Source: Rickettsiales bacterium
GTDB taxonomy: Bacteria > Pseudomonadota > Alphaproteobacteria > Rickettsiales > JALZUV01
DNA length: 43,310 nt
Reading direction: 5' to 3'
Assembly: GCA_029252805.1 (NCBI GenBank)
Contig: JAQXAR010000026.1
Location: forward strand, 1 to 43,310
Position numbers and translations under genes: made by a program
In this document: positions 1-43,310 of the stretch, piece after piece
How positions within the stretch are numbered: position 1 is the stretch's first letter
Layout of the letters: each line of letters opens with the position of its first letter
Notes under the pieces: model-generated
The model's input: the letters and a program-made list of their open reading frames with translations, nothing else
Told to the model about the DNA's origin: nothing
Databases searched by the model: none

Positions 1-117
1 AGAGCATTTTAATCTGTTCTTGAAAGAATGTGAGTGGAGGTTTAATATGGGCACACCAAGTGACTTACTGGCAGACCTGAAAAAGTTGCTCAAAGAATAT
101 TATTAGGTGTCAGCCCC
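1..117 (+). mobile_element. 3' end of an IS1595/ISXO2-like insertion sequence (truncated by window edge)
   Basis: An open frame from 2 to the TAG at 104-106 encodes a tail starting EHFNLFLKECEWRFN and ending LLKEYY, which resembles the C-terminus of ISXO2/IS1595-type DDE transposases. The whole 116 bases recur exactly, inverted, at the other end of the window. Identity stops after GTGTCAGCCCC (107-117), which is the probable terminal inverted repeat of the element. The body of the element lies to the left, outside the window. The family assignment is by recognition of a short C-terminal piece and is tentative; the repeat itself is certain. Confidence 0.75.
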
Positions 118-237
118 AAGAAATAACCTAAAAATAAATTCTCGGAAGTGGCTTTTTTTAGATTATTTGAATTCATAACACTTATTTAACCCCTATCCTT
201 TACTCTAACGGCTTAGAACCAGTGAAAGAGCGCATCG

Positions 238-568
238 ATGTCGACAGGAAATCCCAATGTTAAAGCAGCCAAATATATCGCAGATTATATCAATGCAGCC
301 GTCACACGTCAGAAAAGCGAAACATACAATCCCCCCCAGTAGAGGGTGATTTCACTAAAAAGCAGATGATTGGCCAAGCGTTGCTTAAAACTTGTGACCC
401 TGAAGAGCCGTATACCTCAATGCGGAAGCCGTGGCTGTAGAACAGGGAGAAGTGACTGCAGACCACGTCCAGGGCCTATTGGATGAAATGGGCAAACCGG
501 TTAGCTATCCCCAAATTGTGCGTATTGAGAATGAAATCAATCGACCTAACAGCTCGTTTTTAGGCTAA
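238..568 (+). pseudogene. Small hypothetical gene broken by two frameshifts
   Basis: An ATG at 238 starts a frame reading MSTGNPNVKAAKYIADY and so on, which stops at 340-342 just after a run of seven C (331-337). Adding one C restores the frame (NPPPVEGDFTKKQMIG...) up to about 418. A second one-base deletion near 417-420 moves the reading to a third frame, which continues (NAEAVAVEQGEVTADHV...) to the TAA at 566-568. Joined, the pieces give a soluble, acidic protein of about 110 residues. I do not recognise a family. Either the gene has decayed, or there are sequencing errors, one of them in the C homopolymer. It lies next to the IS end, a common place for decaying genes. Confidence 0.55.
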
Positions 569-798
569 TTCGCAGAAAAACCTAGATTTCACACAATTGT
601 CACAAACAAAGGCAAGCCTGTGCCTTATGATACCTCAGTTTCTTTGCTCACTTTTGCATACATATTACTCATCATTCTGATGACCTACGATATCACTCTA
701 TCGAATTTTCTTACCTTATGCGTACGAAGAAACGTTTATTTAATTTCTTAAATTTCATTTTAAAAAACATTTTAAAACTTCAGTAAAATTAATTCATT

Positions 799-1269
799 AT
801 GAAAAAAGTACCATTAATCTTAACATTGTTCCTTTTCGTATCCCTTACAATACAGGCCCAAGAGCTAGTACTGGATTATCAAGCTCTAGACATAATTGAC
901 CTAAGGACCATCCAAGAGCAACTTACTGATACAGGCTATAATTTTCAGCCTTTTGGAAAAGTTTTAGTCATCGAAAAATTTGGCGACGAAACCTCAAAAA
1001 AGTACAAGGACGTGCTTTTAGATCACAAAAAAGAAGTGATCTTAGTAGGTGGAAGCACGCTATTCCCTCGACCAGCAGGTAACCCAAGTAATTGGGTAGT
1101 TGCTTATTTTAGCTTCTTGAATGGAAATCAACTTCTACCCAATGGAGTCGAAATCCCGGACGGTAGCCATATAGCAGCCACCAACTACAAGGCAAAAAAT
1201 ACTACGTGTTCAACACCCCAACCTGCACAGTTATCGACTGTGATGCAAATGGATGGAACAGGTTGTTAA
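799..1269 (+). CDS. Secreted hypothetical protein, Bacteroidota-like
   Basis: The 156-residue product starts with a classical signal peptide (MKKVPLILTLFLFVSLTIQ, then AQE), the form common in Bacteroidota. The mature part has no membrane segment and a Cys near its end. I recognise no domain. The gene is AT-rich, and its start is preceded by an A/T-only leader without a Shine-Dalgarno sequence, unlike most neighbouring genes. It lies between a decayed gene and a phage terminase, and a long hairpin follows it. Likely exported to the periplasm or cell surface. Function is unknown, and lateral origin is inferred from style only. Confidence 0.7.
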   Translation: MKKVPLILTLFLFVSLTIQAQELVLDYQALDIIDLRTIQEQLTDTGYNFQPFGKVLVIEKFGDETSKKYKDVLLDHKKEVILVGGSTLFPRPAGNPSNWVVAYFSFLNGNQLLPNGVEIPDGSHIAATNYKAKNTTCSTPQPAQLSTVMQMDGTGC

Positions 1270-1335
1270 TAATGCCTTCCAACACCCTCGACTGGTAAAA
1301 CCAGTAGAAAAGATAAGAGTGATATCGTAAAAAAC

Positions 1336-1379
1336 AAACCGCTAGAACTGCTTCCAATGGGAAGAGTTTTAGCGGTTTT
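1336..1379. terminator. Bidirectional hairpin terminator
   Basis: The outer stem AAACCGCTA (1336-1344) pairs with TAGCGGTTT (1370-1378). An inner stem of CTTCC with GGAAG closes an AATG loop. T-rich tracts follow on both strands (TTTTG on plus; A-rich 1330-1338 read as U on minus). It can end transcripts of both convergent genes, the secreted protein on plus and the terminase on minus. Confidence 0.7.
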
Positions 1380-1386
1380 GTCGTTT

Positions 1387-2850
1387 CTACACCCTTCTCA
1401 CACCCATTTTTCCTTTATTCTCCCGCCGCTTCCACCAGCTGAGTAGCTGGCTTAGGGCATCGACTTGATCATCGTGGGCGGATGCGGGGAAGCTTAGGAG
1501 TTCATGCTCAAAATCGGCCAGCCACAGGGCTTGGGTGGGTAATATCATTCGGCCAGATTCGATCATTGGCGTGACGGCGGCAAAGCGGGTGAGCTTATCT
1601 TGCTTGGGCATAATCGGAACCAACGGCAGATTAGTATCGGCGCGCAGATCTTGCAGCAGCGATTGGCCAGAGGCCTTATCCTCAATCAAGATCGCATCCG
1701 GTTGCCATTTCTCCGCTCGCGCCAACAGCGCAGCACGCAAATGATGATATTCCAACCGCTCACATAGCACCTCCAGAATATGACATTCGCCCTGCACCAA
1801 TTGCGCGGTGATACAGACAGACGGATCATTGTTTTGCCCAGCTTTAATGGCGGTATCCCAGCTTTGCACGATCTGGCCTCCCGTCGGCGGGACATCATCA
1901 TAGAGCAGCCAACTGCGACGGATCATCGAACCATCGCGTGGCCGTGGGCGCTGCTGATATTGTGCCGAAAAGCTTTGACTTCCCATCTCATATTTGACCT
2001 TTTCAAGCTGCATTAAATCCTCACGCGCAGGATGCAAGACCTCGCCTTCACGGCGCAGATGGTGATTGTAAAACTGGGTTTGCGGCGCGAGTGCGGGAAG
2101 CTCCAACACCTCCCATCCGCCTTTCTTTCGTAAGTAACCCGTCAAATCCTCTTCATGTACACGCTGCATGACCAGCACGATTGCGCCGTGTCTTTTATCA
2201 TTTAAACGGGAGGAAAACGTATGCTCAAACCAGCGGTTGACCTTATCACGCGCGACTTTAGATTCGGCATTAAGCGGGTTGATGGGGTCATCGATAATCA
2301 AGATATTACCGCCCTCGCCCGTGAGTGCGCCGCCGACCGAAGCCGCCAAGCGAAAGCCATGGTGCGTCGTCACAAACTTATGTTTTTCATTCTGCCCTGT
2401 GAAGATTTCCAGCTGCGGGTACGCACGCTTGAACCATGCCTCACCCAGCAGATGACGGCAATCGAGCGAGTGCTTCAGGCTCAATCTTTCCGCATAGGAT
2501 GCGACGATCACCCGCCTCGCAGGATCTTGCCCTAACAGCCAAGCTGGCCAAGCGACCGATACGGTAAGCGACTTTAAATAACGCGGCGGCATATTAATGA
2601 TAAGCCGGCGAATGGCGCCGGATTCAACTGCCTGTAAATAGGTTGCAAGCACTTCAATATGCCAGTTCTCATGGTAAGTTGCGCCACCATTCAACGACAT
2701 AAACGCATTATGCAGAAAGGCCAAAAAGCTGCTTTGCATGGCCTGCGCTTCCAACGCGAGCAGTTGATGCTGCAGGAGAGCCTCGCCCATTTTAAACATG
2801 TTTCTGCTTGCCTTTACGTAGCTTTTTCTCGGCGCGGGTTTCCCTACCAT
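1387..2850 (-). CDS. Phage terminase large subunit
   Basis: The 487-residue protein has the two-domain layout of phage large terminases, the ATP-driven motor and nuclease that packages DNA into proheads. The ATPase domain shows a degenerate Walker A (MPPRYLKS, 87-94), a Walker B (ILIIDD, 183-188) and a coupling motif (VMQR, 227-230). The RNase H-like nuclease domain has acidic residues in SWDTAIK (D332), LIEDKASG (E390, D391) and AHDDQVDAL (D460, D461, D464). All key residues appear intact and the length is normal. The first ATG overlaps the upstream small gene by 59 bases. ATG at 2799 (residue 18) would overlap by only 8 and may be the real start. No portal, capsid or tail genes sit beside it, so this is an isolated packaging gene: a prophage remnant, a satellite element or a gene-transfer-agent-like locus. 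Confidence 0.9.
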   Translation of the reverse strand: MVGKPAPRKSYVKASRNMFKMGEALLQHQLLALEAQAMQSSFLAFLHNAFMSLNGGATYHENWHIEVLATYLQAVESGAIRRLIINMPPRYLKSLTVSVAWPAWLLGQDPARRVIVASYAERLSLKHSLDCRHLLGEAWFKRAYPQLEIFTGQNEKHKFVTTHHGFRLAASVGGALTGEGGNILIIDDPINPLNAESKVARDKVNRWFEHTFSSRLNDKRHGAIVLVMQRVHEEDLTGYLRKKGGWEVLELPALAPQTQFYNHHLRREGEVLHPAREDLMQLEKVKYEMGSQSFSAQYQQRPRPRDGSMIRRSWLLYDDVPPTGGQIVQSWDTAIKAGQNNDPSVCITAQLVQGECHILEVLCERLEYHHLRAALLARAEKWQPDAILIEDKASGQSLLQDLRADTNLPLVPIMPKQDKLTRFAAVTPMIESGRMILPTQALWLADFEHELLSFPASAHDDQVDALSQLLSWWKRRENKGKMGVRRV

Positions 2851-3133
2851 GTTTTTTATTTAGATAATTCCTAATTATTTGTTCATTCGGTTGCGGTATC
2901 TCTTTGGTCGCCTCCTGCTCTTTTTCAATGGTTCGCAAAAAAGTATATTGCTTCTCAAGCAATTGGATCAATTTGATTAAGTCTCCTAGCAATGTACTTG
3001 TTTTTATTTGACTTATGTCAGTTGCTCCGGTGACTTCAGTCAGAATTTTTTCAGCCACTTCCTCAGCGACATCCAATATATTAGCCATACGTGCAAGCAA
3101 GGTGCCTGCCGCTTTTTTTTCTTCTTGGTTCAT
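2792..3133 (-). CDS. Small hypothetical protein, possible terminase partner
   Basis: The 113-residue product is helical and charged. Its N-terminal half is leucine- and isoleucine-rich with coiled-coil potential (LLGDLIKLIQLLEKQYTFLRTIEKEQE, about residues 48-74, quoted here as segments). A basic tail follows (KKLRKGKQK). It lies immediately upstream of the large terminase, in the same direction and overlapping it, where the small DNA-recognition subunit normally sits. I see no recognisable HTH, so a small terminase role is inference from position and size only. Confidence 0.65.
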   Translation of the reverse strand: MNQEEKKAAGTLLARMANILDVAEEVAEKILTEVTGATDISQIKTSTLLGDLIKLIQLLEKQYTFLRTIEKEQEATKEIPQPNEQIIRNYLNKKHGRETRAEKKLRKGKQKHV

Positions 3134-3166
3134 TTTGATACTTCCACCTGAAATTAATATGGATAT

Positions 3167-3186
3167 ATCTTATATTATAATAAGAT
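3167..3186. promoter_or_regulatory. Divergent promoter with 20-bp palindrome
   Basis: An inverted repeat of ATCTTAT (3167-3173) and ATAAGAT (3180-3186) flanks a 6-base centre. It contains a consensus -10 element TATAAT (3176-3181) for the plus-strand gene starting at 3212. The only gap between the two divergent phage-like gene pairs is 3134-3211. The overlap of palindrome and -10 suggests an operator that represses one or both directions. No convincing -35 is seen. Confidence 0.45.
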
Positions 3187-3211
3187 TTATCATACTGGGA
3201 GGATGAAAATC

Positions 3212-3535
3212 ATGAGGTATTATGGAGCGGAGATTCCAATAATGGGCATTCGAGGAGAGCAAGCATTGTGGCGCGCCGTCATCACGCAAGCGCTTATGGA
3301 TGCCTCGAGCAAATCAAAAAAGATGGAGCTGAAATATGAAAAATCTCAATCCCTTTGTTGGCTAACAAGCAATAGCAACGACTATAGAATGGTCTGCGAC
3401 TATGCAGGATTTGATCCGACATACATTCGCGAGCAGTCGATTGAAGCCCTCAAACGTGATTGCCAGTGGCGCGCCTCTTGCAACCCTTCAAAGCAGAATA
3501 GTCCTGATAAGAAAAACGAGAAGGAATTAGTCTGA
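3212..3535 (+). CDS. Small hypothetical protein, phage-associated
   Basis: The frame opens at 3203, but GGGAGG at 3197-3202 directly abuts that ATG. It is correctly spaced (9 bases) for the ATG at 3212, so I choose 3212. The product is about 107 residues with no membrane segment. It has a conserved-looking core (YAGFDPTYIREQSIEALKR) and a lysine-rich, disordered tail. I do not recognise a family. Its stop codon overlaps the start of the next gene by one base (TGATG), so the two are translationally coupled. It is divergent from the terminase pair, so a regulatory or early phage function is possible but unproven. Confidence 0.7.
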   Translation: MRYYGAEIPIMGIRGEQALWRAVITQALMDASSKSKKMELKYEKSQSLCWLTSNSNDYRMVCDYAGFDPTYIREQSIEALKRDCQWRASCNPSKQNSPDKKNEKELV

Positions 3536-4017
3536 TGGGATTTTCAAGCCGCAGAGGTCGCCCCAAACAGAAGCGCGAAGACGTCGATAAAGGTACCGCA
3601 GAGCTACGCAAAAAACGTCGACTCAACCTGACAACAGAACCGCTCGATTGGCTACGTGAGCACGAACTCATCTCTAGCAAACAGCATTGGTGTGGCTTAC
3701 ATTTTCGCTGGCTTTACACCTTACGATATGGCTCCACCACCCCCCAATCTTTGGATGCCGCACGCGAAAAAGGGATTCTCCACAAACAAGACGATGAGAG
3801 CTGGAAACGAGAGCGTGAAGACGAATGGAAAGACGCCACCGCACACCTACGGCGCAACCACTTACTCGAAATAACACTCAAATATTGCATCTACCAACAA
3901 AACACCCCTCATTCCTGGCAACAACGCTCCCATTGCGCCTATAATAGCATCGCAGATTTGAACCACTCCCTAAGCTTTCTAGAAAAACTGTGGTGTAGAC
4001 GCATCAGTTTTGACTAG
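3535..4017 (+). CDS. Hypothetical basic protein
   Basis: The 160-residue soluble protein begins with an Arg/Lys-rich stretch (MGFSSRRGRPKQKRED, then TAELRKKRRLN). Aromatic-rich helices follow (HWCGLHFRWLYTLRYG). The basic N-terminus suggests nucleic-acid binding. I do not recognise a family. It is coupled by a TGATG overlap to the gene before it and is the last gene of this two-gene unit. No clear terminator follows before the pilin leader. Confidence 0.7.
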   Translation: MGFSSRRGRPKQKREDVDKGTAELRKKRRLNLTTEPLDWLREHELISSKQHWCGLHFRWLYTLRYGSTTPQSLDAAREKGILHKQDDESWKREREDEWKDATAHLRRNHLLEITLKYCIYQQNTPHSWQQRSHCAYNSIADLNHSLSFLEKLWCRRISFD

Positions 4018-4110
4018 CCCGTCATAAATGTTTCATATTTTAGCGAAAAATATCTCAAATTTTATATGACTTTACAGAAACTTACCTAAAACTTGTTTTT
4101 AGAAACCGCT

Positions 4111-4216
4111 TTGTAGATTTGCTAACTTATGTTAATATTAAGGTAGCTGAAAAATTCAGCGTATGTGAGAGAGAACACAGCTTCTCTCTAAAATGAAGAG
4201 CTAATGTTAAGGAGAC
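4111..4216 (+). promoter_or_regulatory. Candidate promoter and structured leader of the Flp pilin gene
   Basis: TTGTAG (4111-4116), a 16-base spacer and TAATAT (4133-4138) form a plausible housekeeping promoter. The leader then has two hairpins: GCTGAA/TTCAGC (4146-4160, 3-base loop) and AGAGAGAA/TTCTCTCT (4168-4189, 6-base loop). A ribosome-binding site AAGGAG (4209-4214) precedes the ATG at 4221. Neither hairpin is followed by a T-run, so they are more likely to stabilise the mRNA than to terminate it. Confidence 0.4.
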
Positions 4217-4220
4217 TATT

Positions 4221-4394
4221 ATGACTATGCTCAAAGAACTTTTTAAAGATGAATCAGGCGCAACGGCTATTGAATATGGCCTAATCGCCGCACTTCTATC
4301 TGTTGCTATTATCGCGGCGTTAAGCTTCGTAAGTGGCCAGCTAGAGAATACATACACCAAGATTGGTACTGCACTAGAGACTGGCAATACATAA
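4221..4394 (+). CDS. Flp/Fap-type pilin (57 aa)
   Basis: This short gene encodes a type IVb Flp pilin, the subunit of tight-adherence (Tad) pili. The product has a short basic leader (MTMLKELFKDESG), the hallmark ATAIEYGLIAALL segment with the Glu5-like residue of mature pilin, a hydrophobic helix to about residue 38 and a short hydrophilic tail. The prepilin peptidase probably cleaves just before the hydrophobic segment, after the Gly of DESG. The AAGGAG site at 4209-4214 fixes the start. It stands alone with its own promoter region and terminator. No cpa/tad assembly genes are in the window, so it relies on a Tad system encoded elsewhere. Confidence 0.93.
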   Translation: MTMLKELFKDESGATAIEYGLIAALLSVAIIAALSFVSGQLENTYTKIGTALETGNT

Positions 4395-4417
4395 GCTTAG
4401 TTTTTATTAAAGGAAAG

Positions 4418-4443
4418 CCCTGCCTCACGGCGGGGTTTTTTTT
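4418..4443 (+). terminator. Rho-independent terminator of the Flp pilin gene
   Basis: CCCTGCC (4418-4424), loop TCAC and GGCGGGG (4429-4435) form a 7-bp GC stem followed by eight T (4436-4443). It begins 23 bases after the pilin stop codon. Confidence 0.9.
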
Positions 4444-4660
4444 GCACTTTACGTAAAATTATTTGATTACCCCCCTCACCCCTGCCGGACTCCTAATGGA
4501 CTGTCGTACGCTCACGCTTACCCCCGACTCAGCCTATTATCGCCACCCCTTTCTTCTTAGTTATATAAAGAGCATGCAAGTAGGCCGCAGAGCCATCAGT
4601 TAACGCAAAGGGGCTCCATCGAAGCACGAGTAGACACCCCCCTGAAGAATAAGCAGATCA

Positions 4661-5512
4661 CTAGTCTGAGAGCTGCACCTGCAACCAATGCAGTGCAGAA
4701 ATTAAGGCTACACCGCCTAACATGCACAAAGCCACGACACCTAAAGATCCAGCGTCAGACTGCGTCATAAAGGGTAAGGGCCATAGCTGCGGTAATGTTC
4801 CTGCAATCAGCCCTGTAATAAACATCAGCATCGTATCGTGATATTTCGCAAGTAACCACGTTAGCACGCGCACAAACAACAACATCCCCACGACAATACC
4901 TGCCAGGAATATCCCCAACACGGGCCAGTGCAGCGCCGCAAGCGCATTCAATATGAATTCATACTTACCCAACATCAGCAAAATGTAAGATCCCGAAATT
5001 CCAGGCAGTAACATAGCTGATATCGCGACCATACCACTCAGGAAGATATACGGTTTTGTGTCAGGCAAAGCAGCGAGATCCAGCGAAGTCAACAACAAGC
5101 CAAGCGCCGTACCAATTGCAAGAGTCAGCAATCGCAGCAATTTAGCACTCTTTTGCTGAGTAAGGAAAACAACGACGGTCGCAAAGACCATCCCAAAGAA
5201 GAAGCCATACACTTGCGGCTTGTAATAAACCAACCATGTTGGCAGGGCGATAATCCGCGTAAAGAAAAACAGAGCAAATAAAATTCCACACCCGATACCC
5301 GCTAAGGTTTTAACATCCACCTCTTCCCAGACCAATTTCCACTTACCGGTGATAAAATGATAGAATGCATCGCCATTTAGCGATTTCAGTGCTTGCATGA
5401 AGCGCTCATAGATCCCTAAAATGAAAGCCATGGTGCCGCCGGAAACTCCGGGGACAAGGTCGGCAGCTCCCATAACGAAGCCCCGCAAAAATAAACCAAG
5501 AAAGTCGCGCAT
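4661..5512 (-). CDS. popT: DUF368 undecaprenyl-phosphate translocase, PopT family
   Basis: The 283-residue polytopic membrane protein has the DUF368 signature: an N-terminal GAADLVPGVSGGTMAFILG (about 16-34) and a second, inverted-repeat-like LLPGISGSYILLMLGKYE (about 167-184). About eight hydrophobic segments are visible. Members of this family (PopT) are known to flip undecaprenyl phosphate back across the cytoplasmic membrane, recycling the lipid carrier for peptidoglycan and other envelope polymers. Length and motifs are typical. It starts only 6 bases from the ATG of the divergent helicase gene, so its promoter must lie inside that gene. Confidence 0.9.
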   Translation of the reverse strand: MRDFLGLFLRGFVMGAADLVPGVSGGTMAFILGIYERFMQALKSLNGDAFYHFITGKWKLVWEEVDVKTLAGIGCGILFALFFFTRIIALPTWLVYYKPQVYGFFFGMVFATVVVFLTQQKSAKLLRLLTLAIGTALGLLLTSLDLAALPDTKPYIFLSGMVAISAMLLPGISGSYILLMLGKYEFILNALAALHWPVLGIFLAGIVVGMLLFVRVLTWLLAKYHDTMLMFITGLIAGTLPQLWPLPFMTQSDAGSLGVVALCMLGGVALISALHWLQVQLSD

Positions 5513-5518
5513 AACGTG

Positions 5519-7795
5519 ATGGAAACTGCATTGAAATCAAACGAAAATCAAGTGGGTAATACTACCACTTACCTAGATCGCCTTAATTCGCCCCAACAAG
5601 AGGCGGTCACAACGACAGAAGGTGCTGTTTTGGTACTCTCCGGCGCAGGTACGGGCAAGACGAGCGTTCTGACGGCACGTATCGCGCATTTGCTCAATAC
5701 CGGCAAAGCGTGGCCGAGCGAAATCCTCTCCGTCACCTTTACCAATAAAGCCGCTCGTGAAATGGCAAAACGCGCCGAAACACTGGTGACGAATGCCGAG
5801 GGGCAAAGCAGTGGCCCACTTCCATGGCTTGGCACTTTTCACTCGATCAGCGCAAAAATCCTGCGTCGCCATGCGGAGAGGATCGGCTTTAGTAGCGATT
5901 ATATTATTTTGGATACGGATGATCAAATTCGCCTGATCAAAACGATCTTGATTGAGAAGAATATTGACCCAAAACAGAACCCGCCAAAGCAATTTGTGTG
6001 GAATATTCAAAATTGGAAGGATAAGGGCCTAATACCGGAAAAAGTCTCCCATGCCGATAAAATGGTAACGGGTGGCAAACAGGTATTTGAAATTTATGAA
6101 GAATACCAGAAACGCATGCTCAATATGAATTGCATGGATTTTGGTGATCTCTTGCTTCATTGCCTCACACTCTTCAATAAACACCCCGATATTTTACAAC
6201 AGTATGGCCAGCGCTTTAAGTATATTATGGTCGATGAGTATCAGGACACGAACATCGCGCAATATCTCTGGTTACGCTTGCTAGCACTAGGTCACAAGAA
6301 CCTTTGCTGTGTCGGAGATGATGACCAATCTATCTATGGATGGCGTGGCGCTGAAGTAGGAAATATTCTAAAATTTGAGAAAGATTTCCCCGGAGCCGCC
6401 ATTATTCGTCTTGAACAGAATTATCGCTCTACGCCGCAAATTTTGGCCGCGGCGTCGCATTTAATCAATCATAATGACACACGCTTAGGAAAAACGCTTT
6501 GGACTGAAAGCCCAGATGGCGACAAACTACAACTCCAAACAACCGCCGATAGCGAAGAAGAAGCCTACCAACTGGGCGAGAAAATTGAACACCTACGCCG
6601 CAATGATGTCGCCTATAGTGAGATGGCTATCTTGGTGCGCGCCGGCTTCCAGACTCGCCAATTTGAGGAACGCTTGCTCACGCTAGGCCTGCCGTATCAA
6701 GTGATTGGCGGACAACGCTTTTATGAGCGCGTGGAGATTCGCGACATTACCGGCTACTTACGCGTGACCCAAACCGCCTCCGATAATCTCGCATTTGAGC
6801 GCATCATCAACACGCCTAAACGAGGCGTGGGTAAAGCGACGATGGAGAAGATTCATTCCGCTGCGCGCGCGTGGAATATCAACATGGTTGATGCCGCCAA
6901 ACGCCTGATTGACGAGAAGCAAATGCGCGGAAAAGTCGCGGATTCGATCGCTCACTTACTCGGACAACTTGTGCGTTGGCGCACCCTGCTTGGTACCATG
7001 CCGATTGGCGAGATCACCGATATGATCCTCGATGAATCCGGCTATCGCGCTATGTGGGAGAAGGAAAAGAACGCCGAAGCCAATGGCCGCTTGGAGAATC
7101 TACGAGAACTCGTACGTGCGATGGGCGATTTTGAAAGCCTAACGGCTTTCCTCGAACATGTGAGTTTAGTCACCGATATCGCTGAAGCGAATCGCGGAAA
7201 CGATGGCGAGATGGTCACGTTAATGACCCTGCACGCCGCCAAAGGGCTCGAATTTGATGTCATCTTTTTACCCGGTTGGGAAGAAGGAGTATTTCCGCAC
7301 CAACGCTCACTCGATGAATCGGGTAAAGAGGGCTTAGAGGAAGAGCGCCGCCTTGCTTATGTTGGCATCACACGCGCGCGCAAACAGGTCTTTATCAGCC
7401 ACGCCGAACGCCGCCGCTTCTTCACCAAAGGCGGCATTGAGTGGCAGCCAACCGTACCATCGCGTTTCATTACCGAACTACCGCCGGAACATGTTGACGC
7501 CCAAGATCACTATAGCCGTCACAGCTATAACCGCTTCGCAAAGAGCCGCGATAACTTCGCCGATGAAATGGCCAGTATCATGCAAAATGCCGGCGGAAGC
7601 TTCGGCGGTTTACCGCAAAAAGCAAAGCATAAAACTGCGACGCAATCACGCGACACTCACGCCCCCGGCACCCGTGTCGCTCACCCAAAATTCGGCGAAG
7701 GAATCGTGATCAAAAAGCAAGATGACACCCTAGAGATCGCCTTTAATAGCGGCGAGAAAAAACGGATTATGGCCGAGTTTGTGGAGTTGGTTTAA
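5519..7795 (+). CDS. uvrD: ATP-dependent DNA helicase, UvrD/PcrA family
   Basis: This SF1A 3'-5' helicase of about 758 residues acts in nucleotide-excision and mismatch repair and in clearing replication forks. Seen in order: the Q motif (LNSPQQEAV), Walker A GAGTGKTS (about 42-49), motif Ia TFTNKAAREM, Walker B VDEYQDTN, motif III DDDQSIYGWRGA, motif IV QNYRS, motif V TLHAAKGLEFD and motif VI YVGITRARK. The last 45 residues form the Tudor-like C-terminal module of PcrA/UvrD (GTRVAHPKFGEG, then EIAFNSGEKK). A GTG at 5516 is in frame immediately before the ATG at 5519. I chose the ATG; there is no clear Shine-Dalgarno sequence for either. Confidence 0.95.
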   Translation: METALKSNENQVGNTTTYLDRLNSPQQEAVTTTEGAVLVLSGAGTGKTSVLTARIAHLLNTGKAWPSEILSVTFTNKAAREMAKRAETLVTNAEGQSSGPLPWLGTFHSISAKILRRHAERIGFSSDYIILDTDDQIRLIKTILIEKNIDPKQNPPKQFVWNIQNWKDKGLIPEKVSHADKMVTGGKQVFEIYEEYQKRMLNMNCMDFGDLLLHCLTLFNKHPDILQQYGQRFKYIMVDEYQDTNIAQYLWLRLLALGHKNLCCVGDDDQSIYGWRGAEVGNILKFEKDFPGAAIIRLEQNYRSTPQILAAASHLINHNDTRLGKTLWTESPDGDKLQLQTTADSEEEAYQLGEKIEHLRRNDVAYSEMAILVRAGFQTRQFEERLLTLGLPYQVIGGQRFYERVEIRDITGYLRVTQTASDNLAFERIINTPKRGVGKATMEKIHSAARAWNINMVDAAKRLIDEKQMRGKVADSIAHLLGQLVRWRTLLGTMPIGEITDMILDESGYRAMWEKEKNAEANGRLENLRELVRAMGDFESLTAFLEHVSLVTDIAEANRGNDGEMVTLMTLHAAKGLEFDVIFLPGWEEGVFPHQRSLDESGKEGLEEERRLAYVGITRARKQVFISHAERRRFFTKGGIEWQPTVPSRFITELPPEHVDAQDHYSRHSYNRFAKSRDNFADEMASIMQNAGGSFGGLPQKAKHKTATQSRDTHAPGTRVAHPKFGEGIVIKKQDDTLEIAFNSGEKKRIMAEFVELV

Positions 7796-7809
7796 GGAAA
7801 ATTCAACAC

Positions 7810-7864
7810 CAAAAAAATAACACCGCCAAAGCTCCTTTTAAAAAAGGTGCCGTAGCGGTGTTAT
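7810..7864 (-). terminator. Long hairpin terminator for the lipoprotein gene
   Basis: ATAACACCGC (7817-7826) pairs exactly with GCGGTGTTAT (7855-7864). A shorter inner helix is CCTTTT with AAAAGG. On the minus strand seven T follow (7810-7816 on plus are A), so it terminates the minus-strand lipoprotein gene. On plus, the tract after the hairpin is poor in T. The outer ACCGC/GCGGT arms resemble those of the hairpin at 1336-1379. Confidence 0.75.
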
Positions 7865-7924
7865 CAACATTGATCAGAGATAGTTTGTAAAAAATATTTT
7901 AAAGAAATTATGAATTCTAAAGTT

Positions 7925-8713
7925 TTATAGGAGGAGTTCTCCATTTTGATAAAACCTTAAATTTCTAATCTTTCCTGCTACTCTATTAAAAATAAACCCC
8001 TTATGGGTTCCAATAGTGAGTACCGAGTCCTCTGTACCGATTTGGCAAGAAATACCCCCTTCTGTTGCAGATGCATAATGTAAATACACTTGCAAATTTT
8101 TAATTATTTTTCCTTCCTTATCATAAATATACCCTATGATTTCGTAAGTAACATTGTAACCACCTTGGTTATGGTGATCAATTCCTCCCCGAGATAGGGC
8201 CTTTTTGACGATGTATTCCTCACCGTCCCACTTCATGGTGAAACCATCTTTTTCTAAAGACAACCCTTTCGCAATCGGCTGCCAAATCAACTCCCCAAAT
8301 TGAGAAATGTCTTTCTGTGAACTTCGCACAGAAGAGATTTGAGAGAGTTTAGGTCGGCCTTTTATTTCCAACCAACCGCGTAATTGCGTTGCGCAATTTG
8401 CTCCTCCTTTAATCGCCATGTAACTTAAGCCTGTAGCATCAAAACTGCTCTCAAAAAGCATCATACCTTTAGCGCATGACATCTGCTTTCTGGTAAAAGC
8501 TGATCTATCAATATACAGTACAGAGCCATCATTGGCTTCTGCTTTAGTAGGGCTGAAAAATATAAATTTCTTCACCGACCCTTTATCGTTGGTTAGGGTG
8601 GCAACATCCGATACATTTGGCAAGTCATCTGGAATGTTGGGTTTTTCTGTTTTGCCGCAAGACGTGGAAAAAAGAAATACTGTAAAAATGAACACAAATT
8701 TTAGAATTTTCAT
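7925..8713 (-). CDS. Hypothetical lipoprotein, Bacteroidota-like
   Basis: The 262-residue protein begins with a lipoprotein signal (MKILKFVFIFTVFLFSTSC), with the lipobox Cys at 19 followed by GKTEKPN. The mature part is rich in beta-type sequence (YNVTYEIIGYIYDKEGKII) and lacks membrane helices. I do not recognise a domain. The AT-rich leader has no Shine-Dalgarno sequence (AATTTCAAA before the ATG), and the base composition is well below that of the flanking helicase and ettA genes. It is flanked on both sides by ordinary alphaproteobacterial genes, so a horizontally acquired envelope lipoprotein is the most likely reading. Function is unknown. Confidence 0.72.
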   Translation of the reverse strand: MKILKFVFIFTVFLFSTSCGKTEKPNIPDDLPNVSDVATLTNDKGSVKKFIFFSPTKAEANDGSVLYIDRSAFTRKQMSCAKGMMLFESSFDATGLSYMAIKGGANCATQLRGWLEIKGRPKLSQISSVRSSQKDISQFGELIWQPIAKGLSLEKDGFTMKWDGEEYIVKKALSRGGIDHHNQGGYNVTYEIIGYIYDKEGKIIKNLQVYLHYASATEGGISCQIGTEDSVLTIGTHKGFIFNRVAGKIRNLRFYQNGELLL

Positions 8714-8935
8714 TTTGAAATTGTTTTAGTGTGTAAAAAAAATCTCTGATTTTAGACTGATTAAAAGTACATAAATGCGCCGTGAGTAAACTCTTCTGGC
8801 GAGGTTTAATTGAGGGGGCGTGATCCAAAATGGATAACAAAAGAGTTCAAAGAACGCATTAATACCCCGCCATAGTACAGGAACAAGTGTGCAAATAATA
8901 ATGACAGTTTTGTGACGACCCTGCGCTAAAGCGTA

Positions 8936-9136
8936 CTAATCCTGCGCGAAGGCTTCGTCGAAGGTGAGTTCTAGCACTTCGCAAATGCGGCGTAACGTGG
9001 CGAAATCGGGTTCGCGGTCATCCTTCACATAGCGACTATATCGCTGCTGGCTAATACCCACTTGACGCGCCACTTCCGCATCGCTCCATCCCAACTCACG
9101 CGCCCGCTTGCGCAAATTTTCCCCAATACCACTCAT
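8936..9136 (-). CDS. Small XRE-family HTH regulator
   Basis: From the ATG at 9136 the product is 66 residues, nearly all one helix-turn-helix domain (LGWSDAEVARQVGISQQRYSRY). A conserved tail of Cro/CI type follows (EPDFATLRRICEVLEL). A longer frame to 9244 would run through the divergent promoter and gene start, so I reject it. It is likely a DNA-binding repressor acting on the palindrome in the 64-base gap shared with the divergent XRE gene. Confidence 0.85.
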   Translation of the reverse strand: MSGIGENLRKRARELGWSDAEVARQVGISQQRYSRYVKDDREPDFATLRRICEVLELTFDEAFAQD

Positions 9137-9164
9137 CACACCAATATGGTTATGAAAAAAACAC

Positions 9165-9191
9165 TTGTACAACACCGTTACGGTGTATAAT
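9165..9191 (+). promoter_or_regulatory. Promoter with embedded operator palindrome
   Basis: A consensus -10 TATAAT (9186-9191) and a candidate -35 TTGTAC (9165-9170, spacing 15) flank the palindrome ACACCG-TTA-CGGTGT (9172-9186). Transcription would start around 9198-9201, essentially at the ATG at 9201, so the plus-strand mRNA is probably leaderless. The palindrome fills the spacer, the expected position for an autorepressor of Cro/CI type. Confidence 0.6.
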
Positions 9192-9200
9192 GTATCTATT

Positions 9201-9449
9201 ATGGATATAAACAACAAAATTGAACTCCGCAAAATGCGTCGCACGATTGGCCGTCAGTTGCTGCGAGAGCGCCAACGCCAAAAATTATCACTCCACACAC
9301 TGGCACAGCAATGCGGTTTCGGCATCAACAGGCTAGATGAGATCGAATTAGGCAAACGAACGGTCACGCTCGAACAACTGGCCTTGCTGGCCACCCATAT
9401 GAACATACCACTCTATCAACTACTGCCCTCAACGGGCCGTAACCACTAG
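9201..9449 (+). CDS. Small XRE-family HTH regulator (divergent partner)
   Basis: From the ATG at 9201 the product is 82 residues: a basic N-terminus ([20 protein letters not shown]), then an XRE helix-turn-helix ([25 protein letters not shown]) and the usual [20 protein letters not shown] dimer-side helices. It is divergent from another XRE gene, and both share the palindromic operator between them, resembling a two-repressor switch. Its stop codon overlaps the convergent ettA end by 4 bases. The frame can be extended to 9165, but that would start inside the promoter. Confidence 0.85.
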
Positions 9450-11104
9450 CCCGCTTTGCGAGCCAATGGCTTGAACTTGATGGCACGTGGCTCAAATTTA
9501 TGGCCGTAGCGACGCTCATAGTCGGCTTCGTAATCGGCGAAGTTCCCTTCAAACCATTCCACATGACTATCGCCTTCAAAAGCGAGAATATGGGTAGCAA
9601 TACGATCCAAGAACCAGCGATCATGCGAGATAACAATCGCGCAACCAGCAAATTCTAGTAAGGCATCTTCGAGTGCACGGAGGGTTTCAACATCCAAATC
9701 GTTGGTCGGCTCATCGAGCATGATGACATTATTGCCGGCTTTGAGCATTTTGGCTAAATGCACACGGTTACGTTCACCGCCGGAGATTTGTCCGACTTTC
9801 TTTTGTTGATCGGAGCCTTTGAAGTTAAAGGCTGAGCAATAGGCGCGGGATTTCATCTCAGTTTTTCCGAGATAGATCATGTCCGTGCCGCCAGAAATTT
9901 CTTCAAATACGGTTTTCGAACCATCGAGTGAATCACGTGATTGGTCGATATAACCAAGCTGTACGGATTCACCAATGGTGACGGCTCCAGAATCGGGTTT
10001 TTCTTGTTCGGTGATCATTTTAAACAAGGTCGTTTTACCGGCACCGTTTGGCCCGATGACACCGACAATCGCCCCGGGCGGGATATCGAAGCTGAGATCA
10101 TCGATCAGCAAACGGTCGCCAAAGGCTTTGCTCACCCCTTCGACATTGATCACATTTTGCCCCAAACGTTCGGCAGCAGGGATGATGATTTGCGCATTCC
10201 CGCTGCGTTTTTCAGCGGCATTACGCACCAATTCATCAAAGCTTTTAAGACGCGCTTTTGACTTCGTTTGACGCGCTTTCGGTGAACTACGCACCCACTC
10301 CAACTCTTCTTCGATTTTCTTTTGCTTATTGCCATCTTCGCGCTCTTCTTGCGCAACACGCTTGGCTTTCGCTTCGAGATAGGTCGAATAGTTACCCTCG
10401 TAAGGGATGCCCTGCCCGCGATCGAGCTCCAAAATCCAGCCCGTTACATTATCGAGGAAGTAACGATCATGGGTAATCATCACGACGGTGCCCTCATACT
10501 GCTCAAGAAAATGCTCAAGCCATGCGACGGATTCGGCATCCAAATGGTTGGTTGGCTCATCGAGCAATAGCATATCGGGCTTCTCTAGGAGGAGCTTACA
10601 AAGTGCCACACGACGCTTCTCACCCCCGGAAAGTTGAGCGACTTCAGAATCACCGGGAGGCGTGCGAAGCGCATCCATCGCCACTTCGGCTTCGCGCTCT
10701 AAATCCCAAGCATTCGCCGCATCGATTTTATCTTGAAGGTCAGAGGCTTCATCGGCCACCTCATCGGTATAGTCCATCATGATCTCGTTATAACGATCAA
10801 CAAGGGCTTTCTTTTCAGCCAAGCCCAGCAGGATATTTTCCATCACGGTTTTAGATTCGTCCAGATGTGGCTCTTGCTCTAAATAACCGATCTTGGTGCC
10901 TTCAGCGGCCCATGCTTCACCGACATAATCTGTATCCACGCCAGCCATAATTTTGAGGAGGGTTGATTTACCCGCACCATTAGGACCCAGCAGACCAATT
11001 TTCGCGCCCGGGTAAAAGCTAAGATAAATCCCCTTAAGTACTTCCTTACCACCGGTGTAGGTTTTCTTAAGGTCATGCATGTGATAGATAAATTTTTCGC
11101 TCAT
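9446..11104 (-). CDS. ettA: Energy-dependent translational throttle protein EttA (ABC-F ATPase)
   Basis: The 552-residue protein has two ABC cassettes and no membrane domain, the layout of ABC-F factors. EttA binds the ribosomal E site and gates entry into elongation according to the ATP/ADP ratio. Seen: Walker [10 protein letters not shown] (about 40-48), signature [12 protein letters not shown], Walker [13 protein letters not shown], the charged inter-domain linker (about 245-320), then the second Walker [10 protein letters not shown], signature [14 protein letters not shown] and Walker [13 protein letters not shown]. The N-terminus ([14 protein letters not shown]) and length match EttA rather than Uup or YheS. 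It is transcribed alone. Confidence 0.95.
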
Positions 11105-11178
11105 GGTCGCTCTCTCGCTTACGATTCGTTAAGATTTAAGTGCTAGGCTAGAGTCTCCGATAACAGTGCGCAAGAGCA

Positions 11179-11367
11179 ATGATAGTGAATTACAAAGATG
11201 ATTGGGCAAAGAGTGTTGGAGCGTCACCTACAATTGAAAATGGCGATAAAAAGCCGCCAAAAGATCAAGATGGCAAGAAAGTACGCCACAAGCCTGGAAA
11301 ACGCAGTGATGATGGGAACCCACGCCCCACGCCCAAACGCCCACCCCCAAAAGGGCGCCCTCGGTAA
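11179..11367 (+). CDS. Possible small Lys/Pro-rich protein
   Basis: A 62-codon frame starts at an ATG preceded by AAGAG, 6 bases upstream. It encodes a hydrophilic protein ending in a Lys/Pro/Arg-rich tail (RPTPKRPPPKGRPR). It is the only candidate gene in the 425-base gap between ettA and sspB. Composition alone cannot tell it from chance. The rest of the gap (11368-11529) is AT-rich and probably carries the sspB promoter, but I see no clear -35/-10 pair. Confidence 0.3.
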   Translation: MIVNYKDDWAKSVGASPTIENGDKKPPKDQDGKKVRHKPGKRSDDGNPRPTPKRPPPKGRPR

Positions 11368-11529
11368 AAGACACTTAATGCCAAGCTTCTCCCTCACCCC
11401 CCGCAAATAAACCACGTCATCTTACCCTTTTCTTAAGTTTTTCGCTTTATCGTGAGTTAAACACTGGTAAAAGGCTTGCCGCGCACTACATTAGGATAAC
11501 ATTAGCCTTAAAGATTTGCGAAATTGGAT

Positions 11530-12048
11530 ATGAATGACATGGATATGGAAGACGACATCTTAATCGACTACCCGACAATGATTGACGATGCTATGCGTAG
11601 CGTGGTTAAGCAAGCGTTACGTCAGGTTGAAGCCGAAGGCGAATTGCCCGGCGAGCATCATTTCTTCATTACGTTCGATACGAATTATGAAGGCTCGGAA
11701 CTCTCTTTGACCCTGAAGAAGAAATATCCGAATGAGATGACCATCGTGCTACAGCATCAATTTTGGGATCTTATCGTGACGGATGAGCAATTCTCTATCA
11801 CGCTCAGCTTTAATAAACGCCCCGAAAAACTGGTCGTGCCTTTCGCAGCGATGACGGCTTTTGCCGATCCATCGATCAAGTTCGGCCTTCAATTCCACCT
11901 TGTGGATGATGATTTCGACTTTGATGATGAAGATGCCGAACTCCCGCTCGTCGATGGTGATCCCGTCAATGATGCGAGCAGCAGCAAGAAAAGCAAAGAT
12001 AAGCGCCCGGTAGCTGAAGTGATCAGCATCGATACCTTCCGTAAGTAA
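11530..12048 (+). CDS. sspB: SspB-type ClpXP protease adaptor
   Basis: The protein of about 172 residues has the alphaproteobacterial SspB layout: a folded beta-barrel substrate-binding domain (about 20-135; HFFITFDTNYEG, MTIVLQHQFWDL, FSITLSFNKRPE), an acidic disordered linker (DDDFDFDDEDAE) and a C-terminal ClpX-binding tail (VAEVISIDTFRK). SspB tethers ssrA-tagged proteins to ClpX for degradation. Its partners ssrA and smpB are in the same window. Both ATG 11530 and ATG 11539 are possible starts, and a TTG opens the frame at 11524. No Shine-Dalgarno sequence decides between them. The gene leads an operon-like run with tadA and a GNAT gene, with 2-base gaps. Confidence 0.9.
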   Translation: MNDMDMEDDILIDYPTMIDDAMRSVVKQALRQVEAEGELPGEHHFFITFDTNYEGSELSLTLKKKYPNEMTIVLQHQFWDLIVTDEQFSITLSFNKRPEKLVVPFAAMTAFADPSIKFGLQFHLVDDDFDFDDEDAELPLVDGDPVNDASSSKKSKDKRPVAEVISIDTFRK

Positions 12049-12050
12049 TC

Positions 12051-12488
12051 ATGCCTTTCATGCAGCAAGCGTTAGACCTTGCAAAGAAAGCGGCTCAAAA
12101 GGGCGAAGTGCCTGTGGGCGCGGTTATCGTCAAAGATGGCAAAGTGATCGCCGCAGCGCATAACCTGACCGAAACGAATAACGACCCTTGCGCGCATGCT
12201 GAATTATTAGCCATCCGCGCTGCCTGTGATCGCCTTGAATCCACCCGCCTGCCCGATTGCGATCTATACGTGACGTTAGAACCTTGCGCCATGTGCGCGG
12301 CAGCCATTAGCTTTGGGCGTATCCGTCGACTCTATTTTGGCGCTTACGATCCTAAGGGCGGCGGCGTTGAGCATGGGGGACGCTTCTACCAACAATCGAC
12401 CTGCCATCACGCACCCGAAGTGGTGGGCGGCATGATGGAATCAGATTGTGCACTTGCATTGAAAGAGTTTTTTTCCGATAAACGATAG
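12051..12488 (+). CDS. tadA: tRNA-specific adenosine deaminase TadA
   Basis: The 145-residue zinc deaminase converts A34 of tRNA-Arg(ACG) to inosine for wobble decoding. The catalytic signature is complete: HAE (CAHAELLAI, zinc His and proton-shuttle Glu) and PCAMC (TLEPCAMCAAA, two zinc Cys). The TadA-specific segment GAYDPKGGGVEHGG follows. It begins 2 bases after the sspB stop and ends 1 base before the next gene, so the three are probably co-transcribed. Confidence 0.95.
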   Translation: MPFMQQALDLAKKAAQKGEVPVGAVIVKDGKVIAAAHNLTETNNDPCAHAELLAIRAACDRLESTRLPDCDLYVTLEPCAMCAAAISFGRIRRLYFGAYDPKGGGVEHGGRFYQQSTCHHAPEVVGGMMESDCALALKEFFSDKR

Positions 12489-12489
12489 T

Positions 12490-12996
12490 ATGAAAAACCT
12501 TATTTATCGTCCTGCCGAGCAAGCAGATCTTTCGGAACTTCGTGAATTTTCCATCCGCACGATGGTTGAAAAGTTTGGGCATATTTACCAAAAGGAAGAT
12601 TTGGACCAGCATTTAGCAGAGGATTACTCTCCAGAGTATCACCAACAAGCCTTCAAGAATTCGAACCTCTTACTCGTAACGGATAAAAGTAAAATCATCG
12701 GTTATGCTAAATGGGGAGAGATGGGTTTGCCGCTCGAAAAACCGATCACTCCTTGCGGCGAGGTACACCGGCTTTATGTCGATGATGCTTATCGCGGACA
12801 AAAAATCGGCCATACGCTCATGCAACATATGATGGAGGATATGGCTGAGAAAAAGGCGATTTACCTCAGCGTATTTTCAGAGAATAAAGGCGCACATCGC
12901 TTCTACCACCGCTACGGATTCAGCAAAAAAGGCGAATATAAATACATGGTCGGCAGCCATGCAGATCATGAGTTTATTTACGGACTAGAACGCTAG
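12490..12996 (+). CDS. GNAT-family N-acetyltransferase
   Basis: The 168-residue GCN5-related acetyltransferase has the acetyl-CoA pyrophosphate-binding motif A (EVHRLYVDDAYRGQKIGHTLMQ, around 95-117, given here in pieces: RLYVDDAYRGQKIG) and motif B (LSVFSENKGAHRFYHRYGF). It resembles PaiA/spermidine-type members, but the substrate cannot be assigned. It is the third gene of the sspB-tadA run. Its stop codon overlaps the convergent smpB end by 3-4 bases. Confidence 0.88.
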   Translation: MKNLIYRPAEQADLSELREFSIRTMVEKFGHIYQKEDLDQHLAEDYSPEYHQQAFKNSNLLLVTDKSKIIGYAKWGEMGLPLEKPITPCGEVHRLYVDDAYRGQKIGHTLMQHMMEDMAEKKAIYLSVFSENKGAHRFYHRYGFSKKGEYKYMVGSHADHEFIYGLER

Positions 12997-13481
12997 CCAT
13001 GATCTTTCATGATGCGGGATTTTTGTTTATCCCAATCACGCTTTTTGATGGTCGCACGTTTTTCAAATTCCTTCTTACCCTTACCTAAGCCAATGAGAAG
13101 TTTCGCTAATCCACGCTCGTTAAAGTAAAGCTTCATCGGAACAAGGGTGATTCCTTTTTTGGCAATTTCGCCCATCAGCTTCTTTTCCTGCTTCTTATGC
13201 AGCAGACATTTACGCGGGCGTTTCTCTTCGTGGTTTTCGCGATTTCCTCCAGGATATTGTGCAATAGCACCGCCGAGCAACCATAGCCCGCCATCCTTCT
13301 CACCCACATAAGCTTCATTGATTTGCGCCTTACCATTGCGCATCGACTTCACTTCGGTTCCGGTGAGAATCAACCCTGCTTCGACCTCATCCGTGATCTC
13401 ATAATCATAGCGCGCGCGTTTGTTATTCGCGACGACCCCATGTGAGATGAGGGTGTTTTTACTGGTTTTTTTAGAAGTCAT
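12993..13481 (-). CDS. smpB: SsrA-binding protein SmpB
   Basis: The 162-residue protein is the tmRNA partner that mimics the codon-anticodon stem in the decoding centre during trans-translation. Hallmarks are NNKRARYDYEI, LTGTEVKSMRNGKAQINEAYV, the tmRNA-binding RPRKCLLHKKQE segment and the basic C-terminal tail GKKEFEKRATIKKRDWDKQK. It starts 2 bases from the end of dapA, so the two form a dapA-smpB operon. The permuted tmRNA gene it serves is at 31640-31960. Confidence 0.97.
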   Translation of the reverse strand: MTSKKTSKNTLISHGVVANNKRARYDYEITDEVEAGLILTGTEVKSMRNGKAQINEAYVGEKDGGLWLLGGAIAQYPGGNRENHEEKRPRKCLLHKKQEKKLMGEIAKKGITLVPMKLYFNERGLAKLLIGLGKGKKEFEKRATIKKRDWDKQKSRIMKDHG

Positions 13482-13483
13482 AA

Positions 13484-14362
13484 TTATATCAGATTTAAAC
13501 CGGCAAGCGCTGCGTCAATTTGCCGTTTTGCGGCTTCATCGACCGGCACGATCGGAAGGCGAACCTCCGGCGAGCATTTACCCAAATGCGCTAATGCATA
13601 TTTCGCAGGAGCTGGAGAGGACGTGCAGAACATCGCTTCATGCAAATCAACCATACCATCATGCAACGCAAGAGCGGCCTGAAAATCACCCCGTGCTGCC
13701 AGTTCCTGAATTTTTACCAGCGCTGCCGGCATAACATTAGAGGTCACCGAGATACAGCCGACACCGCCCATCGCATTAAAACCGATAGCGGTCATATCTT
13801 CGCCTGAGAGTTGGATAAAATCGTTCCCCGCTAAGGAGCGTAACGTGCTGACGCGCGATAAATCGCCGGTCGCATCTTTAAGGCCGATAATACGAGGAAG
13901 TTCCGCAAGGCGTGCAATCAGCGCATCGCCCATATCAATCACGCTACGACCGGGGATGTTATAAAGGATGATCGGCAAATCACAGGCATTATGGATCGCC
14001 TCGAAATGCGCAAAAATTCCATCCTGCGACGGTTTATTATAGTAAGGTGCCACCGATAAAATAGCCTGCGCACCGCTAGCTTGGGCGGCTTGCGCTAATA
14101 AGATCGCCTCATCTGTCGAGTTTGAACCTGCACCGGCAATAATCGGCACGCGCCCGGCGGCGATTTCGACCGTGCGCTTCACCACATGCGTATGTTCTTC
14201 ATGGGTAAGCGTCGCACACTCGCCAGTCGTGCCACAAGGAACCAAGCCATGTACGCCTTCGGCAATTTGCCAGTTAATGAGCGCTTCCAATGCAGCATCA
14301 TCCACCGCACCCTGACGAAACGGGGTGACAAGCGCTGTGATAATTCCGTGAAATTTTTCCAT
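13484..14362 (-). CDS. dapA: 4-hydroxy-tetrahydrodipicolinate synthase
   Basis: The 292-residue TIM-barrel enzyme condenses pyruvate with aspartate semialdehyde, the first committed step of lysine and diaminopimelate synthesis. Catalytic residues are visible: T45/T46 in CGTTGE, Y134 in LYNIPGRS, R139 and the Schiff-base Lys K162 in GLKDATGD. Length and motifs are standard. It is first in the operon with smpB. The 169 bases upstream (14363-14531) hold no convincing gene. Confidence 0.96.
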   Translation of the reverse strand: MEKFHGIITALVTPFRQGAVDDAALEALINWQIAEGVHGLVPCGTTGECATLTHEEHTHVVKRTVEIAAGRVPIIAGAGSNSTDEAILLAQAAQASGAQAILSVAPYYNKPSQDGIFAHFEAIHNACDLPIILYNIPGRSVIDMGDALIARLAELPRIIGLKDATGDLSRVSTLRSLAGNDFIQLSGEDMTAIGFNAMGGVGCISVTSNVMPAALVKIQELAARGDFQAALALHDGMVDLHEAMFCTSSPAPAKYALAHLGKCSPEVRLPIVPVDEAAKRQIDAALAGLNLI

Positions 14363-14531
14363 GGGGCAATCTAACGAGACTCATCTGTTTAGGCAATAGC
14401 CATAAAAAGCTCCCCCACAGGAATAAACCTGCAAGGGATAAGGTGGACAGAGAGGTAATAATCTTAAAAGCTACATGCCGTGTAAACTTCACCGCCAACG
14501 GGAAACGGCACTTGCTCGCCTACCCTTAAGT

Positions 14532-15281
14532 TTAGGTGAGACCATAACGGGCTTTCATGGCTGTGATGATAGTATTGCGATCCGTATCGGACAAGGCTTC
14601 TTTGGAGAGCAATAAACTACGGAACCAACCGATACCGGTACGAGCAGAATGGCTGGGTTGTTCGTTAAATAAACAGCCCTTTCCAAACACACGGGTTGCC
14701 CCCGCCGCACCGCCACCACCTTCAAGCGTATCACCATAGTGAACCGACACATCCTCCTGGTCATAGGTGATCGCGAAACTTTCAAACGCCGCATAAGGGT
14801 TGCCATCCAAGATGGAGCCTTTGCTATAGGCGACAAAGCTAAAATTTTGCGCATTGGTGCGATCTTGACGCAAGGCGACACTGTTATCTGAGGTATCAGC
14901 ACCGCCAAAAGCGAACACCACATTTAAAGAGGAACCTGTCGTTGGATCTAGCGTGACAGCATCGCCTCGAAATAGAGCAATGACGGTGAAAGGGTCATTC
15001 TGAGTGACACTATGGGTGAAGTCGAGTTTGCGCCCCGTATCGCCATTACTGTAAATCGCCGGATAACCGTCCTTATCCGCTACATAGGTTGGCATCGGAT
15101 CGCTCCCGACCTGCAGCGCGTGATTGCCGTTACCGGATAAATCACTCCACTGGCTGATATCGCCGCTGCCATCTTTGGTGATCGGCGAATCAATCGCGTC
15201 GAAATACACCTCTAATGAAGGGCGCGAGACTAGCTCAGTAAAAGCATTACCGCTGCTCGTAAGCGTTGTTAATAAGCTCAT
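14532..15281 (-). CDS. LamG/concanavalin-like, phage-structural-type protein
   Basis: The 249-residue product opens with a short helix, then a typical LamG-like beta-sandwich run: SLEVYFDAIDSP, ISQWSDLSGNGNHALQ, PFTVIALFRGD, FESFAITYDQEDVSVHYGD and GIGWFRSLLLSKEAL. Such domains occur on phage tail fibres and surface glycan-binding proteins, where they bind carbohydrate or mediate trimer contacts. There is no signal peptide. The ATG at 15281 has GGGAG 7 bases upstream. It lies 10 bases after the preceding gene and is probably co-transcribed. The phage link is inferred from domain style and from the terminase elsewhere in the window. Confidence 0.7.
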   Translation of the reverse strand: MSLLTTLTSSGNAFTELVSRPSLEVYFDAIDSPITKDGSGDISQWSDLSGNGNHALQVGSDPMPTYVADKDGYPAIYSNGDTGRKLDFTHSVTQNDPFTVIALFRGDAVTLDPTTGSSLNVVFAFGGADTSDNSVALRQDRTNAQNFSFVAYSKGSILDGNPYAAFESFAITYDQEDVSVHYGDTLEGGGGAAGATRVFGKGCLFNEQPSHSARTGIGWFRSLLLSKEALSDTDRNTIITAMKARYGLT

Positions 15282-15291
15282 GAGCTGCTCC

Positions 15292-15645
15292 CTAAACCGG
15301 GCGCGTCATAAGCGTGAGAATCGTCGCACCGTCTTGCGCGGTATCCGCGACAAGTTTGATGAACCGCACGCCGGCTAATTTAGCAGGCTCAATGACGGTC
15401 ATACGCGAGGCACTCGCGGTGATGCTCATTTGTGTGCCTGCCATATCATGCACATCCACAAAGGTACTGTCCGCAGAGCTGGCCGCTTTAAGCGTGACCG
15501 CAGTTCCATCAAATTCCGCAGGGAAAGCGATCGCCGAAAGCGTGGTGCCCGAAAGGTCAATCGCGTCCGACTCAGTCGCCGTATCGGCAATGGTCGCAGT
15601 TAGGTTACTGGTAACAATAGGTTGAAATTGGTTAGACTCCGCCAT
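15292..15645 (-). CDS. Small phage-structural-like protein
   Basis: The 117-residue protein is rich in Ala, Thr and Ser with alternating beta-type sequence (LTATIADTATESDAIDLSGTTL, given as segments; FDGTAVTLKAASSADSTFVDVHD). It ends with RFIKLVADTAQDGATILTLM. This pattern is common in small phage head-tail or tail accessory proteins. AAGAGGA upstream is a good ribosome-binding site for the ATG at 15645. No signal peptide is present. It is paired with the LamG-like gene downstream. Confidence 0.65.
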   Translation of the reverse strand: MAESNQFQPIVTSNLTATIADTATESDAIDLSGTTLSAIAFPAEFDGTAVTLKAASSADSTFVDVHDMAGTQMSITASASRMTVIEPAKLAGVRFIKLVADTAQDGATILTLMTRPV

Positions 15646-15820
15646 GATGATTCCTCTTGAGGTTCGTTAGATTACCTGAAGAGTATGGCGAGTTAGGGAT
15701 GCCCGGAAGGGGATTTCTTCTGTTCCGTCCCCGCTCGCCCTACTGGGCTCGACGATGGACTATTGGCTTCGCCAATGCTCAAGGCTGGGTCGGCCTACTG
15801 GCCTCCCTTCTTTGTTATGT
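15646..15820. other. Intergenic region with short palindromes
   Basis: No gene is seen between the phage-like pair and bufBC. The stretch contains two short inverted repeats: ATTGGC-TTC-GCCAAT (about 15759-15773), and GGCCTACTGGCC. A similar GATTGGC-CTT-GCCAATC occurs at about 26125-26141. They may be remnants of a dispersed palindromic repeat or terminators lacking a T-run. Confidence 0.35.
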
Positions 15821-17368
15821 TTAGTTTTGTATAAAGAATCCCTTGGGTACGAAATCGACTAGGGCTTGTTGGAGGGTTGGTAGTACGTTTTCAGCGGTGC
15901 AGATATCGTGTTCGTACAAGCGCTGCAGGGCGGCTTCTAGCGTTTCGGTTTCGTGGATGGCTTTAAGCACGTGATAGTCGTTACCCTCTAATGGCTGGCG
16001 GAACACCTCTAGTTTTTGGCATATAAGTGCGAAATTTGGCAAGAGTTTGGCAGCGGGAGTGAGACTCAGATTTAAATGCAGGAATTGGTCTGGGGGTGTT
16101 TGGCCTAGGGCCTCTAGGCTCAGTGCTTCGGGTTGCGGATATTCTTGAAGCGAGCCAGTCAGCACCTCCAGCGCTGCGGTGGCAGCATAGTCTGCCGCCT
16201 GTTCTTTTAGGAATGGCACGAAGTTACGGATGTAGGGCTCCAAGGCATAGAATTGCGAAGGGTTGCGCTCAATATAGGTTCTGACGAGGATGTCGAAGGC
16301 TTCCTCTCCCATTTCCTCACGGGTTTGCGGATAATCTTGCACAATCGTATCGAACAGGCGCTTTCGGTACGCCAGCTGGTAGACATTCATTTGGGCTTTG
16401 GCGGGGAATTCGTCTTTTTCGCGCACCCAATCACTTGGCTCTGCACGTTCTAATATGCAGGCCTGGAAAGTATCCATGAGTATTTCGTAAGACTGGTTAT
16501 GCTCGCCGGTGAGCACGGGGCGCTGTTGTGCGAAATTGGGGAGATTCTCGGTTTCAGCAAACTGCTTCACTTTGTCTAATTCGGCCAGCATTGCTGAGAA
16601 GTCTGGGATGTTCGAATCCCACTCGATCATCGTGCTTTTCATGCCTTTGGTACGCATGGCATAGGCATAAAGCGCCAGCACTTCGTCATTCACAGGCGCA
16701 TCATGCGTATCGATGAGGTGGGTGCCGTGGTTTTCATGCCCGGCCAGATGGATCTGACCGATACGCTCCGCCGGTATCGCATCAATATAGACTTTCGGAT
16801 CAAGCCGGTGATTGTAGCAGGTGACATAGACGTTGTTAATATCTAGCAACAGCATGCAATCGGCTTGCTTGAGCAGTTCCGCAATGAATTCCCATTCGGA
16901 CAGGGTATTGGCAGCGAATTCCATATAGTTGGAAGGATTTTCCAGCAAAATACGTCGACCTAGAAACTCTTGCACCTGCCCGACTTTCTCAACCATCTGC
17001 TTGAGCGCATCTTCGGTATAAGGCACCGGCAGCAGGTCATGTGTGTTGATATGCGCATTACCCGTCCAGCAGACATGGTCGGATATCCAGGCAGGTTCTA
17101 GCCAGTCGGCCAGCGCTTTAAGATGGGTGAGGTATGTTTCATTCACCGGATCGCTACTGCCGATAGAGAGCGACACGCCATGCATGACCACCGGGTAATC
17201 TTGGCGAATTTTACCCAGCACTTCGCGCGCATAACCGTAATTGGTCATGAAATTCTCAGAAATAACCTCGAACCATTCGACTTTCTTGGACTTATCATTG
17301 AGCACGTCATCCCAGTGCTGCGAGCGCAATCCGAGGCCATATCCAAGATGTGGGAGTGTTTGAGTCAT
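15821..17368 (-). CDS. bufBC: BufB-BufC fusion: DUF692 multinuclear iron oxidase plus DUF2063 domain
   Basis: Residues 1 to about 280 form a DUF692 (MNIO) TIM-barrel. Conserved pieces are LGYGLGLRSQHWDDVL, FEVISENFM, MHGVSLSIGS, ISDHVCW, LENPSNYM, LLDINNVYV, and HLAGHENHG with LIDTHD; their His, Asp and Glu residues fit a di- or tri-iron site. Residues about 295-510 match DUF2063 (BufC-type): MNVYQLAYRKRLFDTI, QDYPQTREEMGEEAF, NPSQFYALEPYI, then LHLNLSLTPAAKLL. In bufferin systems BufB with BufC converts Cys of the BufA precursor to oxazolone/thiooxazole-type groups that bind metal. These are normally two genes; here one 515-codon frame carries both. The start fits the family N-terminus. No Shine-Dalgarno sequence is seen, because the preceding terminator ends 8 bases upstream. 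Confidence 0.93.
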   Translation of the reverse strand: MTQTLPHLGYGLGLRSQHWDDVLNDKSKKVEWFEVISENFMTNYGYAREVLGKIRQDYPVVMHGVSLSIGSSDPVNETYLTHLKALADWLEPAWISDHVCWTGNAHINTHDLLPVPYTEDALKQMVEKVGQVQEFLGRRILLENPSNYMEFAANTLSEWEFIAELLKQADCMLLLDINNVYVTCYNHRLDPKVYIDAIPAERIGQIHLAGHENHGTHLIDTHDAPVNDEVLALYAYAMRTKGMKSTMIEWDSNIPDFSAMLAELDKVKQFAETENLPNFAQQRPVLTGEHNQSYEILMDTFQACILERAEPSDWVREKDEFPAKAQMNVYQLAYRKRLFDTIVQDYPQTREEMGEEAFDILVRTYIERNPSQFYALEPYIRNFVPFLKEQAADYAATAALEVLTGSLQEYPQPEALSLEALGQTPPDQFLHLNLSLTPAAKLLPNFALICQKLEVFRQPLEGNDYHVLKAIHETETLEAALQRLYEHDICTAENVLPTLQQALVDFVPKGFFIQN

Positions 17369-17375
17369 ATCGCAT

Positions 17376-17410
17376 AAAAAAGCCGAGAGCAGCGTTTACT
17401 GCCCCCGGCT
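17376..17410 (-). terminator. Strong terminator/attenuator between bufA and bufBC
   Basis: On the minus strand AGCCGGGGGCAG (17410-17399) pairs over all 12 positions, with two G-U wobbles, to CTGCTCTCGGCT (17392-17381). The loop is TAAACG and the following tract is six T. The T-run ends 8 bases before the bufBC ATG. It lies after the bufA stop codon, so transcripts that end here carry only the precursor and read-through yields the modification enzyme. Confidence 0.9.
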
Positions 17411-17431
17411 CCTTTAAAAGCTTAGAGGCGA

Positions 17432-17707
17432 TTAGCCTTTTTTCGGCTCAGTCGTCGCACCGGCGAGTTTATCGCAAGAGCCTTCAGGTAGGTATACCCA
17501 CTCGTCCCATGCACCATCGGCGGCAGCTTGACCGGCGCAACCATGTGTACCCGATACGTTACCACAATCGTTTTTACCGGCTTTAACAGCACCGTAGCAT
17601 TTTTCCATACCAGGTTTAGCGGCTTGAACGTCGTTAGCGCCCAATGTAACAGCGCCAACAACGGCAGCAAGAGCAACAGCAGGGATAATCAATTTTGTTT
17701 TAGTCAT
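17432..17707 (-). CDS. bufA: BufA1-type bufferin precursor (DUF2282)
   Basis: The 91-residue exported peptide has an N-terminal signal (about 1-29, ending DVQA before AKPG). The DUF2282 core carries four Cys at 37, 48, 57 and 78 in the family contexts EKCYGAVKAGKNDC, GCAGQ and PEGSCDKLAG. Bufferins are ribosomally made, MNIO-modified peptides that chelate copper and related metals in the periplasm under stress. A candidate ECF promoter is at 17769-17797. GGAGAG upstream of the ATG is the ribosome-binding site. The maturation enzyme gene follows, behind a terminator. Confidence 0.94.
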   Translation of the reverse strand: MTKTKLIIPAVALAAVVGAVTLGANDVQAAKPGMEKCYGAVKAGKNDCGNVSGTHGCAGQAAADGAWDEWVYLPEGSCDKLAGATTEPKKG

Positions 17708-17768
17708 AGTAATCTCTCCAATGTGTAATTTTGTTAAAGCAGAATCAAAAATGAATTCTCATAACTCA

Positions 17769-17797
17769 CTTCGTTAGTGCTAACGAAACCATTACAA
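17769..17797 (-). promoter_or_regulatory. Candidate ECF-sigma promoter of bufA
   Basis: On the minus strand TTGTAATG, a 16-base spacer and CGAAG lie about 62 bases before the bufA start. The same two elements with identical spacing lie before doxX at 19003-19031. Overlapping the -10 half is a near-perfect palindrome TTCGTTAG-CA-CTAACGAA (17770-17787 region), which could bind a further regulator. Assignment to the adjacent ECF sigma factor is inference from the repeated motif. Confidence 0.65.
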
Positions 17798-17812
17798 GAA
17801 ATCATGTATTTT

Positions 17813-18451
17813 TTACCAGCGCAGTGCTTTTTTGCCGATAAACACGCCAACCAAGCCACAAAAAAGGATCGGTGAATAGCACCAAACCAACACATCCGCG
17901 AAGTTATCAGCCTGACCGATCGTACGCATAAGAAGATGCCCGACCGCGCTAGCCGAAAGCAGAACCATCGAACCAGCCCACCCTAACTGCGTGGGTGATC
18001 CTTGACGCAACAACCAAAACAAAAGCAACGCCACCGGCACCGCACCCGCTAGTACACCCAGCGTAATATAGAAATGACTGGGCGATTGAATCGAGGCAGA
18101 GAAGCTCTCCACGCTGACTTGTCCTAATAGCCAAATAACGGCGCCTATCGCAATCGGAAGAATCAACATCAACAGGCTTAAAGAAGATTTCCTTTCGCGC
18201 GGGACGGAAAGGCGCAAAGCAGCAATCGCGGCACCAAAGGCCAATATCAGCGTGATCAGCATTTCTGATGGGTAGGCAGCCCCTTCTATCATCTGATCGG
18301 CCCAATCACGACGGAAACCAAAATACGCCACCGTCAACAGGATGTAAGTCGTCAGAGCCGTCACCATCCAAAAGCAACGCCTGAACAGGTTAAGCGGCAC
18401 GACGGGCGTCGCGTCTTCTACCAAATTGGCTATGAGGGCTTCGTGACTCAT
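17813..18451 (-). CDS. nrsF: NrsF-family (DUF1109) membrane anti-sigma factor
   Basis: The 212-residue protein has a short cytoplasmic N-terminus and six hydrophobic helices, and it ends with the family-typical GxFIGKKALRW. A GSPTQLGW segment in the cytoplasmic loop matches the usual GAPTRP motif. NrsF proteins hold a cognate ECF sigma factor at the membrane and release it on metal or oxidative stress. Its ATG overlaps the sigma stop codon (ATGA), the usual sigma/anti-sigma coupling. Odd point: I see only C26, C191 and C198. The HC(P/T)E motif usual near the last helices is replaced by LLMRTIGQ, so sensing may differ. Confidence 0.88.
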   Translation of the reverse strand: MSHEALIANLVEDATPVVPLNLFRRCFWMVTALTTYILLTVAYFGFRRDWADQMIEGAAYPSEMLITLILAFGAAIAALRLSVPRERKSSLSLLMLILPIAIGAVIWLLGQVSVESFSASIQSPSHFYITLGVLAGAVPVALLLFWLLRQGSPTQLGWAGSMVLLSASAVGHLLMRTIGQADNFADVLVWCYSPILFCGLVGVFIGKKALRW

Positions 18452-18999
18452 CCGACCATTTCCGCTTTCTTACGTAATTCTTTCATCGCTCTATGCGCAG
18501 AGGTGCGAACATCCGGCACTGAGATTTTCATTTCATCCGACACTTCTTGCGCGGAATTCCCCTCTAGATAGAGCAGTTCTACTATCCTTCGTTGCTTAGG
18601 CTTCAAACATGACAATAATTTTTCACTTAATTCTTTATCGCTCGTAACCTCTTCAGGATTAAGCGCATGGACACCTTCCACCGGGTACAAAGATTCACCC
18701 GTTTCGCGCGCTTTCAGGCGATAATAACGACGCAGGTAATCTTGCAAACGATAACGGAAGATCGCATACATCCATGGATAGAAAGGCTTAGCCGCATCGT
18801 AAGTGGGGCGCGCTTTATGAATCGACATCAGAATTTCTTGCACGAGATCATTGGCATCATCACGCACAGCCAAACGTGTTGCCAGATAACGCGTTGCCAA
18901 GGTCTCAACCGTGCCTAACAGCTTCGCATACGTGGCTTTATCGCCCGTTTGTGCTGCGGCCATCCACTCTTGGCACTGTTTTTCTTGGCTATCGGACAT
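18448..18999 (-). CDS. ECF sigma factor (EcfF/NrsF-type)
   Basis: From the ATG at 18999 (MSDSQEKQCQEW) the product is 183 residues with the two sigma-70 domains. Region 2 is at about 40-90 (ANDLVQEILMSIHKARPTYD, then KPFYPWMYAIFRYRLQDYLRR) and region 4 at about 125-175 (LKPKQRRIVELLYLEGNSAQEVSDEM). A GTG at 19044 would extend it by 15 residues, but that would cover the divergent doxX promoter, so I prefer 18999. It is the first gene of the sigma-nrsF-bufA-bufBC unit and probably drives the two TTGTAAyG-N16-CGAAG promoters. Confidence 0.9.
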   Translation of the reverse strand: MSDSQEKQCQEWMAAAQTGDKATYAKLLGTVETLATRYLATRLAVRDDANDLVQEILMSIHKARPTYDAAKPFYPWMYAIFRYRLQDYLRRYYRLKARETGESLYPVEGVHALNPEEVTSDKELSEKLLSCLKPKQRRIVELLYLEGNSAQEVSDEMKISVPDVRTSAHRAMKELRKKAEMVG

Positions 19000-19002
19000 T
19001 AT

Positions 19003-19031
19003 TTGTAACGTTTTAGACTCCCTTAGCGAAG
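19003..19031 (+). promoter_or_regulatory. Candidate ECF-sigma promoter of doxX
   Basis: TTGTAACG (19003-19010), 16 bases, CGAAG (19027-19031), 40 bases before the doxX ATG. Elements and spacing equal those upstream of bufA. It also overlaps the region just upstream of the sigma factor ATG on the other strand, so sigma binding here could influence its own gene. Confidence 0.65.
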
Positions 19032-19070
19032 ATGAGTTTAACACCCTGAAAAATCCAAGGAGAAGAACCC

Positions 19071-19502
19071 ATGTCCGCTTTGATCGCTTTATATCATAAA
19101 ATCATCACAATGCTAGCACCCCTGCATGACGTCGTCATATTGCTGACTCGCATCTGGATCGCGAAGATTTTCTTTATGTCTGGGCTATCCAAAATTGATA
19201 ATTGGGAAAGTACGCTCAGCTTATTTGAGTATGAATATGCCGTGCCCGTACTGCCAGTTGTCTTTGCAGCGGCTTCCGCCACTTTCTTTGAGCTTGTGGT
19301 ACCGCCTTTATTAGTACTTGGAGTCTTCACTCGTATCGCAGCCTTGCCATTGCTCGCCATGACGGCGGTGATTGAATTTACCTATAATTCTTATCCTGAG
19401 CATGCTTATTGGGCTTTATTGCTGGGTGTCCTGATCACTTACGGAGCCGGTAAATTCTCGGTCGATCATTATGCGAAAAATCATTTTGCGAAACCTGTAT
19501 GA
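19071..19502 (+). CDS. DoxX-family membrane protein
   Basis: The 143-residue protein has four hydrophobic helices and the DoxX-typical RIWIAKIFFMSGLSKIDNW segment near the N-terminus. DoxX proteins frequently accompany bufferin operons and are linked to thiol or quinone redox chemistry, but their reaction is unsettled. Here the gene is divergent from the sigma factor and has a matching ECF promoter and a good AAGGAGAAG site. Its last codons overlap the next gene (ATGA at 19499-19502), so the two proteins are made together. Confidence 0.88.
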   Translation: MSALIALYHKIITMLAPLHDVVILLTRIWIAKIFFMSGLSKIDNWESTLSLFEYEYAVPVLPVVFAAASATFFELVVPPLLVLGVFTRIAALPLLAMTAVIEFTYNSYPEHAYWALLLGVLITYGAGKFSVDHYAKNHFAKPV

Positions 19503-19711
19503 ACAAAGGTCCCTTCACCGTAAAAGAGCAAATCCCGCCCGAGAGAGACCATAGCAATACCTTTCTCGGGCTGGGAGCACTCAGCGGTGCTTACGGTATC
19601 TTCACCAAAATCAGCGTCGGCTACTTTTGCCCCGCGTGCCTATCTTTGACCCCTATATTGCTGACCATCGGTCTTTGGAAGAAACAAATCAAAAAGCGAC
19701 GCAACAAATAA
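19499..19711 (+). CDS. Small CPAC-motif membrane protein
   Basis: The 70-residue product has a hydrophilic N-terminus, one or two hydrophobic helices around 21-62 and a Lys/Arg tail. A redox or metal-type Cys pair C44-P-A-C47 (GYFCPACLSLTP) sits within the membrane segment. I do not recognise a named family. It is translationally coupled to doxX and shares its candidate ECF promoter, so it is probably a partner in the same metal or thiol stress response. A metal-binding or disulfide role is inference from CPAC and context. Confidence 0.8.
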   Translation: MNKGPFTVKEQIPPERDHSNTFLGLGALSGAYGIFTKISVGYFCPACLSLTPILLTIGLWKKQIKKRRNK

Positions 19712-19797
19712 CAGCCTTATCGTGATTGACTCCTAACGCGCACACCATATTCTACAGCTACCCTATTTGTATAATAATGGAAGTGCTGACTCGCCCT

Positions 19798-20205
19798 ATG
19801 ACGATCAAACCTAAAATTCTGATTATTGACGACTCAATCAGCGAATGCTTAATTCTGAGAAAATATTTATCGCCAACTGCCGTTCCTATTTATGAGATTC
19901 AAACTGCCAATGACTTTTCTGAAGCACGCAAGATTCTCGCAACGACACACTTCGACTGCATCCTACTCGATTATCTGATCGGCGCGGAGACGGGCCTAGA
20001 TTTCATACGCAAGATTAACCCTAAACTAGACGCTGATAGCGCTGTTATTATGATAACCGGTTACGCGAATCCCGAACTAAAAGAACAAGCTCTTGAAGCC
20101 GGGTTCAATGCGTTTATTAGCAAAGATGACATGACACAAGAGCATCTGAATCAATGCGTTCAAAGCCTGATCAAAGTTACACAGGAGAGGCCTGATGACG
20201 AATAG
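19798..20205 (+). CDS. Single-domain response regulator (receiver)
   Basis: From the ATG at 19798 the product is 135 residues, a lone receiver domain without an output domain. Seen: acidic pair (ILIIDDS, D11/D12), phospho-acceptor D58 (CILLDYLIG), Thr of MITGYANP and Lys of FISKDD. The frame opens at 19726, but the extra residues are not receiver-like. GGAAG precedes the chosen ATG by about 12 bases. It overlaps the histidine-kinase start by 11 bases, so the two are coupled. It is likely to act by protein-protein contact, as CheY/Rcp-type proteins do. Confidence 0.87.
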   Translation: MTIKPKILIIDDSISECLILRKYLSPTAVPIYEIQTANDFSEARKILATTHFDCILLDYLIGAETGLDFIRKINPKLDADSAVIMITGYANPELKEQALEAGFNAFISKDDMTQEHLNQCVQSLIKVTQERPDDE

Positions 20206-20917
20206 AGACATTACCTCTTGCGCACAATACCAAGCACTCGAACAAGATTTCGCTAACTTTGTGTACTCTGTTTCGCATGATTTCAATGCGCCGTTACGCC
20301 ATGTGCGCGAGTTCCATAAGCTACTCTTGCAAAAACGTGAGGCCGACGCCTCAAGCGATGAAAGCCTCTATATTGACATGATCAATCAATCGCTCGATCA
20401 TATGCAGGCGATGCTTGACTGCTTGCTCGAAATTTCACACCTATCCAACAACAGCCAAGAAACGGTGCAGACACTTGATAGCAAAGCAGTTATCAAAGAA
20501 GCGATGCACTCGTTCCAAGACACCCTTGCTGAGCATAAAATACAAATCACTTACGGTGAGAACTTACCTACTATCTGCGGTCAAAAAGATGTTCTAGTAC
20601 GGCTATTTTCTGAAATTATTGGTAACGCCATTATGTTCAGAAGCCCCAACACTGTGCTGCAATTAGACATAGCAGGCAATGAGCAGAGCGGCACCAGCCA
20701 GCTTACCTTTACCGATAACGGTATCGGTATCGCCGAGAGTTTCCGGACAGATGCCTTTACCGTTTTCCGCAAATTACATCCTGAAGAACATCACGAAGGC
20801 ATGGGATGCGGGCTTGCATTATGCCAAGCTACCATACGCCATCTCGGTGGGAAAATCTGGTTTGAAACGGCACCTGACAAAGGCACCCGTTTCCACGTTA
20901 CCCTGCCTACATGTTAG
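20195..20917 (+). CDS. Soluble sensor-less histidine kinase
   Basis: The 240-residue kinase consists of a HisKA dimerisation domain (H-box YSVSHDFNAPLRHV, H28) and a HATPase domain (N-box SEIIGNAIMF, G1 DNGIGI, G2 GMGCGLAL). There is no membrane segment and no sensor domain. The H-box style resembles phytochrome-type and related kinases. An input may come from the coupled receiver or another protein. Its end overlaps the convergent XRE-receiver gene by 11 bases. Confidence 0.88.
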   Translation: MTNRDITSCAQYQALEQDFANFVYSVSHDFNAPLRHVREFHKLLLQKREADASSDESLYIDMINQSLDHMQAMLDCLLEISHLSNNSQETVQTLDSKAVIKEAMHSFQDTLAEHKIQITYGENLPTICGQKDVLVRLFSEIIGNAIMFRSPNTVLQLDIAGNEQSGTSQLTFTDNGIGIAESFRTDAFTVFRKLHPEEHHEGMGCGLALCQATIRHLGGKIWFETAPDKGTRFHVTLPTC

Positions 20918-21611
20918 GCAGAATCGCCGTATTACTCCAATAATTTAAAACATTCGTAAGAAGTTCTTTCAAGCTACCTTCTTTACCGGATTTAAGGATA
21001 TAACTCGCCGCGCCCATACGGTAACTGCGCATCATATCATCCCAATTGATACTACCTGAAATCACAACCACAACCAAATGTCGCAGACTGTGATCGTCTT
21101 TAATTTTCTTTAGCAGGTCGAAACCATTGCCCGATGTCAGACTTAGATCCAAAAACAAAATATCGGGAAGCTGATAGTTCGGATTTTGATGATGGTTCAG
21201 TAAAAATGGAATCACCTTATTGGCATGATGCTCAATAATGATGTCATCGATCATGTCTAGCTGCTCAGCCGTCTCACGGAACAGAATCGCGTCCGCCGGG
21301 CTGTCTTCGACTAGCATTAATTGGAGTTTCTTCTGGCGCGTACCGTTGATGACCGTTGGTTTTGCACCATCGCCAATCGTGATCGCGTTAAAATCAATAT
21401 CACTGTAGAAATATTCGATCGGCTCGCTGAAAATATGCGAAATCAGCGCTAGGCGCTCCGCCGAGACTTTACTCGCCCCTGATTCATATTTCTGCACTTG
21501 CTGGCAAGACAGTTTTAGTAAATCGGCGAGCTGTTGCAGACTGATTCCCATTTGCTTGCGCTTCTTTCGAATGCGCGCGCCAATATATTTATTAAACTCT
21601 AAATTACTCAT
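20907..21611 (-). CDS. XRE helix-turn-helix fused to receiver domain
   Basis: Residues 8-62 are an XRE/Cro domain (KQMGISLQQLADLLKLSCQQVQKYESG). A linker follows, and residues 96-225 form a receiver (MLVEDSPADAILF, phospho-acceptor D155 in ILFLDLSL, Ser of VISGSINWDD, Lys of YILKSGK), of the Rcp1-like type with DSPAD. DNA-binding domains usually follow the receiver, so this order (HTH first) is unusual. It is convergent with the kinase gene and is a plausible output of that module. A palindrome at 21625-21639 lies just upstream. Confidence 0.88.
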   Translation of the reverse strand: MSNLEFNKYIGARIRKKRKQMGISLQQLADLLKLSCQQVQKYESGASKVSAERLALISHIFSEPIEYFYSDIDFNAITIGDGAKPTVINGTRQKKLQLMLVEDSPADAILFRETAEQLDMIDDIIIEHHANKVIPFLLNHHQNPNYQLPDILFLDLSLTSGNGFDLLKKIKDDHSLRHLVVVVISGSINWDDMMRSYRMGAASYILKSGKEGSLKELLTNVLNYWSNTAILPNM

Positions 21612-21624
21612 GGTAAGATATTTA

Positions 21625-21639
21625 TCTCATCTGATGAGA
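21625..21639. promoter_or_regulatory. Palindrome upstream of the XRE-receiver gene
   Basis: TCTCATC-T-GATGAGA, a perfect 7-bp inverted repeat with a one-base centre, ends 14 bases before the XRE-receiver ATG. The position suits an autoregulatory operator for the encoded HTH protein. No clear -10/-35 is seen. Confidence 0.4.
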
Positions 21640-21705
21640 GAAAGAAAGCAGCTATACCCGAAAAGTGCCCACAGCACCGACTTCGAGCGTTAACATGGTT
21701 ATCCG

Positions 21706-22272
21706 TTAATCTTTGAGATAGAAAAAGCGCTTATCTGGCGAGGGAGCATCAAACTCCTTACGAACACGGGCTAAGCGCTCATTACCCTCAAAAAACTGAC
21801 CTTCATTGGCCGTGATATAGACACCTGGCTCTAATGTTTCGCTACGTAATTCCTTTACCGCACGCGTCAAATTCGCATAACCATCCGGGCATGACTCATT
21901 GGCTAGCGGCACCATCGAACAGGCGAACACAATAAGTTTGTCACTTCCGGCGGCTTTCATTGCTTGATAAAGCGCAACCGCCGTAATGCCCAACGCATCT
22001 GTACCATGCGTAATCAAAATATGCGTCTCGCTCGAAGCTAAAATTAACTCGATTAGCAGACTCAATCCGCCACCATCGGCCAAGAACACTTTACTATCCG
22101 CCGGGGGCAAGGGATGGTGCTCGAAATTTTCCACCTGCAATTTAGCCAGAGCCGCAGGCACCAAGCTTTTCGCTAAGGGAGTAATATTCGCCGGCGTTTG
22201 CGCGATATCATAGGGCTGCGCATCAATCGTCCCACCGGTGGTAATCAACATTATTTTCGGCTTTGTCATCAT
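21706..22272 (-). CDS. Asparaginase N-domain protein
   Basis: The 188-residue protein matches the N-terminal catalytic domain of type I/II asparaginases: TTGGTID near the start (first catalytic Thr) and ITHGTDAL (second Thr with its Asp). It lacks the C-terminal domain of the usual 320-residue enzyme. Short asparaginase-domain proteins of this size exist in proteobacteria, so this is probably a natural form rather than a truncation. Asparagine hydrolysis is possible but not assured. Two ATG codons open the frame (22272, 22269). It is divergent from the Ala/Thr-rich gene at 22332. Confidence 0.8.
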   Translation of the reverse strand: MMTKPKIMLITTGGTIDAQPYDIAQTPANITPLAKSLVPAALAKLQVENFEHHPLPPADSKVFLADGGGLSLLIELILASSETHILITHGTDALGITAVALYQAMKAAGSDKLIVFACSMVPLANESCPDGYANLTRAVKELRSETLEPGVYITANEGQFFEGNERLARVRKEFDAPSPDKRFFYLKD

Positions 22273-22331
22273 TCTGTAATAATCTTTTGTTATATTCTTT
22301 TTAAGGAAATACTAATCACGAGGGCTTATTC

Positions 22332-22865
22332 ATGACAACAGAAACTATTCTACCCACCACTCACGCCATTTCAGCAACGGATACTGGTGTAGCAACCGCG
22401 ATGCCCGCGATGGCCTTGCCGGTAAATGATGCAAGCGCAAAAGTTACTAACCCCACCACCCTTGGTGCAACGCCTGTCATGCAAAATATGACTAACACAC
22501 CAACAGGGGTTCAGCTTGAAAAGCCTGCAGTAATTGCACCTAAAAAAGAAGCAACAATCACATTCACAGAAAAAGAGCTTGAAGACTTGATGCTTCAAAC
22601 CATTATCACTTACGAAGCTCAAAAAGCAGGCAAAGAGGCGGCGCAAGAAGCAGCTAAAGCAACAAATAAAGATCTCCATAGTGGAAATATTGCAGCACAG
22701 CTAGCACAACAAGCAATGGGTAATCGGGCTCCTGAAACAGTGCCTACAAAGGCGCGCCCTACAACGCCAGCATCTATCATCGCAGCCACTCAACAAGACG
22801 TCTCTCATACTGAAACAGTCACGACTCGTGCGAATGCTGCACAAACCGTTCACGTCAAATGCTAG
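22332..22865 (+). CDS. Hypothetical Ala/Thr-rich protein
   Basis: The 177-residue, low-complexity protein is rich in Ala, Thr and Pro. It contains a central amphipathic helix (FTEKELEDLMLQTIITYEAQ, then KAGKEAAQEAAK) and no signal or membrane segment. GAGGG 8 bases upstream of the ATG supports the start. I do not recognise a family; the disordered ends suggest a scaffold or secreted effector-like protein, but nothing shows this. It ends 6 bases from the convergent parC end. Confidence 0.65.
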   Translation: MTTETILPTTHAISATDTGVATAMPAMALPVNDASAKVTNPTTLGATPVMQNMTNTPTGVQLEKPAVIAPKKEATITFTEKELEDLMLQTIITYEAQKAGKEAAQEAAKATNKDLHSGNIAAQLAQQAMGNRAPETVPTKARPTTPASIIAATQQDVSHTETVTTRANAAQTVHVKC

Positions 22866-22871
22866 ATTTTT

Positions 22872-25103
22872 CTAACCAAACTTATTATCGCGAGGGAAGC
22901 CTTGTGGAGGCAGCTTGCCTGCACCTGCACGATTTCCTAACCAGCTTGTTAGGGTTTCCTCCGTACGGGTTCGGTTCTCGCCTTGTGCCCAGCTTAATCC
23001 CTGTTCGATATTAATCGCCAACGCGTCGGTTAGCTCACCATCTTTATATTTCTGCAAGGTTACGCCCTGCCCCTTTTTCATCTCAGGCAACTGATCGATG
23101 GGAAATACTAACAGCTTACGGCTCGTGCCGGTGACGGCAATATGCGTCGTATCAGCAGGCATAGTGCGGAACACCACCCCTTTAGAATCACCCGGCGGGT
23201 TCAGTACTTGCTTACCGCTTTTGGTAGAGGCCACCATATCCGATGCTTGCACCACAAAGCCCTTACCGGCAGAAGATGCTAGGAGATAGCGATGCTCTGC
23301 ATTGTAAACGGCCATGCCGATAATATCAGCGGTGCTTTCAATATCCATACTCAGATTGAGTGGTTCGCCATGCCCACGCCCGCGCGGGATTTTATCGCCA
23401 CCAATGGTGTAACAACGGCCATTGCTGGCAAAGCAGAGAATCTGATCCGTCGTGTAGGCATTCAGGATAAATTGCTCGCTATCACCCTCTTTATAATCCG
23501 CCGTCGTTTGGTTGAGACCTTTAAGCGCACGAATCCAACCTCGCTTTGAATAGAGTACCGTGAGCGGTTCTTTTTCGACAAAGGCTTCGATCGACACGAC
23601 CACACCCGTTGGCGCATCCGCAAATTGCGTGCGGCGTGCACCGAGTTCTGTTTTCTGACCGAAAGCAACTTTGGTGGCTTTGATCTCTTCAGAAATCCGA
23701 TCCCAACGCAGCTCTTCGGATTTGAGGAGGGCTTCTAAACCGGCTTGCTCTTGTGACAGCGCATCATGCTCAGTTTGAATCTCGATCTCTTCCAGCTTGC
23801 GTAACTGACGTAGACGCATATTGAGGATCGCTTCAACCTGAACATCGGATAAGTCCCACTTGGCCATCATCACTTTTTTCGGCTCATCCTCTTCACGGAT
23901 GATGCGGATCACTTCATCGAGATTGAGATACGCAATCAGGAAGCCTTCAAGAATTTCGAGGCGATGCGCAATCTTTTCTAAACGGTATTCAGAGCGGCGG
24001 GTCAGCACTTCCATCCGGTGATCGAGGAAGCAACGCAGCACTTCACGCAAGTTCATCACACGCGGGATTCCGGTCGCATCCAACACGTTCATGTTGAGGC
24101 TAAAGCGGTTTTCCAACTCCGTCACTTTAAAGAGCGATTCCATCAGCATATCAGGATCGACCTGACGTGATTTTGGTTCTAATACGACACGGATTTCTTC
24201 CGCCGATTCATCGCGGAAATTGGCGAGTAAAGGCAGTTTTTTCGCGCGAAATAGTTCGGCCATTTTCTCGAGCAAACGAGACTTCTGCACCTGATACGGA
24301 ATCTCGGTAATAATGATTTGGAACAGGCCGTGGGAAAGTTTCTCCACTTCCCATTTCGCGCGGGTACGGAACGAGCCTTTGCCCGTTTCATAGGCTTTAA
24401 GGATATTTTCGCGCGGTTCCACAATGATACCGCCCGTTGGGAAATCTGGGCCGAGCACTTTACCGACAAGCGTTTCGATACGCGCTTCAGGCGTTTTTAT
24501 CAGATGCAGCAATGCATCGCAAAGCTCGCCCGCATTATGCGGCGGGATCGAAGTTGCCATCCCTACGGCAATCCCTTCCGAACCATTCGCCAACAGGTTC
24601 GGGAAAGCAGACGGCAGCACCACCGGCTCATTATCAGAACCATCATAGGTTGGGTTGAAATCAACGGTATTTTCTTTCAGGCCTTCTAGTAACGCCATCG
24701 CCACTGCTGTCAATTTCGCTTCGGTATAACGCATGGCAGCCGCGTTATCTCCGTCGACCGAACCAAAGTTACCCTGCCCCTCAACCAACGGATAGCGCAC
24801 GGCAAAGTCTTGGGCCAAACGAACCATCGTATCGTAAACGGCAGTGTCACCATGCGGATGATATTTACCAATCACATCACCCACCACACGTGCACATTTT
24901 TTGTAACCACTAGCAGGATCGAGCTTCAATTGTAGCATCGCATAAAGTAGGCGACGGTGAACAGGCTTCAAGCCATCGCGCACATCCGGCAGCGAGCGTG
25001 AAGTGATGGTGGACATGGCGTAAGCGAGGTAACGCTCGCCAATGGCATCTTTAAAAGCAACAGGGATGATCGGCGCTTCGGCCTTATTATTATTTTTACT
25101 CAT
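22872..25103 (-). CDS. parC: DNA topoisomerase IV subunit A
   Basis: The 743-residue protein is the breakage-reunion subunit that decatenates daughter chromosomes. It has the winged-helix core ([28 protein letters not shown], in pieces), the quinolone region [10 protein letters not shown] (T87, D91 at the usual resistance positions) and the catalytic Tyr Y126 in [10 protein letters not shown] shortened C-terminal pinwheel with few blades distinguishes it from GyrA. It is typical of alphaproteobacterial ParC. It is followed in reverse by an acetyltransferase, a propeller-like gene and recO; parC near recO is common in the class. Confidence 0.95.
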
Positions 25104-25143
25104 CGTTACTTCTTAACGGCTTCCACAGCCAATTCCAAGTAAA

Positions 25144-26049
25144 TTAACCGCGTTTCTCATAAATCGTGACGCCTTCATCGGCTGCTTTAAGCAGAGCCTC
25201 TGTTACGGCCTTGGCGCCGATGCAGAAAAACGGGACGCCGTGCCAGTGCCATTCACGCAACTCATTTGGCTGCAAATACGCCTCGATACGCTCGACTCGG
25301 CGCAGGTCATTATTATTGGCGCGGATCAGGGTGAAATCATGTTCTTGTGCCTTCGCATCCACGATTTTCATGGGCACGTGATCGTAATCGAGCGGGTATG
25401 GGAATTTCTCACCCAAAACATTTTCCACCGTATGCACCTGCGTTAGCACGCGGAAATACTGACAGCCCAGACCGATAATTTCCGTCTGATAATCATTCAT
25501 GCGCATGAATGGCGAATCCGCGCCGAAGATGCTGCCACACGTATGGTGCGCCTCATTGAGTTTTTCGGCCAGAGGGCCAATCGCGCAGATCGAATGGGTT
25601 GGATGCAGGCTGCGGTTCACGCCCTGTTTATTGCGGAAATACTCGGTCATAAAACCGGTTTCTGATTTGGCTTGGATCACATCGAAAATTGGGTTTTCTG
25701 TATAGAGCTGTGTCGCATCGTAAGCTTTCCCGCCAAAGATAAAGGCAGGCATGCAGAGCGTACGATTTGTTTTAATGGCATAATCGGCAAGCGCATCGGC
25801 GAGTTCTTGCGGGCTCCCCGAATACATCGGATAGAGATCATGCATGGAGCTATGCAGCATGATTACTTCGGTCGAATCTGGCAGTTGCGAGTCAAGATGA
25901 TCGACTAGATCCTGCGCGCTGAAAGGCCCATGATAAGCACGGCGAATCGGTGCCATTTTCTTTTTCGTTTTGCGCAGTGTTTGCTTAATACCATTACGCG
26001 TTTCTTGCGAAAGAACCCGGCGCAATAGCGCATAAATTTTAGACTTCAT
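25144..26049 (-). CDS. AAC(3)-like N-acetyltransferase
   Basis: The 301-residue protein of the antibiotic N-acetyltransferase (AAC(3)/FrbF/YokD) superfamily has VIMLHSSM (about 62-69), CMPAFIFGG, the conserved RSLHPTHSICAIG with probable catalytic His, and a QVHTVEN segment. An extra basic N-terminus of about 35 residues precedes the domain. Many chromosomal members act on sugar or cell-wall amines rather than aminoglycosides, so resistance should not be assumed. GGAGGTG 12 bases upstream supports the start. It is co-directional with recO and parC. Confidence 0.85.
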   Translation of the reverse strand: MKSKIYALLRRVLSQETRNGIKQTLRKTKKKMAPIRRAYHGPFSAQDLVDHLDSQLPDSTEVIMLHSSMHDLYPMYSGSPQELADALADYAIKTNRTLCMPAFIFGGKAYDATQLYTENPIFDVIQAKSETGFMTEYFRNKQGVNRSLHPTHSICAIGPLAEKLNEAHHTCGSIFGADSPFMRMNDYQTEIIGLGCQYFRVLTQVHTVENVLGEKFPYPLDYDHVPMKIVDAKAQEHDFTLIRANNNDLRRVERIEAYLQPNELREWHWHGVPFFCIGAKAVTEALLKAADEGVTIYEKRG

Positions 26050-26172
26050 ATTATTTATTCACCTCCATTTTTACAAAATGTAGGGGGCGCTCACACGGCG
26101 CGTATCCTTCGCCGCTAACGGCGGATTGGCCTTGCCAATCTAACCTCAAGATCAACTGTTTAATAAAAACCT

Positions 26173-27207
26173 TCATTTCCACTCAGTATCCTCTGCTAAT
26201 AGTAACTGCCCTTCATGCTTCGTTACGGCACGCGATGAAAGTATCATTTTATTACCCGGCAGCACGCCTTTAGGCAGATGGAAAATACCAAATTGCGGCA
26301 CTTTATCATTAGTTGCTTGATAGACATCCTGCCAGCTTCCATCAGGGCGCAACGCAATGAGATGTGCGAGATTATCTTTCACTGCAGGGCCCGGCTCTGC
26401 GGTTGTTCCTAGATACACGCCACCCGCCTCGTTACGCGTCATATAATAAGCAGGACCTGGCAGTTCATAGATAATTTCAGGCTCGGTTGGGTTATGTTTA
26501 TCGACTTGCAAAATGTACGAAGTCTCAAGCGGTGAATCCATTCCCCAGATAAGCTTATCTTCTAGGATGATCATATCCACCGCGCGGCTCTTTTGGCCGA
26601 AATTACAAAATTTATGCACGGTCTCAAATTCATCATCCGTATAATAGATGGTGCATTCCTCATCTTCATCGCCGCACGGAATCCAGATGCGTTGGGGCAT
26701 ATAAGGATCATTTAGCAAGGCGTGAATGTGACGAACCTCACCGGCTGCAAATGCATGTACGGGCGCGAAGCTCAAGCTATCTTCACGACTGCCCAACACC
26801 TCCACCGCGCGACGCTGCGCATTGCCGAAATACTCGCCGTAATAGACTCGGCCAGAGGCACCGATGCAGGTACTGCGCATCATCGGACGGGTATCTGACG
26901 GCATCGAAACTTTGCTCGCACGCCCTTGATCGAGCAACCACCAACCATGGTCATTCGCGACGAGGTAACGTGACTCATCAATCGGACAGGCATGTAATAT
27001 GCCGTACTTTAAAATACGATCGACCAAACGGATATGACAGGGTAGCTGCTTAATTCCCCAAGGAACATCGCCCAAAGGTTCCTGCGTTTTGAAATCCTGC
27101 ATCGAAAGTCGGAACAGTCGGTTTTTCGAGGAACAAATCAGCCACTCGCCTTGCACCGCATGCGCTACCGTGTTTTTCAAAAGCGGGTGAAAGGCGAGTT
27201 CAGGCAT
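26173..27207 (-). CDS. Propeller-like hypothetical protein
   Basis: I use the ATG at 27207 (MPELAFHP), which overlaps the recO stop by 8 bases. A longer frame to 27294 lies inside recO. The protein of about 344 residues has repeated beta-type units (GEWLICSSKNRLFRL, SRYLVANDHGWWLL, GRVYYGEYFG, NKMILSSRAV) like a BNR/WD-type propeller, and no signal peptide. Patches such as CTIYYTDDEFETVHKF and GQKSRAVDMIIL recall sugar-related propellers. Function is unknown. Coupling to recO indicates co-transcription. Confidence 0.75.
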   Translation of the reverse strand: MPELAFHPLLKNTVAHAVQGEWLICSSKNRLFRLSMQDFKTQEPLGDVPWGIKQLPCHIRLVDRILKYGILHACPIDESRYLVANDHGWWLLDQGRASKVSMPSDTRPMMRSTCIGASGRVYYGEYFGNAQRRAVEVLGSREDSLSFAPVHAFAAGEVRHIHALLNDPYMPQRIWIPCGDEDEECTIYYTDDEFETVHKFCNFGQKSRAVDMIILEDKLIWGMDSPLETSYILQVDKHNPTEPEIIYELPGPAYYMTRNEAGGVYLGTTAEPGPAVKDNLAHLIALRPDGSWQDVYQATNDKVPQFGIFHLPKGVLPGNKMILSSRAVTKHEGQLLLAEDTEWK

Positions 27208-27949
27208 CTTCCGGCTCCCGATCCCACTGCATTTTATTGACCTGATTCTGCATACGGTTGCGCGCTTCAGGTAGCGACTTATTATGACTCGCAAACAAAC
27301 GATGCTCTAAGAAATAACCGCTCAGACGCAACGCCTGATTCAGCATCACCCCATCAACCGACGCGGATGAATCACGCAAAAAGGCAGGCAGCGCTAATAG
27401 CTTCTCTTTATAGGCCGCACCCGCATCTTCCGTAACGGCACAGCCTGATTTTGGCGACACATAGGCGAGATTCTCGACCTCACCCGTCACCACGCAACGC
27501 TTCAGTTCCAAACGAAATCCGCATTCAGAAAGCAGCTGCAATTCGTAACGCGCATAATCCGCAAGCCACGCTTCATTGCGCTTCATTTTATCTAATAGAC
27601 TCGCCAACGCATCGTATAATTGCGGATGCGGGTCATGCTCCGCCATCGTGGTTTGCGTTAATATAAGTAACGAGTTCAATCCGGCCAACCGTAAAGGATC
27701 ATTCAAGAAATAAGCGGCGACAGGAGATAACATTTCGCATTTCAAGCTGCCTAAATGCTCAGCTAAACGCGCGCTCCACTCCACCTGCAAAACATTGCCC
27801 GGCTGATAATTGCCGCGATTCTTCCGACCCGTCGCACCGCGCACAGCCCCCGAAATCAAACCATAGTCGCGGCCAAATAATCGGCAAATGCCGGTCGATT
27901 CGCTGTATTTGGTGACTCCTAATAAAATGGCATGATCGGTAAAACGCAT
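27200..27949 (-). CDS. recO: DNA repair protein RecO
   Basis: I use the ATG at 27949 (MRFTDHAILLG), which matches RecO N-termini. The longer frame to 27964 runs into the repeat element. The protein of about 249 residues has an N-terminal OB fold (VTKYSESTGICRLFGRDYGLISGAVRG) and a helical C-terminal domain with CVVTGEVENLAYVSPKSGCAV, where a partial zinc-type Cys set is present. RecO loads RecA on SSB-coated DNA in the RecFOR pathway. No Shine-Dalgarno sequence is evident. Confidence 0.93.
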   Translation of the reverse strand: MRFTDHAILLGVTKYSESTGICRLFGRDYGLISGAVRGATGRKNRGNYQPGNVLQVEWSARLAEHLGSLKCEMLSPVAAYFLNDPLRLAGLNSLLILTQTTMAEHDPHPQLYDALASLLDKMKRNEAWLADYARYELQLLSECGFRLELKRCVVTGEVENLAYVSPKSGCAVTEDAGAAYKEKLLALPAFLRDSSASVDGVMLNQALRLSGYFLEHRLFASHNKSLPEARNRMQNQVNKMQWDREPEDA

Positions 27950-27956
27950 CAGGCAT

Positions 27957-28092
27957 TGTGTCATTGCGAGCGCAGCGTGGCAATCCAGAATTTACGCGTT
28001 CACTGGGATGACGGCGCGCTTTCACGCTACGTCTTTCTTCACTGCGCTCCGTTTGCCGCGTCACTTGCGCTCCTCGCCATGACGAGCTAGAT
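27957..28092. repeat. Dispersed palindromic repeat (TCATTGCGAG type)
   Basis: The left arm TCATTGCGAGCGCAGCG with GGCAATCC nearby is mirrored on the other strand by TCATGGCGAGGAGCGCAAG with GGCAA, between 27961 and about 28085. Repeats of this core (GTCATTGCGAGCGCAG..GGCAATCC) are well known as dispersed palindromic elements in alphaproteobacteria. It fills the gap between divergent recO and nth. Confidence 0.6.
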
Positions 28093-28100
28093 AATAAGCT

Positions 28101-28748
28101 ATGAACAAACAAGCACTCACTGAAATTTTTAGTCGCCTACAAGCGGCTGATCCTGAACCGGTGACGGAACTTGATTATACCAACGAATTCACGCTACTCG
28201 TGGCGATCGTACTATCGGCTCAGGCGACGGATGTGGGAGTCAATAAGGCCACCAAAGCGCTCTTTGCGAAATATGATACGCCACACGCGATGCTCGAATT
28301 AGGGCTAGAGGGCTTGAAGGGTTACATCAAAACGATCGGCCTGTTTAATTCAAAAGCCAAAAATGTGATCGCCCTATGTGAAATGCTCATTCACGTTTTT
28401 GGCAATGAGATTCCAGAAACCACGCAAGAGTTGATCAAACTTCCGGGAGTCGGCACCAAGACCGCCGCGGTTTGGCTCAATTGCGCGCGCGATCACCCTA
28501 CGATTGCGGTGGACACGCATGTATTTCGCGTGGCCAATCGTACAGGGATGGTCAAAACCAAAACGACCGATGCGACTCAACAAGCGCTCGAAAAGAAAGT
28601 GCCTGCCGAGTTCAAACAGAATGCCCATCACTGGATGATCTTACATGGCCGCTACACTTGCAAAGCGCGCAAGCCCATGTGCTTCAACTGCCGGATTGAT
28701 GATATTTGTCGATTTAAGCAGAAGACACCGCCACCGGAAGGTACATAA
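28101..28748 (+). CDS. nth: Endonuclease III
   Basis: The 215-residue bifunctional DNA glycosylase/AP lyase removes oxidised pyrimidines. Seen: helix-hairpin-helix LPGVGTKTA with the catalytic Lys in the following position set (K in GTKTAAVW), catalytic Asp in AVDTHVFRVANR, and the C-terminal [4Fe-4S] loop with spacing C-X6-C-X2-C-X5-C (TCKARKPMCFNCRIDDIC). The length is standard. Its terminator at 28750-28774 is shared with the convergent bactofilin gene. Confidence 0.96.
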   Translation: MNKQALTEIFSRLQAADPEPVTELDYTNEFTLLVAIVLSAQATDVGVNKATKALFAKYDTPHAMLELGLEGLKGYIKTIGLFNSKAKNVIALCEMLIHVFGNEIPETTQELIKLPGVGTKTAAVWLNCARDHPTIAVDTHVFRVANRTGMVKTKTTDATQQALEKKVPAEFKQNAHHWMILHGRYTCKARKPMCFNCRIDDICRFKQKTPPPEGT

Positions 28749-28749
28749 A

Positions 28750-28774
28750 AAAAGGGAGCACGAGGCTCCCTTTT
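28750..28774. terminator. Bidirectional terminator between nth and bactofilin
   Basis: AAAAGGGAGC (28750-28759), loop ACGAG and GCTCCCTTTT (28765-28774). The T-tract on plus is TTTT. On minus eight T follow, a stronger terminator for bactofilin. Confidence 0.92.
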
Positions 28775-28796
28775 CATTGACCTGATGAGTCAGAAT

Positions 28797-29537
28797 TTAT
28801 GCGGCAGCTTTTTCTTTTTTGCTGCTTTTCTCAACTGCTTTTTTAGCAGCTTCTGGCGAGTATGACTTGATCGTACCGGTCAATTCGCCGCCACGTTCAA
28901 TTTCGATTTCACCGTAAGTAATCTTACCGCGAACTTTACCCGTTGCGTAAATCACCAAACGACCACGAACGGTTAATTCCCCGTCGAATTCGCCGCTAAT
29001 TTCAGCATCTTCAATTTCTGCAGCGCCCTTGAAAGAGCCTGTTTCAGAAATTTCTACCGTGTGCACTTCGTTCAAGACTGCATCTACAGCGCCTTCAATC
29101 ACCAAACGGTCACAGGTTGCGATTTCACCTTTAAGCAAAATGTCATGACCGACGGTTAGCACGCGACGACCTGCCGGTGGTTTTGGTTTTTCGCTAGGAG
29201 CACCCATGGGCGCTGCAGCCATTCCGCCTGCCGGACGATAATCCGAACCCGGACGACCTGCACCTGCGGGGCGAGTTGCTTCGCCACCTGGACGGAAACT
29301 TGCTGGGCGTGTTGCTGATTCTGCAGGACGCGTATAGCCACCTGCGGGTGCCATTGGCGTCACTGCTGCTGGCGCTGCGGCGGCAACTGGAGCAGTCGCT
29401 TCCGGTGCTGCTGCCATTGGCGTCACTGCTGCTGGTGCTGTCGCCATTTGCGGCTCGTTCTTTTCGTTTGTATCTGCTGGCATGTTTCCCCCTGCTTCGC
29501 TCAATAAATCGATATCATCTTCTTTGCGTTTGAACAT
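28797..29537 (-). CDS. Bactofilin family protein
   Basis: From the ATG at 29537, with GAGGAGG 6-7 bases upstream, the product is 246 residues. A Pro/Ala/Met-rich, disordered N-terminus (about 30-125) contains repeated PAAVTPMA units. The bactofilin (DUF583) right-handed beta-helix follows (about 125-230; GEIATCDRLVIEGAVDA, ETGSFKGAAEIEDAEISGEF, GKVRGKITYGEIEIERGG). A Lys/Ala tail closes it. Bactofilins polymerise without nucleotide into membrane-associated scaffolds for cell shape, stalks or peptidoglycan enzymes. A frame extending to 29603 lacks a ribosome-binding site and is rejected. Confidence 0.93.
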   Translation of the reverse strand: MFKRKEDDIDLLSEAGGNMPADTNEKNEPQMATAPAAVTPMAAAPEATAPVAAAAPAAVTPMAPAGGYTRPAESATRPASFRPGGEATRPAGAGRPGSDYRPAGGMAAAPMGAPSEKPKPPAGRRVLTVGHDILLKGEIATCDRLVIEGAVDAVLNEVHTVEISETGSFKGAAEIEDAEISGEFDGELTVRGRLVIYATGKVRGKITYGEIEIERGGELTGTIKSYSPEAAKKAVEKSSKKEKAAA

Positions 29538-29701
29538 TGTATTCCTCCTCGAAATCTTCTTTTTCTTCGTGCGCTCGTGCAATATAGCAACACCATAACC
29601 CAAGCATTTCCTTATTCCCAGCGAATTTTTGGGATTTCCTGATTTTTATTTCTTGACTTCAATCGTTGCTATCTGCGGCTTTGCGGCTTATATACAGTAA
29701 C

Positions 29702-31186
29702 ATGTTTGAATCACTCAGTAATCGCCTTGGCGGTATCTTTAGCGGGCTTAGCGGCCGCGGTAAATTAAGCGAAAAAGACATCGACACTGCCATGCGCGAG
29801 GTGCGTATCGCTTTACTCGAAGCGGATGTCGCCCTGCCCGTCGTTAAAGATTTCGTCAAAAGCTTGAAAGAAAAAGCCCTCGGTGCGGAGGTGATTAAGA
29901 ATGTTAATCCCGCACAAATGGTTATCAAGCTAGTACAAGACCATCTTGAAGAATTACTGGGTTCGGAAATCGTTGAACTAAACTTACGCGCCGAACCTCC
30001 TGTTGTCATTTTGATGTGCGGGTTGCAAGGCTCTGGTAAAACGACCAGTTCCGGCAAACTTGCCTTACGCTTAAAAGATAAAGAAAATAAGAAAGTGATG
30101 CTCGCGTCACTGGATACGCAACGCCCTGCCGCACAAGAGCAGCTTGAAGTGCTCGCCGGACAGGTTGAAGTCGACTCCCTTCCGATCGTCAAAGGCGAAA
30201 ATGCGCTGACCATCACCAAGCGCGCGCTGAAGGAAGCCAAGCTTTCCGGTATGGATGTATTGATCCTTGATACTGCAGGTCGCCTCCACCTTGACGGTGA
30301 GTTGATGGATGAGTTACTGCAGATTCGTAATCTGTCCAAACCGACTGAAACACTCCTTGTCGCCGATGCGCTGACCGGCCAAGATGCCGTAACCATCGCC
30401 CGTGAGTTCCACGAGAAGATTGGCGTGACTGGCATTATCCTCACCCGTATTGATGGTGATGGCCGTGGCGGTGCCGCACTCTCTATGCGTCAGGTAACGG
30501 GCCAGCCGATTAAGTTTATGGGTGTCGGTGAAAAAGTCACTGAATTTGAACCATTCCACCCGGAACGTATTGCCAGCCGTATTTTGGATATGGGTGATGT
30601 GGTCTCGCTTGTTGAAAAAGCCGCTGAAACGATTGATGCCGCAGAGGCTGAGGCGATGGCAAAGAAGATGCAATCGGGCATGTTCGATTTCAACGACCTC
30701 GCCAATCAACTCAAGCAGATGAGCAAAATGGGCGGCCTCGGCGGCCTCATGAAAATGCTACCGGGTATGGGTAAGATGAAAGGCCAGCTTGATGCAGCAG
30801 GCATGGATGATTCGGTTATCACACGCCAACAAGCCATTATTGGTTCGATGACGAAGAAAGAACGCGCCAACCCGAAGCTTCTCAATGGCTCGCGCAAGAA
30901 ACGAATTGCTGCAGGCGCAGGCGTAGAAGTGCCCGAAGTGAACCGCCTCATCAAAGCGCAAATGCAAATGCAAACCATGATGAAGAAAATGAAAAAGATG
31001 GGCGGTGGCAAAGGCGGCATGATGAAAATGATGCAGCAAATGGGCGGCATGCCCGGCATGGGCGACATGATGAAAGGCGCTGGCGGTGGTGGCGCTGCAA
31101 TGCCCGATATGAGCAAAATGCCACAAATGCCTCAAGGCGGCGCCGGCGGATTACCGCCAGAATTGGCCAAATTGCTCAAAAAATGA
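29702..31186 (+). CDS. ffh: Signal recognition particle protein Ffh
   Basis: From the ATG at 29702 (MFESLSNRLGGIF) the protein has about 494 residues, with the N domain, the SRP GTPase G domain (G1 GLQGSGKTT, DTQRPAAQEQL, DTAGRLHLD, TRIDGDGRGG) and a methionine-rich M domain that binds signal peptides and 4.5S RNA. The C-terminus carries a long Met/Gly-rich extension (KMGGGKGGMMKMMQQMGG onward, about 60 residues). Its RNA partner ffs lies at 38271-38359. The frame opens at 29666, but the upstream codons are not Ffh-like. Confidence 0.97.
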   Translation: MFESLSNRLGGIFSGLSGRGKLSEKDIDTAMREVRIALLEADVALPVVKDFVKSLKEKALGAEVIKNVNPAQMVIKLVQDHLEELLGSEIVELNLRAEPPVVILMCGLQGSGKTTSSGKLALRLKDKENKKVMLASLDTQRPAAQEQLEVLAGQVEVDSLPIVKGENALTITKRALKEAKLSGMDVLILDTAGRLHLDGELMDELLQIRNLSKPTETLLVADALTGQDAVTIAREFHEKIGVTGIILTRIDGDGRGGAALSMRQVTGQPIKFMGVGEKVTEFEPFHPERIASRILDMGDVVSLVEKAAETIDAAEAEAMAKKMQSGMFDFNDLANQLKQMSKMGGLGGLMKMLPGMGKMKGQLDAAGMDDSVITRQQAIIGSMTKKERANPKLLNGSRKKRIAAGAGVEVPEVNRLIKAQMQMQTMMKKMKKMGGGKGGMMKMMQQMGGMPGMGDMMKGAGGGGAAMPDMSKMPQMPQGGAGGLPPELAKLLKK

Positions 31187-31197
31187 TATAATGAGGG

Positions 31198-31584
31198 ATG
31201 ATTCAAAAAATCGCACTCCTCATTTTAGGGATTGGCCTGATGGTCGGTGGATTTTATTGGGCGGAAAATTATTCTTCAGGAAAATCTAAAGCCGTTTACG
31301 AAAAATTCGCACGAGACTTAAGCTCCGGCAATATTCAAGCGGCTTATGATGTACTTCATCCAAACGCGCAACGCGGCATCCCGTTTGCCCAATTCAAAGC
31401 AGCATTTGGCCGCCTACAACCGATTGTAACTATCTCCATGCACCCAGAGAGCACCATTGACAAAATGTTCGGGAAGACCTTCAGCGTGCAGGGCTGCGAA
31501 AGTGAATATACCATGAAAGCCGTCGATTATGTCGGCGAAATACTGATCACTCGCTTCAACTTCAAACCTTTTTGCGGTTATTAA
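31198..31584 (+). CDS. Hypothetical membrane-anchored protein
   Basis: The 128-residue protein has one N-terminal helix (about 5-23, IALLILGIGLMVGGFYWAE), which may be an uncleaved anchor. A small periplasmic domain follows (KAVYEKFARDLSSGNIQAAYDVLHP...), resembling NTF2-like or DUF4864-type folds, with two Cys near the end. I do not recognise the family with certainty. It starts 11 bases after ffh and is likely co-transcribed. It converges on the tmRNA gene. Confidence 0.75.
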   Translation: MIQKIALLILGIGLMVGGFYWAENYSSGKSKAVYEKFARDLSSGNIQAAYDVLHPNAQRGIPFAQFKAAFGRLQPIVTISMHPESTIDKMFGKTFSVQGCESEYTMKAVDYVGEILITRFNFKPFCGY

Positions 31585-31639
31585 GAAGAACAGGCCATCC
31601 ATAGCATTATCGGCCTAATACTGAGCGAAAATTATCGTA

Positions 31640-31960
31640 AATAAGTGAGGGGTTCCTGTTGCCCGGTACCCCTCGGACCGCGTTTACAAACTGTACTCGT
31701 TAGGTGCCGTTAGGCAGCCATACGAGCAGCTACGACAAAATTGTCGTTAGATGCAACAGTCGCTGAATTATCATTAGCAACTATAAAGTTTGACCCGATT
31801 CGGTGGTATCATGCCGAGCGAAAATAATTTCTTTATTACGTCTGTCGAGTCTGTTTCATCCCCCTAAATGGTGGAGATGCCGAGTACTGCCCTCGGGTCC
31901 AATCCGCCTATTCCAAACAACGTTTATCGCCATAGTTCAAAAGAACAGGTCAATTATGCC
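31640..31960 (-). ncRNA. ssrA: Circularly permuted two-piece tmRNA (ssrA)
   Basis: Reading the minus strand, the acceptor piece comes first. It ends CCGAG-GGCAGTA-CTCGG-CATCTCC-ACCA (3' end at 31869). A 5-base spacer TTTAG follows. The coding piece then begins GGGGATGAAACAGACTCGAC (from 31863), and its first seven bases pair with CATCTCC. The tag frame ends at the TAA at 31712-31710 and includes ASNDNFVVAARMAA, a 14-residue match in layout to the Caulobacter tag AANDNFAEEFAVAA. A second GCT-AAT-GAT-AAT lies in frame 24 bases earlier. A hairpin at 31647-31674 (GAGGGG/CCCCTC) may mark the 3' end of the coding piece. The outer limits are approximate. Confidence 0.9.
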
Positions 31961-32055
31961 TCACTTGCACCCCTATGGGAAGGGAATTGCACCTGGATTG
32001 GATCATTTTATTGAGTAACACTTAATTTCACAGCCAAAGGCAGTAAAATTAACAA

Positions 32056-33780
32056 ATGTCTAGTTCAGCACAACAAGCCACAACCGTCGATGCTTTAAAG
32101 CAAGATCGCGACCGGTTCGTCGCCTTTGCCTTCGCCTCCTCGGATATGCTCATCGAGTTAAATGAAAACCACGATATCGTCTATATTGACGGTGCCACAC
32201 GTGGATTTTTAGGCGATGCCGCAGATAGTTTTTTAAATAGAAACGTCACAGAATTATTCGAAGAAGGCCAATCAAAAAGCTGGAAACGGATCTTATATGA
32301 CATCACCAACACGGGCCGCGTACAGCAGCGAAAGCTCATTCTGGCCAGTCGAATTTTCCCCAACCTTCCCGTCGCCATCTCTGGCGTTACATTGCCGAGT
32401 AACGAAACGTCCATTTTCTTGAGCTTTTCGATCCTACGACACGAGATAGATGAAAGTGAAATTTCCGCACGTGACATCACTACCGGTTTATTCAATCGCG
32501 AAGAATTTTCGAAACGAGCAGCCGAACGCATGCGTGAGCTAGTCGATTCAGGAATTGACGCGCAGATGTCGTTGATCGACCTACCTGACTTCAAAGGTTT
32601 CCTCGATAAATTAGAGCCCGAAAGAGCCAAAGAATTAAGCCTCCAAATTGCAGAATATCTACGCAGTCACTCCATTGCTGAAGATACAGCAGGCCTCGTA
32701 GATGACGGTGTTTTCAGTTTTGTTCACGATGAAACGGTTGTAGGGGACGATGTCTTAAGTGAAGTAAAATCGCTCCTCGTCAAACTTGCCCCTACCATGC
32801 AGGGGATGACGGCACAGCTCTCAACGGTTGAAGCAAATATCGGCAATTTAAACGAAGAGGATGCCTCGCGCGCGATTCTCTACACGCTCAACCATTTTGC
32901 AGAAACAAAAGAAAACTTCAGCTTCAATTCGATCCAAGATAGTTATGATGCGCTGCTCGATGAAACCGTTCAACGCATCAGCAGTTTTAAATCCACGGTC
33001 GAAGATGATGCGTTCCAGATCGCCTACCAACCGATCGTCGATTTACGCAACGGCAAAATTCACCATTACGAAGCCCTCGTACGGTTCGATACTTCTAGCT
33101 CAGCGCACTCTTGCAACCCTTTCCAATTCATCAATTTTGGCGAACAGACAGGACTCATTAGCGAATTCGATCTCGCCATGTGCCGCCGAACGTTAGAAGT
33201 TTTGGACCGCGCGCATGATGCCGGTCGTTGGCCGCTAGTAGCGATCAACCTCTCTGGAAAATCGCTCTCATCGCAATTTTTCATGGATACGATGCTTATT
33301 CTACTGGATAAGTTCCCCCATATTCGCAAGCAACTGATTATTGAGGTGACTGAATCGGCTAAAATCACCGATATGGAATGCGCCAACCGCTTCATACAAG
33401 AGCTACGCAAACGTGGCCATGTTTGCTGCCTCGATGACTTTGGTGTCGCGGAATCCTCGTTCGACTATTTACGTCACCTACATGTGGACCACATCAAAAT
33501 CGATGGCAGTTACGTGCAAGATAACCTCGACACCACACGTGGCCGACACTTGTTACGCGCGATGGTCGGCATGTGCCGCAACCTCGGCATGACGACGATT
33601 GCGGAAATGGTCGAAGATAAGAAGACCGCCTCTGTCCTATGGGAGAGCGGTGTGCATTACGGTCAAGGCTGGTTGTTTGGCAAACCCAATACGGATGAAT
33701 CTACTTTAGAAAACTGGAATCAAAAAACGCCGGATTTCGAAGGAATGATGACGACTAAAAAAGACGAACCAGAGGACTAG
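32056..33780 (+). CDS. PAS-degenerate GGDEF-EAL cyclic-di-GMP phosphodiesterase
   Basis: In the 574-residue protein, residues about 20-120 look PAS-like (SSDMLIELNENHDIVYIDGATRGF). About 140-275 is a GGDEF fold with the opening DITTGLFNREEF but no GG(D/E)EF signature, so it is cyclase-inactive. About 310-555 is a complete EAL domain: YEALVRF, INLSG, IEVTESA, CLDDFGVAESS, HIKIDGSYV, IAEMVE, GQGWLFGKP. All metal and catalytic residues look present, so c-di-GMP hydrolysis is likely. There is no membrane segment; it is probably a cytosolic sensor-regulated enzyme. It ends 1 base before a convergent gene. Confidence 0.9.
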   Translation: MSSSAQQATTVDALKQDRDRFVAFAFASSDMLIELNENHDIVYIDGATRGFLGDAADSFLNRNVTELFEEGQSKSWKRILYDITNTGRVQQRKLILASRIFPNLPVAISGVTLPSNETSIFLSFSILRHEIDESEISARDITTGLFNREEFSKRAAERMRELVDSGIDAQMSLIDLPDFKGFLDKLEPERAKELSLQIAEYLRSHSIAEDTAGLVDDGVFSFVHDETVVGDDVLSEVKSLLVKLAPTMQGMTAQLSTVEANIGNLNEEDASRAILYTLNHFAETKENFSFNSIQDSYDALLDETVQRISSFKSTVEDDAFQIAYQPIVDLRNGKIHHYEALVRFDTSSSAHSCNPFQFINFGEQTGLISEFDLAMCRRTLEVLDRAHDAGRWPLVAINLSGKSLSSQFFMDTMLILLDKFPHIRKQLIIEVTESAKITDMECANRFIQELRKRGHVCCLDDFGVAESSFDYLRHLHVDHIKIDGSYVQDNLDTTRGRHLLRAMVGMCRNLGMTTIAEMVEDKKTASVLWESGVHYGQGWLFGKPNTDESTLENWNQKTPDFEGMMTTKKDEPED

Positions 33781-33781
33781 A

Positions 33782-34318
33782 TTAACGACCTAGAAGATCA
33801 TTGCCGGGACTGGACTTAATCCATCGCCTCGGCTGAATTTTATAAGTGTCTTCATGCATTTTCTTAGTAAGATCACTATCATGCTTAAGCTGGCCAGCAA
33901 GTGCTTTTATATCCGCTGCGATCATGAAACCATTCGACTCTAATTGACCGCTCTTTTCATCAATAAATGAAAGTAACTGCTCCATTACATAATTTCCCGT
34001 ATTGGCCAGTTCTTTAAATTTTATGGCCGCAGCAGGCTGAGATATTTCATTCTGTTCCAAGGAATCTCTCAAAGAATCAAACGCCGCTAGCGCCTCTACC
34101 CGCGCCTGCTCTATACCATGTAATTCTGCGGCAGTCGCTGCTGCACTTCCCGGCGCTGGGCGGTTGGGCGCTATATCTTTGGATAAGAGTGGAAAGGGGA
34201 ATTCTTGCCTCATCGCTTTAATGGCGACGCCAGCCCTGCCCAACATGGTCAAGGCGCGATGGATACGCCCGGTAGTTACCACATTCACCGGATTTAAAAA
34301 GTTAGACCCCATTACCAT
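33782..34318 (-). CDS. Hypothetical helical protein
   Basis: The 178-residue soluble protein is mainly helical (AAELHGIEQARVEALAAF, LEQNEISQPAAAIKF, SFIDEKSGQLESNGF), with a Pro-rich stretch near 50 and a basic tail. There is no signal or domain that I recognise. Its start at 34318 has weak support (ATTACC upstream), and an ATG two codons later is possible. It lies tail to tail with the EAL gene, 1 base apart. Confidence 0.65.
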   Translation of the reverse strand: MVMGSNFLNPVNVVTTGRIHRALTMLGRAGVAIKAMRQEFPFPLLSKDIAPNRPAPGSAAATAAELHGIEQARVEALAAFDSLRDSLEQNEISQPAAAIKFKELANTGNYVMEQLLSFIDEKSGQLESNGFMIAADIKALAGQLKHDSDLTKKMHEDTYKIQPRRWIKSSPGNDLLGR

Positions 34319-34419
34319 GTCAACATCATAGCGGTTGTCCCTTAATATTTCACTAACTTCACTTGCAAAATCTCGCGCATCGCCCTATCTAAGCCTGAGT
34401 AAATTAGTAAGGCTTAGAT

Positions 34420-34992
34420 ATGTTCATTCAAACCGAGACCACTCCAAACCCGCAAACCCTTAAGTTCCTGCCCGGCAAGCAAGTAATGCAAGCTGGTGCG
34501 ACCGCTTTCTTTACCCGCAAGGAAGAAGCAGCTGAGAAATCTGAACTCGCCGCAACCATGTTTGAAGTAGACGGCATTAATGCTATCTTTTTCGGCACTG
34601 ACTTTGTGAGTATCACCAAGAGCGAAACAGTAGATTGGGACGCGCTAAAAGCACAAATTCTCAGCCGCATTATGGATCATTTTGTCGCTGGAAAACCGGT
34701 AATGAATGACGCGACCGCCAGCGCGGACAAAGGCGGTTCTGACGAAGCCGATTCCGACATTGCGCGCACGATTAAAGAATTAATTGAAACGCGCGTGCGC
34801 CCAGCTGTGGCACAAGATGGCGGTGATATCGTCTTTAAAGGCTTTGAAGAATCTTCTGGTACCGTAAAATTAGAGCTACACGGCTCATGCTCTGGCTGCC
34901 CAAGCAGCACCATCACACTCAAAGACGGTATCGAAAACATGCTCAAACATTATGTACCTGAAGTAAAAACGGTAGAAGCAGTCGCTGAGTAG
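34420..34992 (+). CDS. Nfu-type iron-sulfur cluster carrier
   Basis: The 190-residue protein has an N-terminal Nfu_N domain (MFIQTETTPNPQTLKFLPG, to about 90) and a C-terminal NifU-like domain. The cluster-binding CXXC is in HGSCSGCPSSTITL, preceded by RPAVAQDGGDIVF. Two protomers hold a bridging [4Fe-4S] cluster for delivery to target enzymes. It is a standard alphaproteobacterial Nfu. It is preceded by about 100 gene-free bases and convergent with the transporter gene (6-base gap). Confidence 0.94.
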   Translation: MFIQTETTPNPQTLKFLPGKQVMQAGATAFFTRKEEAAEKSELAATMFEVDGINAIFFGTDFVSITKSETVDWDALKAQILSRIMDHFVAGKPVMNDATASADKGGSDEADSDIARTIKELIETRVRPAVAQDGGDIVFKGFEESSGTVKLELHGSCSGCPSSTITLKDGIENMLKHYVPEVKTVEAVAE

Positions 34993-34998
34993 ATTCCT

Positions 34999-36249
34999 CT
35001 AACGCAACGCCTCGAAGGTTCGGTCTTTATAGAGTGCCAGCGCGATGAGTGAGCAAATACAGCAAATCATCACGTAATAGGCGACAGAAGCAGTATCGCC
35101 GGTGCGATCAATCAGCCATACGCAAACCATGGGTGTGGTGCCGCCAAAGATTGTCGCGGTTAGGTTATACGGAATCGCCATGCCGGAATAGCGTACAGAG
35201 GTAGGGAACATCTCGACGAGTAGCGCAGGCACAGGGCCTAGATAACAGCCAATTAAGAATGCCAGCCCGACTTGGAGCGTGAGAATTTGCGAATAATTTC
35301 CCGGCTCTAATGCCGTAAAGAGCGGCATCACCACCACCAATATTGCAGCGGCGACCACCATCAACACCTTCTTACGGCCAATCTTATCCGAGAAGATGGC
35401 CGAGAGCGGGAACGCCACCAGCATCGCCAGCAGGTTGAGGGTATTGATGGAGAGCGATTCGCTTTTCTCCAACCCCATATGCAATTCGTTAAAGGAGATA
35501 AAATAGATCGCGACCAGATAGAATGGCATGGTCACGGTCATGTAGATCGCAAAGGCTTCCAGCATCTCGCGCCAGTGGCTTTTGAAAGCTTGTTTAACCG
35601 GGGATTCTGCGAGTATCCCCTGCTCTTTCGCCGCCAAGTAAGTGGGGCTTTCTTCGCAATGCGAGCGAATGTAGAAGCCAACAAAACCAATCGCAATACC
35701 GAGGATGAATGGCACGCGCCACCCCCAGGTGAGGAAGTCTTCCTCCGGCAACATCGAGAATAAATTGGCGACGATAGAACCCATCATAAAACCAATAATC
35801 AAACTGCTCATCGACATCGAACCGATAAAGCCACGCTTGGCTTGCGGGGAATGCTCGACCATGAAGGCCATCGAGCCCGAAAACTCTCCGCCCAATGACA
35901 AGCCTTGCAGCACCCGAATCATCGTCAACAGCACCGGCGCCATCACGCCGACCATCTCATACGTGGGAAGTAAGCCAATACAACCTGTCGGAATCGCCAT
36001 CATCAAAACGGCGACGGTTAACGCCATTCGGCGGCCATATTTATCGCCCAGCCAACCGAAGAAGACCGCGCCGACCGGCCGCGCAATAAAACCAGCGGCA
36101 AAAACGCCGTAAGTGGCGATTAAGCCAACGACAGGATCGGTTCCGGGAAAGAATAGATCGCGCAACACCACCGCCATATGGCCATAAATGGCGAAGTCAT
36201 ACCACTCCAACCCATTACCGACCATAGATGCAGTGATGACTTTACGCAT
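34999..36249 (-). CDS. MFS transporter, metabolite:H+ symporter family
   Basis: The 416-residue protein with 12 hydrophobic helices belongs to the MHS (ProP/ShiA/KgtP-like) branch of the major facilitator superfamily. It has the N-terminal VGNGLEWYDFAIYG, the loop 2-3 motif GWLGDKYGRRMAL and its repeat DKIGRKKVLM. Substrates in this branch are osmolytes, dicarboxylates or aromatic acids; which one cannot be told. It begins 6 bases after ybaB and takes the position where recR usually follows dnaX-ybaB. Confidence 0.9.
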   Translation of the reverse strand: MRKVITASMVGNGLEWYDFAIYGHMAVVLRDLFFPGTDPVVGLIATYGVFAAGFIARPVGAVFFGWLGDKYGRRMALTVAVLMMAIPTGCIGLLPTYEMVGVMAPVLLTMIRVLQGLSLGGEFSGSMAFMVEHSPQAKRGFIGSMSMSSLIIGFMMGSIVANLFSMLPEEDFLTWGWRVPFILGIAIGFVGFYIRSHCEESPTYLAAKEQGILAESPVKQAFKSHWREMLEAFAIYMTVTMPFYLVAIYFISFNELHMGLEKSESLSINTLNLLAMLVAFPLSAIFSDKIGRKKVLMVVAAAILVVVMPLFTALEPGNYSQILTLQVGLAFLIGCYLGPVPALLVEMFPTSVRYSGMAIPYNLTATIFGGTTPMVCVWLIDRTGDTASVAYYVMICCICSLIALALYKDRTFEALR

Positions 36250-36255
36250 GAATTT

Positions 36256-36558
36256 TTAGAAGGGTAGCTTCATGCCGCCAGTTGCGTCTGACATGGCATC
36301 AGCATTGAGTGTATCTGCCTTTTGCTTGGCATCGTTAAAGGCGGCCATGACGGCGGCTTCGAGCATCTCTTTATCTTCAGGGTCGATGAGATCTTCGGAG
36401 ATTGAGATCGCTTTCATATCATGCTTGCCTGAGAGGGTGACTTTCACTGCACCGCCGGCGGTGGTGCCCTCAACCTCCATTGCCGCCAACTCTTCTTGCA
36501 ATGTCGCCATCTTGGCTTGCATTTGTTGGGCTTGTTTCATCATTTTTTGAATATTCAT
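36256..36558 (-). CDS. ybaB: YbaB/EbfC family nucleoid-associated protein
   Basis: The 100-residue protein has the conserved MNIQKMMKQAQQMQAKMATLQEEL opening (quoted in part) and the KVTLSGKHDMKAISI core. YbaB/EbfC binds DNA as a dimer and is thought to affect nucleoid organisation and repair. It lies 5 bases after dnaX in the usual dnaX-ybaB pair. Confidence 0.95.
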   Translation of the reverse strand: MNIQKMMKQAQQMQAKMATLQEELAAMEVEGTTAGGAVKVTLSGKHDMKAISISEDLIDPEDKEMLEAAVMAAFNDAKQKADTLNADAMSDATGGMKLPF

Positions 36559-36563
36559 GGGAC

Positions 36564-38237
36564 TTATGCTCCGAGTTTTATTTCTTTAATTTCTGAACCG
36601 GGGAAAGCGGCTAGCACCTCTTCCACCAATGGATGTTTACGAATTTTCGCCTCTTGCGCGGCGATTCTGCTGTCTTTTTGTTCACGTAGAGACGGATTTC
36701 CCGGCTCGCTACTGACGACAACCATCCATGCATCACCGCTCCACTCTTTGAGCTTTTCGGAAATCTCGGCTGGCACATCGCGGCCTACACTCTCGCCAAA
36801 ATTAATCTCTAGCTTACCTCTAGAGAAACTCACCAAACGTGATTCCGTATAAAGCTGATGAGAGAGCATCATTTCTTTTTTGCGTTTAAACAGTTCGACG
36901 ATACTGGCAAAGCTGGCAAAATCATCGGAACGCTGCGCTTCTTCCAATAGGTTTTCATTAGCAACAACCTCAGGCGCGGGTGCGGCGACTGCGACAGGTG
37001 TGGGGGCGGCTATTGCAACAGGAGCTGGCGCGGGTGCCGCCGGTGCCGATACCGTTGGTGTCGCCGCAGAACTGCTTGCTGTTTCTGCTTTCAGCTTTTT
37101 CAGCAATTGACCCGGATCTGGCAAATCAGAAAGATGTGCAAGGCGGATGATAATCATCTCCGCTGCGGCCAGAGCGTTGCTTACTTGCGCAATCTCCTGC
37201 ATGCCTTTGGCGAGTACTTGCCAACTGCGTGTTAGAAGCCCCAAGCTCAACTTGCCTGATAATTCTTTTAGGCGGGTATATTCCGGTGCAATCTCTGCCC
37301 CATCGGCTTGCGTATTTGTTTTAAGTAATGTGATTTCATGCACACGCCCCATCAATTCCTGTAGAACCAACGCCGGATCATTTCCATCTGCATATTGCGC
37401 GCGCAGTAACCCGATCGCTTCGCTCACTTCGCCCGCATAGAGGTGCTCTAGCAAACTTACGGTACGGCTCTTATCTGCCATGCCTAGCATTTGCGCAACC
37501 TTGCCTGTAGCGACCGTTGTTTTGCCCTGTGCTTCATCGCCCAAGGCAATGGCTTGATCGAGCATAGAAAGTGCATCACGCACAGAGCCTTCGGCAGCTC
37601 CTGCAATAAGCTTCAACTCATCTTCGGCGATGGTGACATTCTCTTTTGCGGAAATATTCGCCAAATGCGCGGCAAGCTCTGAGACCTCCACACGACGTAG
37701 ATCAAATTTCTGACAGCGAGACAGGATCGTGATTGGAATCTTACGAAGTTCTGTGGTCGCAAAGATAAATTTCACATGCTCCGGCGGCTCTTCCAGCGTT
37801 TTCAAAAGCGCGTTAAACGCACTTTTAGAGAGCATGTGCACCTCATCAATAATATAGATTTTGGCGCGCGCTTGGCCGGGAGCATAATGCACGGTCTCAA
37901 TAATATCACGGATGTCATCAACACCAGTACGCGAGGCGGCATCCATTTCCATCACATCAATGTGGCGATCTTCGGTGATGGCAACGCAATTGGCGCATTT
38001 TCCGCACGGGTTGATATTGGCGCCGCTATTGCCATCTTCGCCGATACAGTTGAGCGCCTTGGCGATAATGCGCGCGGTCGTCGTTTTACCGATTCCGCGA
38101 ATTCCATGCAGCAAGAAGGCATGCGCCACACGGTTACGCTCAATGGCATTCGAGAGGGTCTGCACGAGCACCTCTTGGCCAATAAGATCATCAAAAGTAG
38201 TGGGACGGTATTTCCGTGCGAGAACGCGATATTCCAT
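36564..38237 (-). CDS. dnaX: DNA polymerase III subunit gamma/tau
   Basis: The 557-residue clamp-loader ATPase has Walker A (HGIRGIGKTTTARI), a zinc module with four Cys (ALNCIGEDG, then CGKCANC), Walker B (IYIIDEVHMLS), SRC arginine finger (TILSRCQKFDL) and sensor 2 region (GAAEGSVRDALSML). A Pro/Ala-rich linker at about 400-440 leads to the C-terminal tau-like domain. It follows the SRP RNA gene and precedes ybaB on the same strand. No obvious frameshift site for gamma production is seen. Confidence 0.96.
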   Translation of the reverse strand: MEYRVLARKYRPTTFDDLIGQEVLVQTLSNAIERNRVAHAFLLHGIRGIGKTTTARIIAKALNCIGEDGNSGANINPCGKCANCVAITEDRHIDVMEMDAASRTGVDDIRDIIETVHYAPGQARAKIYIIDEVHMLSKSAFNALLKTLEEPPEHVKFIFATTELRKIPITILSRCQKFDLRRVEVSELAAHLANISAKENVTIAEDELKLIAGAAEGSVRDALSMLDQAIALGDEAQGKTTVATGKVAQMLGMADKSRTVSLLEHLYAGEVSEAIGLLRAQYADGNDPALVLQELMGRVHEITLLKTNTQADGAEIAPEYTRLKELSGKLSLGLLTRSWQVLAKGMQEIAQVSNALAAAEMIIIRLAHLSDLPDPGQLLKKLKAETASSSAATPTVSAPAAPAPAPVAIAAPTPVAVAAPAPEVVANENLLEEAQRSDDFASFASIVELFKRKKEMMLSHQLYTESRLVSFSRGKLEINFGESVGRDVPAEISEKLKEWSGDAWMVVVSSEPGNPSLREQKDSRIAAQEAKIRKHPLVEEVLAAFPGSEIKEIKLGA

Positions 38238-38270
38238 AAGATTAGAACCATTCTTCTTTTTATTATAAAA

Positions 38271-38359
38271 GGCCGGCAGCGACCCGAAGAGAAAACCGTT
38301 ACGGCTGCTGCCTCTCGGCCCTGACCGGGTTCACGGACACTTCGCCCGCTGACCGACCC
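38271..38359 (-). ncRNA. ffs: Signal recognition particle RNA, small bacterial (4.5S) type
   Basis: On the minus strand the core CCCGGTCAGGGCCGAGAGGC and AGCAGCCG match the Ffh-binding hairpin of 4.5S RNA (usual GGTCAGG..CCGGAAGG..AGCAGCC). The 5' part (GGTCGGTCAGCGGGCGAAG) pairs with the 3' part (CTTCGGGTCGCTGCCGGCC), closing a rod of about 89 nt. T-rich TTTTATAAT follows. It is directly upstream of dnaX, its usual place in many bacteria. End points are approximate by a few bases. Confidence 0.93.
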
Positions 38360-38515
38360 AAAAGGAATGTAACGTCAGTTGAGAGGCGAGACAAGGGATA
38401 ACTTCGTCATTGCCTGATTTATTCGGCCCATCCATCCATCCCAAAACCTCCTGCGAAATGGATTACCTGAACGAGCCGAGTACTGACGATTTTATCGGGT
38501 AAAAATTCAGCCTGA

Positions 38516-41023
<2,508 letters not shown>

Positions 41024-41070
41024 AGCACTCCCGCAAAAGGCAGTTAAGGCAAATTTTAGGCCCAGAAAAG

Positions 41071-41109
41071 AGTTATCCCCCATGCGCTAAGTGCATGGAG
41101 GATAAAACT
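41071..41109. terminator. Hairpin between gyrB and the outer-membrane-like gene
   Basis: CCATGC (41080-41085) pairs with GCATGG (41093-41098), extended by TATCC/GGATA and AGT/ACT with one mismatch and a two-base bulge. T-tracts are TTTT on plus and CTTTT on minus. It probably ends both the gyrB and the convergent Bacteroidota-like transcript. Confidence 0.6.
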
Positions 41110-41140
41110 TTTAAAAAAAATACGGAAATAATTTAGAACC

Positions 41141-42433
41141 TTAGAAAGTAAAACCGACTTTAACAACCCCTTGAGTAAAAAGTTGTTCGCCTTCACTCTG
41201 TGTTGCATACGAATACTCTTGGGTAAACCGGTAGCCTTCAATTGAACCACCGACATACCACTTCCCCGTAGCAAAATAAGCGTCCATATTCCACCCTCTA
41301 AAGGGGCTGTCTTGGTCGCCAGAGCTTGCGCCTACTGGGACACCTTGAAAAGTGAACCCAAATCGGTGGCAGAAATTCTTCCCCCACTCGATGTTAAAGT
41401 TACCTCCTAAGGAAACTCCGACACCTGCCGTGTTGGAAGAGACAAAATCAACAGCAGCCGTTAAACCACCTAAACCGATCAAGGTCATACGGACATCGCC
41501 GTCATCTTCCAATTCAAAAGGAAGGCTTAACCCTCCACTAAAAATGGCAGTTTGAAGCGCCTTCCCTTCATCGAGATGGTTAATTCCTCCTGTACGCACT
41601 CTATCTACATCTAAAAGAATTGAACCTTCAGCAGCAGCCCACCAGTCAATGGCGCGCTTTGTGTGCATAGCATCCTTCCAAATATTGGTGGAAGGTAAGC
41701 GTTCAAGCCCAATCGTCAAAGCTGTAAACTCTGAATTGAAAGTTCTGAACTTATGCGTACCCCCAGTAATACCTGCCGACAAAACGAATTTCCCCGGTAA
41801 GTAAGTCGGGCGCAATGCCACGACTGATGCACTTAATTCCGCTGGAGAAATTGCCTTTTTAGGGCCTCCAACTGAAGTAAAGTTCACGCTTACACCACCA
41901 TCCTCCAAAGGACGGACGGTGAGGTTTGCTGTTTGAACAGCTCCTGGTTGTTGAATGTCTAACTGAAGTTGAGCTTTAATAGCTTCCTCAAGTGGAGCAG
42001 ACATACCATAACCTTCATAAACTTTTGTGCCTTTGGCGAAAAACTTGAAGTCGTCTCCAATTTCTTCTGCTGAAGACTTCAGGGTTATATCAATATTGAT
42101 GTCCTGAGCTTTCTGGCTCAAGAATGCCACTTCACGCGTAAGATTATCAATAGTTTCTGCATCAACATTTTTTTGTGCTTTAGCAACTTGCAAGGCTGCC
42201 TTAGCATTTGACCATCCCAACACTACCCCATGCAGGTTTTTTTGGTTGCTCGTCCACGCTTTGGTTCCTGCAGTCCGATTTCCCCAATCATAAACACCAT
42301 TGGCATTTACGGGAAGTCCGACAGCAAGTACCTCTGCAAGGACGTTTTGTGGTACTTTGTAATTTTTTTCCGTTTGTGCGTTCATATTGATCGCAAAAAA
42401 TCCGACAAGGATGATTAATAGTAAATGCTTCAT
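41141..42433 (-). CDS. Outer-membrane-type hypothetical protein, Bacteroidota-like
   Basis: The 430-residue exported protein has signal peptide MKHLLLIILVGFFAINMNA (cleaved before Q or QTEK, the Bacteroidota style). The C-terminal half is rich in short beta strands (FVLSAGITGGTHKF, VGVSLGGNFNIEW, WYVGGSIEGYRF). It ends VVKVGFTF, whose terminal Phe is typical of outer-membrane barrels. The N-terminal half has a possible coiled-coil. I do not recognise the family with certainty. The AT-rich leader has no Shine-Dalgarno sequence. It adjoins the IS end and a gene-poor stretch. Probably horizontally acquired. Confidence 0.75.
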   Translation of the reverse strand: MKHLLLIILVGFFAINMNAQTEKNYKVPQNVLAEVLAVGLPVNANGVYDWGNRTAGTKAWTSNQKNLHGVVLGWSNAKAALQVAKAQKNVDAETIDNLTREVAFLSQKAQDINIDITLKSSAEEIGDDFKFFAKGTKVYEGYGMSAPLEEAIKAQLQLDIQQPGAVQTANLTVRPLEDGGVSVNFTSVGGPKKAISPAELSASVVALRPTYLPGKFVLSAGITGGTHKFRTFNSEFTALTIGLERLPSTNIWKDAMHTKRAIDWWAAAEGSILLDVDRVRTGGINHLDEGKALQTAIFSGGLSLPFELEDDGDVRMTLIGLGGLTAAVDFVSSNTAGVGVSLGGNFNIEWGKNFCHRFGFTFQGVPVGASSGDQDSPFRGWNMDAYFATGKWYVGGSIEGYRFTQEYSYATQSEGEQLFTQGVVKVGFTF

Positions 42434-42507
42434 TTTACTGAATATTTAATGGTTAGGTGGCGGTGATTGCTGATTGCAATTCCGTACCACGTGATAAATT
42501 GAAAACG

Positions 42508-42539
42508 AACGAGAGATTAGTGTCTCGTTTTTTCTTTTC
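42508..42539 (+). terminator. Orphan rho-independent terminator
   Basis: AACGAGA (42508-42514), loop GATTAGTG and TCTCGTT (42523-42529), followed by TTTTTCTTTT, read on plus. No plus-strand gene lies directly before it, since gyrB ended 1.5 kb earlier behind its own hairpin. It may be a remnant of a displaced gene or act on minus-strand leader RNA. Confidence 0.6.
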
Positions 42540-42672
42540 TCTATTAACCGTACATGTGCATCCGAAGAATACATGAATCAAAAATGGGAACCAATCTTAT
42601 CAAGAAAAGGAGCGCAGAGTTCTGGAACAAAAAAAATAAATGTACAAGAGGTCTCAAGAGAAACTCGTGGCA

Positions 42673-42719
42673 TGTCGCCGGGCTTGGGCGCGTTTAACCC
42701 ACACAAACCGGGCGACATA
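42673..42719. repeat. Large imperfect palindrome
   Basis: TGTCGCC at the left and GGCGACA at the right frame an imperfect inverted repeat of about 44 bases (TGTCGCCsGGyTTG on both arms, with the centre GTTTAAC-like). It could extrude as a cruciform or fold as a hairpin in RNA. It has no T-run, so it is not a standard terminator. Confidence 0.45.
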
Positions 42720-43194
42720 ACGTGTTATTACTACCGACTATTATATTAACTCTTTGTTAATGTTTGATGACGGAAACCTTAACAAATGGCAAAAAATGTC
42801 GATTCTTGTGCAAAAAATGACGAATTATCCGTCTAAAGCGCGCACTCCTGCCCCTACCAGCTCATACATAGAAGCAAGGCTACCCTAGATTACCTCAATG
42901 GTGGTGACAGACGTAAGAAGAACCCTGAAAGCCCTCTATGGGAAGCTCTAGAGAAGCGTTGGGAAGCTCTCCTAGAACACTCCAACGCTATGGCTTAGGG
43001 GTGCTTGAGCTTGGCATATCGGAAGAAACCACCTAAGAGTCTATTATACAACAATTTATTCTATTCCATGTGATAATCTAACAGGACACCACAGGGGGCT
43101 ACCCCCCCTGAAACACGCTTCTAGAATTATAAAATATGGGGTGAATATGTGGGGTAAAATTTTAAAGATATATTTCAAGCTATTGATTTTTATA

Positions 43195-43310
43195 GGGGCT
43201 GACACCTAATAATATTCTTTGAGCAACTTTTTCAGGTCTGCCAGTAAGTCACTTGGTGTGCCCATATTAAACCTCCACTCACATTCTTTCAAGAACAGAT
43301 TAAAATGCTC
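43195..43310 (-). mobile_element. 3' end of an IS1595/ISXO2-like insertion sequence, inverted copy
   Basis: An exact inverted copy of 2-117: the transposase tail reads from 43310 on minus to the stop at 43208-43206, and GGGGCTGACAC (43195-43205) is the terminal repeat. Sequence identity with the left copy stops at that point, which fixes the boundary of the element. The body lies to the right, outside the window. Confidence 0.75.

Follow-up and report, generated by a model that had tools for sequence, protein, structure and literature searches.

Gene content of the locus

The window, by which we mean the whole stretch of 43,310 nucleotides analysed, carries between positions 15,821 and 19,711 a gene for an MNIO (DUF692) protein together with genes for a DUF2282 precursor, an ECF sigma factor and NrsF (Table 1). 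An earlier note on this DNA had called this a bufferin locus, and Pfam matches to each of the accompanying families bear it out. By eye, the N-terminus of BufA is hydrophobic and resembles a Sec signal peptide. The ECF sigma frame (18448-19044, minus strand) opens with a GTG at 19044, and the true start is probably the ATG at 18999. The DoxX-family protein reached 50.5 bits against the HvfX model, below the cut-off of 80, and the 70-aa frame matched no Pfam or NCBIfam family above any cut-off.

Table 1. Genes, protein domains and candidate promoters of the locus, with positions in the window.
Feature	Coordinates	Strand	Basis
bufBC, BufB-BufC/PME1 single-gene fusion, 515 aa	15821..17368	-	frame, domain searches, fold prediction
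MNIO catalytic domain PF05114, residues 10-271	16556..17341	-	profile match
DUF2063 helical domain PF09836, residues 300-387	16208..16471	-	profile match
RRE-like winged-helix domain, residues 432-515	15824..16075	-	predicted fold
bufA, DUF2282 (Buf1) precursor, 91 aa, 4 Cys	17432..17707	-	PF10048, 72.5 bits
sigmaF-type promoter candidate before bufA, GTAATG-N16-CGAA	17770..17795	-	pattern match
nrsF, membrane anti-sigma factor	17813..18451	-	PF06532, 97.1 bits
sigF-type ECF sigma factor	18448..18999	-	PF04542/PF08281
sigmaF-type promoter candidate before doxX, GTAACG-N16-CGAA	19005..19030	+	pattern match
DoxX-family membrane protein, divergent	19071..19502	+	PF07681, 57.5 bits
70-aa frame with CPAC motif, overlaps doxX end	19499..19711	+	open frame

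The MNIO protein and its partner share one gene

The bufBC gene is a single ATG-started frame of 515 codons free of internal stops, and the domain order of its product is MNIO, linker, DUF2063 and RRE-like fold. PF05114 scored 354.5 bits (Pfam cut-off 25) with the profile nearly complete (2-262 of 263), and PF09836 scored 48.1 bits (cut-off 27.2). Thus the continuous BufB-BufC frame that the earlier note had described is confirmed, and the domain search it had proposed finds DUF692, DUF2063 and DUF2282 all above their Pfam cut-offs. Its placement of DUF2063 at residues 295-510 holds for the partner half as a whole, but the Pfam domain covers residues 300-387 only and the rest is predicted RRE. 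The NCBIfam model MNIO_BufB (NF050167) matched with 360.2 bits, above the cut-off of 310; the HvfC model gave 16.8 bits, far below its cut-off of 142. The linker between MNIO and DUF2063 measures 19 residues by our own profiles and 28 by Pfam.

Six residues of the MNIO half (H98, E143, D176, H207, H222 and E249) are invariant across ten aligned fused proteins, and TglH and MbnB carry identical amino acids at the aligned positions. We take them to be the iron ligands.

A profile search of the genome, which is 99% complete, returned one PF05114 match and one PF09836 match, both within bufBC; the fused chain must therefore do both jobs, if bufferins are made in this organism. The PME1 partner (BufC) is described in the available text of PMC12452194 as a separate protein of about 250-260 aa. 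Here the DUF2063 domain is fused to BufB, and the PF09836 profile finds no second match elsewhere in the genome. There are two PF10048 matches, the second being an orphan DUF2282 gene.

Predicted fold of the fused chain

The whole-chain model has a pLDDT of 92.6 and a pTM of 0.89, with both halves confident. In fold comparison the MNIO half matched TglH, MbnB and 3bww with Z 26-29. For the C half, a PDB sequence search returned nothing useful, a search with an alignment of this half reached 3dee weakly (E 0.0013), later placed by fold search, and a VIA-align run on the whole chain left the half uncovered. The fold search of this half gave Z 13.2 for 3dee (NGO1945), about 10 for TglI and a weak match, about 5, for MbnC.

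Residues 432-515 are predicted to form strands and three helices, and the model indicates an RRE fold following DUF2063. Among leader-binding RREs, these C-terminal 84 residues matched TbiB1 with Z 8.8 and lasso B1 with Z 8.4, and the region gave Z 7.4 with PqqD and 6.5 with MccB. Some winged-helix domains unrelated to RREs reached similar scores against the C-terminal half (Rv2067c, Z 9.9; PKMT2, Z 8.0). For this reason, and because PqqD falls under Z 8, the fold alone is no proof of leader binding. The Pfam title of DUF2063, "Putative DNA-binding domain", and the title of 3dee as a putative regulatory protein would suit a C half that is a DNA-binding regulator instead of a maturation partner. 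However, this half resembles in fold both leader-binding RREs and TglI, whose structure is solved and which partners the MNIO TglH, and PME1 proteins are dedicated MNIO partners according to the accessible text of PMC13097082, so that a regulatory role is very improbable.

Candidate sigmaF-type promoters and the anti-sigma factor

The ECF sigma and nrsF genes are adjacent, and candidate promoters of the SigF/NrsF regulon type precede bufA and doxX. Both sites in Table 1 depart from GTAACC-N16-CGAA at the end of the first hexamer, by one or two bases. A third pattern match in the window, at 20272-20297, has no bufferin gene behind it, and three matches were reached in 3 of 100 shuffles. Upstream of the precursor gene, the pattern GTAAYN-N16-CGAA occurs at 12 of the 21 fused loci, where base shuffles predict 0.67, and it is missing from the other nine. 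Genome-wide its count was at background (30, versus 31 for the reversed control) and the definition of a regulon failed; the pattern is therefore informative by position only. The 2857 bases examined for the orphan second DUF2282 gene contain no sigmaF-type site.

This arrangement resembles sigF-nrsF and CC3254-CC3257 of Caulobacter in gene families, in the sigma/anti-sigma pair and in the promoter type before the precursor. As described in the available part of PMC3511200, CC3254-CC3257 (DUF2282-DUF692-DUF2063-DoxX) are under sigmaF with the promoter GTAACC-N16-CGAA. There, BufB (CC3255, 280 aa) and BufC (CC3256, 254 aa) are two genes, whereas the window has one, and doxX closes the operon, whereas the window's doxX points the other way and has a motif of its own.

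The window NrsF is without the ECxxC cysteine pair, having I and G where 10/10 and 9/10 relatives from the order carry Cys. Thus, the signal or the tightness of control may differ. About 25-30 residues before the RRE, present in other fused proteins, are also absent from the window protein. The two losses could mean that the locus is decaying and that the fused protein is inactive or constitutive. We consider such decay improbable, as the frames are intact, the aligned catalytic residues invariant, BufA retains four cysteines, the promoter motifs are in place and the RRE is still predicted with high confidence.

Fused forms across genomes

Fused frames occur in at least 16 of 343 genomes of the order, in nine families, and the class sample holds at least four more; these counts are lower bounds, the contig scan giving the best 80 of 562 confirmed stretches and the class and phylum figures resting on the matches listed. 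The form is also found in Methylophilus, including two records not marked as MAGs. Nine fused proteins aligned to the window protein share 41-52% identity with it. The survey of fused versus split forms proposed in the earlier note therefore finds a fusion that recurs across the order and beyond and is not a one-off.

Other searches were negative within their scope. A first scan of genome contigs that used only the window protein as query gave no relatives. Viral contigs were searched with six peptide patterns taken from the fused protein of Methylophilus and gave no match, which excludes close relatives only. Among 355 plasmid records matching that protein, the 15 listed comprised 12 two-gene forms, three unannotated ones and no one-gene form. 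Several candidates were rejected as fusions. G370, G377, G506 (contig C6), G523, G612, G635 and G646 had at most 60 residues past the MNIO match, in a frame open upstream; G953 had B and C in different frames; and the 463-residue frame of G1007 was too short for MNIO, linker and BufC. In G252, the 535-residue frame was discarded since the BufB end lies in another frame.

The case of G252 is something of the kind expected if a sequencing or assembly error had removed a stop between two genes in the window. Against such an error, separate assemblies yield 23 further fused frames from the group that includes the window protein; their linkers are similar, the Methylophilus records above are among them, and the window PF05114 match is nearly complete. 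With 23 other members carrying such a frame, base error or chance is ruled out for the group, and for the window itself it is hardly credible. The earlier note had staked the fusion on there being no stop or frameshift between the domains; the window frame is continuous and fused frames recur in relatives.

Split Buf1 loci of the order (G023, G253, G045 and G013) and of Shinella sp. HZN7 plasmid pShin-06 carry the same kit or most of it with B and C as two genes. In pShin-06 these lie in one frame, with a stop codon plus one additional codon between them, so that the step to a fusion is short.

Number of fusions and choice of precursor

Of 26 fused proteins found, 24 group on one branch, both in the MNIO+BufC tree (93/91) and in the best MNIO-alone tree (85/81), neither value being decisive. 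The order within this group does not track taxonomy. Two fusion events could also have occurred, one giving rise to the proteins of the window and G321, which have DUF2282 precursors, and a separate one to the CKG-type fused lineage. In one comparison the best identities of the window protein were with split BufBs of its order (61, 57 and 56%), compared with 46-50% for fused matches, a figure that covers a longer stretch including the variable C half and a set to which G321 does not belong. Constraining the window and G321 to the split clade lowers the log-likelihood by 3.4 units and is not rejected (AU p 0.243). However, the best trees keep the 24 proteins on a single branch, and linker lengths agree across the fused group (18-29 residues, one common profile pair). 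We regard two events as rather unlikely.

The precursors at 24 fused loci, where neighbour searches end at contig ends, were DUF2282 only at two (the window and one other), CKG-type only at 15, both at four and none recognised at three. The CKG-type (Buf2-like) is thus commoner beside the fusion than DUF2282 (19 versus 6 loci, the four with both included). Tentatively, and at somewhat less than even odds, we propose that the fused maturase is a separate, horizontally moving MNIO lineage that descends from one ancestral BufB-BufC fusion, is often under sigmaF, and has changed substrate: DUF2282 in some hosts, CKG-repeat precursors in most, and both families served by one chain at the loci with both (G024, G352, G647 and G701). 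If true, nature would have produced a thiooxazole installer in one piece and with a broad substrate range. It would then also depart from the published pattern in which sigma/NrsF genes occur with Buf1 but not Buf2 clusters.

Proposed working and comparison with known systems

Taken together, we interpret the locus as a sigmaF/NrsF-type copper-bufferin (captophorin) system with maturase and partner in one polypeptide, at a probability of about 0.83. Metal stress, the presumed inducing signal, would free the ECF sigma factor from membrane NrsF, and the sigma factor would transcribe bufA-bufBC and doxX from their respective candidate sites. In the cytoplasm, the RRE of the C half may bind the N-terminal signal-peptide/leader part of BufA, with the DUF2063 helices aiding its docking on the MNIO barrel. 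There, O2 and the iron cluster would turn the central cysteines into 5-thiooxazoles, and the product would leave via Sec and chelate copper in the periplasm. SigmaF control (in Caulobacter), the thiooxazole chemistry and the need for a partner are reported for split relatives in the available sources, and by analogy the fused chain presumably acts like them. A single chain would tie the BufB and BufC partners 1:1, probably keeping more of the enzyme partner-bound and active, and may offer a single-chain view of how BufC presents BufA to BufB, as the earlier note suggested.

The open-licence papers covered by our literature search describe no natural MNIO-DUF2063 fusion. A comparable fusion is artificial: in the accessible text of a July 2026 preprint (PMC13419390), an HvfB-HvfC fusion is active, more so than the co-expressed pair. 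Its domains follow the order seen in the window protein, with the DUF2063-RRE partner attached by its N-terminus to the MNIO C-terminus. HvfBC is laboratory-made, without a linker and of the oxazolin pathway, whereas the window protein is natural, belongs to the BufB family and has a linker of 19-28 residues. MovX of Vibrio methanobactin-like clusters is likewise natural, an MNIO that carries a C-terminal winged-helix/RRE domain in the same chain and has no separate partner; in contrast to the window protein, the available parts of PMC12452194 and PMC13419390 mention no DUF2063 domain in it, and its reaction, at a C-terminal Asn, yields a C-terminal amide. TglHI and MbnBC (8hi7, 8hci, 7tcr, 7dz9) also pair an MNIO with a partner. 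The N-terminal half of the window protein matches TglH and MbnB in fold and the C-terminal half matches TglI, but these systems consist of two chains, have other products and show about 20% identity over the MNIO half.

Partner binding is a difficulty in studies of MNIOs. According to the available text of PMC13419390, HvfB and HvfC associate poorly, the engineered fusion gives a homogeneous preparation, and the partner brings the iron cluster to the active mixed-valent state. As fusions of this kind occur naturally, in Methylophilus isolates among others, ready-made single-chain maturases can be drawn on for crystallography, spectroscopy and the engineering of peptides. The fused lineage adjoins two precursor families and is thus a direct test ground for how one enzyme recognises different precursors.

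The fused gene and its surroundings

The earlier note had described a bufferin locus with BufB, the MNIO maturase, and its partner BufC joined in one 515-codon frame, and this frame was recovered as a single continuous gene. Its MNIO half scored above the cut-off of the NCBIfam BufB equivalog, and the DUF2063 profile matched within the C half (residues 295-510 in the note). The DUF2282 precursor, NrsF and ECF sigma factor genes said to adjoin it were all present. The 70-aa frame overlaps doxX and contains a CPAC motif inside a hydrophobic stretch; no family was assigned to it. Elsewhere in the window, one frame resembles, going by its sequence, a phage terminase large subunit.

Features of the window and of the BufBC protein
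Feature	Coordinates	Strand or position	Remark
bufBC	15821-17368	minus	515 codons
MNIO domain (MbnB_TglH_ChrH)	residues 10-271		Pfam, above curated cut-off
DUF2063 domain	residues 300-387		Pfam, above curated cut-off
bufA (DUF2282 precursor)		upstream of bufBC, same strand	91 aa, four Cys
nrsF	17813-18451	upstream of bufBC, same strand	
ECF sigma factor gene		upstream of bufBC, same strand	
doxX		divergent from bufBC	
70-aa frame	19499-19711	divergent from bufBC	
Third promoter-pattern match	20272-20297		
Terminase-like frame	1387-2850		

The AlphaFold2 model of the whole chain, based on a 47-row alignment (seven fused proteins, the others BufB or BufC alone), reached a pLDDT of 92.6 and a pTM of 0.89, with the lowest pLDDT in the linker at about residues 271-290. 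Structure comparison matched the MNIO barrel to TglH, MbnB and 3bww at Z 26-29; matches were also obtained with Foldseek. The C half modelled alone (pLDDT 93.9, pTM 0.81) matched TglI (Z about 10) and, over 179 residues, NGO1945 (3dee; Z 13.2). Leader-binding RREs matched the final 84 residues of this half (TbiB1, Z 8.8; lasso B1, 8.4; PqqD, 7.4), as did winged-helix domains from unrelated proteins (Rv2067c, 9.9; PKMT2, 8.0). Roughly 25-30 residues that other fused proteins possess before the RRE are missing from the window's protein; despite this, the fold matches make the modelled BufC half look complete, RRE included.

In the window's genome (2.19 Mb, 63 contigs, 99.19% complete), profile search found PF05114 and PF09836 once each, both within bufBC, and no separate BufC. 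The fused chain is therefore the only candidate for both jobs. PF10048 matched twice, in bufA and in an orphan (G000:C41:1211-1357). A 153-aa fragment, similar to the C-terminal part of CusA/CzcA RND pumps, has its end overlapped by this orphan precursor gene (L255, 1112-1390; 92 aa, four Cys), and stops lie directly upstream in the pump frame.

Distribution and history of the fusion

In a survey of fused versus split forms, fused frames recurred beyond the window, with at least 26 fused proteins from the order, a class sample and a scan of named genomes. MNIO was present in 84 of 343 genomes of the order and lay in a frame of more than 500 residues in 17; 16 of these, from nine families (family codes of the genome set), are fusions with a BufC match. 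The remaining one, G252, is instead a frameshift join near the end of BufB (L094, 1534-3138); this genome also has a split B-C copy elsewhere (L035, L163). In the class sample (385 genomes, at least 149 with MNIO, four of these carriers belonging to the order), at least four more fused cases come from genomes that do not belong to the order (G352, G442, G647, G701). Another seven long frames were only open upstream and are not fusions. No further fusion appeared among the matches listed for the phylum sample (398 genomes, class members included; at least 145 with MNIO), and one candidate, G953, has B and C split. From named genomes, 80 of 562 confirmed stretches were taken and eight were fused, two of them (G019, G647) already counted. 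The new carriers among these 80 are Alphaproteobacteria HKST-UBA22, three Methylophilus (uncultured, sp. 42 and M. aquaticus), a Deltaproteobacteria/Myxococcota MAG and an Acidovorax MAG.

We computed trees of 53 rows each from MNIO alone and from MNIO plus BufC. A single branch held 24 fused proteins, with support of 85/81 and 93/91, respectively, neither starred, and the window and its relative G321 were sisters (100/100). The AU test did not reject a tree in which these two fused separately and are placed with the order's split clade (p 0.243). Both trees place the Myxococcota fusion among split relatives, the Acidovorax fusion lies apart from the 24 in a larger quick tree, and their linkers are longer (82 and 54 residues, respectively); judged from these sequences, the two (L245, L253) are thus probably separate events.

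Branching inside the group of 24 departs from taxonomy in the MNIO plus BufC tree: G001, of the window's own genus, groups with HKST-UBA22 rather than with the window, and Methylophilus groups with two order members (G308, G311). Horizontal transfer of the fused gene would fit this pattern, for which old duplicates and losses are a possible alternative. Among split pairs, the open frame of C reaches back past the stop of B in 143 of 165, a count of open frames, not start codons, with some loci counted repeatedly; on a Shinella plasmid, B and C share one frame, separated by a stop codon and one codon. Fusion is thus a short step.

Precursors beside the fused gene

Precursor types in the 24 loci were sorted by eye, with contig ends limiting some loci. 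A DUF2282 precursor alone was found in two (window, G321), and DUF2282 together with CKG-type (Cys-Lys-Gly repeat) precursors near one fused maturase in four (G024, G352, G647, G701; L138, L151, L153, L154). In fifteen the sole precursor was of the CKG type or had a similar Cys repeat, lying directly upstream and with a hydrophobic N-terminus, and in three (G001, G337, G442) no precursor was recognised. Classified by sequence, precursors vary within the fused lineage. The CKG type resembles BufA2, but 'Buf2-like' is a loose name, since NF050166 (BufA2) matched four of six scanned CKG-type peptides below its cut-off of 60 (18.6-49.8 bits) and also matched one DUF2282 precursor (32.1 bits). 'Multiple Cys-Lys motifs' mark one of three precursor kinds reported in MNIO-PME1 clusters (PMC13097082). 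The G019 precursor upstream of the fused gene (L137) is unlike the others, with a lipoprotein-like N-terminus, repeated NSCKS/NSCES and seven Cys.

Regulation

In Caulobacter, sigmaF binds GTAACC-N16-CGAA to drive CC3254-3257 (DUF2282, DUF692, DUF2063, DoxX); NrsF is a negative regulator there (PMC3511200). A pattern search of the window gave candidate sites before bufA (GTAATG-N16-CGAA) and doxX (GTAACG-N16-CGAA) and a third match elsewhere; the chance mean was 0.34 matches, and three were reached in 3 of 100 shuffles. With a looser pattern, 12 of the 21 fused loci had a site ahead of the precursor, where base shuffling gave an expectation of 0.67; all 12 sites consist of the six bases GTAAYN, a spacer of 16 and CGAA. 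As the pattern was picked with window and motif already known, the fair test is the other 20 loci, with 11 matches.

Matches to sigF and nrsF lie nearby in 6 of 19 other fused loci (G248, G300, G308, G311, G318, G326), all with CKG-type precursors beside the fused maturase and without a DUF2282 precursor in the fetched stretch. PMC12452194 reports sigma/NrsF genes in Buf1 clusters and their absence from Buf2 clusters; by predicted precursor type, these loci (L140, L143, L144, L145, L146, L148) are an exception.

The window's NrsF has I and G at the Cys-pair columns, where relatives of the order have Cys in 10/10 and 9/10, and WCY where all ten have WHY. It may have an altered sensing part, or have lost it. 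Replacing C131 or C181 in Caulobacter NrsF impaired holding of sigmaF targets at basal level (PMC3511200), so, by analogy, control in the window may be loose or may answer to a different signal.

Discussion

The nearest known arrangements are the artificial HvfBC and MovX, an MNIO joined to a winged helix. The original bufferin paper is reportedly that of Leprevost et al. No natural MNIO-DUF2063 fusion is described in the available text of PMC12452194, PMC13419390, PMC12710340, PMC13097082, PMC12257519 and PMC12538549 or in other open-licence literature found. The fused gene is carried by public genomes and may well be annotated there already. What is new is the architecture, its parts and pathway being already known; the added point is that the lineage itself includes different precursors. 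HvfBC, the closest functional precedent, was made to ensure 1:1 stoichiometry and was more active than the co-expressed pair; in HvfB/HvfC the mixed-valent iron state arises only with the partner present (PMC13419390). By analogy, the fusion would keep every MNIO bound to its partner in the window's host.
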